62,502 nucleotides of DNA from Planctomycetia bacterium (GCA_016200145.1 JACQFH010000138.1:1-62502); one strand, 5' to 3'. Positions 1 to 62,502 are shown, numbered from the stretch's first letter. Numbers and translations are program-made. The notes: generated from the letters alone by a model not told the origin.

Positions 1-8
1 CGGCGGAC

Positions 9-59
9 GCACCCGGGGAGACCAATTCTTTTCGAATCGGTGCCCGTCCCCGGCTCGCC
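9..59. repeat. 51-bp palindromic intergenic repeat, copy 1
   Basis: First of three near-identical 51-bp copies (also 554-604 and 46517-46567). A shortened fourth copy lies at 48187-48220. The outer arms contain CCCGGGGA and its complementary TCCCCGG, and the centre contains ATTCGAAT or a close variant, so the unit can fold into one hairpin. Copies 1 and 2 also share the preceding bases GGCGGAC. No coding potential is claimed. Confidence 0.8.
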
Positions 60-105
60 CCCTCTTCCATCCCGCAACATACAACGTACCCGCCAGCCGC
101 ACGGA

Positions 106-390
106 TCACCCCAAATCAACGCCTTGCCGCGAGCCATGCCTCCCGCACGCCCCCACTCGCTGCCCCCAGCGCCGCGGGGACTGTGTACTCGTGGCCTCCA
201 GCACGGCCCTGATTTCCTCGGGGGACATGCCCCGCTCGAGCATCGAGTGCTTGAGTGACATCTCCCACTGGGCAATCCGCAGCTTGTGCCAGTAATAGCT
301 GACGATCGCCACGGACCCCACCAGGCAACTCGACACGATCGGCACGGCGTCGCTGTATCGCAGAAACTGCAGGAAATCGTTCACGGCCAT
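106..390 (-). CDS. small single-pass membrane protein
   Basis: This 94-residue protein has one hydrophobic segment at about residues 15-33, followed by a basic and amphipathic cytosolic part containing MLERGMSPEEIRAVLEAT. A short membrane anchor followed by a 'RGMS-EEI' tail recurs, from memory, in small uncharacterised planctomycete membrane proteins. Its function is unknown. The ATG at 390 is the only start that keeps the membrane segment whole. The C-terminal 20 or so residues are low-complexity and basic. Nothing nearby suggests a partner: the next gene on the same strand begins at 1565, beyond a 347-bp repeat-containing gap. Confidence 0.7.
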   Translation of the reverse strand: MAVNDFLQFLRYSDAVPIVSSCLVGSVAIVSYYWHKLRIAQWEMSLKHSMLERGMSPEEIRAVLEATSTQSPRRWGQRVGACGRHGSRQGVDLG

Positions 391-553
391 CCCCCCTTCG
401 AGTTCGAGACCCGTTCAGTCCTCGATCCGCCCGCCGCGAATCGCAATTTTCTTCCCCGCAGTATATCCGACGCTCGCCAACCATTTCATCTAGGGGCCTG
501 ATTACCTTCTGCGATTTGGCCGCGAAGCGGCAAGCAGCTGCATACCGGCGGAC

Positions 554-604
554 GCACCCGGGGAGACCAATTCTCTTCGAATCGGTGCCCGTCCCCGGCT
601 CGCC
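554..604. repeat. 51-bp palindromic intergenic repeat, copy 2
   Basis: Nearly identical to 9-59, with one substitution in the central box (CTCTTC versus CTTTTC). The match extends upstream through GGCGGAC. Both copies sit downstream of small minus-strand genes. Confidence 0.8.
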
Positions 605-643
605 TCTCGATATCTCGCCTCTGCCTACGTCCCGCGAACAAAT

Positions 644-668
644 CCCCGGCCGCAAGTCACGGCCGGGG
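644..668. terminator. GC-rich hairpin, candidate terminator
   Basis: CCCCGGCCG (644-652), a 7-base loop, then CGGCCGGGG (660-668) form a perfect 9-bp stem. It lies about 70 bp downstream of the minus-strand gene ending at 738. There is no T-run, so factor-independent termination is uncertain. The stem sequence matches the hairpin at 52615-52638 almost exactly, so it is also a repeated element. Confidence 0.45.
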
Positions 669-737
669 CTCAGGGCAGCAGCACTCGAATCGCCGTCTAT
701 TCTCTTCAAGCCTCAGGCCTCACGCCTCAAACCTTCG

Positions 738-1565
738 TTACAGCGATCCCCGCTCGGCAACCGTCTTATCCGCCACGGCGGGCTTCGTGCCCCGGCCGAA
801 GTACTCGTCGATCTGGTTCGACAGGTCTTCGGGAACGACCGGCGTCGTGTCGACCTGGATCAGCCCGCTGAACTTGCCGTCGACGTCGAGCATTTTCTGG
901 GCAACGTCGAGCTGCTTGTTGAGGTCGCTGATCAGCTTCTTGGCGCGAGCCAGTTGCGAATCGTCGAGCTGCACGCTGGTTGCGGTCTGGGCGGCCTGGA
1001 TCGTCTTCATACGGGCGTCCAGGTTTTCAATCTGCACTTCCAGGTCGCGCTTCGAGGCCAGCATGCCTTCGAGCTTCTCGCGGGCCGCGCTTACCGACTT
1101 TTCGCGTGCCGTCAGAATCTGCCGCTTGCTGCCGAGCGTGGTCTCGGCGGATTTGAAGCGTTCGAACCGACAGGCCAGGTCGCGTTTCACGTCATTCGAG
1201 GTGTAGGTGCGGCTGGCGTACTGGTACGTCGACCGGCCCTGGTCCACGTCGCGGCGCAACGCCAGGATTTCGTCCTTCTGTTTGCCGAGTTCGGTTTCGG
1301 CCCGTGCGATGTCCTTATTGAGGTGTTCGACGCTGACCTCTTCTTCAGCGATCACGTGCATGCACTTGCGGATGTCGGGAACGAGATTGGTCACCAGGTC
1401 GCGAGCCCGCTGAATCTCGAATTCGATCGGGACTTCCGACTTGATGGCGTCGCGCGCCGAGGATCCGGCGGTCTTGAGATAGCTAATGACGTCGCGTCCG
1501 AAGACGAGCGTGCTGAGGACGGCCACCGCGGCCACACCGAGTAGAGCCTTCTTAAGAATGAACAT
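738..1565 (-). CDS. membrane-anchored coiled-coil protein
   Basis: This 275-residue protein has an N-terminal hydrophobic segment (about residues 4-24; LLGVAAVAVLSTLVFG), then a long charged, heptad-rich region (about 55-235) predicted to form a coiled coil. The C-terminus contains LSNQIDEYFGRGTKP. This layout resembles PspA-like or other envelope coiled-coil proteins often annotated as hypothetical in planctomycetes. No catalytic motif is visible. The ATG at 1565 gives a complete anchor and is preceded by GAAATCAGTC, a weak ribosome-binding context. A role in scaffolding at the inner membrane is inference only. Confidence 0.75.
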   Translation of the reverse strand: MFILKKALLGVAAVAVLSTLVFGRDVISYLKTAGSSARDAIKSEVPIEFEIQRARDLVTNLVPDIRKCMHVIAEEEVSVEHLNKDIARAETELGKQKDEILALRRDVDQGRSTYQYASRTYTSNDVKRDLACRFERFKSAETTLGSKRQILTAREKSVSAAREKLEGMLASKRDLEVQIENLDARMKTIQAAQTATSVQLDDSQLARAKKLISDLNKQLDVAQKMLDVDGKFSGLIQVDTTPVVPEDLSNQIDEYFGRGTKPAVADKTVAERGSL

Positions 1566-1692
1566 GACTGATTTCTCCTGAAACGGATGCTGCCTGCCCT
1601 GTCTGCGAGTTGCCGGGCGGTCGACAACCGACCGCTCCCCGACAGGTGATTCGCCCCCTGTTCAGGATTCTTGACACGATTTGGCGGGATTT

Positions 1693-1722
1693 CAAAAAAA
1701 GCCCTAAAGGGGCCTTTTTTCC
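1693..1722. terminator. intrinsic-terminator-like hairpin
   Basis: A run of seven A, then GCCC, TAAA, GGGGC and six T form a short GC stem flanked by A and T runs, the layout of a bidirectional factor-independent terminator. It lies upstream of the coiled-coil gene on that strand, so it may insulate it from transcripts crossing the gap. Confidence 0.5.
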
Positions 1723-1730
1723 GAAATTCT

Positions 1731-1755
1731 CCCCTCTCCCCTCGCGGGAGAGGGG
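1731..1755. repeat. perfect 10-bp-stem hairpin
   Basis: CCCCTCTCCC, loop CTCGC, then GGGAGAGGGG. The perfect stem directly follows the terminator-like hairpin. A shorter relative (TTCTCCC-GGC-GGGAGAA) lies at 36074-36090. Confidence 0.6.
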
Positions 1756-1797
1756 GACATGGTTGTCCATTGGACACCGATTGGAATGCGAGACGCT

Positions 1798-1909
1798 CCA
1801 ATCATGAGGGGCTACGCGCCCAATCATGGGGGGGTACCCCACACCCCTCACGATTGAAAAAACTAGGAGTTTTCTCCAATGGTGAGGGGGTCGCTCCAAT
1901 CGTGGGGGG
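1798..1909. repeat. cluster of degenerate 14-bp boxes
   Basis: Four direct boxes of the form CCAATSRTGRGGGG lie at 1798-1811, 1820-1833, 1876-1889 and 1896-1909, with one inverted box at 1844-1856 (CCCCTCACGATTG). Spacing is uneven, and the cluster also contains GGGGTACCCC. Confidence 0.55.
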
Positions 1910-2084
1910 GTCCGGACGACGTTCGCTGTATTCTGTTGCAAATTGCTCTACCGGGACTTCATGAATCAGTACTTCAATCCTCACGCCGTTCGCCAAGACG
2001 CCGCCACATCGTGTCGCGCTGAAATACGGATTTCTTTCCCGCATTTGCCCCGCGCCTTCCACGAATTCTTCGCTTGCCTGATCA

Positions 2085-2152
2085 TGTTGATATAATTATT
2101 AATATATTATACGTACAATTGAAGTCTTTTGTTTGTGAAAACAACAGACTTC
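2085..2152. other. AT-rich island ending in a long hairpin
   Basis: A tract of almost pure A/T at about 2085-2120 stands out in GC-rich surroundings. It is followed by a hairpin at 2121-2152, where GAAGTCT pairs with AGACTTC and the flanking TTTGTTT pairs with AAAACAA. It could be a terminator, a promoter-proximal bent region or a remnant of transferred DNA. Confidence 0.5.
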
Positions 2153-2245
2153 ACTAAAATCGTTGCAACTCCCGCGACACCAGGAATTTCCGCGTCCATC
2201 CCGGCAGAAAAATAGAAAAACTTTTGCCCTGTTACATGGTCAGAT

Positions 2246-2321
2246 GTAGGGTGGGTCGAACGGAGTGAGGCCCACCTGGATCGGCAACGTGGTGGGCCTC
2301 GCACGGCTCGACCCACCCTAC
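2246..2321. repeat. 76-bp REP-like inverted repeat, copy 1
   Basis: The unit starts with GTAGGGTGGGTCGA and ends with its exact complement TCGACCCACCCTAC, with arms of about 30 bp. A second copy at 28361-28436 differs at only two positions. It lies inside the upstream open extension of the kinase frame, which supports choosing the start at 2505. Confidence 0.9.
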
Positions 2322-2343
2322 GATCCCTTCCGCGCAGCGCCTG

Positions 2344-2361
2344 CCCCCTTAGGGAAGGGGG
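2344..2361. repeat. CCCCCTT/AAGGGGG hairpin
   Basis: CCCCCTT, loop AGGG, then AAGGGGG. It is the same hairpin type as the one at 34462-34480. Confidence 0.5.
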
Positions 2362-2504
2362 GGTCGTGCCGCATGCTGGCCGACAACCGATTCGCTGCCA
2401 GCCATTGCGTCCGCATTCGTTTTTGTCGAAAGGACGGGGTAAAATGGTCGTCTGCTCCTGGAAAGTCATCCCAGCCATTCCTTTCCACTGCCCGTCGCGC
2501 ATAC

Positions 2505-5500
2505 ATGCACGTTCGTTGCCCACATTGCCAGAATCCGATTGAACTGGTGGGGGACTTCGAGCCGAATAACGTCACGTGCCCCTCGTGCGGCAGCAATTTC
2601 AATCTCGCCACCGACGAGACGGTCAACTACCGGCCGTCGATGGACGCAATCGGCCATTTTCAGTTGGTCGAACGGCTCGGGATGGGGCACTTCGGCACTG
2701 TTTGGAAGGCGCACGATACCGAGCTCGACCGAGTTGTCGCCATCAAGATCCCCCGGCAGGAACAGGTCGACTCAAAACAGACAGAGCAATTTCTGCGAGA
2801 AGCTCGTGCCGCCGCCCAGCTTCGGCACCCTCATATCGTCAGCGTGCATGAAGTCGGTCGACGTGACGGAACTTTGTACATCGTCAGCGATTTCGTTCCA
2901 GGATTGACGCTGGCCGACTGGCTGACGGGTCAGCGTCCAACAATCCGGGACGCCGTGGAACTCTGCGTCAAAATCGCCGTCGCCCTGGATCACGCGCACG
3001 CCGCCGGTGTCATCCACCGGGACCTCAAGCCGTCCAACATCATGATCGACGGCTCAGGGGAGCCGCACCTGATGGATTTCGGGTTGGCCAAGCGCGATGC
3101 CGGGGAAATCACAATGACGATGGATGGGCACGTGCTGGGGACGCCGGCCTATATGTCCCCCGAGCAGGCGCGGGGTGAAGCGCACCAGGCCGACTGCCGC
3201 AGCGATGTTTATTCACTGGGGGTCATCCTGTTTGAACTGCTCACCGGTGAGCGCCCGTTCCGTGGCAATGCGCGAATGCTGCTGCACCAGGTAATTCACG
3301 ACGAGCCCCCCAGCCCTCGGAAACTGAACGCGACCATTCCCCGAGATCTTGAAACGGTCTGTTTGAAATGTCTCGAAAAGTCCACCGAGCAGCGCTATCC
3401 ATCAGCTCGAATCGTGGCTGAGGAACTTGGAAGATGGTTGAAGGATGAGCCGATCCTGGCCCGGCCTGTCAATGCGGTGTCCCGCGGATTCCGCTGGTGC
3501 CTGCGCAATCCGCTGGTTGCCGGGCTCCTGGGGATCATCACTGTAACGCTGCTGGCCGGCACGATCATTTCGAGCTATTTTGCGGTTCTTGCGGCCAATC
3601 GTGCGGAACTTGCTCGGCAGGAAACCGACCGGGCAAACGAGAATGCCGCTGAGGTCGGCCGCGAGGCGCAGCGGGCCAATCAGAACGCCGTCGCAGCGCA
3701 ACTCAACGCCGAACAGGAATCTCACGCCCGCCGAGGAACGGAGCGCCAACTGCGGATTGCCACGGCCGAGCGATTGGCGGCTCAATCACGAATTGTCCGT
3801 CAGGAGTTTCCACAGCGGAGCGCTCTTTTGGCTGTTGCCGCAGCCGAGGCGACGTTGAACGTCGGCGAGCCGGTGCTGGCACGCGCACACGAAGAGCTTT
3901 ACGAGTCGCTGCAGGCAGTCGGCGGACAGCCCCTGGCAGGGCATACCGACGGCACGGCGAGCGTTAAGTTCAGCCGCAATAACCGTTGGTTTGTCACAAG
4001 CAGCAGCGACAACGTCACGATCAGCCGCGACCGAACCGTCCGGCTCTGGGATTTGACTGCGGCCGATTTCACTGCGGGGCCAATCGAGTTGCGCGGTCAC
4101 GACGACGTGATCACCGATGTGACCTTCAGCCCCGACGATCGCTGGCTCGTCACCGGAAGTGCCGACAGGACCGCCAGGCTGTGGGATTTGACTGCCGCCG
4201 ACCCTTCCTCGGCGCCGATCGTGCTGCGCGGGCACGAAAATCGCATCACGAACCTGGCAATCAGTCCTGATGGACATTGGCTCGTCACGTCGAGTTTGGA
4301 CCATACCGCCCGGCGATGGGATTTGGCGGTCTCTGATCCTTCCGTTTCATCAATTGTCCTGCACGGCCATGCCAATGCCGTTTCGACACTGGCGATCAGC
4401 CCTGATGGTCGCTGGCTTGTGACAGGGAGCACAGACAATTCCGCGCGATTGTGGAATCTGACTGCGGCCGACCCCTCTGCAGAATCGATTCTGTTGCGAC
4501 GGGAAGAAGACTCCGTCGCGGACCTGGCGATCAGCCCCGACGGACGATGGCTCGTCACGGGAGGTTCGACGAACTCCGTGCGGCTGTGGGATCTGACGGC
4601 GATCGATCCTTCGCTGAATTCGGTCGAACTTTGCGGGCACGAAGCAGCGATCCGGAAACTGGCGATCTCTCCCAACGGGCAATGGCTCGTTACCGCGAGC
4701 TACGATAAGACCATCCGCTTGTGGGACTTAAGGGCCGCCAATCGCGTCACCGCAGCGCATGTCCTGCCTGGCGATTCGGCTGCCGTCCAGACGCTGGTCG
4801 TCACTCCGGACGGCCACTGGCTCGTGACAGGGGGACTTGATAACACCGTCAGACTCTGGGATCTGTCGGCCGACAATCCCGCCGAACGTTTGATTGTGCT
4901 GCGTGGCCATGAATGGACCATCTGGGCTATCGCGGTCAGCCCTGATGGACATTGGCTGGCAACGGGAAGTTGGGATCGTACCGCTCGGCTGTGGGACCTG
5001 ACTGCGGCTGATCCCTCCGAGGAATCATTCGTTCTTCGCGGCCACGAAGACGCGATCTGGGAACTCGCGATCAGCACTGACGGACACTGGCTCGTTACGG
5101 CTGGTCCCGACAGAATCGACCGGTTGTGGGATTTGAAGTCGGCCGATCCGTCGGCCGAATCGATTGGCCTCTTGCCTCCGGCGGAAGGCGTTACCGACGT
5201 GGCGATGAGTCCCGACGGGCACTGGCTTGTGGCCGGCAGCTATGACAACACGGCAGGGGTTTGGGACCTGAACTCGGAAAACCCAAGCGCCAATCACCAG
5301 ATCCTGAGTGGGCATCAAGACTGGATCAACATTGTGGCGGTCAGCCCCGATAGCCGCTGGGTCGCGACCGGAAGTGTTGACAAGACCGTGCGACTGTGGG
5401 ATTTGTCCGCGTCCGATCCTTCGCAGCGATCACTTTCCCTCGACATCGATGGGGGGGCCATCAAGTCTCTGGCGATCACTCCCAATGGAAACTGGCTTGT

Positions 5501-6488
5501 TACACTGACCGCCAACAATACAGCCGGATTGTGGAACCTCACAGCGGCCGATCGTGGAGACCGATCGTTTCCCCTGACCGGGCTACAAGAGGCCATTCGA
5601 GCCATCGCGATCAGTCCTGACGGACGCTGGCTTGTCGCGACGAGTGCGAACGGAACTGCGATTCTCCAGGATTTGACCACGGCCGGATCAACTGCAGCTC
5701 CCATTGTCCTGCACGAGCATGAGCGACTTGTCCATTGTCTGGCAATCAGCCCCGACGGTCGCCGGCTCGTCACAGGGGGTACTGATCAAATGACCCGGGT
5801 GTGGGATTTGACGACTGCTGATCCGTCTGCCGGATCGGTCGTCCTGAGCGGCCACGAGGCGTTTGTCACGGCGCTGGCAATCAGCCGGGACGGCAACACG
5901 ATCGCCACGGGAAGCACCGACACGACAGTCCGAGTCTGGAGTCTTGCGGCCGATCGTCCCGCAGGACCGGCCATTCTCCGTGGTCATGATGCGCCGATCA
6001 TGGCGCTGGTCATCAGTCCTGACGGACGCTGGCTCGTGTCTGGCAGTGGCCGACCCGATGCAAAGGGCTATGACAAGACCCTTCGTCTTTGGGACCTGAC
6101 GGCGTTCGATCCCACTGACAACGCCTTCGCCCTGCATGGCCATGAATCGAGCATCGTGGACTTTGCCGTAAGCTCCAACGGACATTGGCTTGTCACCGGA
6201 AGCGACGACAAGACCGTTCGCCTTTGGGATTTGACTGACGCAGATCCCTCGGCTAATTCGATTACCTTGCGAGGGCATGATTCGGCCATTCAGAAGTTGG
6301 CGATCACACCCGACGGTCGCTGGCTTGTGGCAATGAGCCGGTACGGCACGGCACGGCTTTGGGACCTGAATCTCGTCAGGCTCATCACGCGGGTAAAACA
6401 TGCCGCTGGGCGAGAATTGAGCAACGACGAGTGCAAAGCGTATCATGTCCCGAATCGCGAGCGGAAAAGGGATGGTGCCACGCATTAG
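2505..6488 (+). CDS. transmembrane Ser/Thr protein kinase with zinc ribbon and about 18 WD40 repeats
   Basis: This 1327-residue protein opens with a zinc ribbon (Cys5, Cys8, Cys25, Cys28). A Hanks-type kinase domain spans about residues 52-312: glycine loop G-M-G-H-F-G near 59-64, Lys81 in VAIKIP, HRDLKPSN at 171-178 and DFG at 191-193, so it should be active. A single membrane helix follows (about 338-362), then an Ala/Glu/Asn-rich coiled coil. From about residue 480 to the end there are some 18 WD40 units of about 43 residues, most ending in RLWDLTAADPS or a variant. The kinase is expected in the cytosol and the WD40 array on the other side of the membrane. ATG 2505 was chosen because it begins the zinc ribbon; the frame upstream runs through a palindromic repeat. 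Substrates are unknown. Confidence 0.93.
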   Translation: MHVRCPHCQNPIELVGDFEPNNVTCPSCGSNFNLATDETVNYRPSMDAIGHFQLVERLGMGHFGTVWKAHDTELDRVVAIKIPRQEQVDSKQTEQFLREARAAAQLRHPHIVSVHEVGRRDGTLYIVSDFVPGLTLADWLTGQRPTIRDAVELCVKIAVALDHAHAAGVIHRDLKPSNIMIDGSGEPHLMDFGLAKRDAGEITMTMDGHVLGTPAYMSPEQARGEAHQADCRSDVYSLGVILFELLTGERPFRGNARMLLHQVIHDEPPSPRKLNATIPRDLETVCLKCLEKSTEQRYPSARIVAEELGRWLKDEPILARPVNAVSRGFRWCLRNPLVAGLLGIITVTLLAGTIISSYFAVLAANRAELARQETDRANENAAEVGREAQRANQNAVAAQLNAEQESHARRGTERQLRIATAERLAAQSRIVRQEFPQRSALLAVAAAEATLNVGEPVLARAHEELYESLQAVGGQPLAGHTDGTASVKFSRNNRWFVTSSSDNVTISRDRTVRLWDLTAADFTAGPIELRGHDDVITDVTFSPDDRWLVTGSADRTARLWDLTAADPSSAPIVLRGHENRITNLAISPDGHWLVTSSLDHTARRWDLAVSDPSVSSIVLHGHANAVSTLAISPDGRWLVTGSTDNSARLWNLTAADPSAESILLRREEDSVADLAISPDGRWLVTGGSTNSVRLWDLTAIDPSLNSVELCGHEAAIRKLAISPNGQWLVTASYDKTIRLWDLRAANRVTAAHVLPGDSAAVQTLVVTPDGHWLVTGGLDNTVRLWDLSADNPAERLIVLRGHEWTIWAIAVSPDGHWLATGSWDRTARLWDLTAADPSEESFVLRGHEDAIWELAISTDGHWLVTAGPDRIDRLWDLKSADPSAESIGLLPPAEGVTDVAMSPDGHWLVAGSYDNTAGVWDLNSENPSANHQILSGHQDWINIVAVSPDSRWVATGSVDKTVRLWDLSASDPSQRSLSLDIDGGAIKSLAITPNGNWLVTLTANNTAGLWNLTAADRGDRSFPLTGLQEAIRAIAISPDGRWLVATSANGTAILQDLTTAGSTAAPIVLHEHERLVHCLAISPDGRRLVTGGTDQMTRVWDLTTADPSAGSVVLSGHEAFVTALAISRDGNTIATGSTDTTVRVWSLAADRPAGPAILRGHDAPIMALVISPDGRWLVSGSGRPDAKGYDKTLRLWDLTAFDPTDNAFALHGHESSIVDFAVSSNGHWLVTGSDDKTVRLWDLTDADPSANSITLRGHDSAIQKLAITPDGRWLVAMSRYGTARLWDLNLVRLITRVKHAAGRELSNDECKAYHVPNRERKRDGATH
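3950..6390 (+). repeat. degenerate 129-bp coding tandem repeat (WD40 array)
   Basis: About 18 units with a period near 129 bp encode the WD40 blades of the kinase at 2505. Units are recognisable by recurrent GATCGCTGGCTCGTCAC-like and TGTGGGATTTGAC-like stretches. Similarity between neighbours implies expansion by internal duplication. Confidence 0.8.
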
Positions 6489-6568
6489 GTCTGTTCCGTG
6501 GCCTATGCTGAACCCGATAGAATGAGCCCACTTCAGGCAACCCTTCCCCCATATGCTGGAGATTCGAC

Positions 6569-6865
6569 GTGGCCACCTTCATCAGCACCATCAAGTTCAC
6601 TCAGCAGGGCATCAAGGGGATTGACGAAAGCACGAAGCGGGCGGCGGCCCTCAAGTCCGCCGCCAAGAAGCTGGGCGCCAAGGTCACTGAAATCTTCTGG
6701 ACCCTGGGCGAGTACGACGGGCTCCTGATCCTGGAGGCCCCCGACGACGCGACCGCGATGACCGTCCTTCTGCACCTGGCTGCGCTGGGCAACGTCCACA
6801 CGACCACCGTGCGGGCATTCACCGCCGCCGAGATGGACAAAATCGTAGCGAAGGTGCACGTCTGA
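6569..6865 (+). CDS. GYD domain protein
   Basis: This 98-residue protein matches the GYD family (PF08734), small ferredoxin-like-fold proteins of unknown function. The diagnostic motif appears as GEYDGLLILEAPDD at about residues 47-60. The start is GTG at 6569 (MATFISTIKFTQQG), with no strong ribosome-binding site visible. It stands 80 bp after the kinase gene on the same strand. A truncated, closely similar copy of its last 52 codons lies at 40544-40703, so this gene was partially duplicated. Confidence 0.85.
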   Translation: MATFISTIKFTQQGIKGIDESTKRAAALKSAAKKLGAKVTEIFWTLGEYDGLLILEAPDDATAMTVLLHLAALGNVHTTTVRAFTAAEMDKIVAKVHV

Positions 6866-6994
6866 CGAATCGCCACCGCTCCCGGCGATTGACCTCTTTC
6901 GTGCAGCCCGTCGCATTGCCTGATAACTTGCAACCGATTTGCAATCAGACCGCCGTGCCACAATCGCCTGAAAACCGCGTGCGAGCGAGAGCTT

Positions 6995-7048
6995 GCGACG
7001 CAAGTGAGGTCTCTTCACGGTTTTCTGGCAAAAGATTCGAACGGCCGC
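6995..7048. repeat. 54-bp intergenic repeat, copy 1
   Basis: Matches 40821-40874 at 51 of 54 positions. Both copies lie 120-130 bp downstream of the GYD stop codon (gene at 6569; remnant at 40544), so the repeat belongs to a larger duplicated segment. Confidence 0.8.
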
Positions 7049-7157
7049 ACCACAACTACGGACATTATCGTCTCCCGCTGGCGTTGGACGCGGGAGGGCT
7101 GTGCGCCTTACGATAGAGGTCTTTCCGGGCCTGGATCGTTTCTCGCACTCTGAGCGA

Positions 7158-9596
7158 ATGACCGGCATGCGCGTGCTGATCGCAGCGATTGTTTCCGGCG
7201 GCATGGGACTGATCGGGTCCCCGACCTGGTCATGCGCCGCCGACGCCAGGCCGACGGACGGCCCGAGTCGCAAATTCTTCGAGCAATACTGCCAGACCTG
7301 TCATTCCGGCACGAAGCCCAAGGGGGACTTCCGCGTCGATGTACTCGCGCGGGACTTTGCCGACAAAGAGAACCGCGAGAAGTGGCTGTCTGTCGTCGAG
7401 AAGCTCAAGACGGGGAAGATGCCTCCCAAAGGAAAGCCTCGTCCTCCCGCCAAAGAAACGCAGGCCCTGACCGACTGGATCGACGGCCAGGTCGCGGCGG
7501 CCCAGGCCGCGCGCAACCTCCTGCAGGGACGCGCCGTCATGCGCCGCCTGAACCAGGCCGAATACGAGAACACGGTGCGCGACCTGCTCGGCGTGGACGT
7601 CGAACTGAAAGACGTGCTGCCCGTCGATTCGACCGCGGGCGGCTTCGACACCAACGCCGAGACGCTGCACGTCTCGTCGTACCTGCTGCACAACTACCTC
7701 CGCGCTGCCGAACGCGTCCTGGACGAGGCGATCGCCGGCGGCCCGCGGCCCGCGCAGGTCAAACGGCGTCTCGACGTGAAGGCGGCCACGCGGCAGCAGG
7801 GCGTTTCCCGCCCAGTGGACGACGGCGTGGCGATTTTTGCGTCTGACCTCGCGTCGAATATCCAGACCGTCCTCTGGGACTTCCACACACGCAACCGCGG
7901 GAAATATCGGTTCCGCATCTCCGCGTACGCGTATCAAAGCGAGAAGCCGGTCATCTTTCATGTGAACGGCGGGACCAACGACCTGGGAGTGGAACCGTAC
8001 CTGATCGGGCATTTCGACGTCCCCCCGGGCACACCGACTGTCGTCGAGTTCGTCACACAGATGGAGGCGGTGCGAAACATTCGGATCCTGGTGGACACCG
8101 GAATGCGGGCGCTGACCCTGCAGCGCACGGGGGCCGAGAATTACCAGGGGCCGGGGGTGGTCTTCCAGTGGATCGACGTCGAAGGCCCCCTGGGAGATTC
8201 CTGGCCGCCGCCCAGTTATCGAATGCTGTTTGGAGACATGTCGCAAGCGCCGGCGGCCGACAATCCCGAGCGCCGCGAGGTCGTTTCGCGCCAGCCGCTG
8301 GCCGACGCCGAGGCGATCCTGCGGAAGTTTACCCGGCGGGCGTTCCGTCGTGCGGTGACCGACGAAGACGTAAAACCCTTCCTCGACCGTGTGCGCGCCA
8401 GGCTCGACGAAAAGGCTTCTTTCGAGCAGGCGCTGCGGACCGGATTGAAGGGAGTGCTCGTTTCGCCCAACTTCCTGCTGCTCCGCGAAACCGTTCGCCC
8501 CGCGGGTCCCGAGGCGTCACCCCACGACGGGGCCGTGCTGGATGACTTCTCGCTCGCGAGCCGGTTGTCGTATTTCCTGTGGAGCTCAATGCCCGACGAA
8601 GAACTGTTCCAGCTCGCGGGCGAGGGCCGGTTGAGCCAGCCGGAAACGCTGGAGGCCCAGGTGGAACGGATGCTGAAGGATCCCAAAGCCGGCGCGTTCA
8701 CCGAGAACTTTGCCGGCCAGTGGCTCGGGCTCCGCGAGATCGACGCCACGCTTCCCGACTACCAGCTCTATCCGGAGTACGACGACATCCTCCGGTCGGC
8801 GATGCTCAAAGAAGTGTACCTGTTCTTCGACGAAGTGCTGAAGAACGACCTGAGCCTGGCGAATTTCGTCGCGTCCGACTTCAGCATGCTCAACCAACGC
8901 CTCGCGGATCATTACGGCATTGCCGGGGTGGCCGGGCTCGGCTTCCGCAAAGTCCCGCTGCCGGCGGACAGTCACCGCGGCGGGGTGCTGACGATGGCCG
9001 GAATCCTGAAGGTGACCGCCAACGGCACGACGACCTCTCCGATCGTGCGCGGGGCCTGGGTGCTCGACCGCATCCTGGGGTCTCCCCCTCCCCGGCCTCC
9101 CCCCAACGTCGAGGCAGTCGATCCCGACATTCGCGGCGCGACGACGATCCGCAATCAACTGGCCAAACATCGGCAGGTGGAATCGTGCGCGGCGTGCCAT
9201 GCGACAATTGATCCGCCCGGATTCGCACTGGAAAACTTCGATGTCATCGGGGGCTGGCGGGATAATTACCGCAGCATTGGAAACGGAGAGCCAGTCACCG
9301 TGGCCGGCCGGACGATGCGTTATAAGCATGGCCCTGCCGTCGACGCCGGCGACGTTCTGCCCGACGGCCGGCGGTTCCGGAACATCGACGAATTCCGGCA
9401 GCTCCTGCTGTCCGACAAAGATCAACTGGCCCGCGCGCTGGCCGTCAAGCTGCTCACGTACGCAACCGGCGGTCCCCCGACGGCGGCCGACCACTCGAAG
9501 ATCGAGGCAATCGTCGCCAGAATTCGCGACAAAAACTACGGCTTGCGTTCACTGATCCACGCCGTCGTGGCGTCGGAACTTTTTCGAATGAAATGA
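7158..9596 (+). CDS. exported cytochrome-like DUF1592 protein (PSD1-type)
   Basis: This protein of about 812 residues has a signal peptide (MTGMRVLIAAIVSGG...). A c-type heme motif CQTCH lies near residue 45, followed by the order typical of planctomycete paralogues: DUF1587 (RRLNQAEYENTVRDLLGVD), DUF1595, DUF1592 (LSYFLWSSMPDEEL), DUF1588 (GILKVTANGTTTSPIVRG and CAACHATIDPPGFALENFD), then DUF1585. These proteins are presumed periplasmic and redox-linked, but no reaction is established. The ATG at 7158 precedes a good signal peptide; GTG 7167 and an upstream start at 7101 are alternatives. A DUF1552 protein, its usual partner, follows at 10296 with a broken gene between them. Confidence 0.9.
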   Translation: MTGMRVLIAAIVSGGMGLIGSPTWSCAADARPTDGPSRKFFEQYCQTCHSGTKPKGDFRVDVLARDFADKENREKWLSVVEKLKTGKMPPKGKPRPPAKETQALTDWIDGQVAAAQAARNLLQGRAVMRRLNQAEYENTVRDLLGVDVELKDVLPVDSTAGGFDTNAETLHVSSYLLHNYLRAAERVLDEAIAGGPRPAQVKRRLDVKAATRQQGVSRPVDDGVAIFASDLASNIQTVLWDFHTRNRGKYRFRISAYAYQSEKPVIFHVNGGTNDLGVEPYLIGHFDVPPGTPTVVEFVTQMEAVRNIRILVDTGMRALTLQRTGAENYQGPGVVFQWIDVEGPLGDSWPPPSYRMLFGDMSQAPAADNPERREVVSRQPLADAEAILRKFTRRAFRRAVTDEDVKPFLDRVRARLDEKASFEQALRTGLKGVLVSPNFLLLRETVRPAGPEASPHDGAVLDDFSLASRLSYFLWSSMPDEELFQLAGEGRLSQPETLEAQVERMLKDPKAGAFTENFAGQWLGLREIDATLPDYQLYPEYDDILRSAMLKEVYLFFDEVLKNDLSLANFVASDFSMLNQRLADHYGIAGVAGLGFRKVPLPADSHRGGVLTMAGILKVTANGTTTSPIVRGAWVLDRILGSPPPRPPPNVEAVDPDIRGATTIRNQLAKHRQVESCAACHATIDPPGFALENFDVIGGWRDNYRSIGNGEPVTVAGRTMRYKHGPAVDAGDVLPDGRRFRNIDEFRQLLLSDKDQLARALAVKLLTYATGGPPTAADHSKIEAIVARIRDKNYGLRSLIHAVVASELFRMK

Positions 9597-9607
9597 AATG
9601 AGAAATC

Positions 9608-9636
9608 CCCACGGATGGCGTGGCAATCCCACGGAT
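9608..9636 (-). repeat. 29-bp ATCCGTGGG-type repeat, inverted copy
   Basis: Reverse complement of the unit found at 10238-10266 and 32198-32226. It forms an inverted pair with a diverged copy at 9661-9689. Confidence 0.8.
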
Positions 9637-9660
9637 GTTCGCAAACGTCGGGTCATTTTT

Positions 9661-9689
9661 ATGCGTGAGATTGCCGCGTCATCCGTGGG
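9661..9689 (+). repeat. 29-bp ATCCGTGGG-type repeat, diverged copy
   Basis: Matches the consensus unit at about 25 of 29 positions. With 9608-9636 it could form a long cruciform just upstream of the broken GxxExxY gene. Confidence 0.65.
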
Positions 9690-9721
9690 TACTGTAATTA
9701 GGCGAGCGCACGAGGACGCTG

Positions 9722-10181
9722 ATGGCGCTTGAATTTGAAAACGAAACCCGCATCCTGCGGGGTTGCTTTTTTGATGTTCAAAACGAAGTCGGCAGGGGAC
9801 GTTCCGAAGAAGCATATCATCATGGGTGCAAATTATGGTTCGAAGAGCGCGGATTGCCGGTGGCGAGCAAACCACCTCACCCATTGTTGATCCGAGGACA
9901 AGAAGCACATCGTCTTTTCGTTGCAGCAGCAGGGGATGGTCGTGAGTCAAAACCCAATTGCGAAGGCAGTCTTTCGGAATGTCGTCGTCGATGAGGCTCC
10001 ATTGGCATGCATGGTCGTCAACCAGCGCATCGTATTGATTCTCAGTGCGCTATTTGACACAAACGATTTCAATGTCAATCGCGGCAGGTCCTACCTGAAA
10101 TCGCTTGACCTCGAATACGGCATAGCCGTGGATTTTGGCAAAAGGCGTGCAGAATTCATTGGAATTCGGAGATCGAAGTAA
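9722..10181 (+). pseudogene. frameshifted GxxExxY protein gene
   Basis: The first frame (from 9722) encodes MALEFENETRILRG and the family signature GRSEEAYHHGC. A second frame, ending at 10181, carries the C-terminal half with a recognisable family ending (SYLKSLDLEYGIAVDFGKRR). GxxExxY proteins are small PD-(D/E)XK-like proteins of about 125-130 residues and unknown function. The reading frame changes near 9900-9940, and the central segment is poorly conserved, so this is most likely a decayed gene. It lies between copies of the 29-bp repeat at 9608-9689 and 10238-10266. Confidence 0.75.
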
Positions 10182-10237
10182 TGCCCACGAAAAAGGCGGC
10201 GATCCAACGGATAAGAAACGAGGCGACGTCTGTGAGC

Positions 10238-10266
10238 ATCCGTGGGATTGCCACGCCATCCGTGGG
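10238..10266 (+). repeat. 29-bp ATCCGTGGG-type repeat
   Basis: Identical in core to 32198-32226 and to the complement of 9608-9636. An upstream reading extension of the DUF1552 gene passes through it, which supports the later start at 10296. Confidence 0.8.
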
Positions 10267-10295
10267 TATTTTCCGATAGCTGCGAGGGACGGACC

Positions 10296-11579
10296 ATGAT
10301 GAATGAACAGTTGTCGCAAATGAGGCATCCGCGGCGAAAGTTTTTGCGGGCGGCGGGGGTCGCGGTGGCGCTGCCGCTGCTGGATTCCCTGTTGCCGCGA
10401 GTGCGCGCCGGTGAGAAAACGGTCACGCCGCGACGGATGGTCTGTATCTGTGCCCCACTGGGTTTCTACCCGGGGAATTTCATTCCCAGCCAGCCGGGCA
10501 AGAGCTACGAGTTGACCCCGCACCTGGAAGTACTGAAAGACTTCCGCGACGATTTCACAGTCATCTCGGGGCTGGCGGGAATCAGCGGCGGCCACCAGGC
10601 GATCGCCGGCTTCTTGACCGGCGTGCCGGGAGCAGGCCAGCCCGGCATCCGCAACGCGATCTCGGTCGATCAATTCGCGGCCGAGCACATCGGCGCCGAG
10701 ACGCGCTTCCGCAGCCTGGCCCTCACGGGGGAAGGGCTCGGGCTGTCGTTCACCCGGACCGGCGCGCGCGTGCCGGCGTACAACTCGCCGTCGCAGTTGT
10801 TCGCCGAAATGTTTCTCGAGGGAAAGGATAACGAAGTCGAGGCCCAGTTGTTCCACCTCAAAGAAGGCCGCAGCATCCTCGATGGAGTCCGCGGCCAGGC
10901 CCAGTCGTTCCGGTCCAGCCTCGGTGCAGACGATCGCGACAGGCTCGACGAATACCTCACCAGCGTCCGCGAGCTGGAGGAGCGCCTGGTCATCGACGAG
11001 AAATGGTGCCGAACGCCCAAGCCGAAAGTGAATGTCGAGCCCCCCAGGGACATTTCTAACCGGAACGACCTGATCGGCCGAACCCGGCTGCTGTTCGAAC
11101 TGGCGCACCTGGCGGTACAAACCGATTCCACCCGCCTGATCACGATCATGCTGGCCGGGTCGACGAGCGCTCCTCCGATTCCGGGCGTGACCCAGGGGCA
11201 TCACGACCTGTCACATCACGGCAAGGATCCAGGTAAGCTCGCCCAGCTTAACCTCATCGAAATCGAATGCATGAAGGTCTTGCGCGAGCTTGTCTCGAGG
11301 CTGAAGCAGTCGCAGGAAGGGGGCGAAGCCCTGCTCGACCGGACGATGGTCTACCTGAGCAGCAACCTGGGAGACGCCAGCAGCCACTCCACCAGGAACC
11401 TCCCTGTCTTCGTCGCCGGGGGCGGCTTCCAGCACGGCCGGCACCTGGCCTTCGATCCACAGAGCCCGCCGCCGTTGTGCAATCTTTACGTGAGCATGCT
11501 CCAGCGCCTGGGGATCGAGGTCGACAAGTTCAGCACCGGCACCGGCACGCTCACCGGCCTGGAGTTCAAGCGGAGCTGA
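10296..11579 (+). CDS. Tat-exported DUF1552 protein
   Basis: This 427-residue protein begins with a twin-arginine signal (RRKFLRAAG at residues 13-21, then a hydrophobic stretch ending near ARAGE). The rest matches DUF1552, a planctomycete/verrucomicrobial family distantly related to the alkaline-phosphatase-like DUF1501 proteins. These usually sit beside DUF1592 cytochrome-like genes, as here. Tat export suggests folding, and perhaps cofactor binding, before secretion. The start ATGATG at 10296 has GCGAGGGACG upstream; the longer frame crosses a 29-bp repeat. Its biochemical role is not established. Confidence 0.9.
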   Translation: MMNEQLSQMRHPRRKFLRAAGVAVALPLLDSLLPRVRAGEKTVTPRRMVCICAPLGFYPGNFIPSQPGKSYELTPHLEVLKDFRDDFTVISGLAGISGGHQAIAGFLTGVPGAGQPGIRNAISVDQFAAEHIGAETRFRSLALTGEGLGLSFTRTGARVPAYNSPSQLFAEMFLEGKDNEVEAQLFHLKEGRSILDGVRGQAQSFRSSLGADDRDRLDEYLTSVRELEERLVIDEKWCRTPKPKVNVEPPRDISNRNDLIGRTRLLFELAHLAVQTDSTRLITIMLAGSTSAPPIPGVTQGHHDLSHHGKDPGKLAQLNLIEIECMKVLRELVSRLKQSQEGGEALLDRTMVYLSSNLGDASSHSTRNLPVFVAGGGFQHGRHLAFDPQSPPPLCNLYVSMLQRLGIEVDKFSTGTGTLTGLEFKRS

Positions 11580-11617
11580 CGGTGCCAGATTTCGCCCCCC
11601 GATTTCGCCATTCGGTC

Positions 11618-11638
11618 GAAGCGGCATCCTGCCGCTTC
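11618..11638. terminator. hairpin between convergent genes
   Basis: GAAGCGGCA, loop TCC, then TGCCGCTTC form a perfect 9-bp stem. It sits in the 141-bp gap between the DUF1552 gene (plus) and the DUF4838 gene (minus), a natural place for a bidirectional terminator. No T-run is present. Confidence 0.55.
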
Positions 11639-11720
11639 CGCGCTGTACCCCCGAATTGACGTGAGTGTTTTTGCAGGATGTGACCGTTTCCGAAGACGCG
11701 ATCGCCGAGTTGAAGCTGGC

Positions 11721-14700
11721 TCATGGACCGGTTTCGTGCGACATTTGCACGACCCGCACGTTGTCCATTTCGAGCACGTTATTCTCGCGGGCGCCGTCAT
11801 GCAGCTTGTAGGTTCCGAAGCCGACGAACAACTGCGACCCGTCCGCCTCGGGGTCGTAATACGGCAGTGGCTTTTCATTCAATCGCACCCACTCGCCACG
11901 CCCGCTGCGGACATAGCCAGTAACCAGCTTCTCCGAAGTGTTGATGACCAGCCGTAATCCAAACCATTGCCCCGGAGCGGTGAGCTGCCGCAACCCGTGG
12001 TCCTGGCCGCTGAAGTTCTGCCGCTGTCCACGGCCGGCCTGTTCGATGGCCACCAGATCGGATTTGGCCGACCAGGCGTACATGTACGCAAGCTGCTTGC
12101 CGTTGGCGTCGGTCACGAGCAACGTGGGTTGGTTCTCCGTCGTCAGGCGGCGATAGTCCACCTCGACAGAAACCACTCCCCGCAGGGCCCGTACTGCGTG
12201 CATGGGCACGATCGTGCTGGGATTCGTGAGATTGATGTCGCACACTGCCAGCCGGTTCCCGTCCCGTTCGACCACCGACCACGATTTATCCCAGCCCCGG
12301 TTGGCGTAGGCGGTGTTTTCATACCAGCCGTCCCAGCCGATGAGCGGGTTGGACGCCTTGGCAGCGAAGGCGGTGCTGGAAAAGTCACAGTTCCAGAGGG
12401 TCCGGCCACGGTCAGCGGGCGTATTGAACGTCACGACGCCAAACCGCTCCGGCTTGCGGAAACCACCCAAGGTCGGCGACCAGGCGGAATAGGGTTGCGC
12501 TTCGCCTCCGGCAAATCGATTCCGGCAGAGGTTGAACCGCCACGTCGAGCCGGCTGCCGGAGCCTTCCTGGTCAGATTCGTGAAGGGCAAAGCGGCCCGC
12601 AGCTCCCAGAAGTCCTTGCCGACGGCAGTCCGTACTTTGATGCCGGAGTTCCAGGTAACAGTGGCTGTCGCGCCGATCGCGTTTGGGTTCTCCAAGGCAT
12701 CGTAAACGGCCCCCAGGCTGTTGATGCACAGTTGATAGTACGATTCGCCCCGGCCGGCCGGGTCAAGGAAGATCTCCAGCGAATCGTCGCTGAATCCGCC
12801 GATGTCGTTGTCGCGCGTGACGGCCTTCATCCGCTGGACTTGCGATTCCAGGCAGCGGGCGTACAGATACAGATTCTGGTCGTCATGCGCCAGCTTGAAG
12901 ATCGTGCGCTGCGAGACGGGCTCGTTGAGGATCATCCTCTCAATCTCGTTGGGCAGTGCCTCCGTCCACGTGGCATCATTCGCCCAGCCGTCAGCCGAGG
13001 CGGGAATCTTGACGCTGGCCACGGCCGCCGTCCCGATGGGCGCGAACTCCGACGCCGCCGACCGCTCATACTGGGACCGCGCCGTGAGCAGGTACTGCAT
13101 GATGCCGGCATCAGCGAGCTCGACCCGTTTGCGATACTGCGAGCCCTCCTCCGTAGTCTGCCTGGCAGTTCGGATAAAACCGGCCACCTCTTGCAGGAAT
13201 TCTGGCGTGCCCAACTTGCCCCACGACGCACGCGCGTCCGAGGCGCCGCCCAGGCTCATCCAGCGATGTTCCAGGGCCGAGTAGAAGGCCTTCATCGCCG
13301 CCGCGCCGGGACCGAAGAACGTGGCGTAATACTCGTCCAATGCCTGGTCGATATCGAGCTGGAAGTTGTCGTACAACTTGAGCCGCCAGTAAACGTTCAT
13401 GAAGTCCAGCACCGGGCTGGCCCAGGCCATGCCCGAGGGCTGATCACCGTGGAACGCCGTGAGGTACAGATACTGGTTGATGCCACCCCGAAACCCGCCA
13501 ATTTCACTCAGGCGCTTCACGTCCTCCGCGTGCAGGTGGGGCACCAGGCACGGGAACGCTCCCTCGGTAATAGGGGGCTTCAGGAGGTATTCCCAGGTTG
13601 TAAAGGACCGCGCCTTGTTCTCGTGGACATAGACCGCGATCCGCTGATAGTCCTGCTCCTGGACGTTGCGGTCTGCATAGCCGGTGTAGAATTTGCAGAA
13701 CGTGACGGCCACATTCGGCTCAAAAATCAAACCTTTGGGCGGCGCGGTGTAGTTGAAGTAGGCGCAATTGGAGATGATTGCCTGGGGATGCGTCCGGCCC
13801 ACCTCTTTCGCGACCCGATTGACAAAACTCCAGGCATAATGGCTGGCGCTGCCATCCGGGCCTAAGTCGCTGCGATACTGCGCCGTGCAGGAGGCGCAGC
13901 CGCACATGTTCGTATTATCGTTCAGCATCACGGGGAAAGAATTGCCCGTCGCGGCTGCGTGCAGCCGGGGATGTGCGGGAGGCTTGCCGTCGAAGTAGTC
14001 GCGGGCCGTCTTCACGACTTCCTCCAGCAAGCCGGGAGCCGTCAAGCAAGGCTGAATGTCTGTCTGATACGCCCCCGGTCGGGCGGAAAGCAGGTCCTTC
14101 ATCTTGTCCCAGCTCTTGGTGCTGAACCACTCGGGGTGTACCTGCCCGAATGCCTCGTCGTACCCGTGAAAGGAGTGATTGGCATTGTGCGGTGTGCTGC
14201 CCCACGCGCGATTGCGAATCCAATACAGCAGGCTGGTCCGGGCGTCGATCCACGAGGATTGGAATTTCTGCGGCTGGTCCCAGTCGCTGAAATACAGGTG
14301 CTCGGAATTGCAGAAGAGCGGATAGATCGACCGAATGGGTGCATCCGGTCGGCGGCGGATATCGAGATCCTTCGCCACGATGGTTGCGGACGTCGGAATC
14401 ACGACGCCGATTTCCTCGTTGGGATAATACCAGCGCACTCCGAGCGTCTGTTCCAGAAACGCATGCACGGCGTAGCAGGTGCCGATCGGTCCCGAGGCGG
14501 CAGCGTAGACACTGCTGTAGTCGTCGTAACGAACATCGCCAAACTCCTGGCGGTCGAATCCCAGCAGCAACAGAGAATTCTCGGTCGTTTTGACGACATA
14601 CTCCTGCTCGGCAAATGTTTCGGCCCGGTAACCCAACCCCCGCGCCCCCAGGCTGTCTCCTACGTAAATCACCGGGCCCTGAACGGATTTTGGCTCCCGG

Positions 14701-14915
14701 ATGATCGGCAGTGTCGCATCGGACATTTTCCGCAGGTGGTGTTGCAATTCGTAGGCCGCCAACTGAGCCGATCCTGTCGGCTTTGCGCCCAGCAAGATCG
14801 TCGCGCGCGGCTGACCGTCCTCGGTCAATATCAGGGGGGCTGCCGCATCGGCAGTTGATAACGAACCGACAACGCTTGCCGACCAGATGAGAGGGAACAG
14901 GATCAGCCGCTTCAT
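11721..14915 (-). CDS. exported DUF4838 protein with CBM9-like domain
   Basis: This 1064-residue protein starts with a signal peptide (MKRLILFPLIWSASVVGSLSTADA). The N-terminal part (about residues 30-180, with ILLGAKPTGSAQLAAYELQ) resembles the alpha-glucuronidase N-terminal-like fold that precedes DUF4838. DUF4838 then covers about 190-560, with a Cys-containing stretch NTNMCGCASC. Residues about 640-830 resemble carbohydrate-binding family 9-type domains of secreted sugar-active proteins (FKLAHDDQNLYLYARC, DSLEIFLDPAG). A C-terminal beta-rich domain follows. It is likely a periplasmic or surface glycan-degrading or glycan-binding enzyme; substrate unknown. It diverges from the long DUF1592 gene across a 230-bp gap with no obvious promoter. 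Confidence 0.85.
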   Translation of the reverse strand: MKRLILFPLIWSASVVGSLSTADAAAPLILTEDGQPRATILLGAKPTGSAQLAAYELQHHLRKMSDATLPIIREPKSVQGPVIYVGDSLGARGLGYRAETFAEQEYVVKTTENSLLLLGFDRQEFGDVRYDDYSSVYAAASGPIGTCYAVHAFLEQTLGVRWYYPNEEIGVVIPTSATIVAKDLDIRRRPDAPIRSIYPLFCNSEHLYFSDWDQPQKFQSSWIDARTSLLYWIRNRAWGSTPHNANHSFHGYDEAFGQVHPEWFSTKSWDKMKDLLSARPGAYQTDIQPCLTAPGLLEEVVKTARDYFDGKPPAHPRLHAAATGNSFPVMLNDNTNMCGCASCTAQYRSDLGPDGSASHYAWSFVNRVAKEVGRTHPQAIISNCAYFNYTAPPKGLIFEPNVAVTFCKFYTGYADRNVQEQDYQRIAVYVHENKARSFTTWEYLLKPPITEGAFPCLVPHLHAEDVKRLSEIGGFRGGINQYLYLTAFHGDQPSGMAWASPVLDFMNVYWRLKLYDNFQLDIDQALDEYYATFFGPGAAAMKAFYSALEHRWMSLGGASDARASWGKLGTPEFLQEVAGFIRTARQTTEEGSQYRKRVELADAGIMQYLLTARSQYERSAASEFAPIGTAAVASVKIPASADGWANDATWTEALPNEIERMILNEPVSQRTIFKLAHDDQNLYLYARCLESQVQRMKAVTRDNDIGGFSDDSLEIFLDPAGRGESYYQLCINSLGAVYDALENPNAIGATATVTWNSGIKVRTAVGKDFWELRAALPFTNLTRKAPAAGSTWRFNLCRNRFAGGEAQPYSAWSPTLGGFRKPERFGVVTFNTPADRGRTLWNCDFSSTAFAAKASNPLIGWDGWYENTAYANRGWDKSWSVVERDGNRLAVCDINLTNPSTIVPMHAVRALRGVVSVEVDYRRLTTENQPTLLVTDANGKQLAYMYAWSAKSDLVAIEQAGRGQRQNFSGQDHGLRQLTAPGQWFGLRLVINTSEKLVTGYVRSGRGEWVRLNEKPLPYYDPEADGSQLFVGFGTYKLHDGARENNVLEMDNVRVVQMSHETGP

Positions 14916-15145
14916 GGGTCACTTCAGAATGCAATCTCGTGGTTCGCGGCGGAAGACACCGAATCGCGGGCTAACGGCCACCGGCTTTATCAGGGGAACC
15001 CGATCGCAGGGCTGATCTGACAGGCCTGTTTCTGACCGGGTGGTCGCCGACGTAAAAGGCCAATGATACGATACACAAAGCTGCGAATCAGCAGATGTCG
15101 TAAACGATCTTCCAGGTGCCGCGGGAGTTTTCATTGAAATTCACC

Positions 15146-18100
15146 ATGAGAACCAGATCTCGACGAATGTCGCTCGCAGTCATTGCGATCGGGACGATGT
15201 TGCTGACGCGGCCCGCGGTCGCCGCGGACGAGGCGGAATTGAACGCGCTCGAGAAGAGCTATGTGTCCGTGATTCGGCCGCTTGTCATCAAGTATTGCCA
15301 GGAATGCCACTCGGAGAAGCAGGCCGAGGCGGACATCGATCTGGTGTCGATCACGACTCTCGGCGATGTTCGCAAGCATCCGCAAACGTGGATCAAAGTC
15401 CGGGAAATGCTGGAGAGTGGGCAGATGCCCCCGGAAGAGGCGAAACGGCCCAGCGATTCTGAACGGACGCAGTTAATCAAGTGGGTGCGGGGCTACCTGA
15501 CGGTCGAAGCACGGGCGCAGGCCGGTGATCCAGGGCGCGTCGTCCTGCGTCGACTCAACAATGCCGAATACACTTACACCGTCCGCGAACTGACGCGGGT
15601 TGGCTCGCTCGAGCCGGCCCGTGAATTTCCGATGGACGGAGCGGCCGGAGAAGGGTTCACGAACGCCGGCAACGCGCTGGTGATGTCGCCGGCCCTGATC
15701 ACGAAATATCTGGATGCGGCCAAGGACATCTCCAGTCACCTCGTGTTCCTTCCGGACGGCTTTCGTTTCTCCCCCTACACGACTCGCCGCGACTGGACCG
15801 ACGAAACGCTCACGCAGATCCGCGACTTCTACCGCGAGTTCACCGATCAGTCCGGCGGAACGCAGGTCAACCTGCAAGGCATCGTCTCCGAAACGAACAC
15901 CGGCGGACGGTTGCCTCTCGAAAAATATCTCGCCGCGACGGTTGTCGAACGGGAACGGTTGACGAGCGGCAGCACAACCATCGCCAACGTCGCCCGGGAA
16001 CGCGGGCTGAATGCCAGGTATCTGGAGATCTTGTGGCGAAGCCTGAATGGATCTGAACCGTCGCTCGTCCTGGACGGCGTTCGCGCCCGTTGGCGCACGG
16101 CGAAACCGGATAACGTCGCCGCGCTCGTGACCCACATTGCCTCGTGGCAGAACGATTTGTGGAAGTTTTCGACAGTGGGGCACATCGGCAAGGTCGGCGG
16201 TCCAAAGGGATGGATGGAACCGGTCAGTCCGATCACTGCCCGCCAGGAGGTGCGTTTCAAGATCCCGACGTCACCCGACGCCGAAGAAGTCACCCTGGCG
16301 CTGGTCGCTACCGACGCCGGGGACGGCAATGATCACGACTTCGTGATCTGGGAAAAACCACGCCTGGTGGCGCCCGGCCGACCGGATTTGCTGCTGCGAG
16401 ATGTTCGGGACGTCACCCGCGAACTGACCGCGCGCCGCGGGCGGATTTTCGCCCGCACAGCGGCTTATCTGAATGCGGCCGACGAAGCCGCATCAGCCCA
16501 GGGGACGGCTGATATCCCTGCGCTTGCCAGAAAGCACGAGGTCGATGCCGACGTCTTGCGGGCCTGGCTCGACTATCTCGGCATCGGCGGTGGCGGTCCG
16601 ACCAGGATCGAAGGGCACTTCACGACCAAGATCGGAAAGACGGGGGGCTACGACTTCATCAATGGCTGGGGGACCGATGCAACTCCCTGGCTGATTGCGA
16701 ATTCGTCCGATCGGCATGTCCGGGTCCCCGCTAACATGAAGCCGCACGGCGTCGCCGTGCATCCGTCTCCGACACTGCGGGCCGCAGTCGGCTGGCGCAG
16801 CCCGGTTGCCGCGACAATGCGTGTCGAAGCCAGAGTGACCCATGCGCACCCCGAGTGCGGCAATGGTGTCACCTGGTCGCTGGAATTGCGGCGCGGCGCA
16901 ATCCGCCAGCGGTTGGCCACCGGCACGGCCCAGGGGAATAAGGAAGTCAAGGCGCCCCCCGTCGAAAACCTGTCGATCCAGGCCGGCGATATTGTCTCGC
17001 TCCTCATTGGTCAGAAAGATGGCAATCACGCCTGTGACTCGACCGCGATCGACCTCAAGCTCACCGACACCCGGGAGAACGGTCGAACGTGGAATCTGGC
17101 CGACGACGTGTCGGGCGACGTGCAGGCGGGAAATCCGCATGCCGACCGGTTCGGCACCGCCGACGTCTGGCATTTCTACACGGAGCCCGACAAAGGAGGC
17201 GGCACTTTTGCGCCGGTCATTCCGGCGGGTTCGCTGCTGACGAAATGGCAAGCGGCCAAAGGCGCCGATCGGCAAAAAATCGCCAACGACGTGCAGACGA
17301 TGTTGACCGCGGCCCCGCCCGCTCCCAAAGAGAGTCCGGACGCGGCGCTCTACCGGCAACTCGCGTCGTTCGGCGGTCCGCTCTTGAGTGCCATTCCCAG
17401 TCGCCGCGAGAGCGGCCAGTCCGACTCCCCACCGGCAACGGAAACAAGGGGAACCGACTTCGGCCCCGACCCCCTCCTGTTCGGCAAACATTCCGATGGC
17501 CACCCGATCGACCCGGCCAGCCTGTGTGTCCGCGCACCGGCAGTGATCGAAATGCGCCTGCCTGCCGACTGGGTGGCGGGAAGTGAATTCGTCGCCACCG
17601 GGTATCTTGATCCTCAAGCCGGCGCTGAAGGGAGCGTGCAGCTCCAGGTCCTGCCGCACAAGCCTTCTGCCGAATCGGGGCTTGTTCTCAGCGGCACAAA
17701 AGTGACCGTCGCCAACGGACAGTGGACGGCCGACAATCGCCGCATTTCCTTCGGCACACCGATCCTCGTGGCAGAGAACAGCGCAGCACGCAAACGCATC
17801 GAAGCGGCATTCACCGAATTCCGCAATATTTTTCCCGCGGCCCTGTGCTACACCAAGATCGTCCCGATCGACGAAGTCGTGACGCTCACGCTGTACTATC
17901 GCGAAGCTCACCATCTCAGCCGCCTGATGCTCGACGATGCACAACGGGCCCGGCTGGACCGGTTGTGGGAAGAATTACGCTACATCAGCCAGGACTCGCT
18001 GACCCTCGTCGATGCGCTGGCCCAGTTGATCGAATACGCGACGCAGGATGCCGATCCGAAAGTCTTCGAGCCGTTGCGTAAGCCTTATGCCGACCGGGCT

Positions 18101-19432
18101 GCAGCCTTCCGGCAATCGCTCGTCGACGGCGAACCGAACCATCTGGCCGCATTGCTGGAGTTCGCCGCCAGGGCGTTCCGCCGTCCGCTGACGCCGGCCG
18201 AGTCGACCGAATTGCAAATCCTGTACGACCGCCTGCGGGGACAGGAAATTCCGCATGAAGAAGCGGTCCGGTTAACGTTGGCCCGAGTCCTGGTGGCGCC
18301 GGCGTTTCTGTACCGACTGGAGACGCCGCAGCCCAGTGCCGCCGCGACTCCCGTGAATGACTGGGAACTGGCGAGCAGGCTCAGTTATTTCCTGTGGTCC
18401 TCGCCGCCGGACGACGAACTGCGGCAGGTGGCCGCCGCGGGGAAACTCCGCAACACGGACACGCTGGTTTCACAGACCCGACGAATGCTGCGCGATCCCC
18501 GCACTCGACGGCTGGCGACCGAGTTCGCCTGCCAGTGGCTCCATATCTATGACTTCGACCGTCTGGACGAGAAGAGCGAACGGCACTTCCCGACGTTTTC
18601 TGCCCTGCGCGGCGCGATGTACGAGGAATCGATTCAGTTCTTTACGCACCTGTTTCAGGACGACGGCTCGGTCCTCGATATTCTCGACGCCGACTACACG
18701 TTTGTGAATGACGACCTGGCGCGCATGTACGGTCTCCCCGCCGGTCAGGCTGACCAGACAGAGAAAAAGGGGGACGAAGGCAACCAATCATCTGTCTGGC
18801 GACGCGTCGATGGCGTCAAACAATTCGGCCGTGGTGGGATTCTCGGTCAGGCGACGACACTCGCCAAGCAATCCGGCGCGTCGCGCACCAGCCCGATTCT
18901 CCGCGGCAACTGGATCAGCGAAGTGCTCCTGGGCGAACGTCTGCCCAGGCCGCCCAAGGATGTTCCCCGGCTTCCCGAGGACGAGAAAGACACCGCCGGG
19001 CTGACCGTCCGGCAACTTGTCGAGAAACACAGCAGCGACCCGAAATGCGCGGTCTGTCATCAGCGGATCGACGCGTTTGGGTTTTCACTGGAGGGGTTTG
19101 ATGCCATTGGTCGCCGGCGCGATAAGGATCTCGCCGACAGACCAATTGAAACCCGGGTCCGAACGATGGACGGGGCGGAATTCGATGGTCTCGATGGATT
19201 GCGGAAGCACCTGCTCACCGCGCGGCGAGATGCCTTCGTGCGACAGTTCTGCCGCAAGTTGCTGGGATATTCCCTGGGGCGTGCGGTGCAGCTTTCCGAC
19301 GAGCCGCTCCTGGACGAAATGCAGTCGAAGTTGAAAGCCAGCGATTACCAGATCGCGAGCGCCGTGGAGTCGATCGTCCGCAGCAGACAATTCCGCGAAA
19401 TCCGGGGCCGCGACTCGGCGTTCGACGAATAG
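15146..19432 (+). CDS. very long exported cytochrome-like DUF1592 protein
   Basis: This protein of about 1428 residues has a signal peptide (MRTRSRRMSLAVIAIGTMLL). A heme-type motif CQECH lies near residue 50, and DUF1587 appears as LRRLNNAEYTYTVRELTRV. A large central insertion of some 600 residues carries beta-rich segments. The canonical C-terminal order follows: DUF1595 (RAFRRPLTPAE), DUF1592 (LSYFLWSSPPDDEL), DUF1588 (KQSGASRTSPILRGNW; CAVCHQRIDAFGFSLEGFD) and DUF1585. The usual family length is nearer 700-900, so the insertion is notable. ATG 15146 gives the signal peptide; GTG 15116 is an alternative. No DUF1552 partner is adjacent; a lactonase gene follows 65 bp downstream. Confidence 0.88.
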   Translation: MRTRSRRMSLAVIAIGTMLLTRPAVAADEAELNALEKSYVSVIRPLVIKYCQECHSEKQAEADIDLVSITTLGDVRKHPQTWIKVREMLESGQMPPEEAKRPSDSERTQLIKWVRGYLTVEARAQAGDPGRVVLRRLNNAEYTYTVRELTRVGSLEPAREFPMDGAAGEGFTNAGNALVMSPALITKYLDAAKDISSHLVFLPDGFRFSPYTTRRDWTDETLTQIRDFYREFTDQSGGTQVNLQGIVSETNTGGRLPLEKYLAATVVERERLTSGSTTIANVARERGLNARYLEILWRSLNGSEPSLVLDGVRARWRTAKPDNVAALVTHIASWQNDLWKFSTVGHIGKVGGPKGWMEPVSPITARQEVRFKIPTSPDAEEVTLALVATDAGDGNDHDFVIWEKPRLVAPGRPDLLLRDVRDVTRELTARRGRIFARTAAYLNAADEAASAQGTADIPALARKHEVDADVLRAWLDYLGIGGGGPTRIEGHFTTKIGKTGGYDFINGWGTDATPWLIANSSDRHVRVPANMKPHGVAVHPSPTLRAAVGWRSPVAATMRVEARVTHAHPECGNGVTWSLELRRGAIRQRLATGTAQGNKEVKAPPVENLSIQAGDIVSLLIGQKDGNHACDSTAIDLKLTDTRENGRTWNLADDVSGDVQAGNPHADRFGTADVWHFYTEPDKGGGTFAPVIPAGSLLTKWQAAKGADRQKIANDVQTMLTAAPPAPKESPDAALYRQLASFGGPLLSAIPSRRESGQSDSPPATETRGTDFGPDPLLFGKHSDGHPIDPASLCVRAPAVIEMRLPADWVAGSEFVATGYLDPQAGAEGSVQLQVLPHKPSAESGLVLSGTKVTVANGQWTADNRRISFGTPILVAENSAARKRIEAAFTEFRNIFPAALCYTKIVPIDEVVTLTLYYREAHHLSRLMLDDAQRARLDRLWEELRYISQDSLTLVDALAQLIEYATQDADPKVFEPLRKPYADRAAAFRQSLVDGEPNHLAALLEFAARAFRRPLTPAESTELQILYDRLRGQEIPHEEAVRLTLARVLVAPAFLYRLETPQPSAAATPVNDWELASRLSYFLWSSPPDDELRQVAAAGKLRNTDTLVSQTRRMLRDPRTRRLATEFACQWLHIYDFDRLDEKSERHFPTFSALRGAMYEESIQFFTHLFQDDGSVLDILDADYTFVNDDLARMYGLPAGQADQTEKKGDEGNQSSVWRRVDGVKQFGRGGILGQATTLAKQSGASRTSPILRGNWISEVLLGERLPRPPKDVPRLPEDEKDTAGLTVRQLVEKHSSDPKCAVCHQRIDAFGFSLEGFDAIGRRRDKDLADRPIETRVRTMDGAEFDGLDGLRKHLLTARRDAFVRQFCRKLLGYSLGRAVQLSDEPLLDEMQSKLKASDYQIASAVESIVRSRQFREIRGRDSAFDE

Positions 19433-19497
19433 GACTCTTGCGACCAGAATGGATCACGATCCAGTCGTCATCACCATTTGAGAAAGAGCCGTTCATC

Positions 19498-20652
19498 ATG
19501 ATTCGAAGACCTTCTTCCGTTGTCACCTGGCTGTTCCTCATCACCCTTGGGCTCATTTCCGTGAATTCTTCCATGGCGAATGATGCCGCGACCGGGAAAG
19601 TTCGATTCTACATCGGGACCTACAACAGCAAGGCGAGCGAAGGCATTTATCGCTCGGAGCTGGATCTGGCGACAGGAAAGGTGTCGGAGCCGGTCCTGGC
19701 GGCACCGGCGAAAAATGCCTCGTTTCTGGCGATTCATCCGAACAAACGCTTTCTGTATGCGGTCAGCGAAGAGGGGGCGGGGGGAGTTGCGGCGTACGCA
19801 GTCAACCAGGAGACCGGAGATCTCACGTTGCTCGACCAGCAGTCGTCGGGCGGGGCGGGCCCCTGTCACCTGGTTGTCGACAAGCCAGGAACCCATGTGC
19901 TCGTTGCCAACTACAGCGGCGGAAACGCTGCCGTACTTCCCATCTCCGCTGACGGAAAGCTGGAACCGCGGAGCAGCCTTGTCCAGCACGAGCCGGTCAT
20001 CGGAAAGAACGACAAAAAGAAGGCGCCGCTCGCGCATTCCATCAATCTCGACGCCGCAGGCCGATTCGCGTTCGTCTGTGATGCGGGGGTCGACAAGGTC
20101 TTTATCTACCGGTACGACGCGACGAAAGGCGCGCTGACGCCGAACACTCCCCCGGCGGGACTTGTGGCGCCAGACGCCGCGCCTCGGCATTTCGCGTGGC
20201 GCCCCGACGGCAAGCAGGCGTACGCGATCAATGAATCGGAGCTCAGTGTCACCGTGTTCGACTATGACGCGAAAACCGGCGCGCTGACGGCCGTGCAGAC
20301 GATTTCCACCGTTCCCGAGGGAGTCGATCGCAAGGGATTCTCGACGGCGGAGGTTGTGGTCCACCCGTCGGGAAAGTTCGTTTACGGCTCCAATCGTGGT
20401 TATGACACGATTGCCGGATTCAAGGTGGATGCATCGAAGGGGAGGCTGACGACGATCGGCCAATTCGCGAAGGGAAGCATGAAAGTCCCGCGTAACTTCA
20501 ACATCGATCCCACGGGAACGTTTGCCCTCGTGGAGGGCCAGGACAGCGATAACATCGTCTCGTTCCGCATTGACCCGGAATCGGGGGAATTCCATCCCAC
20601 CAGCCATTCCATCAATGTGGGAAAGCCGGTCTGCATCAAGTTCGTTCGCTGA
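19498..20652 (+). CDS. exported lactonase family beta-propeller (Pgl/YbhE type)
   Basis: This 384-residue protein has a signal peptide (MIRRPSSVVTWLFLITLGLISV...) and a seven-bladed propeller of the 6-phosphogluconolactonase/YbhE type. Family features include FYIGTYNSKASEGIYRSELD near the N-terminus, GGAGPCHLVVDKPG, and the C-terminal FNIDPTGTFALVEGQDSDNIVSF. The cytosolic enzyme hydrolyses 6-phosphogluconolactone. The signal peptide here suggests a different, extracytoplasmic lactone or sugar substrate, so no gene symbol is given. ATG 19498 fits the signal peptide; upstream extension is not supported. It may be co-transcribed with the DUF1592 gene ending at 19432. Confidence 0.9.
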   Translation: MIRRPSSVVTWLFLITLGLISVNSSMANDAATGKVRFYIGTYNSKASEGIYRSELDLATGKVSEPVLAAPAKNASFLAIHPNKRFLYAVSEEGAGGVAAYAVNQETGDLTLLDQQSSGGAGPCHLVVDKPGTHVLVANYSGGNAAVLPISADGKLEPRSSLVQHEPVIGKNDKKKAPLAHSINLDAAGRFAFVCDAGVDKVFIYRYDATKGALTPNTPPAGLVAPDAAPRHFAWRPDGKQAYAINESELSVTVFDYDAKTGALTAVQTISTVPEGVDRKGFSTAEVVVHPSGKFVYGSNRGYDTIAGFKVDASKGRLTTIGQFAKGSMKVPRNFNIDPTGTFALVEGQDSDNIVSFRIDPESGEFHPTSHSINVGKPVCIKFVR

Positions 20653-20785
20653 AGAATGGCGTTATATCCGCTTCGTTTCATCGCCCGAGGATTGCATGGT
20701 GGCGGTCGTTTGACACTCCGGACATAATCGTTTGTACGCGGCCGCGCTGTGCCCGGGTCAGCATTCGCATTCTTGCAGCGGCAAA

Positions 20786-23700
20786 ATGGGCATCGAATCA
20801 GACGAATTCTCCGGCGCTCCAGGCGAAGCGCATTCTGTGGAGGCACCGCGCCAGAAACCCCTTGTTTTGCAGCCGTCCCGCGAAGCGCCAGCCGTCGAGG
20901 AGGATATTGAACAAGCCAGGCGGCAGGGGAACGCAGATGGCGTGACGCTGATCGGCAGCCAGTCGGAGCCCGCCGCCGACACGCAATTCGCAGCGACGCT
21001 GCTTTCCGGTGCGCCGCCGGAAATGTCGGGCGAAGACGTTTCGAGGCTCGCTCCGTGTCAGTCCTTCGGCGATTATGAAATTATCGCCGAGATTGCCCGC
21101 GGAGGCATGGGAGTCGTGTACAGAGCCCGCCAGAAAGGGCTCAATCGGATCGTGGCGCTGAAGGTTATTCTGGCGGGAAGCCATGCCGGCCGGGAAGACC
21201 TCGAACGATTCCGCACCGAAGCCGAGACCATTGCCCGCCTGCAGCACCCCAACATCGTTCAGATTCACGACGTCGGCGAACACGACGGTCTCCCGTATCT
21301 GAGTCTCGAGTACTGCGCCGGCGGCAGCCTGGCGCGAAAACTCGAAGGGACTCCGCTGCCGCCACAGGATGCGAGCGCGCTCATCAGCACGCTGGCCCGC
21401 GCCATGCACGCGGCGCATCAGGCCAGCGTCGTGCACCGCGACCTCAAACCTGCCAACGTGCTTTTCGCTGCCGACGGCACCCCCAAGATCACGGATTTCG
21501 GCCTGGCGAAAAAGCTCGACGACCAGGGCCAGACGCACACCGGCACCATCATGGGGACGCCTTCGTACATGGCTCCGGAGCAGGCTGCCGGAAAGCACCA
21601 CACGATCGGCCCCGCGGCCGACGTCTACGCGCTGGGAGCCGTGCTCTACGAATGCCTGACGGGCCGGCCGCCGTTCAAGGCGGCGACTCCGCTTGAAACC
21701 GTCATGCAGGTGCTGCATGACGAGCCGGTTGCGCCGCTGAAGATACAACCCCGCACCCCGCGCGACATCGATACGATCTGCATGAAGTGCCTGCACAAAG
21801 ACCCGTTGCGGCGCTACGCTTCAGCCGCCGAACTTGCCGACGACTTGACGCGATACCTGAACGATGAGCCCGTTCTGGCCAGGCCCGTGGGACGGATCGA
21901 GCGCACAGCACGCTGGTGCCGCAGGAATCCGGCACGGGCCATCTCGGCGGTACTGGGATTACTCGTGTTGGCCGGCGCCATCGTCGTGCCGATCGTGCTG
22001 GCCATACGGGAATCGCAGAACGCCGCCAGCCTGGCGAGCGCACAACAGAAAACTCAATCAGCACTGGACGAATCTCGCGCGGCGACTCGTCGTGCCCAGG
22101 ACGCGGAGCTCGAAAAGACCGAGAAGCTCTGGCAGTCGTATCTCGATCGGGCGCGAGCGGGTCGCGCCAGCCGCATCCTCGGACAGCGGTTCGACAGCCT
22201 CCAGGCGCTGCGCGAGGCCGCGCTGATCAGGCCGGATCGGAAGTTGCGGGATGAAGCCATCGCCAGCCTGGCCCTGGTGGATCTGCGGCCGGCCGGCCAG
22301 GGAGCCGTCTTCACGCCGCTCGATCGGCCGTTCAACGCGGCCGTGGGGACACTGACGGCGGTCGACCCGATTTCAGGCCGCGTCGCGCGGCAAAAGCGCA
22401 ATCTGGTGATTGTCGAATCGTCGCCGGGAAACCAGATCCTCGAACTGGCGCATCCCCGCGCACCGAATATCGTTCAATGGAGCCCCGACGGACGAATGCT
22501 GGCGGTTGCCTGCGACGACCGCGCGGTTTATCTGTGGAAAATCCCGGAAGGCCGGCTGCAGTCTTCGCTGGAGGGACTTCACTCGGGCCTGATGGGGATG
22601 GATTTTCGGCCAGACGGCAGCATGCTCGCCACTCACGGGTACGACGCAACCACGCGGTTGTGGGACCCTGTCTCAGGCCAGGTGCTGCTCAGGTCGCTGT
22701 CAGTCTTCATTCCGGGACCGTTCAGCCGCGACGGAAAGTTTTTGCACAACAACGGCCAGTTGCAGGAAGTTGCAGACGGCGCTGAATGCCGGGTGCTGCA
22801 CCACGGCGAACCGGGCAACCGGGGTCGCAATGCCGATTCGATTTCCGGTCCGTGGGAAGTGGAATTCTCGGGCGACGACAGAACGGTCGCGGCGTGGGGC
22901 GCCGATGGTCCTCGTTTGTGGGACGCCGAATTTGGCCGTGAGCTGGCATTCTTCACGCGCCGCCCCCTGACAGAGGGGGGCGGTTCCTTCATCGGAGCCA
23001 ATCGCCTGGGGTTTTCGGGTTCTTCCGGGGTGACGGTCCGCGAGCTTGTCATGTCGCCGGAGCATCCCGGCCGGATCGTTCTCGGCGAGCCGAAACGGAT
23101 CTGGCCCGAGGTGGGCCCGGGGTTCGTGTCTGCCCGAACGGGCGCAGTCCCTCCCACGATTCCGGAGAGCGCGCGGCGCATGCGGGCCAGCGCCGACGGG
23201 CGCTGGGTCGTGTTCGCACTGCCGGTGTCGAATCGCGCGATCGCGGTCCGCACTGATGAACCCCGCAACGTGCGTGTGCTCGACGGGCAGGTGACGTGCC
23301 AGTATGTGGCGATCAGTCCCGATGGGGCGTGGGTTGCCACGGGGAGCTGGTCGTGGTCGCCCCCTGTACCCGTCAAGATCTGGGACACCTCAAGCGGAAA
23401 AATGGTCCATGAGATCAAAGACAATCCCTTTGGGACCCTGCAGTTCACTCCCGACGGAAAGTGGCTCGTCATCGGATCGCAAACGGAATACCGCTTCTGG
23501 AAAGTCGGCACTTGGGAACTTGACCGCCAATTCAAACGTGCCAGCAACCTTCCCGGTCCTGCGGCCTTTTCGCCCGACGGGCGGCTGATGGCGATGTGCC
23601 CTTCGAACCTGGTCGTCCGGCTCGTCGACCCCCGCAATGGTGACGAGATCGCCACGTTGACGCCCCCCGAGCCGAAACTGATCTCTGAAATGAGTTTCAG

Positions 23701-23983
23701 CCACAACGGCGATCGTCTGGCCGTCGCGACCGAGAACAACTCGCTGTACCTGTGGGACCTGAGGGCGATTCGCGAAGAGCTGCGGCGGATGAACCTGGAC
23801 TGGGATCCGCCGCTCGAACCCCCGGCGAGCGCTCGCCCGACCACGCCCCTGCGAGCGCGGGGCATCGATCTCGTCACGCCCGTTTTGACTGATGAAGAGC
23901 TGCTGTCGGAGGCAGCGATCGGGGACAACTTGTCCGAAGACGAACAACGGCGACTGGTCCTGTTGCGCTCCAAACCGAATTGA
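20786..23983 (+). CDS. transmembrane Ser/Thr protein kinase with WD40-like sensor
   Basis: This 1065-residue protein has a low-complexity N-terminal region of about 95 residues. The Hanks-type kinase domain (about 96-355) shows the glycine loop IARGGMGVVY, Lys126 in VALKV, HRDLKPAN at 217-224, DFG at 237-239 and APEQ. A membrane helix at about 385-407 is followed by a short coiled coil, then degenerate WD40-like blades to about residue 1005 (examples: AVYLWKIPEGR, TRLWDPVSGQ, LYLWDLRAI). The fold plan matches the kinase at 2505 but the repeats are far more diverged. ATG 20786 was chosen; the alternative TTG 20732 adds an unlikely leader. A TTGACA-like element lies at 20710-20715, but no matching -10 was found. 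The next gene starts 9 bp after its stop. Confidence 0.92.
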   Translation: MGIESDEFSGAPGEAHSVEAPRQKPLVLQPSREAPAVEEDIEQARRQGNADGVTLIGSQSEPAADTQFAATLLSGAPPEMSGEDVSRLAPCQSFGDYEIIAEIARGGMGVVYRARQKGLNRIVALKVILAGSHAGREDLERFRTEAETIARLQHPNIVQIHDVGEHDGLPYLSLEYCAGGSLARKLEGTPLPPQDASALISTLARAMHAAHQASVVHRDLKPANVLFAADGTPKITDFGLAKKLDDQGQTHTGTIMGTPSYMAPEQAAGKHHTIGPAADVYALGAVLYECLTGRPPFKAATPLETVMQVLHDEPVAPLKIQPRTPRDIDTICMKCLHKDPLRRYASAAELADDLTRYLNDEPVLARPVGRIERTARWCRRNPARAISAVLGLLVLAGAIVVPIVLAIRESQNAASLASAQQKTQSALDESRAATRRAQDAELEKTEKLWQSYLDRARAGRASRILGQRFDSLQALREAALIRPDRKLRDEAIASLALVDLRPAGQGAVFTPLDRPFNAAVGTLTAVDPISGRVARQKRNLVIVESSPGNQILELAHPRAPNIVQWSPDGRMLAVACDDRAVYLWKIPEGRLQSSLEGLHSGLMGMDFRPDGSMLATHGYDATTRLWDPVSGQVLLRSLSVFIPGPFSRDGKFLHNNGQLQEVADGAECRVLHHGEPGNRGRNADSISGPWEVEFSGDDRTVAAWGADGPRLWDAEFGRELAFFTRRPLTEGGGSFIGANRLGFSGSSGVTVRELVMSPEHPGRIVLGEPKRIWPEVGPGFVSARTGAVPPTIPESARRMRASADGRWVVFALPVSNRAIAVRTDEPRNVRVLDGQVTCQYVAISPDGAWVATGSWSWSPPVPVKIWDTSSGKMVHEIKDNPFGTLQFTPDGKWLVIGSQTEYRFWKVGTWELDRQFKRASNLPGPAAFSPDGRLMAMCPSNLVVRLVDPRNGDEIATLTPPEPKLISEMSFSHNGDRLAVATENNSLYLWDLRAIREELRRMNLDWDPPLEPPASARPTTPLRARGIDLVTPVLTDEELLSEAAIGDNLSEDEQRRLVLLRSKPN

Positions 23984-23992
23984 GAGACCACC

Positions 23993-26900
23993 ATGAAATT
24001 GCGCTGCCTTATTCTCTCCGTGTGTCTGGCGTACCTTCCGGTCAGCCTCCGGGCCGAAGCGCCCCGGGTCGAGGTGATTGCCAAAACGGCCCGGGTCAAG
24101 GTCCGCCAGGAAACGGTGGCGACCGTGAAGAAGGGGGAGAAATTTCGCGTTTTGAACACGCAGGATGGCTGGGTGGCCATCTCGATCGGGGAGGGGGCCG
24201 CGCGCAAGACTGGCTGGATCCTCGCCAGCGCCGTGAGACTCGTCGCCGATCAGGCCGTCAGTGAAGATTCCGCGGCGCCCGACGAGCTGCTCGAAGTGCA
24301 CGTCGCCGTTGACCTCACTCAGATTCCGCCAAGTTATGGAAACCCGCAGTCCGGCGCGTTCTTCAAGTTGACGGTTCGCAACGACAGCAGCGAGCCGATC
24401 GACTTCAAGGTCGCGGATCTGGGGTTGCGCGTCGACGAACACGATCTGCCCCAAATGCCGTCCAGCCAGGCTCAAGCCTTCTACCAGCCGATCTTCATCG
24501 ACGCGGGGATGCGCACCCAGTCGCAGCCTGCGTCGCTTTCTTACCTGAAAGACGCCCGGCTGGCTCCGGGCGCGTCTGCCGAAGGCTGGATGGCTTTCAA
24601 CGTTGCCCGCTTTGGGCAGGAGATGTTTCAGCCGGGGGCGCTCGGCGCCAAGAATTGGCTGCTGCACGGCAAGATCGGCGTGCATCCCGTCAAGATTGAC
24701 ATGAAGAAGGCCGAGCTCGCGGCGCTCGGCGCCAAGGCCCGGCCTGCCACTGTCGATCGATCGGTGCAGGTGATCGAACTGGGCTCACGGCTCAATGCGC
24801 TGAACTCCGCGGCCCTGCTCGACGCGCTGCGCGCGGTTCCCCGCGACGACCGCGGCTGCGTCCTGGTCCTGAAAGGTCGAGAGTGCCTTGTTGACGGGCT
24901 CGCCATGCAGCACTTGCAGACCCAGATGTTTCAGATCGTCAACAACGGCCACATGCCTGTGATTTCAACCGAGGGGGGCACCGTCCAGAACATGGGCTAC
25001 GGCCTTTCGGGATACTTCGGTCCCGGGGCGATGTCGCACTACCCCTCTGAAGAGGCTGCCGTCATGGCAATCCTGGGCCGGCGCCCCGGCACCGGGCAGG
25101 TTCTGGTGAAGCACCTCGCCGATAAGTCGGCCGAAGTCCGCGGGTCTGCGGCCCAGGCGCTCACGGGACATCTCACCGAGCCCGATGTTGTCGCGGCCCT
25201 GGCGAAGTCCGTTTCCGATGAAGACGCCGGAGTGCGGATGAGGGTCGTCTCTGCGCTGGGAGGCTCGCCGTCCGCTCCGGGATCGCGGCAGGACGACTCG
25301 ATCGACACCGCCGCCCTGATCAAGGCGATGCACGACCCGGATCTTCAGGTGCGCGTCGCCGCCGCCGGAGTCGCGGCCGTCTTTCCCTGCACGACGGTTC
25401 GAGCTGAAACCATCAAGCTGCTCGACGACGCGCAGTTGGCGGTCAAAATGGCAGCGGCCACCAGCGCGGGCAGGCTGCAAGACCGCAATGCCGTTTCGAA
25501 ACTCGAGCTATTGCGGAAAGACGCCGACCCGCAGTTGAAGACCGCCGCCATTGACGCGCTCAAGGCGATAGGCGAGTTGACGCCCGTCGCCGCGGCACTC
25601 GCCAAGCTTGACGGCGGGTTCCTTCAGGACGCCGATTACGCCGAGCTGGGAAAGGCGAAAGAGAAAACCGCCGTGCCCGCTCTCATCGCGAGGCTCAGTG
25701 GAAACGACAATTATCAGGTGGGCTTCGCCGGGCGGACGCTCGGTGAGATCGGCGACGCGCGGGCCGTGCAGCCCCTGATCCAGGTGCTGCAATATGGCAA
25801 CCGTAATTACGGGATGCATGAAATCCCGCGCGCCCTGGGGAGGCTGGGGGACAAGCAGGCGATCGATCCGCTGCGCGGCTTGATCAAAATGTCGTCGCAG
25901 AACGTGCCGAACGATCTGCGACTGTCGGCCTTCGAGGGACTGCTGCTACTCAAAGCGCCCGATGCATTCGAAGTCGTCGCAGCCGAGCTCAAACAACTGG
26001 CCGCCACCGGCCGGATTCACGAGGCCGGCCAACTGCTGCCGGCGCTGGGACGCACGCGCGACGACCGGGCGATCGCCATCATCGAACCCCACCTCGATAA
26101 CCAGCAGACGTGCATCGCCGCCGCCGAGGCGCTGCTGCTCTTGCGGACCGCGAAATCGCTGGCCAGCCTGGAAAAGCGGCTGCTGTCGCGAGAGTTTGCG
26201 CAGGGCCAGATGATCATCATGAACCGCCAATGGACCAACGACGCCGCGTCGCGCGGCTTGCTCCGCAAATCCACTCGCAGCGCAAACGACGCGACGCGAA
26301 ACGCCGCGACAATCTGCCTGAATAATCTGAGTACCCGCTCCGCCGGGCCGCCGTCGCCGCCTTCACCCATCGGCCATGCCGCACCGGCGATCGGCGCGGA
26401 AGAGTGGATCAACGGCCCGGCACTCACGGCTTCCCACACGCAGGGGAAGGTCGTCGTCGTCATTCTCCCCGACGCGGCCCCGGGCTCGGTCCCCAGCCTG
26501 CCTGTCGAAGGTAACGCCTGGCTGCAGAAATTCGAAAAACAGGGACTGGTCGTCGTCGCCTTGTGCCATCGCGCCGGCTGGGCGTGGGACGCTGCCGAAA
26601 ATGATCTCGTCGTCCGGGCTGGAGTCGCCCCCGAAGAAGAACCGAAGGCCGTCGCAGAACTGGCGAAGGCCCGCGGCGCGAAGTACCGCGTCGGCCTGGC
26701 GCATGCCGGGCAGGATTTGCGCGAGGGGTTCGGCGGCCCTGCGGAACCGTTGCTGGCGGTGATCGATCGCGGCGGGGTCCTGCAGGCCGTTCGCCGGCTT
26801 GAAGCCGACGGCGGTGGCACGACCAACCTCGAGCCATTGCTCCAGGAACTGCTGGCCGAGCCCGCGACCGTGGCGAAATCGTCGGTTGCATCCAGTCCCC

Positions 26901-27775
26901 GCACGATCCCGGCCCACCACAAAATTGTCTGGTCAGTGGCGTTTTCTCCCGACGGCAAAACAATTGCGACCGGCAGCGAAGACCGCACGGTCAAGCTGTG
27001 GGAAACCGAAACCGGCGAACTGCGCCGGACTTTGCGAGGTCACACCGAGCTCGTTCGATCAGTTGTTTTCACGCACGACGGCGAGCTCCTGCTGACGGGC
27101 GGTTTCGACAATACGATCCGCGTCTGGAATGCCGAATCGGGAGAGGCCGTCGCGACTCTCAGCGACGAGGTCCCTGTGTACCTGCTCGGCGTGCTGGGGG
27201 ACGATCGCACCGTGATTTCGGCCAGCCAGGACGCTCGTCTACGAGTTTGGAACATCCCCCAGGCAGCCCTCGAAGGTTATTTCGTCGGCCACTCCCAGAC
27301 CGCCTGGAGCGCAGCCGTCGCCACGGTGCGGGGCAAATCGACTGTGATCAGCGGATCGACCGATAAGTCGGCCCGATTGTGGGATTTCGGGAGCGGCGAA
27401 GTTTCACACGTCTTGTCGGGACATGAACAGGGTGTCACGACTGTCGCAATTTCTTCCGACGGCAAGCTTGCCGCCAGCGGGTCGTTCGACGGCGAAGTGA
27501 TTCTCTGGGACGTCCGCAGCGGCAGGCAGGAACAGGCAATTCCCGGCGCGGGAGCCGTTGCCTACGAGATGGCCTTCTCCCCCGACAACAAGATTCTGGC
27601 GGTTGGCCGGGGAGACCACACGCTGACGCTGTACGATGCCGGCACGGCAAAGCCGCTGCGGAAAATGAACCGCGGCGGCTGGTGTGTACGTTTTTCGCGC
27701 GACGGGAAATGGTTGGCCAGCGGCAGCGACGATCGGACGTTGCGCATCTGGAAAACCGATCAGCTCAAGCAGTGA
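23993..27775 (+). CDS. exported SH3/HEAT/redoxin-like/WD40 multidomain protein
   Basis: This 1260-residue protein has a signal peptide ending near residue 22. Residues 26-85 form an SH3-like domain (VKVRQETVATVKKGEKF, GWILASAVRL). HEAT-type repeats run from about 350 to 780. Residues about 790-940 look like a redoxin/TlpA module (AAPAIGAEEWINGPAL, GKVVVVILPDAAP, GLVVVALCHRAG), but the usual CxxC active site is absent. Exactly seven WD40 units follow (about 975-1260), enough for one closed propeller. It lies 9 bp after the kinase gene, so the two are probably co-transcribed and functionally linked, perhaps kinase and periplasmic ligand sensor. That link is inference. Confidence 0.88.
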   Translation: MKLRCLILSVCLAYLPVSLRAEAPRVEVIAKTARVKVRQETVATVKKGEKFRVLNTQDGWVAISIGEGAARKTGWILASAVRLVADQAVSEDSAAPDELLEVHVAVDLTQIPPSYGNPQSGAFFKLTVRNDSSEPIDFKVADLGLRVDEHDLPQMPSSQAQAFYQPIFIDAGMRTQSQPASLSYLKDARLAPGASAEGWMAFNVARFGQEMFQPGALGAKNWLLHGKIGVHPVKIDMKKAELAALGAKARPATVDRSVQVIELGSRLNALNSAALLDALRAVPRDDRGCVLVLKGRECLVDGLAMQHLQTQMFQIVNNGHMPVISTEGGTVQNMGYGLSGYFGPGAMSHYPSEEAAVMAILGRRPGTGQVLVKHLADKSAEVRGSAAQALTGHLTEPDVVAALAKSVSDEDAGVRMRVVSALGGSPSAPGSRQDDSIDTAALIKAMHDPDLQVRVAAAGVAAVFPCTTVRAETIKLLDDAQLAVKMAAATSAGRLQDRNAVSKLELLRKDADPQLKTAAIDALKAIGELTPVAAALAKLDGGFLQDADYAELGKAKEKTAVPALIARLSGNDNYQVGFAGRTLGEIGDARAVQPLIQVLQYGNRNYGMHEIPRALGRLGDKQAIDPLRGLIKMSSQNVPNDLRLSAFEGLLLLKAPDAFEVVAAELKQLAATGRIHEAGQLLPALGRTRDDRAIAIIEPHLDNQQTCIAAAEALLLLRTAKSLASLEKRLLSREFAQGQMIIMNRQWTNDAASRGLLRKSTRSANDATRNAATICLNNLSTRSAGPPSPPSPIGHAAPAIGAEEWINGPALTASHTQGKVVVVILPDAAPGSVPSLPVEGNAWLQKFEKQGLVVVALCHRAGWAWDAAENDLVVRAGVAPEEEPKAVAELAKARGAKYRVGLAHAGQDLREGFGGPAEPLLAVIDRGGVLQAVRRLEADGGGTTNLEPLLQELLAEPATVAKSSVASSPRTIPAHHKIVWSVAFSPDGKTIATGSEDRTVKLWETETGELRRTLRGHTELVRSVVFTHDGELLLTGGFDNTIRVWNAESGEAVATLSDEVPVYLLGVLGDDRTVISASQDARLRVWNIPQAALEGYFVGHSQTAWSAAVATVRGKSTVISGSTDKSARLWDFGSGEVSHVLSGHEQGVTTVAISSDGKLAASGSFDGEVILWDVRSGRQEQAIPGAGAVAYEMAFSPDNKILAVGRGDHTLTLYDAGTAKPLRKMNRGGWCVRFSRDGKWLASGSDDRTLRIWKTDQLKQ

Positions 27776-27792
27776 AGCGATTCGTCGCCAAG

Positions 27793-28293
27793 CTATGCCT
27801 CCTGCGGGACCTGCTCGATTGCCCAGAAGAAGAAGTCGGTGATCTGTTGTTCGATCCCGAACCGTTTCAGTTTCGAGGCGACCTGTCCGCGGTGGTAGCT
27901 GGAGTGATTGACAATGTGGCGCAGGATCGCCCACCGCGGCAGGGTGAAACTGCGGCCGATCGCGCGCAGCGTCAGCAGGGTGTTGAGCCGCTCCGGCGTG
28001 AACGTGGGACGCAGTTCCTCGAAACGGCGGTAGGCACGCTCCAGCAACCGGTCCGCGTCGTCCACCGTAGCGACGTCCGCTTCTGGCGGGAAAGGGTCAT
28101 CCGCATCGCCGGCCAGCGAGCGCAGGTTGAACTCGGTCGCCAGGACGATGTGATAGATGGTCGAGCGCACCGACGACCATCCCGCGACCGGCTCCGCGAC
28201 ATACTGCTCAGCCGTCAGCTTGCGGCAGGCGTCGAAGACCCTGGCATTGGCCCAGCGATCGAACTCGAACAATGCCACGATATCGTCTTGCAT
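27793..28293 (-). CDS. DinB family metal-dependent protein
   Basis: This 166-residue protein matches the DinB/YfiT four-helix-bundle family. The expected metal-binding triad is present: His48 (STIYHIV), and His130 with His134 in HIVNHSSYHRGQ. DinB proteins are usually metal-binding and sometimes thiol-transferase-like; the specific reaction is not known here. It converges with the WD40 gene, and the stop codons are only 17 bp apart. A TATAAT box lies about 30 bp upstream of its ATG. Confidence 0.9.
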   Translation of the reverse strand: MQDDIVALFEFDRWANARVFDACRKLTAEQYVAEPVAGWSSVRSTIYHIVLATEFNLRSLAGDADDPFPPEADVATVDDADRLLERAYRRFEELRPTFTPERLNTLLTLRAIGRSFTLPRWAILRHIVNHSSYHRGQVASKLKRFGIEQQITDFFFWAIEQVPQEA

Positions 28294-28322
28294 GAAGATC
28301 TCTCCAGGGCTGGGACAGAGGC

Positions 28323-28328
28323 ATTATA
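28323..28328 (-). promoter_or_regulatory. candidate -10 box of the DinB gene
   Basis: A perfect TATAAT on the minus strand lies about 30 bp upstream of the DinB start. The best -35 candidate (ATGACA, 28349-28354) is spaced 20 bp away, longer than usual, so the call is weak. Confidence 0.35.
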
Positions 28329-28360
28329 GTGGTCCGTGCAGTCGAAAATGTCATTCAGAA

Positions 28361-28436
28361 GTAGGGTGGGTCGAACGGAGTGAGGTCCACCTGCATCGGC
28401 AACGTGGTGGGCCTCGCACGGCTCGACCCACCCTAC
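28361..28436. repeat. 76-bp REP-like inverted repeat, copy 2
   Basis: 74 of 76 positions match the copy at 2246-2321, including both terminal arms. It lies in the divergent gap between the DinB gene and the oxidoreductase gene. Confidence 0.9.
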
Positions 28437-28544
28437 TTTGCTGTGCGGAGTGGAATGTCGCAAATGCGGTGGCTTGTCGCTATAACGCATCGTTCCTGAA
28501 GAGACATGACTACATCTGGTTCTCGCCACAAAGACGAAATTGCC

Positions 28545-29678
28545 ATGCCGACGCGTCGCCAACTTCTGGCCTCCGCCGCCGCCGGGCTGGCCGCCGGAAA
28601 TCTCGCTCCCGTTGAAAAGGCCGCCGGCGCCGGCGATGAAACGCCGGGCAAGGTGTACCGGATCGGCGTGATCTCGGCTCGCATCAACGGCCAACCGCAA
28701 CCAGCGAACGACCACACTTGGCATTTCGCCCAGTACTTCCATCCGACGATTTCGCTCGAGGCGATCCGCAAATATCAGGATCCCGGCAGCGTTCGGATGT
28801 ATGAAGACTACATGCGGAATCCCAGGACGAATTTCGGCATCCTTCCATTTCCCGACGCGAAGATCACTCATTATTACGAGGCCGACCCAAAAATCGCCGA
28901 GCGATTTACTGAGGCATTTCCCGGCGTGCGCGTCGCCGCGTCGCTGGAGCAGATGGTTCAGGAAGTCGACGCTGTTTATCTGGGAGACGCCTCCGGGAAA
29001 GGCGAGGATCACTTCGACCTCGTCGCTCCGGGACTGGCCCGCGGACTCCCGACGTTTTGCGATAAGCCGATCGGAGGATCGGTCGCGGGAACTCGCAAGA
29101 TTCTCGAATTTGCCCAGCGGCACAAGGCGCCGTTAATGTCGTCGAGTCTTTTCCGGCACGAGTGGGGGATGGAGGAAGCGCTGCGGTTACGCGACTCGAA
29201 AGAGCTGGGCGACTTGCAGTACGTGATCGCCAGCCTGGGGGGAGGGTATTCGCCCGACGGCTGGCTCGTATACGGTCAGCACCCGGCCTGGACGGTGATG
29301 ACCCTCTGCGGTCCCGGAGTCGATTCGGTCAGCCTGTATGCCCGGAACGCCGCGGCGCACGCATTGATCACCTGGCCCGATCGCATGCCGGCGGAACTGT
29401 GGTACGGCCGCCCCGACATCGCCCACGACTACTGTTCCACCGCCGTGCATTTCGCGAAGCGCCGGTTCGAGTTCACTCCGGGAATCGAAGGAAACTTCTG
29501 GCTGGGGCACCACTACGAGATGTTCAACATGGCCAGCGCGTTTCGCGCCATGGTGAAAACCCGGGTCGAACCGGTGCCGCACCGCGAAATCCTGGAAGTG
29601 ACTGCAATCATCCATGCCGGAGTGAAATCCCTGGCCGAGAAGAGCCGGCTGGTTTCTCTGGCGGAAGTGATGGGGTGA
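28545..29678 (+). CDS. exported Gfo/Idh/MocA family oxidoreductase
   Basis: This protein of about 377 residues starts with a twin-arginine-type signal (MPTRRQLLASAAAGLAAG). The remainder resembles Gfo/Idh/MocA NAD(P)-dependent oxidoreductases: a divergent Rossmann region with VDAVYLGDASGKGEDHFDLV and GLPTFCDKPIGGSVAGTR (the C-D-K-P-I-G stretch corresponds to the family's EKP catalytic/nucleotide-loop motif), then an alpha/beta substrate domain. Tat export with bound cofactor is known for Gfo-type glucose-fructose oxidoreductase and common among planctomycete paralogues. The substrate is unknown, probably a sugar. Start ATG 28545 begins the signal; an in-frame ATG at 28506 is an alternative. 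Confidence 0.87.
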   Translation: MPTRRQLLASAAAGLAAGNLAPVEKAAGAGDETPGKVYRIGVISARINGQPQPANDHTWHFAQYFHPTISLEAIRKYQDPGSVRMYEDYMRNPRTNFGILPFPDAKITHYYEADPKIAERFTEAFPGVRVAASLEQMVQEVDAVYLGDASGKGEDHFDLVAPGLARGLPTFCDKPIGGSVAGTRKILEFAQRHKAPLMSSSLFRHEWGMEEALRLRDSKELGDLQYVIASLGGGYSPDGWLVYGQHPAWTVMTLCGPGVDSVSLYARNAAAHALITWPDRMPAELWYGRPDIAHDYCSTAVHFAKRRFEFTPGIEGNFWLGHHYEMFNMASAFRAMVKTRVEPVPHREILEVTAIIHAGVKSLAEKSRLVSLAEVMG

Positions 29679-29762
29679 GACGCCCGCAGAATTGAATCGG
29701 CAATCGCTGTTTCGAATCACTTCAACTTGGTCAACTTGTTGCCACAAGAAACCTGATACGCC

Positions 29763-31562
29763 ATGAGTGTTCGCTGGATTGCCGTTGCCGCGATCGTGCT
29801 GCTGTGCATCGCCCACCCATGCGAGTCTGCAGAGGAGGAAACCCTGCCGCCTCTGAAGGATGGGCGTGCACCGGAAACGGTCGACGAAATCTGGGCCGGC
29901 TACGATCCGCAGATAGAGCCACTCGAAGCAACGATTCTGAAAGAGTGGGAAGACGACGGCATCGTCTGCCGCATCGTGCGCTACCGGATCGGCATCTTCA
30001 AGGGCGCCAAATCGGTGATGGCGGGGATTTTCGCGTTTCCCAGAGGAGGGAAGAATTTGCCTGGGTTGATTCAGGTGCACGGCGGCGGGCAAAGTGCGAA
30101 TCTGAATGCCGCGACGACAAACGCCCGACGCGGATATGCCTGCATCTCACTCAACTGGGGGGGAAACCCGCTCAACGACGGGAATTACCAGAAGATCTGG
30201 AATGACCCCGGAACCGACTGGGGGGCCGTCGATGGGACGCATCCGCCGAAGAAAGATCCTGTCAATCACTTCGTCTCGTGTGCGCCAAACGATTTTACGA
30301 TCGACGCCGTCGATTCACCGCGAAACAGCGCCTGGATGCTCGTCACCCTTGGTGTCCGGCGCGGGCTGACTTTTCTCCAGCAGCAGCCGGAAGTCGACGG
30401 CGCCAAACTGGGAGTCTACGGACATTCGATGGGGGGCAAGCTGACCGTCATGACGGCAGCCATCGATGACCGGGTGAAGGCCGCCGTCCCTTCCTGCGGC
30501 GGCATCAGCGACCATCCCACCGAAGCCAAAATGCAGAGCAGCATGTATCACCAGCGACTGACATGCCCGGTCATGTTTCTGAATCCCGTCAATGACTTTC
30601 ATGGCAAGATCGACGATCTCGCTAGGACCGTGGCGACCATGCCTGGCAAGTCGTACCGCTTCTCCTGTGCCGCCAATCTCGATCACCGCGACCGGCCCGA
30701 GCATTTTGTCTGCGGCCCGCTGTGGTTCGACGAGCATTTGAAGGGGACATTTGCCGTGCCGCGGGCGCCGCAGGTCGATCTGCAACTGAAGACTGCGCGG
30801 GCCGTGCCGATCTTGAACATAACTCCCGATGCATCACGACCAGTGCAGTCGGTTGACGTTTACTACACGCAACAAGCCAGAAGCGATAAGGTCGCCAACC
30901 CCTGTTGGCGCCACGCGAAAGCAAGTCGCACCGGTCCGGCCTGGGCTGCCGAACTGCCGTTGTTCTGGAACGATCGGCCTGTGCGAGTCTATGCCAACGT
31001 CAACTACGCACTCGACGCCCCGATCACGGGCGCTGGATACTATTACAGCCTCTACACCACGCCAGACTTCACCGTTTCGAGCCCGCTGTTGACGACCACC
31101 GTCGACACGTTGTCTGCGGCAGGTGTCGAAGCCACAGATCAAACATCGAGGGAAATCGAATCCTTCGAACCCGGCTGGCAGAAAGGCTGGTACGTCTTCA
31201 ACGAAAACGGGACCTGGCCGTATCGCACCAACAAGATCCAGGATCCGAAATGGCAGGGCCCGTCCGGGGCGCGCCTGGTTCTCGAAGTTCAGAGTGAGCA
31301 ACCAAACAAGCTCGTTCTGGAAATCGATCGGTATGCGGTTGAATCAGACCTGCCTGGTGGTAATGTGTGGCAGACCATTTCGCTGGAGTGCACCGACTTT
31401 CGCAACGCCGCCGGCGAGGGACTGTCCGAATGGGCGACGGCGAGAGAACTGGTCATCGCCGACAGGGTCACGCTGAAAAATGACGACATGGTGAAAGTCG
31501 TCGGTAGGTCATGGCAGGGACCGCTGCCGAAGTTCCGTCGCCTGCGATGGGCAGACAAGTAA
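29763..31562 (+). CDS. exported alpha/beta hydrolase (acetylxylan-esterase/dienelactone-hydrolase type)
   Basis: This 599-residue protein has a signal peptide (MSVRWIAVAAIVLLCIAHPCESA). The alpha/beta-hydrolase domain shows an oxyanion-type segment GLIQVHGGGQSANLN and the nucleophile elbow GHSMGG, with Ser at about residue 222. LDHRDRPEHFV near 310 can supply the catalytic His. The last 230 or so residues form a separate beta-rich region (about 370-599) that may bind substrate. Similar secreted hydrolases deacetylate or de-esterify plant or algal polysaccharides; the exact substrate cannot be read from sequence. The stop lies 16 bp from the stop of the convergent pentapeptide gene. Confidence 0.85.
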   Translation: MSVRWIAVAAIVLLCIAHPCESAEEETLPPLKDGRAPETVDEIWAGYDPQIEPLEATILKEWEDDGIVCRIVRYRIGIFKGAKSVMAGIFAFPRGGKNLPGLIQVHGGGQSANLNAATTNARRGYACISLNWGGNPLNDGNYQKIWNDPGTDWGAVDGTHPPKKDPVNHFVSCAPNDFTIDAVDSPRNSAWMLVTLGVRRGLTFLQQQPEVDGAKLGVYGHSMGGKLTVMTAAIDDRVKAAVPSCGGISDHPTEAKMQSSMYHQRLTCPVMFLNPVNDFHGKIDDLARTVATMPGKSYRFSCAANLDHRDRPEHFVCGPLWFDEHLKGTFAVPRAPQVDLQLKTARAVPILNITPDASRPVQSVDVYYTQQARSDKVANPCWRHAKASRTGPAWAAELPLFWNDRPVRVYANVNYALDAPITGAGYYYSLYTTPDFTVSSPLLTTTVDTLSAAGVEATDQTSREIESFEPGWQKGWYVFNENGTWPYRTNKIQDPKWQGPSGARLVLEVQSEQPNKLVLEIDRYAVESDLPGGNVWQTISLECTDFRNAAGEGLSEWATARELVIADRVTLKNDDMVKVVGRSWQGPLPKFRRLRWADK

Positions 31563-31578
31563 CAGTCCATGGGAGTGG

Positions 31579-31950
31579 TCAGGCCGCGTCATATTTGCAA
31601 TTTGTCTGCTGAGTGTCAGTGAAAAAAACGTCGGACAAATCGGTTACGCCGCCAAGATTGTCCCGCGAGAAATCACACCTGGTTAACGCGCAGCGAACAA
31701 ACATGCACTGCTCCATGTTCGCGCCGCGGAACTCTACGTCGGTAAATGAACACTCCAGGAACACCGTCCTGAACATGTGTGCCCAGTACAGACTCACACT
31801 CCTGAATTCGCAACGGACAAATACCGCGTCGCTCAAAATCACGCCGTGCATCAGACGATCTGCGAAAGTCGAATCGAGAACGAGCGCGGAATCAGCGTCA
31901 AACAAATCCTGTTGTCCGACGAAGCTCTGTTTTTGGATGACTGTGCGCAT
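31579..31950 (-). CDS. pentapeptide-repeat protein
   Basis: This 123-residue protein consists almost entirely of degenerate A(D/N)LxX-type pentapeptides, for example VFVRCEFRSVSLYWAHMFRT and VEFRGANMEQCMFVRCALTR. Such sequences form a right-handed quadrilateral beta-helix. It has no signal peptide, so it is probably cytosolic. Some members mimic DNA and protect gyrase, but nothing here shows that role. It is shorter than most family members and stands alone. Confidence 0.8.
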   Translation of the reverse strand: MRTVIQKQSFVGQQDLFDADSALVLDSTFADRLMHGVILSDAVFVRCEFRSVSLYWAHMFRTVFLECSFTDVEFRGANMEQCMFVRCALTRCDFSRDNLGGVTDLSDVFFTDTQQTNCKYDAA

Positions 31951-32260
31951 AGCCTCGATTTAAGAATGGTCAGCGCCGGGTCGATCTAACGGCGTTAGAC
32001 GCTGTTTCAGCCTAACGCGCGCCAGGTTGTTCAGCTAGAGCATCGGCGTTCGTCACCAGCGTGTGTCACACGTTTCCCAACGGCGCGATTTTCAACGACC
32101 GGTCGCGTAGCGGCGGCTCGGCAGGAGCCTCGCCCTTCCGCAGGCCGTGCTGCTAGAATGCTTCATTCGTGGCCGCCCGCTTCTCGTAATACAAATTATC
32201 CGTGGGATTGCCACGCCATCCGTGGGTTTTTCCAGACCTCGTGACCGGAGAGAGATCATC
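31951..32260. other. intergenic stretch with three repeat elements
   Basis: A 310-bp divergent gap. It holds a 13-bp palindrome CTAACGGCGTTAG (31986-31998), a GGCGGCTC/GAGCCTCGCC hairpin (32112-32134) and a copy of the 29-bp repeat (32198-32226). No gene is supported. Confidence 0.6.
32198..32226 (+). repeat. 29-bp ATCCGTGGG-type repeat
   Basis: Identical to 10238-10266. As there, it lies 35 or fewer bases upstream of a gene start, inside a spurious 5' extension of the reading frame. Confidence 0.8.
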
Positions 32261-34447
32261 GTGAGATTGCCCCTGACGTGGAACGATTCGCAACGATTCC
32301 TGAAACTCGCCGCGGCGGCGGTTCTAGTCGTCAGCTTCGCCGGCGTCTGGTGGAGCGTGACCGACTGCGCCGCGGATGAGGCGCCCGAAAAATCCGCGTC
32401 CCTGCCTGCCGACAACCCGTTCGCCGCTCCGAGTCCCCTGCCGTTCCATGCTCCGGCGTTCGACAAAATCCGAACAGAACACTTTTTGCCGACGTTCACG
32501 TTCGGAATGAAGCAGCAGCTCGCCGAAATGAATGCGATCGCCAGTCAAAAGGCGGCACCCACGTTCGAAAACACGATCGTGGCCATGGAGCGGTCCGGCG
32601 AGCTCCTGACTCGCGTCGACAACGTCTTTTTCAATCTGACTTCGTCCGAGAAAACCAAGCCTCTGCAAACCATCGAAACCGAGCTCGCGCCCCTGCGGGC
32701 CGCCCATTCCGACAACATCCTGCTGAACCGCAAGCTCTTTGAGCGTGTCGAAAAGATCTGGCAGGAGAAAGCGTCCCTCAAGCTCACGGAAGAACAGGCG
32801 GAACTGCTGAAGCAGCGTTATGAAAGTTTCCTCCGGGCGGGGGCCCGACTCAGTGATCCGGATCAGGCACGGATTCGATCGCTGAACGAACAGCTTTCAA
32901 AGCTCGAAACAAAGTTTGAAGAGAATCTGCTGGCGATCGCCAAAGAACGGGCGGTTGTCGTCGACACGGCCAAAGAGCTGGACGGCCTGACGGCGGCCGA
33001 AATTGCCGCCGCGGCGGAAGCGGCGAAGGCGCGTGGTCTGGACGGCAAGCATCTGCTCCAGATTTCGAACACCACACGTGTGCCGGTTCTCACCTCGCTC
33101 AACAATCGGGCCCTGCGTCAGCGTGTCTGGGAAGCCTCTGCCAATCGAGGCCTGGGACGCGATGGCGGAATCGATAATCGCGGTCTCGTGCTGGAAATTG
33201 CCCAGTTGCGCGCAGAGCGGGCGAAAGTCCTGGGCTACGAAAACCATTCTGCCTACAAGCTGCAGAATCAGATGGCCAAAACTCCCGCCGCCGCTCGCAA
33301 GCTGCTGACCGACCTCGTCCCCGGAGTGCTGGAACGAGTCAAACAGGAAGCCCGCGACCTCGAGGCCATGATCAAAGAGTCCGGCGAGAGCCATGCCCTG
33401 GCGCCGTGGGACTGGGAGTATTACGCCGAGAAAGTCCGCAAAGCACGGTTTGAAGTGGACGAAGCGGCCGTCCGGCCTTACTTCGAGCTGAATTCAGTCC
33501 TGAAGAACGGCGTGTTCTTTACGATGAACAAGCTCTACGGAATCTCGTTTCGCGAACGACACGACTTGCCGGTCTACCATCCGGACGTGCGCGTGTTCGA
33601 CGTCATGGATCGAGACGGATCGCAGATCGGGCTGTTCTACGCAGACTACTTCAAACGCGATACGAAACGTGGAGGCGCCTGGATGAGCTCCTTCGTGGAT
33701 CAGTCCCGGTTACTGCATGAACAGCCGGTGATCGTGAACAACCTCAACATCCCTCGTCCCGCAGGCGGGGAACCGGCGCTCATCAGCTTCGACAATGTGA
33801 CGACTCTGTTCCATGAAATGGGCCATGCGCTGCATGGCCTCTTCTCGGATGTGACGTATCCCACCGTCGCCGGGACCGCGACACCACGTGATTTCGTGGA
33901 GTTTCCGTGGACTTTCGAGGAAGACTGGGCCATTCAGCCGGAAATTCTCGCCAACTACGCCCGGCACCATAAGACGGGAGATCCGATCCCCAAAGACCTG
34001 CTCGCCAAAGCCGTCAGCGCCAAAAAATTCAACAAGGGATTCGAAACACTCGAGTATCTGGCGGCCGCGCTGCTCGATCTCGAATGGCACATGCTGACCA
34101 GCGAACAGATCCCTGCGGACGTGGAGTCATTCGAAGCGGAAGCGCTCAAGAAAGCCGGCATCGTTCATCCTGCCGTTCCGCCCCGCTATCGGACGGCGTA
34201 CTTTGCCCACATCTGGTCCGGGGGATACGCGTCGAGCTACTATGCCTATCTCTGGAGCGAAGTCCTGGCCGCGGACGCCTTTGCCCACATGCTGGCGCAG
34301 GGCGGCTGCACTCCGGAAAACGGCGCCACGTTCCGCAAGGAAATCCTGAAGCGCGGTTCCAGCCGCGATCCGATGGTGTCCTACAAGGCATTTCGGGGAT
34401 CTGAGCCGACGGTGGATGCCCTCCTGATTCGCCGCGGATTGAAGTAG
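32261..34447 (+). CDS. exported M3 family zinc oligopeptidase
   Basis: This 728-residue protein belongs to peptidase family M3 (oligopeptidase A/Dcp type). The zinc-site motif HEMGH lies at residues 518-522, and the downstream family segment SDVTYPTVAGTATPRDFVEFPWTF is present. The GTG start at 32261 is preceded by GGAGAGAG and gives an N-terminal hydrophobic signal or anchor (FLKLAAAAVLVVSFAGVWW), implying a periplasmic peptidase that cuts small peptides. A longer upstream frame passes through a 29-bp repeat and was rejected. A G/C hairpin follows its stop. Confidence 0.92.
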   Translation: MRLPLTWNDSQRFLKLAAAAVLVVSFAGVWWSVTDCAADEAPEKSASLPADNPFAAPSPLPFHAPAFDKIRTEHFLPTFTFGMKQQLAEMNAIASQKAAPTFENTIVAMERSGELLTRVDNVFFNLTSSEKTKPLQTIETELAPLRAAHSDNILLNRKLFERVEKIWQEKASLKLTEEQAELLKQRYESFLRAGARLSDPDQARIRSLNEQLSKLETKFEENLLAIAKERAVVVDTAKELDGLTAAEIAAAAEAAKARGLDGKHLLQISNTTRVPVLTSLNNRALRQRVWEASANRGLGRDGGIDNRGLVLEIAQLRAERAKVLGYENHSAYKLQNQMAKTPAAARKLLTDLVPGVLERVKQEARDLEAMIKESGESHALAPWDWEYYAEKVRKARFEVDEAAVRPYFELNSVLKNGVFFTMNKLYGISFRERHDLPVYHPDVRVFDVMDRDGSQIGLFYADYFKRDTKRGGAWMSSFVDQSRLLHEQPVIVNNLNIPRPAGGEPALISFDNVTTLFHEMGHALHGLFSDVTYPTVAGTATPRDFVEFPWTFEEDWAIQPEILANYARHHKTGDPIPKDLLAKAVSAKKFNKGFETLEYLAAALLDLEWHMLTSEQIPADVESFEAEALKKAGIVHPAVPPRYRTAYFAHIWSGGYASSYYAYLWSEVLAADAFAHMLAQGGCTPENGATFRKEILKRGSSRDPMVSYKAFRGSEPTVDALLIRRGLK

Positions 34448-34461
34448 TCACCCTGCGCACT

Positions 34462-34480
34462 CCCCCCTTCGTAAGGGGGG
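34462..34480. terminator. hairpin downstream of M3 peptidase gene
   Basis: CCCCCCTT, loop CGT, then AAGGGGGG form a perfect 8-bp stem 15 bp after the M3 stop, in the gap before a convergent gene. It belongs to the same hairpin type as 2344-2361. Confidence 0.5.
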
Positions 34481-34510
34481 GCGGGGGGGCGGGTGAAGTT
34501 ACTCTTGTGC

Positions 34511-34547
34511 CAGCACCCGCACTCCCGTTTTTCTCATCTCCACTGTC
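34511..34547. repeat. 37-bp intergenic repeat, copy 1
   Basis: Matches 40338-40374 at 35 of 37 positions (core CAGCACCCGCACTCCCGTTT). Function unknown. Confidence 0.75.
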
Positions 34548-34641
34548 CCCCATCGGGGGCGTGGAAGTGGCAGGGGTGGTCATGCCGTCAATTTACCGCC
34601 GACGCATCGTACGGTGAATTCTGCATACCCGCGGAAGTTGG

Positions 34642-36054
34642 TTACTTTTCGCCAATCGCGATGATGAGTGGATGATCGCTCAAGGTCACGTTCAGCGAAT
34701 CGATATTGTTGGACAGGCGAATGGGTTCCGTCCCAATCGTCGGATCGTAAGTCCTGACAACCGGGTGAGTCCCGGCCAGGTGCACAGTCACATCATCAGC
34801 CCCCTTCAGCCGCTCGTTCCACACCACCAGCGTAAACGTGCCGTCGCTCTTCTGCAGGAGCATTTCATGCACGGTGGTCGGCTGTTCCGCGATCGAATAT
34901 TTCAGGCGGCCAGGTTTGGGGATGGAATCGTGGTCGGCTAGAATCGTCGTGAGATTGTGGAGGTATACGGCGGCCTTGCGCGGCGTGTAGTCCGGCTTGA
35001 AAAACCCAAAGCTTTGATTGCCACCTTCGTCGGTCCGGTCGCGCAGGAGGTACACCGCGGTGTGACTCCAGCCCCGCTTGAACTGATCCAGATAGATACT
35101 CATCAAGTTCAGCCCCTGGATGTCCTCCGTAACGAGACCGTCGATTTTGGAGCCGGTTTCCGTGGTGACGCGTGGTAAAGTTAACAGGTCCGCTTCCGAA
35201 TAGCCGCGAAAGTGTTTGCCCCAGGTCACGCCATAGTTGGCATACAAGCCGTCGACCTTGCATGCGGACGTCGGATCGGCGGCATTCCAGGTTTTGTTGT
35301 CCGCCAGCCCGGGTGAGCCGGGATGATAAATGTAGTTATGCACGTTGGCGGAGTCGGCGTATTTCGTTCCCTCGGGGAGCAATGTGCCGGCGCCGACGGG
35401 AATCGTCAGGAATTGCAATCCGACGTTATCGACTTGGGCGCCTCCCTCGCTGATCGACCAGACCGGATATTTCTTCAATGCCGGATCGCTTTTGACGGCG
35501 TTGTACAAGTCTCGCTGTAACCTCGCAACGGCTGACCACGACGCTGCACGGGCGCCACCCTGTTCGCCGTGATACGTGACGCCCCAGTTGTTCGGCTCGT
35601 TATTTCCCTCGAAGGCCAGCAGTGCGTCGGCCGCCGCTAACGGCCTGGCTGTTTCAATGAGTTTCTCGAGGTCCGTCCCTCCGCTGACCAGGCCCCAACT
35701 GAAACGGACGCCGGTTTGTCGGTGGAGGTCGAGATAGGTCTGCACAGAGGTGGGGCCTGCGGCGGTCAGTTCCTCGATTCCACCCCTCACCCATCGAAAC
35801 CCGGCGTATTTTACCATCTCGATCGTTTTCGGGAGTGGCTGTCCGCGGTCGGGAAAAGTGGTGACGACGCCGATGCTATTCAGGAAATCCGTTGCCGGGA
35901 TGGCCGTCGTTGCCGCGGCCAGCGCGCTAGGGGCCGCAAAGTCCCCCTTGGAAAAATCGGAGTCGATAACCGTCTGCGCCCGGCAAATCGTCGGAGCGAA
36001 AGCGACCACCACGAATAATACCGCAGTCTTTGCCGGCGCGGTTGATCTCATCAT
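34642..36054 (-). CDS. exported glycoside hydrolase-like protein, clan GH-A type
   Basis: This 470-residue protein has a signal peptide (ending near ICRA). The (beta/alpha)8-type region contains FEGNNEPN, with Glu153 placed as the acid/base, and TTETGSK with Glu299 placed as the nucleophile, the spacing expected for clan GH-A retaining enzymes. The C-terminal 80 residues look like a small beta-sandwich. The family is not assigned; GH5- or GH39-like are possibilities. An exported endo-acting or glycosidase role is inferred. A perfect TTCTCCC/GGGAGAA hairpin lies 20 bp upstream of its start. Confidence 0.75.
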   Translation of the reverse strand: MMRSTAPAKTAVLFVVVAFAPTICRAQTVIDSDFSKGDFAAPSALAAATTAIPATDFLNSIGVVTTFPDRGQPLPKTIEMVKYAGFRWVRGGIEELTAAGPTSVQTYLDLHRQTGVRFSWGLVSGGTDLEKLIETARPLAAADALLAFEGNNEPNNWGVTYHGEQGGARAASWSAVARLQRDLYNAVKSDPALKKYPVWSISEGGAQVDNVGLQFLTIPVGAGTLLPEGTKYADSANVHNYIYHPGSPGLADNKTWNAADPTSACKVDGLYANYGVTWGKHFRGYSEADLLTLPRVTTETGSKIDGLVTEDIQGLNLMSIYLDQFKRGWSHTAVYLLRDRTDEGGNQSFGFFKPDYTPRKAAVYLHNLTTILADHDSIPKPGRLKYSIAEQPTTVHEMLLQKSDGTFTLVVWNERLKGADDVTVHLAGTHPVVRTYDPTIGTEPIRLSNNIDSLNVTLSDHPLIIAIGEK

Positions 36055-36073
36055 GACCGCTCATCCCTTCCTG

Positions 36074-36090
36074 TTCTCCCGGCGGGAGAA
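36074..36090. promoter_or_regulatory. hairpin or operator-like palindrome upstream of glycosidase
   Basis: TTCTCCC, GGC, GGGAGAA: a perfect 7-bp stem 20 bp upstream of the glycosidase ATG (36054). It could act in the mRNA leader or be a short relative of the hairpin at 1731-1755. Confidence 0.35.
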
Positions 36091-36163
36091 TGAATGGAAT
36101 TCCATTACGCGTCGCCGTTTGGTCGGGTGTGTGAGGCACAAATTGTGGCCGCTGCCGCGCCGC

Positions 36164-36508
36164 CTATTTCGCCTGCTGCGACTTGATCAGTTCCGCGGGG
36201 AACAGCTTCGGGTCCACGGCGAACGGTCCCACGAGGCCGTAAACCTCGTTGGGATCCTGACGATTCCACTTTGGACGGGACCACACCTCGCGGTCGCCGC
36301 GCTTCGCGTGCAGTTCCCAGCCGCACGCGGGGGCAATGGCGAAATGCCATTGGCTGATTCCTTTCTCATGACGCGATTCGAGGATCAGAAAGGCTTCCGG
36401 ATCGGTCCCCTGGGCGAAGGCAAAAATCGCACCATCGACAGCCGCTTCTTCGGCGTAGCGGTGGACCGGCTGGGCCATCATCCGGAATCGCCAGATCGAG
36501 ATGCCCAT
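36164..36508 (-). CDS. hypothetical protein, last gene of the BlaI/M56 operon
   Basis: This protein of about 114 residues (ATG 36508) has no recognised domain. Visible features are a basic start (MGISIWRFRMMAQPVHRYA), acidic and aromatic middle segments (FLILESRHEKGISQWHFAI) and a C-terminus rich in Pro, Gly and charged residues. It has no signal peptide or membrane helix. A TTG at 36565 would extend it to 133 residues and touch the previous gene's stop. Tight spacing within a four-gene minus-strand run suggests co-expression with the M56 protease gene. Function unknown. Confidence 0.6.
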   Translation of the reverse strand: MGISIWRFRMMAQPVHRYAEEAAVDGAIFAFAQGTDPEAFLILESRHEKGISQWHFAIAPACGWELHAKRGDREVWSRPKWNRQDPNEVYGLVGPFAVDPKLFPAELIKSQQAK

Positions 36509-36565
36509 GCCGAATGATCCGTAGCAACCCCAGGTCTTCGATTGCTTCTTCGGCACGTTCGGCAA

Positions 36566-36922
36566 TCACCTCACCCCCACACGCACGAGCCGCCGTAACG
36601 CACTGAGGACCTCCACGTCGAGCAGGTGCGGCGCGTGGAGGTCGTCATCGTCGCGGTAGATGCGCCGCGCCAGCCAGACAAAAGTCGCCGCGTCGACGAC
36701 AAACGACCGGTGGTTGTCCCATCGCAAGACAGGTTCCGCGCTCAGCGTTAGCCTGGCTCCCTCCTTCTCCTCCACGCGGATCTCGATCCGCGCTGCCGTT
36801 TCCTTCATCAGCTTGAGTCGGGCGGCGCTTTGCTCTTTTGGTTCCGGAGCCTTCTGTCCGGTCTCAGTATCGAGTGGTTCTACCGCGAGCCACAGCGCGG
36901 CGATGAGCAGTGCCGAGAGCAT
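36566..36922 (-). CDS. small exported hypothetical protein
   Basis: This 118-residue protein starts with a short signal or anchor (MLSALLIAALWLAVEPL), then an acidic, charged segment and a beta-rich C-terminal part (SAEPVLRWDNHRSFVVDAATFVWLARR). No family is recognised. It begins 30 bp after the M56/TolB stop and ends next to the 36164-36508 gene, so it is read as a member of the same operon. An accessory role to the sensor protease is inference. Confidence 0.65.
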   Translation of the reverse strand: MLSALLIAALWLAVEPLDTETGQKAPEPKEQSAARLKLMKETAARIEIRVEEKEGARLTLSAEPVLRWDNHRSFVVDAATFVWLARRIYRDDDDLHAPHLLDVEVLSALRRLVRVGVR

Positions 36923-36952
36923 AATCAGCCTTCTCGTTCAGAGTTGACGAGT

Positions 36953-39742
36953 CTATTTCACGATTCCGGGGAGCTCTTCGGCTCGGATCTCGAGCTCATC
37001 CAGAATCAGGTCCGAACCGGCTTGCCGGTCTTTCGCGCAGGCCTCCAATTTCAACAGTTGGACGTCGGCATCCGTGATGACCTTTTCATCGAACAGGTTG
37101 TATTCGTCGGTGCCATACTCGGCGAACAGGTAGTAGACCACCGACCCCTTGCGGACGATCTTGATCTTTCCGGCGGCGATTTCGTTTGGCGGATGGTGGG
37201 CGATCTTCCAATGGTATTGCCCGTCGAGGTCGACGTGGCCATGTTTCGTGGCGAAGACGCTCTGTCCGGCCCCGCTTAACATCCGTTCCACGAGAATATA
37301 GTCCTTGGGGCCGGTTCCCAATTGCAGGAGCAAATGGAGACCTGCCCCCCACCCTTCCGCCGGCTTGTGCGCCGCGAGCGAATGGAACACGGCGATCAGC
37401 TCAAAATCGCCGCGGATCTCGAACTTTGCCGAAATGCCGGCCCGATCCGGCTTCTCTTCGCCGGCGGGCAGGTGCAGCCGCAGTCCTTCGGCGTTGAGTG
37501 AGGCATAGCTGGGGTTTGCATTCGAGATGAGGCGCTTGACGTTGGCGTCTGGCTGCTGCCCTCGAAAATTGGCGACAAAGCGGGCCTTGAGCATCTCAGG
37601 GGAGATGTTCGCCTGCTCCGCCCGGGCTTTCGTCGCGGGCTGCATGGCGGATGCCACAATCTTTTTGCCGTCCGGTGACCAGGCGACATCGACATAATGA
37701 AGTCGGGGATCCTGTCCTGCCAGAAGCTGCGGAGGATCGTTGGAATCCGGATCGAGGAGGTACATCTGCGAACGGTAGCCGCGCTGCGGAGATGGTTTGC
37801 AGAACAGGACGCGCGATCCGTCCGGGCTCCAGGCGAAAGTCGCCATCACCTCACCTTCGATCCGGTGGATGCGACCCAGCGTCTCGCCACGGGCATCCAC
37901 GAAACCGACCTCGTACTTGTCGTTTGTCGTGAGTCCCTTGAAGGCGATCCTGCGGCCGTCAGGCGACCAGGCCATGCTCCAGAAAACATTTTTGTACGGC
38001 GATTGCTGCTCGTCCAATAAAAGCAGCCTGCGTTTGTCCGCGAAGTCGAAGACGGCCAGATTGGCTCCTCCTGCGGTGCTGATCGAATACACGAGCTTGC
38101 CGTCCGGGGACCAGTCGGCCCCCCAGCCGCTCTCGTCGATCTGCACGAGATTCCTGGCGGGGCCTTCGATGTTCATGACCCACACCCCGTGATCGGAACC
38201 GGGTCGCGAGAAGACCAGGCGATCTCCACGCGGCGAAAAGCTCGGCATCAATCCGTCGATCAGGACGCGAGCATTGCCGCCGTTGGCATCGAAGAGGGCA
38301 ATCTGGCCAGACGTGTGGTCTTCACCCTCCTTCCAGACATTGAAGGCGATCCGTTTGCCGTCCGGCGACCACTTCGGCGAGCCCTGATAGCCGTACTCCG
38401 GGAGAACGTCGAGCGGCTTCATGCCCGAACCGTCGCTCGAGGCAATGAACAACCGCGCCCTTGCGGGCGAATCGTTTTTCGCCGGCTTCGCTGCGGGTTC
38501 TGGATTGGCAGGACCCGCTGCGGCCGCCGGTGTCGCTGCGTGGGGCGTTTCGTCGCCAGCAAATTCCGGTTCTGCGGCGTCCTGCGAACCGGCGGCGCGG
38601 GCCTTCTGGATTGTGTTCGAGAATGGACTGACGGTGCTGGCAGAGACGAAGGCGAAGAGCGTCGCCAGGAGCAGCGCCTGTCCTGCCCGGCGCCCCAGCG
38701 GACGTCGCGGGCGATTCGCGGTCAAGATGGCGAGCACGCGCCGTTCCAGCCCCGACTGTACGACCATAGCCGCTGCCGCCCCTGAAACGGACGTCCCCGC
38801 GATCAAACGTCCGGCCACGTCGACCAGAACGCGCGCGTACGCCGTCGGTTTTTCACCCACGCACAAGACACTGTCGTCGCAGGCATATTCGCGCTCAACC
38901 CGCATCCGCCAGGCGGCCAACCACGCCAGAGGCTGGAACCAGTACAGGGCACACGCCAGCCGAGCGAGAAGCTGCCAGGCGACATCCTGGCGGACGACGT
39001 GCGACATTTCGTGTGCGATCACCGCCCGCAGCGTTTCGGCGGGCCATCTGCGCCAGTCGGCCGGCAGGACAATCCGCGGCTGCTTCCAGCCCAGACACAG
39101 CGGTACGCGCGTCTGCTCCGATTGCCGCAATCCGACTGCACCGCGCCAGCCCAGGTTGTCCGCGAGTGACGAGCAGATCTGAAATACCTCTTGCTCGTCG
39201 ATCGGGAGGGACGCAGCGATGATCCGGCGTGCGGCCAGCAGCGCACGGGCGATTCGCCAGAGTCCCCAAACGACAGGAATAATGAAGACGAGCCACGCCC
39301 CCCAGGCCTCCGCATGATGTCGATCGGCCTGGACCCGATCGCGGGACAACCCGCGTACCGCTTTGTCGGCAGCCGTGGCATGCTCCGGACCGGAACTGCG
39401 GGCGGCATCCACATCCGCGAAACCGCCGCTCAGGTCGAATTCCGGCGCTGCTCCAGCCGGGATGACGCGGGCGATCGTTTGTGTGGCGTCGGACGGCAGG
39501 AGCGCCGTTCGTGTCTCGATCCACCCCAGGCGAAGCGCGGGGACGATGCTGATGGTGATTGGCAGGGCCAGCGCCGCCAGCACGCTGAGCGCCCAGACGC
39601 GATGCCGCACGGCAGCCGAGGATCGCCTGAGCATCCAGGCCGCGCAGGCCGCCGCCAGCCAGATCATTGTCTGACTGAAGACGAGTCGCCCGCACCATCC
39701 ACCGGTTTCGGTCGAAACAATCGAGAACAAGCTGGGGATCAT
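36953..39742 (-). CDS. M56 (BlaR1-type) membrane metalloprotease with TolB-like propeller
   Basis: This 929-residue protein has N-terminal membrane helices (about 20-38, 50-70, 148-168). The M56 protease site HEMSH lies at residues 244-248, with Glu284 in REYACDD as the likely third zinc ligand. Further helices follow. The large C-terminal part carries PD40/TolB-like repeats (for example WSPDGKRIAF, WSPDGRRIAF, WSPDGSRVLF, about 430-690) and a final beta-rich domain. In BlaR1-type sensors the extracytoplasmic domain detects a signal and the protease inactivates BlaI. Here a propeller replaces the penicillin-binding domain, so the signal is not expected to be a beta-lactam. The start codon overlaps the stop of the BlaI gene (ATGA). 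Confidence 0.92.
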   Translation of the reverse strand: MIPSLFSIVSTETGGWCGRLVFSQTMIWLAAACAAWMLRRSSAAVRHRVWALSVLAALALPITISIVPALRLGWIETRTALLPSDATQTIARVIPAGAAPEFDLSGGFADVDAARSSGPEHATAADKAVRGLSRDRVQADRHHAEAWGAWLVFIIPVVWGLWRIARALLAARRIIAASLPIDEQEVFQICSSLADNLGWRGAVGLRQSEQTRVPLCLGWKQPRIVLPADWRRWPAETLRAVIAHEMSHVVRQDVAWQLLARLACALYWFQPLAWLAAWRMRVEREYACDDSVLCVGEKPTAYARVLVDVAGRLIAGTSVSGAAAAMVVQSGLERRVLAILTANRPRRPLGRRAGQALLLATLFAFVSASTVSPFSNTIQKARAAGSQDAAEPEFAGDETPHAATPAAAAGPANPEPAAKPAKNDSPARARLFIASSDGSGMKPLDVLPEYGYQGSPKWSPDGKRIAFNVWKEGEDHTSGQIALFDANGGNARVLIDGLMPSFSPRGDRLVFSRPGSDHGVWVMNIEGPARNLVQIDESGWGADWSPDGKLVYSISTAGGANLAVFDFADKRRLLLLDEQQSPYKNVFWSMAWSPDGRRIAFKGLTTNDKYEVGFVDARGETLGRIHRIEGEVMATFAWSPDGSRVLFCKPSPQRGYRSQMYLLDPDSNDPPQLLAGQDPRLHYVDVAWSPDGKKIVASAMQPATKARAEQANISPEMLKARFVANFRGQQPDANVKRLISNANPSYASLNAEGLRLHLPAGEEKPDRAGISAKFEIRGDFELIAVFHSLAAHKPAEGWGAGLHLLLQLGTGPKDYILVERMLSGAGQSVFATKHGHVDLDGQYHWKIAHHPPNEIAAGKIKIVRKGSVVYYLFAEYGTDEYNLFDEKVITDADVQLLKLEACAKDRQAGSDLILDELEIRAEELPGIVK

Positions 39743-40134
39743 GATTTCTCCTCGACGTCGTCGATGAGCCGCTTGAGGCGTTCGAGATCGTGGGGCGCGA
39801 GCCGGCCCGCACTGCCATCCAGCAAGGCCGCCACGGCATCGAGCGGCTGGCCGCCGAAGAAATTCCGCACCAGGTTACGCAATGCCGTCCGGCCCATCTG
39901 GCCGCGGGACGTCACTGGGCGATACACGTAGCGTTTGCCGGCCTGGCGGAACGTCAGCACTTTTTTATCCACCAGCAAATTGAGCATGGCGCGGACTGTG
40001 GAATAGGTCGGGGGGTCGGGGAGCGCCTGGCGGACTTCGGCGACCGAAGCCGCCCCCAGACGGTACACCGCCTCGACAATCTGCCGCTCGCGCCTTCCCA
40101 GAGGAACTTCGCCCATGTCGCGTTCTCCCGGCAC
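39739..40134 (-). CDS. BlaI/MecI/CopY family transcriptional repressor
   Basis: This 131-residue winged-helix regulator contains RERQIVEAVYRLGAASVAEV and the recognition region PTYSTVRAMLNLL typical of BlaI/MecI repressors. A C-terminal dimerisation part contains the region usually cut to relieve repression. It is translationally coupled to the M56 gene (4-bp overlap). ATG 40134 is used; ATG 40116 (MGEVPLGRRERQ) is an equally plausible start. Two tandem dyads overlap a promoter-like sequence directly upstream (40154-40204), which suggests autoregulation. Confidence 0.95.
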   Translation of the reverse strand: MPGERDMGEVPLGRRERQIVEAVYRLGAASVAEVRQALPDPPTYSTVRAMLNLLVDKKVLTFRQAGKRYVYRPVTSRGQMGRTALRNLVRNFFGGQPLDAVAALLDGSAGRLAPHDLERLKRLIDDVEEKS

Positions 40135-40153
40135 TTGGCTTCGATTCCAGATG

Positions 40154-40187
40154 TGCTATTCCACCAGCACATGCTAATGTACCAGCA
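40154..40187 (-). promoter_or_regulatory. tandem operator dyads of the BlaI-type repressor
   Basis: Two 16-bp dyads TGCT-N8-AGCA lie at 40154-40169 and 40172-40187, repeating every 18 bp. On the minus strand they read TGCTGGTGGAATAGCA and TGCTGGTACATTAGCA, identical at 12 of 16 positions. They overlap the -10 of the candidate promoter at 40176-40204 and lie 20-38 bp upstream of the BlaI start, as expected for an autorepressed operon. This is a pattern match, not a proven site. Confidence 0.7.
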
Positions 40188-40204
40188 TACGGCGAGCGCA
40201 TCAA
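40176..40204 (-). promoter_or_regulatory. candidate sigma70-type promoter of the BlaI/M56 operon
   Basis: Minus-strand TTGATG (40204-40199), a 17-bp spacer, then TACATT (40181-40176). Four of six bases match each consensus box. The -10 sits within the distal operator dyad. Confidence 0.5.
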
Positions 40205-40337
40205 GCCGCGGCCCGGCCGAATTCGTCCCGACTGTGACTGGGATTCAGTGTCCCACCCGCGCGCGATCGGCTGGCGGAACTGCTGTCCGGATCTACTTTC
40301 AAAGTGCCAGACAGCCACGGTGCCGTCCTCACGATGG

Positions 40338-40374
40338 CAGCACCCGCACTCCCGTTTTTCTCCTCTCAACTGTC
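40338..40374. repeat. 37-bp intergenic repeat, copy 2
   Basis: Matches 34511-34547 at 35 of 37 positions. Confidence 0.75.
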
Positions 40375-40543
40375 ACGCGGTCAGAAGATCGAACGAGGCG
40401 ACCTCGTCCAGGAATTCCCCTACCGGCGCCAGGGCCCGCGCATCGGTTTCGACAGAAGCGCCGTCGCTACGGTGTCGCCCACGATTTCCTCCGTCTCGGG
40501 GTTCCGCGTGATCTTGCGCTTGAGCTGCATCGCGATGTCGGTT

Positions 40544-40703
40544 GGGCGAGTACGACGGGCTACTGATCCTGGAGGCCCCCGAGGACGCGACCGCAATGAC
40601 GGTACTCCTGCACCTGGCTGAGCTCGGCAACGTCCACACGACCACCGTGCGGGCCTTCACCGCCGCCGAGATGGATAAGATCGTAGCGAAGGTGCATGTC
40701 TGA
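40544..40703 (+). pseudogene. truncated GYD gene copy (3' part)
   Basis: The sequence repeats the last 52 codons and stop of the intact GYD gene (6706-6865) at a constant offset of 33838 bp, with mostly silent differences. For example GEYDGLLILEAPEDATAMTV is retained. No start codon or 5' half is present, since the upstream DNA is unrelated. Homology continues about 25 bp beyond the stop, and the 54-bp repeat follows in both places. It is a partial duplicate, not a functional gene. Confidence 0.85.
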
Positions 40704-40800
40704 CAAGTTGCGACCGCTCCCGGCGATTGCCGAACCGCGCCGTCAGCCAGACGCAAAACGCGGCGAAGACGGCGGCCAGGGTCGATAGGAGGATTGTCAT
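40657..40800 (-). pseudogene. fragment of a small membrane protein gene
   Basis: A 47-codon frame starts MTILLSTLAAVFAAFCVWLT and continues ARFGNRRERS before running antisense through the GYD fragment. The helix followed by NRRER resembles, from memory, the N-terminus of a common short planctomycete membrane protein. The C-terminus here looks like out-of-context translation. Near the intact GYD gene (about 6870-6895, minus strand) a matching N-R-R-E-R-W stretch appears, so the duplicated block once included the end of such a gene. Confidence 0.35.
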
Positions 40801-40820
40801 GTTCCTGCAATTCGACGCTC

Positions 40821-40874
40821 GCGACGCAAATGAAGTCTCTTCACGGTTTTCTGGCAAGAGATTCGAACGGCCGC
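40821..40874. repeat. 54-bp intergenic repeat, copy 2
   Basis: 51 of 54 positions match 6995-7048. See the truncated GYD copy. Confidence 0.8.
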
Positions 40875-40947
40875 GTTCAATTAATGGTTGGCATCCCGTA
40901 TCCTCCTACGTCGTGGATCGACGCGCCCGAACCAATTGTCCCCGATC

Positions 40948-41418
40948 GTGTCTTTCCTGATTGCTCCGAAGAGATTGACGATCGGCTGGCCCAACGAAAA
41001 CGAACGGCTCTTTCAATTGGAATCCGACTGGCAGAATAACGCCTGCCTTATGCCTGCGTCCCTTGCGCAGTTTGCCGAGCATTACCGGGAAGCCGCAGAG
41101 GCACTCATCAAGTCGGCGATCAATCGCGAAGTTCTCATTGACTGCGCCGTATATCCTGCGGTGTTCCTGTACCGGCAATATCTGGAACTCACGCTGAAGG
41201 ACATCATTTGGCGCACCCGGCATCTTGAAGACGAGGGTAGGGGCTACCCGAAGACGCATAAACTCAACAATCTCTGGGCAGAAGCGAAGGGACTGCTGCG
41301 ACAGCACTATGGGGCCGACACCCCGAAAGAGCTGGCGTACCTGGATCAGTGCATCGCGGAATTCCACGAACACGACCCAGACTCAATGGCGTTCCGATAC
41401 CCGTGCGGAAAGTTTTGA
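40948..41418 (+). CDS. hypothetical helical protein, possibly HEPN-like
   Basis: This frame of about 156 codons (GTG 40948; other starts are 40888 and ATG 41050) encodes a largely helical protein. Segments include AQFAEHYREAAEALIKSA and LYRQYLELTLKDIIWRTRHL, then a C-terminus ending in FRYPCGKF. The R-Q-Y-L-E-L-x-L-K stretch is reminiscent of HEPN-type helical proteins, but the RX4-6H catalytic motif is not convincingly present. The protein may be truncated: relatives recalled from memory continue past FRYP. No ribosome-binding site supports any start strongly. It lies directly upstream of the 85-aa/HNH pair. Confidence 0.55.
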   Translation: MSFLIAPKRLTIGWPNENERLFQLESDWQNNACLMPASLAQFAEHYREAAEALIKSAINREVLIDCAVYPAVFLYRQYLELTLKDIIWRTRHLEDEGRGYPKTHKLNNLWAEAKGLLRQHYGADTPKELAYLDQCIAEFHEHDPDSMAFRYPCGKF

Positions 41419-41450
41419 CGTCTGCCGCTTTTGTCTGGTAAACTGGATGC

Positions 41451-41708
41451 ATGACGACTTCACAGGCATTTCATCGCGGAACCGCGCCGATTTTCGCAAT
41501 CCTGACGCCCGACCAGACGAGACGGCTCGCCGAACTCGGAGGTGATCCCGGGTTGGCGGATCGACTGGCAGAGCTCGCCGAAAAGGCCAACGCAGGTGAA
41601 TTGTCGGCGGCCGATCGCGAAGAATACGAAGCCTACATCGAGGCGAACAATTTGCTGGCTGTCCTACAGGCCGAGGCCCGTTTCCGACTCAGCGAAAATG
41701 GGTCGTAG
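41451..41708 (+). CDS. 85-aa conserved protein paired with HNH nuclease
   Basis: This 85-residue acidic helical protein (MTTSQAFHRGTAPIFAILTP..., then LAEKANAGELSAADREEYEAYI) is of a type that, from memory, occurs immediately upstream of small HNH endonuclease genes in cyanobacteria and planctomycetes. It has no signal peptide. The next gene starts 3 bp after its stop, so the two are co-transcribed. A role in controlling or escorting the nuclease is inference; a toxin-antitoxin arrangement is possible but not shown. Confidence 0.75.
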   Translation: MTTSQAFHRGTAPIFAILTPDQTRRLAELGGDPGLADRLAELAEKANAGELSAADREEYEAYIEANNLLAVLQAEARFRLSENGS

Positions 41709-41711
41709 GAC

Positions 41712-42101
41712 ATGGATGCCGCGACGCGCGCGACTGTGCGGGTCTGGGCCGACAACTGCTGCGAATACTGCCAACGTCACCATTCGACTTCGCCCCTGAT
41801 TCCATTGCAGGTCGAGCATATCGTCTCCCGAAAGCACCACGGATCAGACGAACTCGACAATCTCGCGCTTGCCTGTGCTGAGTGCAATCTGCACAAAGGG
41901 AGTGATCTGACCGGGATTGATCCCGAGTCTGGCCAAGTCACACCATTGTTCAATCCGCGCCGCGATCAATGGAATGAGCACTTTGCCTGGGATGGACTGC
42001 GACTCGTCGGGCGCTCGCCAGTTGGCCGCACGACAGTCCGGCTTCTGCAAATGAACTCCACGGCGAGATTGAGGGTTCGCAGGGCCACACGCCTGGATTA
42101 A
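41712..42101 (+). CDS. HNH endonuclease
   Basis: This 129-residue protein carries an HNH domain at residues 17-62: Cys17 and Cys20 (CEYC), His36 in VEHIVSRKHHGSDELDNL, Cys55 and Cys58 (CAEC), then N59 and His61 (NLHKG). The paired CxxC motifs bind a structural zinc, and the E-H-I and N-x-H positions fit the catalytic metal site. The nuclease is small and has no other recognisable domain. It lies 3 bp after its partner gene. The antisense strand is covered by an out-of-frame tail of the esterase gene, which is not taken as coding. Confidence 0.9.
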   Translation: MDAATRATVRVWADNCCEYCQRHHSTSPLIPLQVEHIVSRKHHGSDELDNLALACAECNLHKGSDLTGIDPESGQVTPLFNPRRDQWNEHFAWDGLRLVGRSPVGRTTVRLLQMNSTARLRVRRATRLD

Positions 42102-45100
42102 TGACGATTCGACTTCGAGTTGCTGCCGTCAATTGGGCCGGCGTCAAACGACGTCGGCCACGCCCTTCCTTGTCAGTCAGGGCGTGCCACACAAACCGCG
42201 CTGCCGCGCGACGTGAGACGGCCTGTGAGTCGCTTACGGTTTCTCTGTGGCAGGCGCCTGGCCCATGAGTTTGGTGAGTGGTTCTGCGACCGCTTCGGCC
42301 CAGATTTCGTAGCCCTTCGTTGACGGGTGCAGGGCGTCGGTCATGACGTCGCGGGGGATGGCGCCGTCGGCGTCGAGGAATTTGGGGCCGATGTCCAGGT
42401 AATGGACCTTCTGGCCGTCGTGGAGTTTGGCGATTTTCTGGTTGATCTCGGCGACGGTCGTGCGCGCGGGATCGTTGGCGGCGCCGCGGGGGAAGACGCC
42501 CAGGAGCAGGATGTTGGACTCGGGAAAACTTTTTCGGAACTGGCAGAACATTCTTGCCGGCAAACGGGCCACTTTCGTTGCGCCAGAAATCGGTGATCGA
42601 GTCGCCCATCAGGAGCAGCTCGGCCGTCCCTTCTTTCGCCACGGCCAGGTTGGCTTCGTGCTTCTGCCGGAAAAAGGGGGCCAGTCCCGGGACGATCGCC
42701 GTGTTCGGGCGCGGCGCGCGGACTTCGACCAGCGCGGGGAACTCCCGCAGCACGGCCTTCGTCTTCGGATCGGCCGACTCGATGAAGCGTTTCAGCGCCT
42801 GTTCAGCCAGCGCCAGCTCTTCGGCCGTGGGGCGCTTGATCCGCACGGCTTCCGGGACTTCGGCCCCGCCGGGTGTCGTGGGACGGGACACGGCGGGTTC
42901 GGTCGAATCCTTGGTTGCAGTCGCGGCGGCCGCCTTGGGCTGAGCTGCGGCACCTGTCGCGGCTGCGACGTTCGCGACGGCCGGATTGCCAGTCGGCGGC
43001 GGGGCGCGATCCTCGGCGGCGGGTGCCCCCAGAATCTCCGTAAACGTTAGTTTGAGCGCCGCGGCCCAGATCTCGTAGCCGGCTTCCTCGAGGTGCAGGC
43101 CGTCGGTCGAAATGCCGTCGCGCAAGCGCCCCTCGGAATCGGCGAGCTGGCTGTTGATGTTCACGAAGCGCAGCTTGCGGCCATCGGCGAGCGCGGACAG
43201 CTCCTGATTGATCTTCTCGATCGCCGGCTTTAAGGCCATGTTCTGCGTGCGCAGGAAGACGCCGGTGAGCACGATCGTGGCCTCGGGGGCTTTCTGACGG
43301 CAGACATCCAGTATCTCTTTGATCCCGGTGACGACTTCCGCGACCTTCGCTGCGTCTGCCGGCCCTGTGGACGGCAGGTTGTTTGTGCCCGCCTGCACGA
43401 CGATGACTTTCGGTGAGACTCCTTCCAGTTCGCCGTTCTTCAAGCGCCAGAGAATGTTCTGGGTTGTATCGCCGCCCCAGCCGAAGTTCGCCGCGTTCCA
43501 CCCATGAAAATGCTTCTTCCAATGCGCCAGGAGCTGGGGATAGTCGGTCGCTCCCCACCGGCGGGTGATCGAGTCCCCCACGAAGTACACGTCGATCCTG
43601 CCTTGTTTCGTCTTGGCCAGCAGTTGCTGGTGCGCTGTGATCGAATTCGCATCGGTGCGCTGGCCCGGAGCCGCCTTGGGCTGCGGCGCAGTGGTTGCGG
43701 CGACCGCGGGTGTCCGGCCATCCTGCTTGGCGAACTGGATGTCGGCCCAGCGGATGAAGTGCTCGATATTCGGCTCGTCGGTGTGGCCGCCGTCGTGCTG
43801 GCGCCAGGCCAGCTCTCCGTCGAGCAGGTCCGTATTCACGGCGGGCATTTTTTCGGTCTGGTAATCGTCGCTGCGGCCCAGGTCGCGGGCGCCCAGCAGG
43901 CGAAACACCGGCTGGGCCGCGACGGCCGCCATGAAACTCCCCTGGTGATCGAGCCAGTTCGCGTCGCCCTTCTCCGGAACGCCGTGGCTGATGAACGTGA
44001 GGCGCGGCGAACACAGGGCCAGCGTCATGTGCGAATCGACCGGCAAGTCATCGGCGGTGCGCCGGCCAAACGTGGATTCCTCGGCGGAGTACTTCAAATA
44101 GTTGCCCGCCATCCAGTGATAGCCCCCCGACGACGCCAGGTTTTCCAGGCTCTCGCCGAAATTGCGGCGATACAGCTTCGTTCCTCCTGCGCCGGATGAA
44201 GCGATCAGGCCCATGGCGAAGCGTTCGTCGAACGCCATCGCGACCAGCGCCGCCTTGCCGTACCGGGAGACCCCTGCGATGCCGACCCGTTTCGCATTCA
44301 CGCCCGGTTCCGTTGCGAGGTAATCGAGCCCGCGCGAGGCACCCCAGCCCCAAGCCCGCAGCGCGCCCCAATCGTCGGGCTTGCGTGGTTGGCCGTGGTT
44401 CGTCAGGCCGATGATCCCTCGCGTCAGACCGGCCCCGGTGGGTTCGGCGTTGGCATTGGCGTTTCCGCCGAAGGGATTGCGCTGGAAACCTCCCGAGTCG
44501 TCCTGAACCGTGCCCGGGTTGAGCGTCGCGCATCCCCAGCCGGCGGCGATCAGCTTGTCTTCGCGCGACGGCGGCCGCGGACCACCACCGGGCCCACCAC
44601 CAAAGCCGCGCCGGCCGCGACCTCCTCCAAAGGGGTTTGGGTCGAAGGGGGTCCAGCCAAAGGTCATCAGCACGGGGACGGGACCGGTGCTTTTCTTCGG
44701 CAGAGTCAGCGACATCGAGATGTTGACTTTGATCTCGGGACACGCCGAATTGTCGACGACGCCGACGATGTGCTTCTGAATGGCGGGTTTTCCATTGGCT
44801 TCGATCTCGCGCGTCGTGCGGACTTCCCATTTGACCGCGGGAACGTTTTTGGAAACCCGGCCGTACACCTGGCTTTCGAGCAATTCGACGATTTCGGCCC
44901 GCCGGGATTTGCGCCACTGCTCGGCAGACGTGACCCGGTCGCCATTTTGCAGCTTCAGGACATCGGGGAGGACGGGATACGGATTGGCCTGCGCCTCGTC
45001 GTAATTCGGGGGAGTGGTCGAACCTTCGTTCGGGTTGCGCCCGGGACGCAGCTTCGTGATGCCGAGCTGCTGCTGCATGTTCTGGTGATCCTGCTGGGTC

Positions 45101-45219
45101 GTGAAGACGACCGGGGCGGGAGCGGCGTCCTTCGATTCCTGTGCGACGGCCGCGAATGACGAGATCAACAGTCCGAGAAGCAGCCACAGCAACGTCGATC
45201 GGTGTAGGATTCGCGACAT
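41950..45219 (-). CDS. exported CE15-like esterase with two GDSL domains; second domain frameshifted
   Basis: The open frame is 1089 codons with a signal peptide (MSRILHRSTLLWLLLGLLISSFAAVA). Residues about 60-480 resemble glucuronoyl-esterase-type (CE15) hydrolases: nucleophile motif GVSRYGKAAL near 315 and His in HDGGHTDEP. A complete SGNH/GDSL domain follows (VGDSITRRWG near 547, GTNNLPST near 611, DGLHLEEAG near 706). A second GDSL domain starts at about 870 (LLMGDSITDFWRN). Near 42545 the frame shifts, so the last 200 or so codons are nonsense and run antisense through the HNH gene. The correct continuation lies in another frame at 42234-42572. Translation past residue 890 is probably not meaningful. 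Confidence 0.75.
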   Translation of the reverse strand: MSRILHRSTLLWLLLGLLISSFAAVAQESKDAAPAPVVFTTQQDHQNMQQQLGITKLRPGRNPNEGSTTPPNYDEAQANPYPVLPDVLKLQNGDRVTSAEQWRKSRRAEIVELLESQVYGRVSKNVPAVKWEVRTTREIEANGKPAIQKHIVGVVDNSACPEIKVNISMSLTLPKKSTGPVPVLMTFGWTPFDPNPFGGGRGRRGFGGGPGGGPRPPSREDKLIAAGWGCATLNPGTVQDDSGGFQRNPFGGNANANAEPTGAGLTRGIIGLTNHGQPRKPDDWGALRAWGWGASRGLDYLATEPGVNAKRVGIAGVSRYGKAALVAMAFDERFAMGLIASSGAGGTKLYRRNFGESLENLASSGGYHWMAGNYLKYSAEESTFGRRTADDLPVDSHMTLALCSPRLTFISHGVPEKGDANWLDHQGSFMAAVAAQPVFRLLGARDLGRSDDYQTEKMPAVNTDLLDGELAWRQHDGGHTDEPNIEHFIRWADIQFAKQDGRTPAVAATTAPQPKAAPGQRTDANSITAHQQLLAKTKQGRIDVYFVGDSITRRWGATDYPQLLAHWKKHFHGWNAANFGWGGDTTQNILWRLKNGELEGVSPKVIVVQAGTNNLPSTGPADAAKVAEVVTGIKEILDVCRQKAPEATIVLTGVFLRTQNMALKPAIEKINQELSALADGRKLRFVNINSQLADSEGRLRDGISTDGLHLEEAGYEIWAAALKLTFTEILGAPAAEDRAPPPTGNPAVANVAAATGAAAQPKAAAATATKDSTEPAVSRPTTPGGAEVPEAVRIKRPTAEELALAEQALKRFIESADPKTKAVLREFPALVEVRAPRPNTAIVPGLAPFFRQKHEANLAVAKEGTAELLLMGDSITDFWRNESGPFAGKNVLPVPKKFSRVQHPAPGRLPPRRRQRSRAHDRRRDQPENRQTPRRPEGPLPGHRPQIPRRRRRHPPRRHDRRPAPVNEGLRNLGRSGRRTTHQTHGPGACHRETVSDSQAVSRRAAARFVWHALTDKEGRGRRRLTPAQLTAATRSRIVINPGVWPCEPSISPWSSFAEAGLSCGQLASARRVAVHPRQSAHSIDRGAD
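42234..42572 (-). pseudogene. out-of-frame 3' remnant of the second GDSL domain
   Basis: This frame encodes QFRKSFPESNILLLGVFPRG, then DALHPSTKGYEIWAEAV, the C-terminal half of a GDSL domain including the His-containing DALHP motif, and ends at a natural stop (42234). Compared with the intact domain 1, about 70 residues are missing between AGKNV and QFRKSF, including the block that holds the GTNN motif, and the frame changes at the join. A deletion with frameshift broke the domain. Confidence 0.75.
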
Positions 45220-45613
45220 CGTAAAACCTCTCGTGGCCAGGTTGGGGGGAACGCGACCATCTTACCGATGCGGGTTGTGCGACAACAGTTCGCGGGGTCG
45301 CGCGCACCTGGGCAGCAACGTGGTACAGGCTTTCAGCCTGTGGATTCGGGCGAATGGATGACACGCTGGAAGCCTATCCCACGGGGGCGTGGCCGGGCAC
45401 CGGCGTGCAGCAACCCCGGCGACGCGGTTGCATGAGCAGCAGGCCGGTGTCGTGGTCAGAAATTCGTAAGATTTCCGGCAACTTTTCGGAAGTCGACACG
45501 ATAACCGTTGTGTCGGCCGATGGGGCTGCGGTACCGGGCTGGATTCCGCCCCGGGGATTCGCGGCACGATCGACCGGGACGCCCCTGGGCCGGGCGATTT
45601 TCGGAAGTGCCTT
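45220..45613. other. intergenic stretch with one inverted repeat
   Basis: A 394-bp divergent gap. Apart from the inverted repeat at 45320-45382, nothing convincing is present. A plus-strand frame from 45354 overlaps the true gene start in another frame and was rejected. Confidence 0.6.
45320..45382. repeat. 63-bp REP-like inverted repeat
   Basis: The left arm holds an AGGCTTTCAGCC core, itself a hairpin (CAGGCT-TTC-AGCCTG at 45326-45340). The right arm, read on the other strand, is AGGCTTCCAGC with 17 of 22 matching positions. The arms are separated by about 19 bp. Confidence 0.6.
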
Positions 45614-46507
45614 ATGCCCAACAGCTATTCCCCCGTCCCCCTGGGAAGTTCACGTGACAACGCCTGGGAGTGGATCGACCCGGGCACGATGTGCCGCCAG
45701 CTTTCGCCCCTTCCCGGCCCGATCCCGACGCGGGACGAGCTCGAGGAAGTGATCGCGATTGAGCTGGATAACGCAGGTACAACGGCTCCGGCAAAAACGG
45801 CCGCCAAAGCGCCGACGACCAAGGAGCTCAATATCGCCGGCGAATTCCCGTGGGATCCCGCGATCACCGATGCCGAGGAAATCGCCGAGTTTACCGCGGG
45901 GCGGTGGAGCCCGAGCACCGACGATTTCACGACCGTCCCGGGGGGGACGGTGGCCGTCGCCCCCAGCTTCGGCAATCTGCTGGGCGCCATCCTGCAGGAG
46001 GCGGATGGCAGCATTTCGCGCGTCAACCTGTTCACGCACGCCAACAAGTCGATGGTGTCGTTCCACGGCCACATTGAAAAGAAGTCGATCGGCAGCGCCG
46101 ACGTCTTTCTGGACGTCAACTCGCCCGGCGACAACATGACCGCCATGGACACGACGAGCATGACCAATTTGAACCAGCCGGGAGTGACGTTCACCGCCCC
46201 GAAGGCGATCAAGGGCAAGAAGAACTTCACCGTGGCCGACGTGACCAAAAAGTTCGCTGCGGACGCCGTGTTCGTGCTGTATGCCTGCCACTCGGGACAG
46301 GACGCGGCGTTTCTGAAGTCGATCGCGCAGTTCTTTCAAGTGAAGGTAATCGGGTTCAAACCGGTCGTCGCGTATTTTCCGCCGGCGCAGTCGGGAAGCA
46401 AGTTCCAGCGATCGGGCGAAAAAATCGGGCTGGGAGTGGGCGGCTCGCCCGTCACCGACTGGCGCAAGCTGATCACCGACTCGCAGGCGATTACGGCCAG
46501 TCCGTGA
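45614..46507 (+). CDS. hypothetical protein with caspase-like (clan CD) signature
   Basis: This 297-residue protein has no signal peptide. The N-terminal 70 residues are proline/charge-rich. The later part has two motifs placed like a clan CD His/Cys dyad: FTHANKSMVSFHGHI near 140-155 and VFVLYACHSGQDAAFL near 220-235, where ACHSG is typical of caspase- and CHAT-like cysteine peptidases. No full domain was recognised and one strand order seems atypical, so activity is unproven. It is a single-gene unit with a copy of the 51-bp repeat directly after it. Confidence 0.6.
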   Translation: MPNSYSPVPLGSSRDNAWEWIDPGTMCRQLSPLPGPIPTRDELEEVIAIELDNAGTTAPAKTAAKAPTTKELNIAGEFPWDPAITDAEEIAEFTAGRWSPSTDDFTTVPGGTVAVAPSFGNLLGAILQEADGSISRVNLFTHANKSMVSFHGHIEKKSIGSADVFLDVNSPGDNMTAMDTTSMTNLNQPGVTFTAPKAIKGKKNFTVADVTKKFAADAVFVLYACHSGQDAAFLKSIAQFFQVKVIGFKPVVAYFPPAQSGSKFQRSGEKIGLGVGGSPVTDWRKLITDSQAITASP

Positions 46508-46516
46508 ACTACGGCT

Positions 46517-46567
46517 GCACCCGGGGAGACCAATTCTATTCGAATCGGTGCCCGTCCCCGGCTCGCC
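46517..46567. repeat. 51-bp palindromic intergenic repeat, copy 3
   Basis: Matches 9-59 and 554-604 apart from one or two bases of the central box. It lies between the caspase-like gene and the DUF1598 gene. Confidence 0.8.
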
Positions 46568-46673
46568 CTCGATTGCAGGTCCTGCCTGCGATGTTTGCTC
46601 GCCGGAGCTTCTCGTGAGATAATGTCCGGGACACGAGTGGCCCCAGCCCCATTGCCGTCGAGGGAGTGGTCTC

Positions 46674-48116
46674 ATGAGCCTCTTCGATCGCTCGAAATTC
46701 GCAGTGCTGCGTTCGATTTTTGCAGGTGCTGTCGTCATTGCGGCGCTCAGCGTGCCGGGCGGCGAGGCCATGGCGCAGGGCGTCGTCGGCGGGGTCTACA
46801 TCGATCCGGACGGCATGCTGCGGCAGACATCGACGCTGTCGGAACAGGATTTGCGCGAGAGGTTGGCCCGAGAGGGGGGGGCCGTTCCGGCACAGTTCAG
46901 CGCGGCGGCGAGCCCGCTGCGAAAAATATCGCTCCGCCGGCTGGAACAGGCGGTTGCGGCGCTCCACGAATCAGGCCAGCCGGTTCCGGCTGATGTGCGC
47001 TATCTCGCGGGACTCACCGGCATCCGCTGCGTTCTCGTTTTTCCTGAAGCGGAAGACGTGGTGATCGCGGGGCCGGCCGAAGGCTGGCAGCAAATCCCCG
47101 CCGGCGACGTCGTTGGACAGCAGTCGCAGCGGCCGGTGCTGCAACTCGACGACCTGATTGTGGCCCTGCGATACGCGTTCGCCGACCGCGACGAAGACAG
47201 CTTTCTCGGTTGCTCGATCGAACCGACCGAGAAGGGAGTGCAGGCGCACGGTGCCTTCATGCGCGGCATCGGTGAGATGAACGCCTCGCGACTTCCCGAG
47301 GTCCTGCAAGGGCTCGAGCAGGCGGTTGGGCCGCAGGACGTGCATGTCTACGGCGTCAATCCGGCCACGCGATTCGCGTTGCAGATGATCGCCGCCGATT
47401 ACCGTCTCAAGCGAATTGCCCTGGCGCACGAACCTTCACCGTCTGCCAAGCTTCCCAGCTATCTCGATCTCGCCGAAAAGTCGATCGCGGGTTCAAAGCC
47501 GCGACAGCACCGCTGGTGGTTCGTCGGGCATTACGACGCGATCCGGCGGACTGCCGACAACCTGGCTTTTGAGTTCGAAGGCCAGGGCCTGAAAGTTGAC
47601 ACCGCTCCCGTGCACGCCGGCGATCCGCAGCAGCGCGACACATCGAAGCCGGCGAAGTCGGCGAAGCAGTTTGCCGACCTCGCCACAAAACACCTCCCCG
47701 AAATGGCGCGGAAGATTCCGGCGGTGGCCGAGTTGCAGAACCTGGTGAGCCTCGCCGTCGCCGGAACGCTGGTGCGCCGCCAGTCCGTCGACGCCGATCG
47801 CGATGGGGCGGGCGCCGCCGGCCCGGATGCGGTCGCAGCCTCTGGAGCGAGTCGTCGCTGGCGCCCGCGGCATTTTCTGGATGCCGAGCATTGCCCGGTC
47901 GCGACATACATTACCCCCCGGCAAACGCCGTCGCTGGCCAACGCGAGATTTGTGCGGAACCAGATCTGGATGTTCTCGGTCTGTGGCGGAGTGGAGATCG
48001 ACCCCGCGCGGCTGGCAGACAGCGACCGGCTCAAGCCGGCGGCCGGCAACAAGCTGAGCGACGTCCGCCGCCAGGCGGCCCCGCCGGCCGACGCCGATCG
48101 CTGGTGGTGGGACTGA
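46674..48116 (+). CDS. exported DUF1598 protein
   Basis: This 480-residue protein begins with a signal peptide (FAVLRSIFAGAVVIAALSVPGGEAMA). The body matches DUF1598, a planctomycete-restricted family of unknown function, with long conserved stretches such as LAGLTGIRCVLVFPEAEDVV and GCSIEPTEKGVQ. The C-terminus is acidic and Trp-rich (ADRWWWD). No active-site motif is evident. It is a monocistronic unit ahead of a histidine kinase, separated by 241 bp that include a hairpin and a palindrome. Confidence 0.85.
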   Translation: MSLFDRSKFAVLRSIFAGAVVIAALSVPGGEAMAQGVVGGVYIDPDGMLRQTSTLSEQDLRERLAREGGAVPAQFSAAASPLRKISLRRLEQAVAALHESGQPVPADVRYLAGLTGIRCVLVFPEAEDVVIAGPAEGWQQIPAGDVVGQQSQRPVLQLDDLIVALRYAFADRDEDSFLGCSIEPTEKGVQAHGAFMRGIGEMNASRLPEVLQGLEQAVGPQDVHVYGVNPATRFALQMIAADYRLKRIALAHEPSPSAKLPSYLDLAEKSIAGSKPRQHRWWFVGHYDAIRRTADNLAFEFEGQGLKVDTAPVHAGDPQQRDTSKPAKSAKQFADLATKHLPEMARKIPAVAELQNLVSLAVAGTLVRRQSVDADRDGAGAAGPDAVAASGASRRWRPRHFLDAEHCPVATYITPRQTPSLANARFVRNQIWMFSVCGGVEIDPARLADSDRLKPAAGNKLSDVRRQAAPPADADRWWWD

Positions 48117-48186
48117 ACGGAGAATTCGGAATTCGGAATTGAGATTGCCCGGCACGCAAGACCCGGGAAGCGAAATGCAACTGGGT

Positions 48187-48220
48187 GAGCCGGGGACGTA
48201 AGTCCCCGGGTGCGTCCGCG
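48187..48220. repeat. short copy 4 of the palindromic repeat; hairpin
   Basis: CCGGGGAC (48190-48197), GTAA, GTCCCCGG (48202-48209) form a perfect 8-bp stem, followed by GTGCGTCCGC. It equals the complement of the 51-bp repeat with its centre deleted. It lies 75 bp after the DUF1598 stop and may serve as a terminator. Confidence 0.6.
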
Positions 48221-48248
48221 TGGATGCGGGTACGTCGTGAGGGAGATG

Positions 48249-48262
48249 ACTGAGTACTCAGT
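48249..48262. promoter_or_regulatory. perfect 14-bp palindrome upstream of histidine kinase
   Basis: ACTGAGTACTCAGT is fully palindromic. Next to it is a second AGTACT, and -10-like boxes TATGAT (48266-48271) and TATTAT (48284-48289) follow. It is a candidate operator for the kinase gene at 48358. Confidence 0.4.
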
Positions 48263-48357
48263 ACTTATGATCCGCAGAGTCGGTATTATCGGATCGCCTG
48301 GAAGGTGAAATCGTCACGCGGGATGCGGCGGCGCATCCGTCTGCGCACTAACTTTGT

Positions 48358-49827
<1,470 letters not shown>

Positions 49828-49878
49828 GAAAACAGGCGCAGTCGGCGAACCCGCAGATCGAACCGCGCCAGAGGGCCT

Positions 49879-49907
49879 CTCGTTCCCTCGCTCCGCGTGG
49901 GAACGAG
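49879..49907. terminator. bidirectional hairpin between convergent genes
   Basis: CTCGTTCCC (49879-49887), an 11-base loop, then GGGAACGAG (49899-49907): a perfect 9-bp stem between the histidine kinase and aspartokinase stops. No T-run. From memory, similar GTTCCC/GGGAAC hairpins are common intergenic repeats in several phyla. Confidence 0.5.
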
Positions 49908-49924
49908 GTCCCGCCCGGCAGGAC

Positions 49925-51721
49925 CTACTTTGTTTTGAGGCCGAAGGTCGCCATCAGGCACTTGTAGGCGGCCTCGCCGTGAGCGCGGTCGACGACCGTT
50001 GAGATCCGTACTTCGCTGGTGCTGATCATCTTGACGTTGACGCCTGCGTCGGCCAGCGCGCGAAACATTTTTTCTCCGACGCCGGTGTGGGTGCGCAGGC
50101 CGATTCCCAGAACCGAAAGCTTGGCGATGTCGCGCTCGTGGCTCAGCTCGGCGCCGCTCCACTGCGCGGCCGCGGTGCGCGTGGCCTCGATGCTCTTGTC
50201 CAGGGCCTCGCGGGGAACGGTGAACGAGATGTGCGAATGTCCGCTCTGGCTGACGTTCTGTACAATCACGTCGACCATCACGCCGGCGCGCGCGTTGGCC
50301 GCGAACACGGCGGCGGCCACGCCTGGAACGTCCGCCAGCCCGCGCAACGCGACCAGCGACTGGTCGTTGTCGAATTCGACCTGGCTGACGACGATGTCTT
50401 CCATGCTCGCCAGCCGGCTGACGACGTCGCGCGCCCGTTCTTCGCGGGCCTTCTCGGATTCGTCACTTTCGTCGTCGGGTTGCTGCACGCCGAGCGCGGG
50501 CAGAGCCGGCTGCTCGCGGTGCAGGTCGAACCCGGCATGCACCGCCTGCAGCGCCGTCTCGGCCTGAGCGCGGTCGACGAGCACTGAAATCTTGATGTCG
50601 CTGGTGGTGATCATGCCGATGTTGACGCCGGCGCTGGCCAGCGCGGCGAACATCTGGGCCGCCACCCCGGTGTGCGTCTGCATGCCGCTGCCGACGACCG
50701 ACACTTTCGACAGGTTGGTGCCGTGCTGCACAGTCCCGGAGCCCAGCACTTCGACCGCCTGCTGGGCCGCCGTCAGCGTTTCAGCCAGTTCGTCCTGTTC
50801 AACCGTGAACGACACGTTCGCCAGGCCATGCGCGCCGACGTTCTGCACGACCATGTCGATGGGGATCTTGCGCTCGGCCATTTTCGTGAAGATCAGGCTC
50901 ATGACGCCGGGACGATCGGGAATGTCCCACAGGCTGACCCGCGCCTCGGATTTCGCGAGGGCGGCGCCGGTCACCACGTCTTCGTCGTCGCCGTACGGAG
51001 CGATCAGCGTCCCCTCGCCGTCGGAATAGGCGGGGCGGACGAGCACCGGCACGCGATATTTTTTGGCGAATTCGATCGACCGCGAGTGCATGACCCCTGC
51101 CCCCAGGCTGGACAGCTCGAGGATGTCGTCGTACGACACCCGCGGGATCTTGCGGGCCTCGGGGACGAGCCGCGGGTCGGTCGTAAACACCCCTTCGACG
51201 TCGGTATAGATTTCGCACACCGCTGCTTTGAGGACGGCGGCCAGTGCGACGGCGGTCGTATCGCTGCCGCCGCGGCCCAGGGTGGTGATATTGAACTGGT
51301 CGTCGATCCCCTGAAACCCGGCGGCGATGACGATTTTGCCGGCTTCCAGCGCCTGCCGCATGCGTTCGGTTGAGATCGAGCGGATGCGGGCCTTGGTGTG
51401 TGTGGAGTCGGTGACGATCCCGATCTGGGCGCCGGTCATGCTGATGGCCTGCTCGCCAAGTTTCTGCACGGCCATCGCCAGCAAGGCGACCGATTCCTGC
51501 TCGCCGGTCGAGAGCAGCATGTCCATCTCGCGTGCGGGGGGCGTGTCGGTGATCTCGCGGGCCAGTTCGATCAGCTCATCGGTCTTGTGCCCGCGGGCGC
51601 TGACGACGACCACGACCTGGTTTCCGGCCCGCTTGGCTGCGACGGCCCGACCTGCCGCCGCCAGGATTTTTGCCGGCGTGGCCACACTGGTCCCGCCGAA
51701 CTTCTGCACGAGAATCGACAC
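49925..51721 (-). CDS. lysC: aspartate kinase
   Basis: This 598-residue enzyme phosphorylates aspartate, the first step to lysine, threonine, methionine and diaminopimelate. The kinase domain starts with VQKFGGTSVA, then shows LLSTGEQESVALLA and GRGGSDTTAVALAA, the nucleotide- and aspartate-binding segments. After about residue 260, four ACT-type regulatory repeats follow in two pairs, the second beginning near residue 440. That is longer than the usual two-ACT enzyme of 400-470 residues and consistent with planctomycete homologues from memory. Feedback control by lysine and/or threonine is expected but not readable. A weak promoter candidate lies about 155-185 bp upstream. Confidence 0.95.
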   Translation of the reverse strand: MSILVQKFGGTSVATPAKILAAAGRAVAAKRAGNQVVVVVSARGHKTDELIELAREITDTPPAREMDMLLSTGEQESVALLAMAVQKLGEQAISMTGAQIGIVTDSTHTKARIRSISTERMRQALEAGKIVIAAGFQGIDDQFNITTLGRGGSDTTAVALAAVLKAAVCEIYTDVEGVFTTDPRLVPEARKIPRVSYDDILELSSLGAGVMHSRSIEFAKKYRVPVLVRPAYSDGEGTLIAPYGDDEDVVTGAALAKSEARVSLWDIPDRPGVMSLIFTKMAERKIPIDMVVQNVGAHGLANVSFTVEQDELAETLTAAQQAVEVLGSGTVQHGTNLSKVSVVGSGMQTHTGVAAQMFAALASAGVNIGMITTSDIKISVLVDRAQAETALQAVHAGFDLHREQPALPALGVQQPDDESDESEKAREERARDVVSRLASMEDIVVSQVEFDNDQSLVALRGLADVPGVAAAVFAANARAGVMVDVIVQNVSQSGHSHISFTVPREALDKSIEATRTAAAQWSGAELSHERDIAKLSVLGIGLRTHTGVGEKMFRALADAGVNVKMISTSEVRISTVVDRAHGEAAYKCLMATFGLKTK

Positions 51722-51875
51722 GAAAAACGCTGCCTTTCAGAGACGCGTGGGCATCGGTCCATCGGTTCCCGGGAAACAGGCTGGGTGGCCGGGGCTGGAC
51801 CAACGGGAAGCCCCGGCGCGTCGCGAGCTAGCGTGCCGATTCGGCATTCATCGGCGCGTCGTATTGCGAATGGAC

Positions 51876-51905
51876 AACATAACAGCCGTGCCGGCATAAT
51901 GGCAA
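51876..51905 (-). promoter_or_regulatory. weak promoter candidate of the aspartokinase gene
   Basis: Minus-strand TTGCCA (51905-51900), an 18-bp spacer, then TATGTT (51881-51876). Four of six positions match each box. The leader would be about 150 nt; no riboswitch fold was recognised in it. Confidence 0.25.
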
Positions 51906-52005
51906 GAATCGGGTGCCTGCTCAACTGGATGACACCACGCGATCGCTGTCGTTCATTGATTGGATTCGCACCGGAGATCGGCCCTGTCGATAAGCTCAAC
52001 CTGAC

Positions 52006-52503
52006 ATGATTCCCGATTTGCCGACCGAGCCGCATCGTGTCGCCTACAGCGCGTGGATTGCCGCCGTCTTCGGTTGGGACGGAGTTTTGCCGCTGGTTGT
52101 ACTAGCGCTGCCGACGCTGCTGATGGGGGCGTTTCCGGGTAATTTCTGGGTCATGGAGCTTACAACCGTCATACTACCGGTCGCTGCCGTCATTCTTCGC
52201 GGCGCGATAGGCTGGCGTGCCATCGCCAGGAATCACTGCAGCGAATCGTTTCGCCGCGTCCAGCAGAATGCCTTTGTCTTTGCTGTCGGGATGCTGTTTC
52301 TCTTCGACGTAACGACGGTGCTGATGCAAGTCCTGAAGAAAGGCGCGCTTGTGTGGGGGCCAGAGAATTTGACTGCGTTAGTGGTCGGGGCGCCCGTCTA
52401 TCTGACGCTGATGTCGATTGCCATGTATCCGGGGAGAAGCCGCATCGTCGCGGACGCCCGGCCAGCGGCCCACGATCACGACGATGACTCAATGCTCGAT
52501 TGA
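52006..52503 (+). CDS. integral membrane protein of unknown function
   Basis: This 165-residue protein has three to four predicted helices (about 24-46, 50-66, 88-108, 122-142) and a His/Asp-rich C-terminal tail (HDHDDDSMLD). No family is recognised. The start ATG 52006 follows GACATG context without a clear Shine-Dalgarno. The convergent amidotransferase-like gene is separated by a strong hairpin at 52615-52638. Confidence 0.7.
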   Translation: MIPDLPTEPHRVAYSAWIAAVFGWDGVLPLVVLALPTLLMGAFPGNFWVMELTTVILPVAAVILRGAIGWRAIARNHCSESFRRVQQNAFVFAVGMLFLFDVTTVLMQVLKKGALVWGPENLTALVVGAPVYLTLMSIAMYPGRSRIVADARPAAHDHDDDSMLD

Positions 52504-52614
52504 GCTCTGCTTCGCCGCGATCATTCGTGGAGCAGGTTGCTGACCTGCTTGTGAATCATTTCTCGAAAGACAGGGCAGGTCAGCGACTTGCCCCACGAAA
52601 CGGGGGCACAAGCG

Positions 52615-52638
52615 CCCCGGCCGCTTGCGCGGCCGGGG
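52615..52638. terminator. bidirectional hairpin between convergent genes
   Basis: CCCCGGCCGC, loop TTGC, then GCGGCCGGGG: a perfect 10-bp stem in the gap between the genes ending at 52503 and 52662. The stem core is shared with 644-668. Confidence 0.6.
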
Positions 52639-52661
52639 TGCTGCGCAGCCCCCCACGCACG

Positions 52662-53459
52662 TCAGCCCGCCTTCCGCATGGGCAGAATGACCGGTTGTGT
52701 CTGGTTGACGACCGCCGACAGGAACTGCTCGAACACCTGCATGTCGAGGGCGCTCGCCGAGTCGTTCTCGGGGTGCCACTGCACGCCGAGCGCGAACCAC
52801 TCGGGGTCTTCGGATTCGATCGCTTCAATCACTCCGTCGGGGGCGGTTGCCGAGATGCGGAAACCGCGCGCTACCAGGTTCACCGACTGGTGATGGCAAC
52901 TGTTGACCCGGATTTCGCCGGGACCGTAAATCGTATCGACGCGAGTTCCGGGCACGATCTCGATGACGTGCCGCAGCGTCGATTCGACCGGGTCGCTGTG
53001 GTGCAACGAGCGCGGGCAGTCTTCGGGAATGTGCTGGTAAATCGATCCGCCGCAGATCACGTTGAGGAGCTGCATCCCCCCGCCGATGGCCAGGATCGGC
53101 ATCTTGAGATCAACGGCCATCTTGCACAGCCGGCGGTCGAAATCTTCGCGGCGGGAAGGCATCGGGCGGGTCGAGGGGTGCCGTTCCATCCCGAGTCGCA
53201 CCGGCTCGAGGTCTTGCGTGCAGCCGGCCAGCACGATTCCGTCGAGCAGGCCGATGATCTGCTTCAGCTCAGCGTCTTCGGTCAGGGGAGGAATGAGAAT
53301 GGGGATGGCATTGGTGACGTCGGACTCTTTCGGGCCGGTTTTGATTCTGGCGGCGGTGATCGAATCGTAATAGCCGGTGTTGAACCAGCTCAGCGCCGTA
53401 GCGTCCTTGCGTGTGGGGCGGAAATCACCGTTGATCCCGATCAGAGGTTTCGACGCCAT
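52662..53459 (-). CDS. class I glutamine-amidotransferase-like protein (C26/PuuD type) lacking the catalytic cysteine
   Basis: This 265-residue protein has the fold of gamma-glutamyl-gamma-aminobutyrate hydrolases (peptidase C26): N-terminal LIGINGDFRP, LLDGIVLAGC, and the C-terminal GVQWHPE with His229 and Glu231 of the triad. At the nucleophile elbow, where the family has GICRG, this protein has AIGGG (residues 124-128), so the catalytic cysteine is replaced by glycine. The codon is GGC, clear in the DNA. It is either an inactive or repurposed member. ATG 53459 is chosen; the longer upstream frame has poor composition. Confidence 0.85.
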   Translation of the reverse strand: MASKPLIGINGDFRPTRKDATALSWFNTGYYDSITAARIKTGPKESDVTNAIPILIPPLTEDAELKQIIGLLDGIVLAGCTQDLEPVRLGMERHPSTRPMPSRREDFDRRLCKMAVDLKMPILAIGGGMQLLNVICGGSIYQHIPEDCPRSLHHSDPVESTLRHVIEIVPGTRVDTIYGPGEIRVNSCHHQSVNLVARGFRISATAPDGVIEAIESEDPEWFALGVQWHPENDSASALDMQVFEQFLSAVVNQTQPVILPMRKAG

Positions 53460-54088
53460 TGCAATCCATCGCTTTCCGGCACGTCCTGTGCCCATAAGGA
53501 AGAGAAGAAACCGGCACATCCGTCGGGAGAGGGGCGCTGGGCGCCGTGAGGATGCGGAATCGGACCGCGTGGGTCGACCGGGAGTGCACGACCAGAGTGG
53601 CCGGGCGGGAAGCGTGGCGAATTCGCCGATGCGGAAGAGCGGGGCTCTGGGCAGCGAACGTCTGGCCCTGGGGCCGATCGGCTGGCGGCTGGAGCATTGG
53701 TTACCGTTCCTCCATGAACGACACGAACGCCGGGCGTTCCACACCGGGGCACAGCCATGTCACGCCCCCGGAACGCCGCACACTTCGTCCTCTTCGGGCC
53801 GATCCGTCGGTCCGCTCCGCAGTGCAGGAATCCAGCCCCGCACCAGACGGAAACTGCCTCGAACAACCTGACGGATTCGCGACAAACTTTCGAAACCGTC
53901 AGCGAACGGGCGGGATCATACGCACCGCGCGCCGCGCTTGTCAAACAAAAACACGATTTTGTGGGAAATCAGCAGTGTTGGGAATGCGAGCCACAGGATG
54001 TTGTGGTTAGACGTCCGTATTCTGGTGATGCTCTACGATTCGGGGTAGGATTTCCGAAGAGAATTGTCCGGACTCCGTAAGAGGGTTA
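53460..54088. other. 629-bp stretch without a supported gene
   Basis: Frames here lack family similarity and ribosome-binding sites. No repeat shared with the rest of the window was noticed. An RNA gene cannot be excluded by eye. The downstream part (about 53990-54085) presumably carries the promoter for the membrane/lipoprotein cluster. Confidence 0.45.
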
Positions 54089-54733
54089 ATGCCGATGAGT
54101 CAGTTTCAGACAACCTGGATTGTGTCGCTCGTTGCACTGCTCATTGCGTTCATGCTCGTCGGTACGTGGATCAAGAAGCAACCGCTTGGAATCCTGATCG
54201 ACGCGCAGTGTCGGATGAGCTTGTCGAGACTGCAGGTCGTCCTCTGGACCTGGCTGCTGATTTCCGCTTTTTTCGCGATCGCATTCACCTTCAAGTCGAT
54301 GGAAATCCAGATCGCTACTGAGATCTGGGCGCTGATGGGGATCAGCGTAGGTTCCGCGGCCGGCAGCGTCATCGTCAAGGGGACCAAAGCGGGTCAGCAA
54401 CCGTCCGACGCCGTGCCGCAGAATTTGCGGAATCTGGCGCGCCAGGGCGTCTTGCCGACAAAACCCGAGCCCAAGGACGCGAGTCTGTCTGATCTGTTCA
54501 CCGGAGAGGAATTGACCGATCACACATTCGTCGACATTTCCAAAGTGCAGATGTTCTTCTTCACGATCGCTGCGGTGTCGGGTTATGCCGGCGCTCTCTG
54601 GAATTGCGAACTGCCCTCGCCGGACGGCTCGCTGAAATTTCCGGCTCTATCGTCCGGTCTCGTCACGCTGCTGGGCATCAGTCACGCGGGCTATCTGACG
54701 GTCAAGGCGGCGCCGAAGACTCCGACTGCGTAA
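54089..54733 (+). CDS. three-helix membrane protein with SLSRLQ motif
   Basis: This 214-residue protein has membrane segments at about 10-28, 50-72 and 150-170, and a last hydrophobic part near 185-208. The motif MSLSRLQVVLWTWLL precedes helix 2, a similar DISKVQMFFFTIAAVSGYAG precedes the third, and LVTLLGISHAGYLTVKA closes the protein. This pattern (S-L-S-x-x-Q...WT and L-G-I-S-x-A-G-Y) recurs, from memory, in an uncharacterised bacterial membrane family. GAGGG lies 3 nt before ATG 54089; ATG 54095 is 9 nt away and equally possible. It is the first gene of a six-gene plus-strand run with lipoproteins and a protease. Confidence 0.7.
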   Translation: MPMSQFQTTWIVSLVALLIAFMLVGTWIKKQPLGILIDAQCRMSLSRLQVVLWTWLLISAFFAIAFTFKSMEIQIATEIWALMGISVGSAAGSVIVKGTKAGQQPSDAVPQNLRNLARQGVLPTKPEPKDASLSDLFTGEELTDHTFVDISKVQMFFFTIAAVSGYAGALWNCELPSPDGSLKFPALSSGLVTLLGISHAGYLTVKAAPKTPTA

Positions 54734-54975
54734 GCAAACGACTGACGCGGATTGGATCAGTCAGTTGGAGAGGCATTTCACCGAGGTATTTCACCCACCT
54801 CTGGCAATCGATGTTGCGAAGACAGGGAGTCTGGGTGAGTTGTAGCCATCCACCGCCGCCAAAATCGATGCAATCGATCGGATTGAATTATTCGCTACTA
54901 CCCAACGATTCGATGAGAAAATTGTGAGTCGGGCTACCGTCTGGCGCTGTATCGCTCATTCAAGGAGAGGCCTCG

Positions 54976-55728
54976 ATGAGACGTTACATGGCACTCACGA
55001 CGGCAGCCGTGGTCGGAACATTCATGCTTGGGTGCAATTCGATTTCCAGCACGCTCGTGAATCGCACGGACAACGACCAGTTCTTCGGCAATTCGAACGG
55101 CAAGCCTTGCAGCAAGTGTCAAACTCGACCGTTCAAGGGGGTGCCGATCACGATGCGCGTTCCCACGCATCTCGAAATCTCGGTCAAGGAGACCATCTTC
55201 CTGGAAGTGTTGACCGAAAAGAACCGAATCCAGCAGGTCTCGACGCCGCGGCGTCATCTGTTCATCGAGACGAATCTCGTGGAAACGGACAAAGTCATCA
55301 CCGTCGACCCCAAGCGGCCCGGTGGGGGAATGCTGAATTACTCCATGACTTTCGGAAAGAAAGACGTCAGGAACGACCACGCGCAGTATTTCTCCGAAAT
55401 CAAATCGTACATCGTCGACCGGACGATCCAGGACGTCAACAACTCGCTGCAAAACCTGTTTGGCCAGCAGATCACGAAACAGGACGACTTCGCCCCCCAG
55501 CAGGTCGTCAACGCACCGCCAGACCAAACGCCCCCCGCGGTGCCCCCTTCCCAGCCACAACCCGATTTACAGAACCTCATCGAGGAGCACCGCGTTGTGG
55601 CCTGGAAGCGTTTCGACATCGATGCCGCCGACTTCGAACATCAGGTCGCAGACTTCGTGAACCAGCATCTCCATTGCGATTCGCAGCCCATCGCTATCGT
55701 CCATCGTCCCACTCCATCCGTCAGATGA
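54976..55728 (+). CDS. tandem lipoprotein paralogue 1
   Basis: This 250-residue protein has a lipoprotein signal ending in FMLGC (Cys20; Asn21 follows). It contains SSTLVNRTDNDQFFGNSNG, then a CxxC (Cys45, Cys48) within GKPCSKCQTRPFKGVPIT, and beta-rich segments THLEISVKETIFLEV and VETDKVITVDPKRP. The C-terminal block is VVAWKRFDIDAADF. It shares roughly 60 percent of residues with paralogue 2. The ATG follows GGAGAGG. Envelope location is expected. No known family was recognised. Confidence 0.8.
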   Translation: MRRYMALTTAAVVGTFMLGCNSISSTLVNRTDNDQFFGNSNGKPCSKCQTRPFKGVPITMRVPTHLEISVKETIFLEVLTEKNRIQQVSTPRRHLFIETNLVETDKVITVDPKRPGGGMLNYSMTFGKKDVRNDHAQYFSEIKSYIVDRTIQDVNNSLQNLFGQQITKQDDFAPQQVVNAPPDQTPPAVPPSQPQPDLQNLIEEHRVVAWKRFDIDAADFEHQVADFVNQHLHCDSQPIAIVHRPTPSVR

Positions 55729-55781
55729 CCCGGTGCCAGACGTTGCCGGGCCCATGCAGCCGGCGTTTCGTCGCTCATTCC

Positions 55782-55787
55782 AGGAGG
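55782..55787 (+). promoter_or_regulatory. ribosome-binding site of lipoprotein 2
   Basis: AGGAGG, five bases before ATG 55793, decides this start over upstream frames. The preceding GCTCATTC is shared with the leader of lipoprotein 1, a trace of tandem gene duplication. Confidence 0.7.
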
Positions 55788-55792
55788 TCGCT

Positions 55793-56503
55793 ATGAGAAG
55801 TTCCCTGCTGCTCACGACGATCGCAGTGGCGACGGCACTCGCGCCGGGGTGCAATTCGGTTTCCAGCACTCTGGTCAACCGCACCGAAAGCGATCTCTTT
55901 TACGGCAATTCGAACGGCAAGCCCTGCCGCAAGTGCCAAACTCGCCCGTTCAAGGGGGTGCCCATCACAATCCGCGTCCCCACGCACCTCGAAATTGCCG
56001 TCAAAGAAACGCTCTTCCTGGAGCTCTCGAGCGACGAGAAACGACTGCAGCAGGTGATCACGCCGCATCCTCAATTGTTTATCGAGACGAAGCTCGTGGA
56101 AACGGACAAAGTCATCACCGTCGACCCCAAGCGGCCCGCCGCGGGGTCGCTGGATTACACGATGAACTTCGGAAAGAAGGATCCCGATCCCTCCAAGGAC
56201 AACGCCCAGTATTTCACCGACATCCGTTCCAACATCGTCGACAAGACGATCAACGACGTGAACACCGCGCTGCAAGGCATCATCCCATTGCTGCAAGCCA
56301 AGAAAACGAGCGGCAAGTTAACAAGCGGCGTCAACGTCGACAAAGATAAATTCTTCGAGGAACACCGCGTCGTCGCCTGGAAACGTTTCGACATCGACGC
56401 GGTCGACTTCGAGCAACAGGTTGCCGACTTCATCGATCAGCATCTCAATTGCAATTCGAAACCCGTCGTTCTCCCGCAGCCTGCCGGTCCGGCGGTCAAA
56501 TAG
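55793..56503 (+). CDS. tandem lipoprotein paralogue 2
   Basis: This 236-residue protein has a lipobox LAPGC (Cys20) and repeats the architecture of paralogue 1: GNSNGKPCRKCQTRPFKG with Cys45 and Cys48, ITIRVPTHLEIAVKETLF, VETDKVITVDPKRP and the C-terminal EEHRVVAWKRFDIDAVDF. The region between the core and the C-terminal block is shorter and Lys-rich. The start has an ideal AGGAGG. The adjacent paralogues probably arose by tandem duplication and may form a heteromeric envelope assembly. Confidence 0.85.
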   Translation: MRSSLLLTTIAVATALAPGCNSVSSTLVNRTESDLFYGNSNGKPCRKCQTRPFKGVPITIRVPTHLEIAVKETLFLELSSDEKRLQQVITPHPQLFIETKLVETDKVITVDPKRPAAGSLDYTMNFGKKDPDPSKDNAQYFTDIRSNIVDKTINDVNTALQGIIPLLQAKKTSGKLTSGVNVDKDKFFEEHRVVAWKRFDIDAVDFEQQVADFIDQHLNCNSKPVVLPQPAGPAVK

Positions 56504-56628
56504 GCCGGGGGGCCGATCGTTGCGGAACCAATCCGCCATCCCTGCCGGCCTGCGTGGATGCGATCGAAATTTTTTCCGTTGCCGGCCGCCCCCGGGATGA
56601 AATTCTCACCGAATTCGAGGAACTTCCG

Positions 56629-57273
56629 ATGAAACGAATCCTGGCCGCCTGTTGCGGAGCGACGCTTTTGATCTGCGGGTGTACCTCGTTCACGAGCACG
56701 GTGCTGAATCGGCTCGGCGACAATTCTTATGTTGGAAATTCGAACGGCGACCCGCACTACAACGACAGTGCGCGCCCCTACAAGGGGGTCCCCATCACAC
56801 TGCAGGTTCCCAGCCACCTGGATGTGTTCATCGACGAAACCTATTACCTGCAGAAGTCCAGTGCGACGCCAGCGGAGGATCAAAAAGATATCACCGTGCT
56901 CGAAGAAGCCGCGGTGCCGCCGCTGCGGTCCGTGCGTGCGGAAACGGTGAAGACCAAAAAGGTGTTCTTTGTGGATTTCAAACGGCCGGGTTCCGGCTCA
57001 CTGGATGTTTCCGCAACATTCAACGACGACCAGTACTTCAAGAACATCACCAGCAAGCTGGTCGACACGACGATCAAGGATACGGCCGCTCTGGCCGGCA
57101 CCATCATCAAGGGCGCCAAAGGCATCAGTACGGCGGGCACATTGACAAAAGAGATGATGAAACAGACGCGCGTCGTGGCCTATCGACGGTTCGACATCAA
57201 CGAGCCCGATTTTGACATGCAGGTCGATGAGTTTGTCCGCGTGCATTTGGCAGATTGCTGTCCGTCGCATTAA
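56629..57273 (+). CDS. tandem lipoprotein paralogue 3 (diverged)
   Basis: This 214-residue protein has a lipobox LICGC (Cys18). It keeps the core NSNGDPHYNDSARPYKGVPIT but the CxxC pair is replaced by His/Tyr/Ala. VFFVDFKRPGSGSLDVSATF aligns with VDPKRP...LDYTMNF of paralogue 2, and VVAYRRFDINEPDFDMQVDEF with its C-terminal block. It is clearly homologous but not a recent copy. ATG 56629 has GAGGAAC upstream. Whether it binds the same partner is unknown; loss of the cysteines suggests a changed function. Confidence 0.8.
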   Translation: MKRILAACCGATLLICGCTSFTSTVLNRLGDNSYVGNSNGDPHYNDSARPYKGVPITLQVPSHLDVFIDETYYLQKSSATPAEDQKDITVLEEAAVPPLRSVRAETVKTKKVFFVDFKRPGSGSLDVSATFNDDQYFKNITSKLVDTTIKDTAALAGTIIKGAKGISTAGTLTKEMMKQTRVVAYRRFDINEPDFDMQVDEFVRVHLADCCPSH

Positions 57274-57318
57274 TTGTTCTGATGAACTGCATCACACCGT
57301 TTGTTTGAGGGCACACCG

Positions 57319-58650
57319 ATGACTGCCAACAAAGCTGCTCCCCCGGCGGACGACGATGACAAGCTCTCGAAGGGTCGTGGCAAAAAATCATCCGCGAAGC
57401 GCCCGAAGCCTGCAGTCAGCAGGAAATCGACCAGGAAGGCCGTTGCGAAGAGCCGGAAAGAAACCGGCCAGAGGAGAGCCGGTAAGAAGACAAGCCGGAA
57501 GTCCACGCGAAAAAAGTCGTCGAGCGGCGCGCCGGCGAAAAGTAGGAGCAAGCGTTCATCGTCTGTCGGAACTGCCCAGACGCCGCCGCAGCGTCTCCAG
57601 CCTGTCGCAACCGCCGCGGCGGCCGCCGCCTTCTATGACGAGCTCAGCCAGGTCAATGAAGAACTCAGAACTCGCTGGGCGGAACTGTCGCAACAGCGGA
57701 CCCATGCCGAGGAGGTTTTATCCCGATTCGTCGACTTGCTGAAATCGCATCCGGAAGTCACGGGATTTCACGTGGGGTTGTGGCGGAAGGATAACAAGAT
57801 CGTCCGGCCTTTAGAGTACTGCATCCAGGTGCACGTCGCTGAGAAACTCGCCAAAGGCGATCCGCGGATGATGCAGGCGCTGCCGCCGGATTTCGATGGA
57901 GTTCGGGTCGACGTGCTCGAACGCTCCTACTCGACGGCGATCGGTGTTCGTCAGGGAGTATTATTCGATCCCATTCTAGGTGGCGTCGAGATCCGCAACG
58001 AGGGTACGCCCAACCGCTTTGGGACGCTGGGGCTCTGCGTCTTCTCTGAGAGTTCGGGGCGAGCCCCCCATTACCTCACGAATGAGCATGTCGTGGGATC
58101 GGGCGGCAGAGTCTTGCAGCCTGCGTCCGGGAACGCATCCGCGGGCGCAAAAGCTGTGATTGGCAGCGTGATCGACAGCGAACGCACCGGATTTGTGGAT
58201 GCAGCGCTCATCAAACCGTCGGGAAATCGCACATTCGACGTCGGCGTCGCTGGCCCCAACGGGCAGCCCCTGGATGGAGATCTGGTTCCCGGGACACTCA
58301 CTAAGGCGGACGAACACGTTACTCGCTGTTTCAAAATCGGCGCCATGACGGGAACCGGTCAGGAAGTCGGCATCGTCGAAAACATCAATGAGCACATCAA
58401 CATCAAGAACTTCGGCTGGATGGACAATCAGATCATCGTCAACCCGATTCCCGGATCATCCGCGCCGCTGATTCAGGAAGGCGACAGCGGATCGGTCTTG
58501 ATCGCGCGAGTCACTCATCAAAATCGCGAATCGCTGATCGTGGTGGGGCTCGTCCACGCGATGACCGATGACGGCGGAATCGTGGCCTGCCACTTCAGTC
58601 GAGTTCAAGAACGGTTTCGAATCAGCTTGTTTGACATTAATCCCGTTTGA
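57319..58650 (+). CDS. trypsin-like serine peptidase domain with histone-like basic tail
   Basis: This 443-residue protein has no signal peptide. Residues 15-85 are exceptionally rich in Lys, Arg and Ser (for example STRKAVAKSRKETG), like an H1-type histone tail, and a short helical region follows. The C-terminal half has the chymotrypsin-fold triad: His257 in LTNEHVVGSG, Asp294 in VDAALI and Ser390 in EGDSGS. A contact with DNA, RNA or an acidic protein through the tail is inferred. ATG 57319 begins the basic tail. It is encoded 45 bp after lipoprotein 3 in the same direction. Confidence 0.8.
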   Translation: MTANKAAPPADDDDKLSKGRGKKSSAKRPKPAVSRKSTRKAVAKSRKETGQRRAGKKTSRKSTRKKSSSGAPAKSRSKRSSSVGTAQTPPQRLQPVATAAAAAAFYDELSQVNEELRTRWAELSQQRTHAEEVLSRFVDLLKSHPEVTGFHVGLWRKDNKIVRPLEYCIQVHVAEKLAKGDPRMMQALPPDFDGVRVDVLERSYSTAIGVRQGVLFDPILGGVEIRNEGTPNRFGTLGLCVFSESSGRAPHYLTNEHVVGSGGRVLQPASGNASAGAKAVIGSVIDSERTGFVDAALIKPSGNRTFDVGVAGPNGQPLDGDLVPGTLTKADEHVTRCFKIGAMTGTGQEVGIVENINEHINIKNFGWMDNQIIVNPIPGSSAPLIQEGDSGSVLIARVTHQNRESLIVVGLVHAMTDDGGIVACHFSRVQERFRISLFDINPV

Positions 58651-58722
58651 TCAGTGAGACGAGCGATTGGCGCGGCTGTGGGAGTCGACCGGATGAGATG
58701 GATCCAATTGAAAGACCCAGAC

Positions 58723-60249
58723 ATGTCCCCCAGGTCTGCAGTTCAAAGCACCCTTTGTCTGGCTGCGCTTGGGCTCCTGATGTCCGGTTGCATGCTTCCC
58801 GGAGCGGACAAATGCTGCTGCCGCTGTCCGCCGGATGTCGCGGGAACTGTCGAGACCGGTGGGCCGTTCGCCGTCGCCCGAACGCTTCGGATTCCCGAAT
58901 CGGGCCTCACGCTGAGCGACGCCGTCGAACGTTCTCTGCGCCCGGGGATCGTCAGCCAGGCGGCGCCGATTTCCGGCAACGGAATCGCCGCCACCACGTT
59001 GCCGGTGGGGGCCAGGGACAACGTTCAGGATGATGTGCGGGCGATTCTCGCTCGCAACATCGGCCCGGCTGAGGGTGTCGAGATCACGCCCGAGATCAAG
59101 GCGGCGACGACAACCGAGATCGGGAAACGAACGGACAAAATCGTGGAAAAGCTGTTCGGCGACGATCAATCGGAGGAGAGAAACAGCTTCGCCACGAAAC
59201 TGCAGCTGGCATTGAAGAAGGCAGTTGACGACGGGACGTTCAGGCCTCGAATGGCGTCGGATACTTCGCACATTGCCGAGGTGAATCGCCAGAAGGACCA
59301 ACTCTACCAGGAGATCCTGTTGACCTTCGTGTTTTCCGACACGCTCGCCTCCGGCGTGCCGGGGGACGACCAGCTCAAACGGAGTCGCGATCGAAGTGCC
59401 CGCATTTTTGGGATTTCGGCCAACGACTCGCGCTACGACGGCGTTCTGAGAAACTTGTCGGACGCACGCGATCGAGGCGGCAAATTCGCTCTGGCGGGAG
59501 ACGCACGCCGCGAAGCGCTGGTCGGCCTTCTGACGCCGCCGAACGGCGAATCGTTGGCGCCTCCTCCTCCCGCCGAGATGATCATTCCTGGTTCGGCACG
59601 ATCGATCGCTGATGAACTGGCCGTGGTCTTGACGCGTCGAAGCGGGCGACGGCTGATCATCCCGCTGCAGTTCGTCCGTACGTTTCGTCCGGGCGATATC
59701 CGCCTCCAGCACGGCGATCAAATTCAGATTGTGCCATTTCCGCAACCGGCAACGGGCAGCGCGTCGGCAGACCAGGCGTCCGGCCTGGTCGGCATCACAA
59801 GCTGGTTTTCCAAAGAGGCAGTCGCCTATTCCCTGCCAGACGGCGCAACAACCAGTCTGTGGGATCTTCTCAACGAACTTGAGAATCGCGCGGCGGACGC
59901 CGTGATTTTGCGGCGTTACTCGGGCCCGATCGGACCAGACGAATACATCCTGCCGCCTGACGATGCGATGCGACTTTCCAGCATTCCTGTTCGCGACCTT
60001 GACTTGGTTCACTTGGACGCGTTTGGTTTGAATTCCCTGACTCAGGCCGGTTCGGCACCATCTGGTGAGAAGTGTTGTGCGATGTGCGGCAAGCCCAAAA
60101 ACGGCAAAGGACGCAAGTGCTGCAACCCATTTGCCGGCGCCGACCAGCAACTGAAGACTTTGACAGGAGCGAGTGTCGGCGATACCGTTCAGCAGGCAGG
60201 GCGTGGCTTCCAGGATGCGGCCGCCGGGTTTTCGAGTCAGATTCGATAA
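58723..60249 (+). CDS. cysteine-rich lipoprotein of unknown function
   Basis: This protein of about 508 residues has a lipobox LMSGC (Cys23), then clustered cysteines (CCCRCPP at 31-37). The middle part contains helical segments and IRLQHGDQIQIVPFP, which faintly recalls SLBB-type export proteins, but no domain is assigned. A second cysteine cluster (CCAMCGKPKNGKGRKCC) lies near 470-485. Metal binding is plausible. ATG 58723 gives the shortest complete signal; ATG 58693 and 58654 are alternatives. It is the last gene of the cluster, 72 bp after the protease gene. Confidence 0.7.
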   Translation: MSPRSAVQSTLCLAALGLLMSGCMLPGADKCCCRCPPDVAGTVETGGPFAVARTLRIPESGLTLSDAVERSLRPGIVSQAAPISGNGIAATTLPVGARDNVQDDVRAILARNIGPAEGVEITPEIKAATTTEIGKRTDKIVEKLFGDDQSEERNSFATKLQLALKKAVDDGTFRPRMASDTSHIAEVNRQKDQLYQEILLTFVFSDTLASGVPGDDQLKRSRDRSARIFGISANDSRYDGVLRNLSDARDRGGKFALAGDARREALVGLLTPPNGESLAPPPPAEMIIPGSARSIADELAVVLTRRSGRRLIIPLQFVRTFRPGDIRLQHGDQIQIVPFPQPATGSASADQASGLVGITSWFSKEAVAYSLPDGATTSLWDLLNELENRAADAVILRRYSGPIGPDEYILPPDDAMRLSSIPVRDLDLVHLDAFGLNSLTQAGSAPSGEKCCAMCGKPKNGKGRKCCNPFAGADQQLKTLTGASVGDTVQQAGRGFQDAAAGFSSQIR

Positions 60250-60547
60250 GGCGCACAGCGCCCGGGGCGCACCGTTGCCGCTGACAAATTAGGTTCGACC
60301 ACGCCTAGCAGCCGCTTCCCGCGCCAACGCGTCGGTCCGCACAGTCCGCTAGCGCGCCCGCAATCTGCGCAAACGCGGCGTGGATTCACGACGCACGGTT
60401 GCAACTGGTTCCTGCGTCTGGCAGACTGGTTCTGCAAAACCGCTGCAAACCATCGGGCCGTCTTTCGCAGTTGCATTGCCGGTCAAATGGATTGCAACAG
60501 ACTGCCCGTAAGCGGCACGCATCCTCCCGTTTCGCAAGCGATTCTCT
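60250..60547. other. 298-bp intergenic stretch
   Basis: No gene or repeat recognised, except that the last 20 or so bases before the ATG recur before the paralogous gene at 61386. A minus-strand frame here is antisense to the zinc-ribbon gene. Confidence 0.5.
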
Positions 60548-61336
60548 ATGCCCATTTCCTGCGAATGTCCTGAATGCGGCAAACGGCTCAAGGCCGCGGA
60601 TTCGGCGGCCGGGAAAAAGGCAAAGTGCCCGGACTGCGGCGCCGCCGTGCCGATTCCCGTAAAAAAGAAGCCAAAGCCCAAGTCCGCTGAAGAGAGCGAA
60701 TTCGATCTTCAGAGTCTTGACATCGACGCCGGAATGGCCGGGCCGGTCGAAGAGGAACAGATCGCCTGTCCGGCGTGCAGCGAGATGATCAATGCAACAG
60801 CCGGCAAGTGCCGGTACTGCGGAGAGAATCTGTCGGCACCGCGAAAAAAGAAGAAGGGAAAACGCAGCCGTTCCGGTCCGGGAATACCGGTTTCGATCAT
60901 TGTCGCCGTCGCGGTCGAGTGCCTCTTTATCTGCTTCAACCTGTTTGCCATCGTCAGAGTGCTGACAATGCCGACTCCCGCGCTGCCGGCGAATCTTCCG
61001 CCCGAGCGGGCACAAATTGTGAAGATGGGCAACACGGCGGGTGTGGTCCTCCAGGGAGTTCTGGTGCTCATCGAAGTGGCGATCGCCGTGGGTCTCCTGC
61101 AGGGCAAGAACGCGGTCCGCATTCTGGCCCTGATTCTGGACGGCATCGGGGCCGCCTTCTTCGTGATCTGCGGCGGCGTGGGACTGTTCATCGGCATGCA
61201 GGCGATGGCTCAAATGCCCCAAGGCCAGGAGGGCATCGGCCTGGCCTTTGCCCTGCTGCTGGGACGGGGGGCGCTCTACCTCATTCAATTTGGCGCACTG
61301 CAAACTGCCACGGCACGGGACTTCCTCAGTTCGTGA
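60548..61336 (+). CDS. zinc-ribbon membrane protein, tandem copy 1
   Basis: This 262-residue protein has two zinc ribbons: Cys7/Cys10 with Cys27/Cys30, and Cys74/Cys77 with Cys88/Cys91. A basic linker follows (about 98-112), then four hydrophobic helices (about 113-137, 155-180, 184-205, 222-245). The ribbons should be cytosolic. Function unknown; many planctomycete membrane proteins carry such ribbons. It is a tandem duplicate of 61386-62117. Confidence 0.8.
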   Translation: MPISCECPECGKRLKAADSAAGKKAKCPDCGAAVPIPVKKKPKPKSAEESEFDLQSLDIDAGMAGPVEEEQIACPACSEMINATAGKCRYCGENLSAPRKKKKGKRSRSGPGIPVSIIVAVAVECLFICFNLFAIVRVLTMPTPALPANLPPERAQIVKMGNTAGVVLQGVLVLIEVAIAVGLLQGKNAVRILALILDGIGAAFFVICGGVGLFIGMQAMAQMPQGQEGIGLAFALLLGRGALYLIQFGALQTATARDFLSS

Positions 61337-61385
61337 TGTTTGACGCCGGCACGCGCTAACGCTTCAACTTCGCAAGTGATTCTCG

Positions 61386-62117
61386 ATGTCCATTTCCTGC
61401 GAATGTCCTGAATGCGGTAAACGGCTCAAGGCCGCGGATTCGGCGGCCGGGAAGAAGGCGAAGTGCCCGGATTGCGGCGGCGCCGTGCCGATTCCCGTGA
61501 GGAAGAAGCCGAAGCCCGAGTCTGCGGATGGTGGCGACTTCGATCTCCAGAACCTCGACATCGACGCCGGAATGGCCGGGCCGGTCGAAGAGGAACAGGT
61601 CGCCTGTGCCATGTGCGGCGAGATGGTCAAAGCGACGGCCAGCCGATGCCGGTATTGCGGCGAAAATCTGGAGGCGCCGCGCAGGAAAACGGGGAAGCGG
61701 TCGAGTTCTTCCGGACCGGGAATGCCGGTTCCCGTCGTGATCGCCTTCATCGTCGAATGTCTGTTCATCGGCCTGAACGGGCTGGGCATTGTCGGAAATC
61801 TGATGCAGTCTAACATCCCCGGGGCCGGCGGTTCGCTCGTTCGCATGGGGATCGAGGTTTCCATTGCCGCGGGCCTGTGGCAGAGAAAAAGCTCGGCTCG
61901 CATGTCGGCCCTTGTGCTCGACGGGATTGGGATCGTCCTCATGCTGGTGTGCGGCGGATTCCTGCTGGCCATGGGTCAGCAGCCCCAGTTCAAGGCCCAG
62001 ATTCCACAGGAGATGGGGGCGATCCTGGTCGTTATCCTGGCCGGGCAGATCGTGCTGTACATCACCGAGATTGTTGCCTTGATGACCGGTTCCGCGCAGG
62101 AGTACCTTGATCAATAA
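61386..62117 (+). CDS. zinc-ribbon membrane protein, tandem copy 2
   Basis: This 243-residue protein is very similar in residues 1-100 to copy 1: DNA identity extends from about 20 bp upstream of the ATG through the first zinc ribbon. The second ribbon (CAMC ... CRYC) is conserved. The helical part is diverged and shortened (about 112-132, 143-165, 168-190, 205-228). Concerted or recent exchange of the 5' halves is inferred. Confidence 0.8.
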   Translation: MSISCECPECGKRLKAADSAAGKKAKCPDCGGAVPIPVRKKPKPESADGGDFDLQNLDIDAGMAGPVEEEQVACAMCGEMVKATASRCRYCGENLEAPRRKTGKRSSSSGPGMPVPVVIAFIVECLFIGLNGLGIVGNLMQSNIPGAGGSLVRMGIEVSIAAGLWQRKSSARMSALVLDGIGIVLMLVCGGFLLAMGQQPQFKAQIPQEMGAILVVILAGQIVLYITEIVALMTGSAQEYLDQ

Positions 62118-62203
62118 ATTTCGTCACCGCAATCTGGAAACGGCCGCACCCGGTGTCATCATGTCGGCCCGACTCGCGAACGACGATTCATTAGAGACTC
62201 ATC

Positions 62204-62502
62204 GTGGCTGAAAACTCCGGACGGAAACGCAGCGTGCGAGGCGTGCCGTCGCCCGAGAAAGTGCGGCAGGCGGCGGCCGAATCTGCAGCGCCACCCGGAA
62301 AAAACTCCGGCTGGGCAAAGCTGCTGGGGAACAAGCCCCTGTCGGCCGGCGTGGGGGTGTCGATCGCGCTGGTCACGACGGGGATTGTGTGGTCACTGGC
62401 CACGTCGGGGAAACGCGACGCTCGATCGCCCGATGACGATGTCGCAGGGGCGGCCGCTGCGGAATCCCGGCCGACGAACCGCAAGCGGCGCGAGGCCAAC
62501 GC
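62204..62502 (+). CDS. partial CDS running off the window; membrane protein
   Basis: An uninterrupted frame from GTG 62204 to the window end encodes a basic N-terminus (MAENSGRKRSVRG), a hydrophobic segment (about residues 45-66; LSAGVGVSIALVTTGIVWSL) and a charged stretch. No family can be named from 99 residues. The start is uncertain because no ATG or clear ribosome-binding site exists nearby. Confidence 0.6.
   Translation, partial: MAENSGRKRSVRGVPSPEKVRQAAAESAAPPGKNSGWAKLLGNKPLSAGVGVSIALVTTGIVWSLATSGKRDARSPDDDVAGAAAAESRPTNRKRREAN

Follow-up and report, generated by a model that had tools for sequence, protein, structure and literature searches.

Five co-directional genes at positions 54976-60249 of the window (the whole 62,502-nucleotide stretch of DNA that was analysed) very probably form a real, previously undescribed module that travels as a unit in planctomycetes, as judged from the comparison of homologous loci. 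They encode three tandem lipoproteins of a family that appears to be new (hereafter LPs), a trypsin-fold serine protease of the NAL1 type, and a lipoprotein carrying two SLBB domains, and from their layout we infer that they are transcribed together as a five-gene operon. No description of this module was found in the open-access literature.

Mechanistically, we propose that the tandem LPs, of types a and b and probably forming a heteromer, would assemble with the SLBB lipoprotein into a complex of the envelope, with the outer membrane as its probable site, and that this complex would bind a glycan or another soluble polymer. The protease would be kept in the cytoplasm, tethered to nucleic acid through its N-terminal tail, and by degrading a regulator it would allow envelope structure and gene expression to be controlled together. 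This coupling of an envelope lipoprotein complex to a cytoplasmic, nucleic-acid-bound regulatory protease draws on analogy, and we put it forward tentatively, as possible rather than probable. The statement as a whole, with module and mechanism taken together, falls somewhat short of even confidence.

Gene layout and order across planctomycetes

The window is the entire contig C401 of a fragmented genome of 8.3 Mb. Six open reading frames were confirmed between positions 54089 and 60249, all on the + strand and co-directional as the original prediction had it, and since homologues of each occur elsewhere, we regard all six as real genes. In order, they encode the SLSRLQ membrane protein (54089-54733), LPa1 (54976-55728), LPa2 (55793-56503), LPb (or LP3; 56629-57273), the protease (57319-58650), and the SLBB lipoprotein (58693-60249), with intergenic gaps of 242, 64, 125, 45, and 42 bp. 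The predicted short spacing thus applies to the last five genes (42-125 bp) and not to the SLSRLQ gene, which its 242-bp gap sets apart from the others. Similarly, the cluster of six that had been proposed shrinks to a conserved module of five, as the other 25 LP loci all lack the SLSRLQ gene. A scan for promoters and terminators gave counts at chance level only. Starting 298 bp past the module, two tandem paralogues (60548-61336 and 61386-62117) encode proteins with several transmembrane segments, which open with a zinc ribbon and carry a further, double one (PF12773).

With LP used as the anchor, 26 loci were collected, all of them from Planctomycetota. Among the testable loci, i.e., those where the sequence runs on beyond the LPs, the NAL1-type protease was the next same-strand gene in 22 of 23, and the SLBB lipoprotein came next in 19 of 22, 18 of which carry all three parts. 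Each profile drew on nine loci, and the loci outside them, which provide the fair test, gave the protease in 13 of 14 cases and the SLBB lipoprotein in 10 of 12. Overall, LP, protease, and last lipoprotein occur together in the same order and on the same strand at at least 18 loci from several planctomycete families, with gaps between module genes that are mostly short or overlapping, so that these three are not homologues found singly and far apart in related genomes. Conservation of gene order in other planctomycetes therefore covers the LP-protease-SLBB series and leaves out the SLSRLQ gene, whose relatives lie in other neighbourhoods. The distance matrices of LP, protease, and SLBB lipoprotein correlated with r of 0.88, 0.89, and 0.79 (15 loci; 0 of 2000 permutations as high), as expected under joint inheritance, although part of this correlation reflects shared species history.

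The composition of the module varies within limits. From one to four LP copies are arranged in tandem, often including both types; locus L035 has LP and protease and lacks the SLBB lipoprotein, L019 keeps LP-LP-SLBB with the protease missing, and at L120 and L154 the SLBB position is taken by an exported ORF unscored by the profile. At L131 (180-5342, genome G543), the SLBB lipoprotein is followed by an additional LP, giving the order LP-protease-SLBB-LP. The module is followed at L017 (12541-14698) and L020 (11804-13988) by the same two genes, one encoding an exported protein of no assigned family and the other a proton channel subunit of the MotA/ExbB type.

Two types of an unmatched lipoprotein

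LP1, LP2, and LP3 of the window are paralogues with a lipobox Cys and, as predicted, belong to no recognised family. None of 25 LPs matched a Pfam family at E 0.01, comparisons with NCBIfam and PHROG gave sub-threshold hits only, PADLOC returned no family, and no match was obtained among PDB sequences; by these sequence searches, the LP family is new. The AlphaFold2 model of LPa2 was strand-rich, and a Foldseek search of PDB with the LP model returned nothing under E 0.001. The best structural score for this model of mean pLDDT 74 was a weak VIA Z of 2.1 (YEATS-type sandwiches).

In the tree, LP1 and LP2 (61% identity) pair as recent duplicates (support 100/98). The first LP of L012 joins them with support of 97/91, and that of Rhodopirellula solitaria (L013) with the lower support of 92/77; LP3 clusters with the second LP of both (100/99), which makes the window array a-a-b. 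Genus g55 has four LPs that alternate a-b-a-b, the odd copies forming one supported clade and the even copies another; its loci L033, L034, L121, and L122 reached this arrangement via duplication of an a-b pair, and the protease and SLBB lipoprotein follow. L120 and L130 carry one a and one b LP each, and the a/b pair is not universal, since only one LP is present at several loci. There may thus be two ancient LP types, a and b, with the split in g55 and that in the window lineage possibly separate events. Because one LP of each type is kept, and in order, the a and b LPs are suggested to be partners, likely as a heteromer.

The tree also bears on a CxxC motif (Cys45/Cys48), which is indeed retained in LP1 and LP2 and absent from LP3. 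Its supposed loss from LP3 was rejected: LP3 is instead the older second type, and with CxxC in just 3 of 25 aligned LPs, the motif appears to be a local feature and not one of the LP family.

The protease and its N-terminal tail

A profile of nine protease homologues (A5) matched the NARROW LEAF 1 (NAL1) structures 8hau/8pme with an E of about 4e-18, in an alignment that covers the N-terminal domain and the trypsin-fold domain and in which the His and Ser motifs (TNxHV and GDSGS) coincide. NAL1_N was found in the single members L018 (1e-3) and L035 (4e-3), under the curated cut-off. By profile comparison, the protease is of the NAL1 type, with a NAL1_N-like domain before the trypsin-fold domain. 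It is predicted to be catalytically competent: its triad is H257, D294, and S390, and 20 of 21 homologues retain all of His-Asp-Ser, the remaining one being a disrupted copy from a draft genome. In the flanks examined, LPs adjoin only high-scoring NAL1-like proteases. The genome of the window (G000) encodes two more, on contigs C388 (2364-2993; with a signal-peptide-like start) and C203 (1693-2370), neither of them beside LPs.

The triad and the Lys/Arg-rich N-terminal tail (57319-57573, residues 1-85; 29 Lys/Arg) bear out the trypsin/chymotrypsin-type protease with a basic tail of the original prediction. A net charge of at least +5 over the first 40 residues was found in 15 of 17 LP-linked proteases compared with 1 of 18 unlinked NAL1-like proteases (medians of +9 and +1; Mann-Whitney p 6e-5). 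The tail is missing in L013, L120, and L154 (the last mapped later than the charge comparison) and so is not strictly needed. In L013, from R. solitaria, an N-terminal helix-hairpin-helix (HhH; 10474-10700) replaces it (PF00633, E 1e-4, narrowly missing the curated cut-off), an apparent swap between nucleic-acid-binding types. By inspection, no recognisable signal peptide (Sec, Tat, or lipoprotein) was present at the N-termini of the LP-linked proteases examined, whereas several unlinked NAL1-like proteases start, by eye, with signal-peptide-like hydrophobic stretches. The protease is thus probably cytoplasmic, and the predicted single system at the membrane may hold for the lipoproteins and probably not for this component.

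Polybasic tails also bind membranes, RNA, or polyanions, and the protease could instead be exported without a classical signal, rest with its tail on an anionic polymer or membrane, and mature or shed the LPs and the SLBB lipoprotein. Its sole constant neighbours are exported lipoproteins, its tail would suit a polyanion, and polysaccharide binding has been proposed for SLBB domains (PMC1796856), but the missing export signals, set beside the signal-like N-termini of unlinked relatives, and the HhH of R. solitaria, which points to nucleic acid, make such an envelope protease rather unlikely. A cytoplasmic, nucleic-acid-bound protease is favoured because tail and HhH are both nucleic-acid-binding types.

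The last gene and polymer export

The second lipoprotein had been described as cysteine-rich, which is true of the N- and C-terminal parts of the window protein (58693-60249) and is not family-wide; what the family conserves is the SLBB domains. A lipobox is present, by motif, in the aligned members. Pfam detected SLBB domains (PF10531 or PF22461) in L017, L019, and L125, and a profile from SLBB-type homologues only matched the window gene with an E of 5e-6; by profile and fold, the window protein has two Wza-like SLBB domains. The family profile (A6) matched Wza with an E of 4e-4, and Foldseek placed Wza structures first for the window model (E 2e-4, probability 1.00), of which only the SLBB parts are relied on here. 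With one component of the NAL1 type and another Wza-like in its SLBB region, the earlier view that no component gives a known pathway was too pessimistic.

Such matches would also suit a Wza/OPX-type outer membrane polymer exporter, with the SLBB lipoprotein as the pore ring, the LPs as a lid or plug, and the protease as an accessory regulator, a reading in keeping with L019, where LP and SLBB lipoprotein stay together without the protease. However, neither the window protein (hits considered up to E 1) nor the other members scanned showed the Poly_export domain (PF02563), which is common to all OPX proteins (PMC9603273), so the SLBB lipoprotein falls outside the OPX proteins as defined in the literature. 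Nor was Wza_C found in it, and its model, of low mean pLDDT overall (56), has no continuous Wza-like stack. No polysaccharide synthesis genes were recognised in the mapped flanks, and at the mapped loci no constant glycosyltransferase, Wzx/Wzy, or Wzc neighbour was recognised. We therefore consider an exporter unlikely. Within the envelope complex that we prefer, the SLBB lipoprotein may bind glycans in a manner similar to OPX proteins (PMC1796856).

The upstream neighbour and peptidase neighbourhoods

The SLSRLQ protein (54089-54733, + strand) contains two 'SLSRxQ...LWT...GIS' units and two clear hydrophobic segments by simple hydropathy, and no family was found for it in Pfam, NCBIfam, PHROGs, or PADLOC. 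Relatives occur in 5 of 392 genomes of the phylum (that of the window, G099 with 40% identity, G299, G324, and G356) and on one plasmid, of Sinorhizobium terangae. They adjoin a NAL1 protease (L084), a caspase (L085), CHAT and ATPase genes (L067), and a set of Endonuclease_NS, lipoprotein, and trypsin genes (L087), with none of these at L086, which gives a weak hint of a leaning towards peptidase neighbourhoods, and SLSRLQ may mark a wider peptidase-linked membrane family. At L087, the relative ends in a KKTTKKKAAKKK tail resembling that of the proteases; at L084, a gene near the NAL1-type protease (14883-15839) has tandem repeats TPEEQAYYQGMADYEA and then an extended PPVPPVR repeat. For the window, the SLSRLQ gene is best treated as an accidental or very recent neighbour, probably outside the module.

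Were it included, all six genes might constitute a peptidase-based conflict system for cell suicide or against invaders. The literature has examples that contain trypsin and NucA, and the VMAP type is known from planctomycetes too (PMC7159879); at 4 of 5 other loci, the SLSRLQ relatives have NAL1, caspase, CHAT/ATPase, or Endonuclease_NS-trypsin genes as neighbours. Yet SLSRLQ is missing from every other LP locus, and no STAND, EAD, vWA/MoxR, CHAT, or nuclease gene was seen in the module; Pfam found no STAND, vWA/MoxR, EAD, NucA, or CHAT partner in the module or its immediate window neighbours, and PADLOC gave no match, which leaves this very improbable. Adjacency of unrelated genes by chance holds for the SLSRLQ gene but is already refuted for the other five by an order conserved in at least 18 loci across families, held-out genomes included, and because only 32 of 392 genomes of the phylum have a NAL1-type (NAL1-like) protease, chance linkage is negligible and this explanation extremely improbable.

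Occurrence among genomes

Among about 85,000 bacteria and archaea (one genome per species), nine LP loci were found, all in planctomycetes, a count limited by the reach of the patterns used. Whole-genome searches detected LP in 17 of 170 genomes of the window's family and in 21 of 397 genomes drawn from its class. G001, the sole other genome of the same genus searched, has no copy of the module, which is therefore accessory. As far as these searches extend, the LP family is patchy and accessory, with none seen beyond the phylum. One LP match, in G116 (E 0.0017), looks spurious, its flank containing no LP-like gene, and was set aside. Viral contigs contained neither LP nor SLSRLQ relatives. In an empty-site comparison with G001, the upstream C26 gene proved to be shared at 77-79% identity and the similarity reached window position 53964, but the remaining flank was non-syntenic, with no clean insertion border.

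Mechanism and significance

The comparison of loci establishes the composition, order, strand, and joint inheritance of the module, together with an intact triad and lipoprotein signals. In E. coli, lipoproteins without an Asp after the lipobox Cys go to the outer membrane, and the outer membrane location of the module lipoproteins is assumed from the lack of this residue. No module gene encodes a transmembrane signal transducer between envelope and cytoplasm. Plant NAL1 degrades TOPLESS-type corepressors (PMC12915138; PMC10970654), and that the bacterial enzyme would likewise degrade a regulator is by analogy only. A more specific version is a two-compartment device, in which a DNA-anchored protease, responding to the a/b LP-SLBB complex, would destroy a nucleoid-bound regulator. 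We consider this decidedly improbable; if true, bacteria would have their own version of the way plant NAL1 destroys a corepressor, one that includes a lipoprotein whose fold is unrecognised.

For the planctomycetes, with their unusual and little-understood cell envelope, the module adds a conserved gene set and an unmatched lipoprotein family. In addition, an active-looking protease of a type familiar from plant development is here part of a bacterial operon and carries an N-terminus of a nucleic-acid-binding type, and this operon offers a genetic setting for testing the ancestral role of the NAL1 protease family. Since several members come from closed genomes, presumably of cultured strains, and the isolate Rhodopirellula solitaria CA85 also carries the module, deletion experiments can be envisaged.

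Comparison with known systems

Wza and other OPX proteins share with the last protein of the module a lipoprotein signal and SLBB domains, and are its best fold match; the module protein differs from them in that neither Poly_export nor Wza_C was found in it and no constant polysaccharide gene neighbours were recognised. The DNA receptor ComEA combines SLBB and HhH, and both domain types occur within one gene set in R. solitaria. Here, however, they are on two separate proteins, HhH is confined to R. solitaria, the module SLBB domains match the Wza kind better, and no competence genes were recognised nearby. With the Trypsin/NucA and VMAP-type conflict systems, the module has trypsin-type peptidase genes in common, and SLSRLQ relatives lie in such neighbourhoods, but none of the defining partners of these systems was seen in it. 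Plant NAL1 (PF25608 NAL1_N and PF25819 Nal1_C) shares the NAL1_N-type and trypsin-fold domains with the module protease. The two are distant in sequence, the Pfam NAL1 matches of module members being under the curated cut-offs, and the bacterial enzyme is distinguished by a polybasic or HhH N-terminus and by its place in an operon with lipoproteins.
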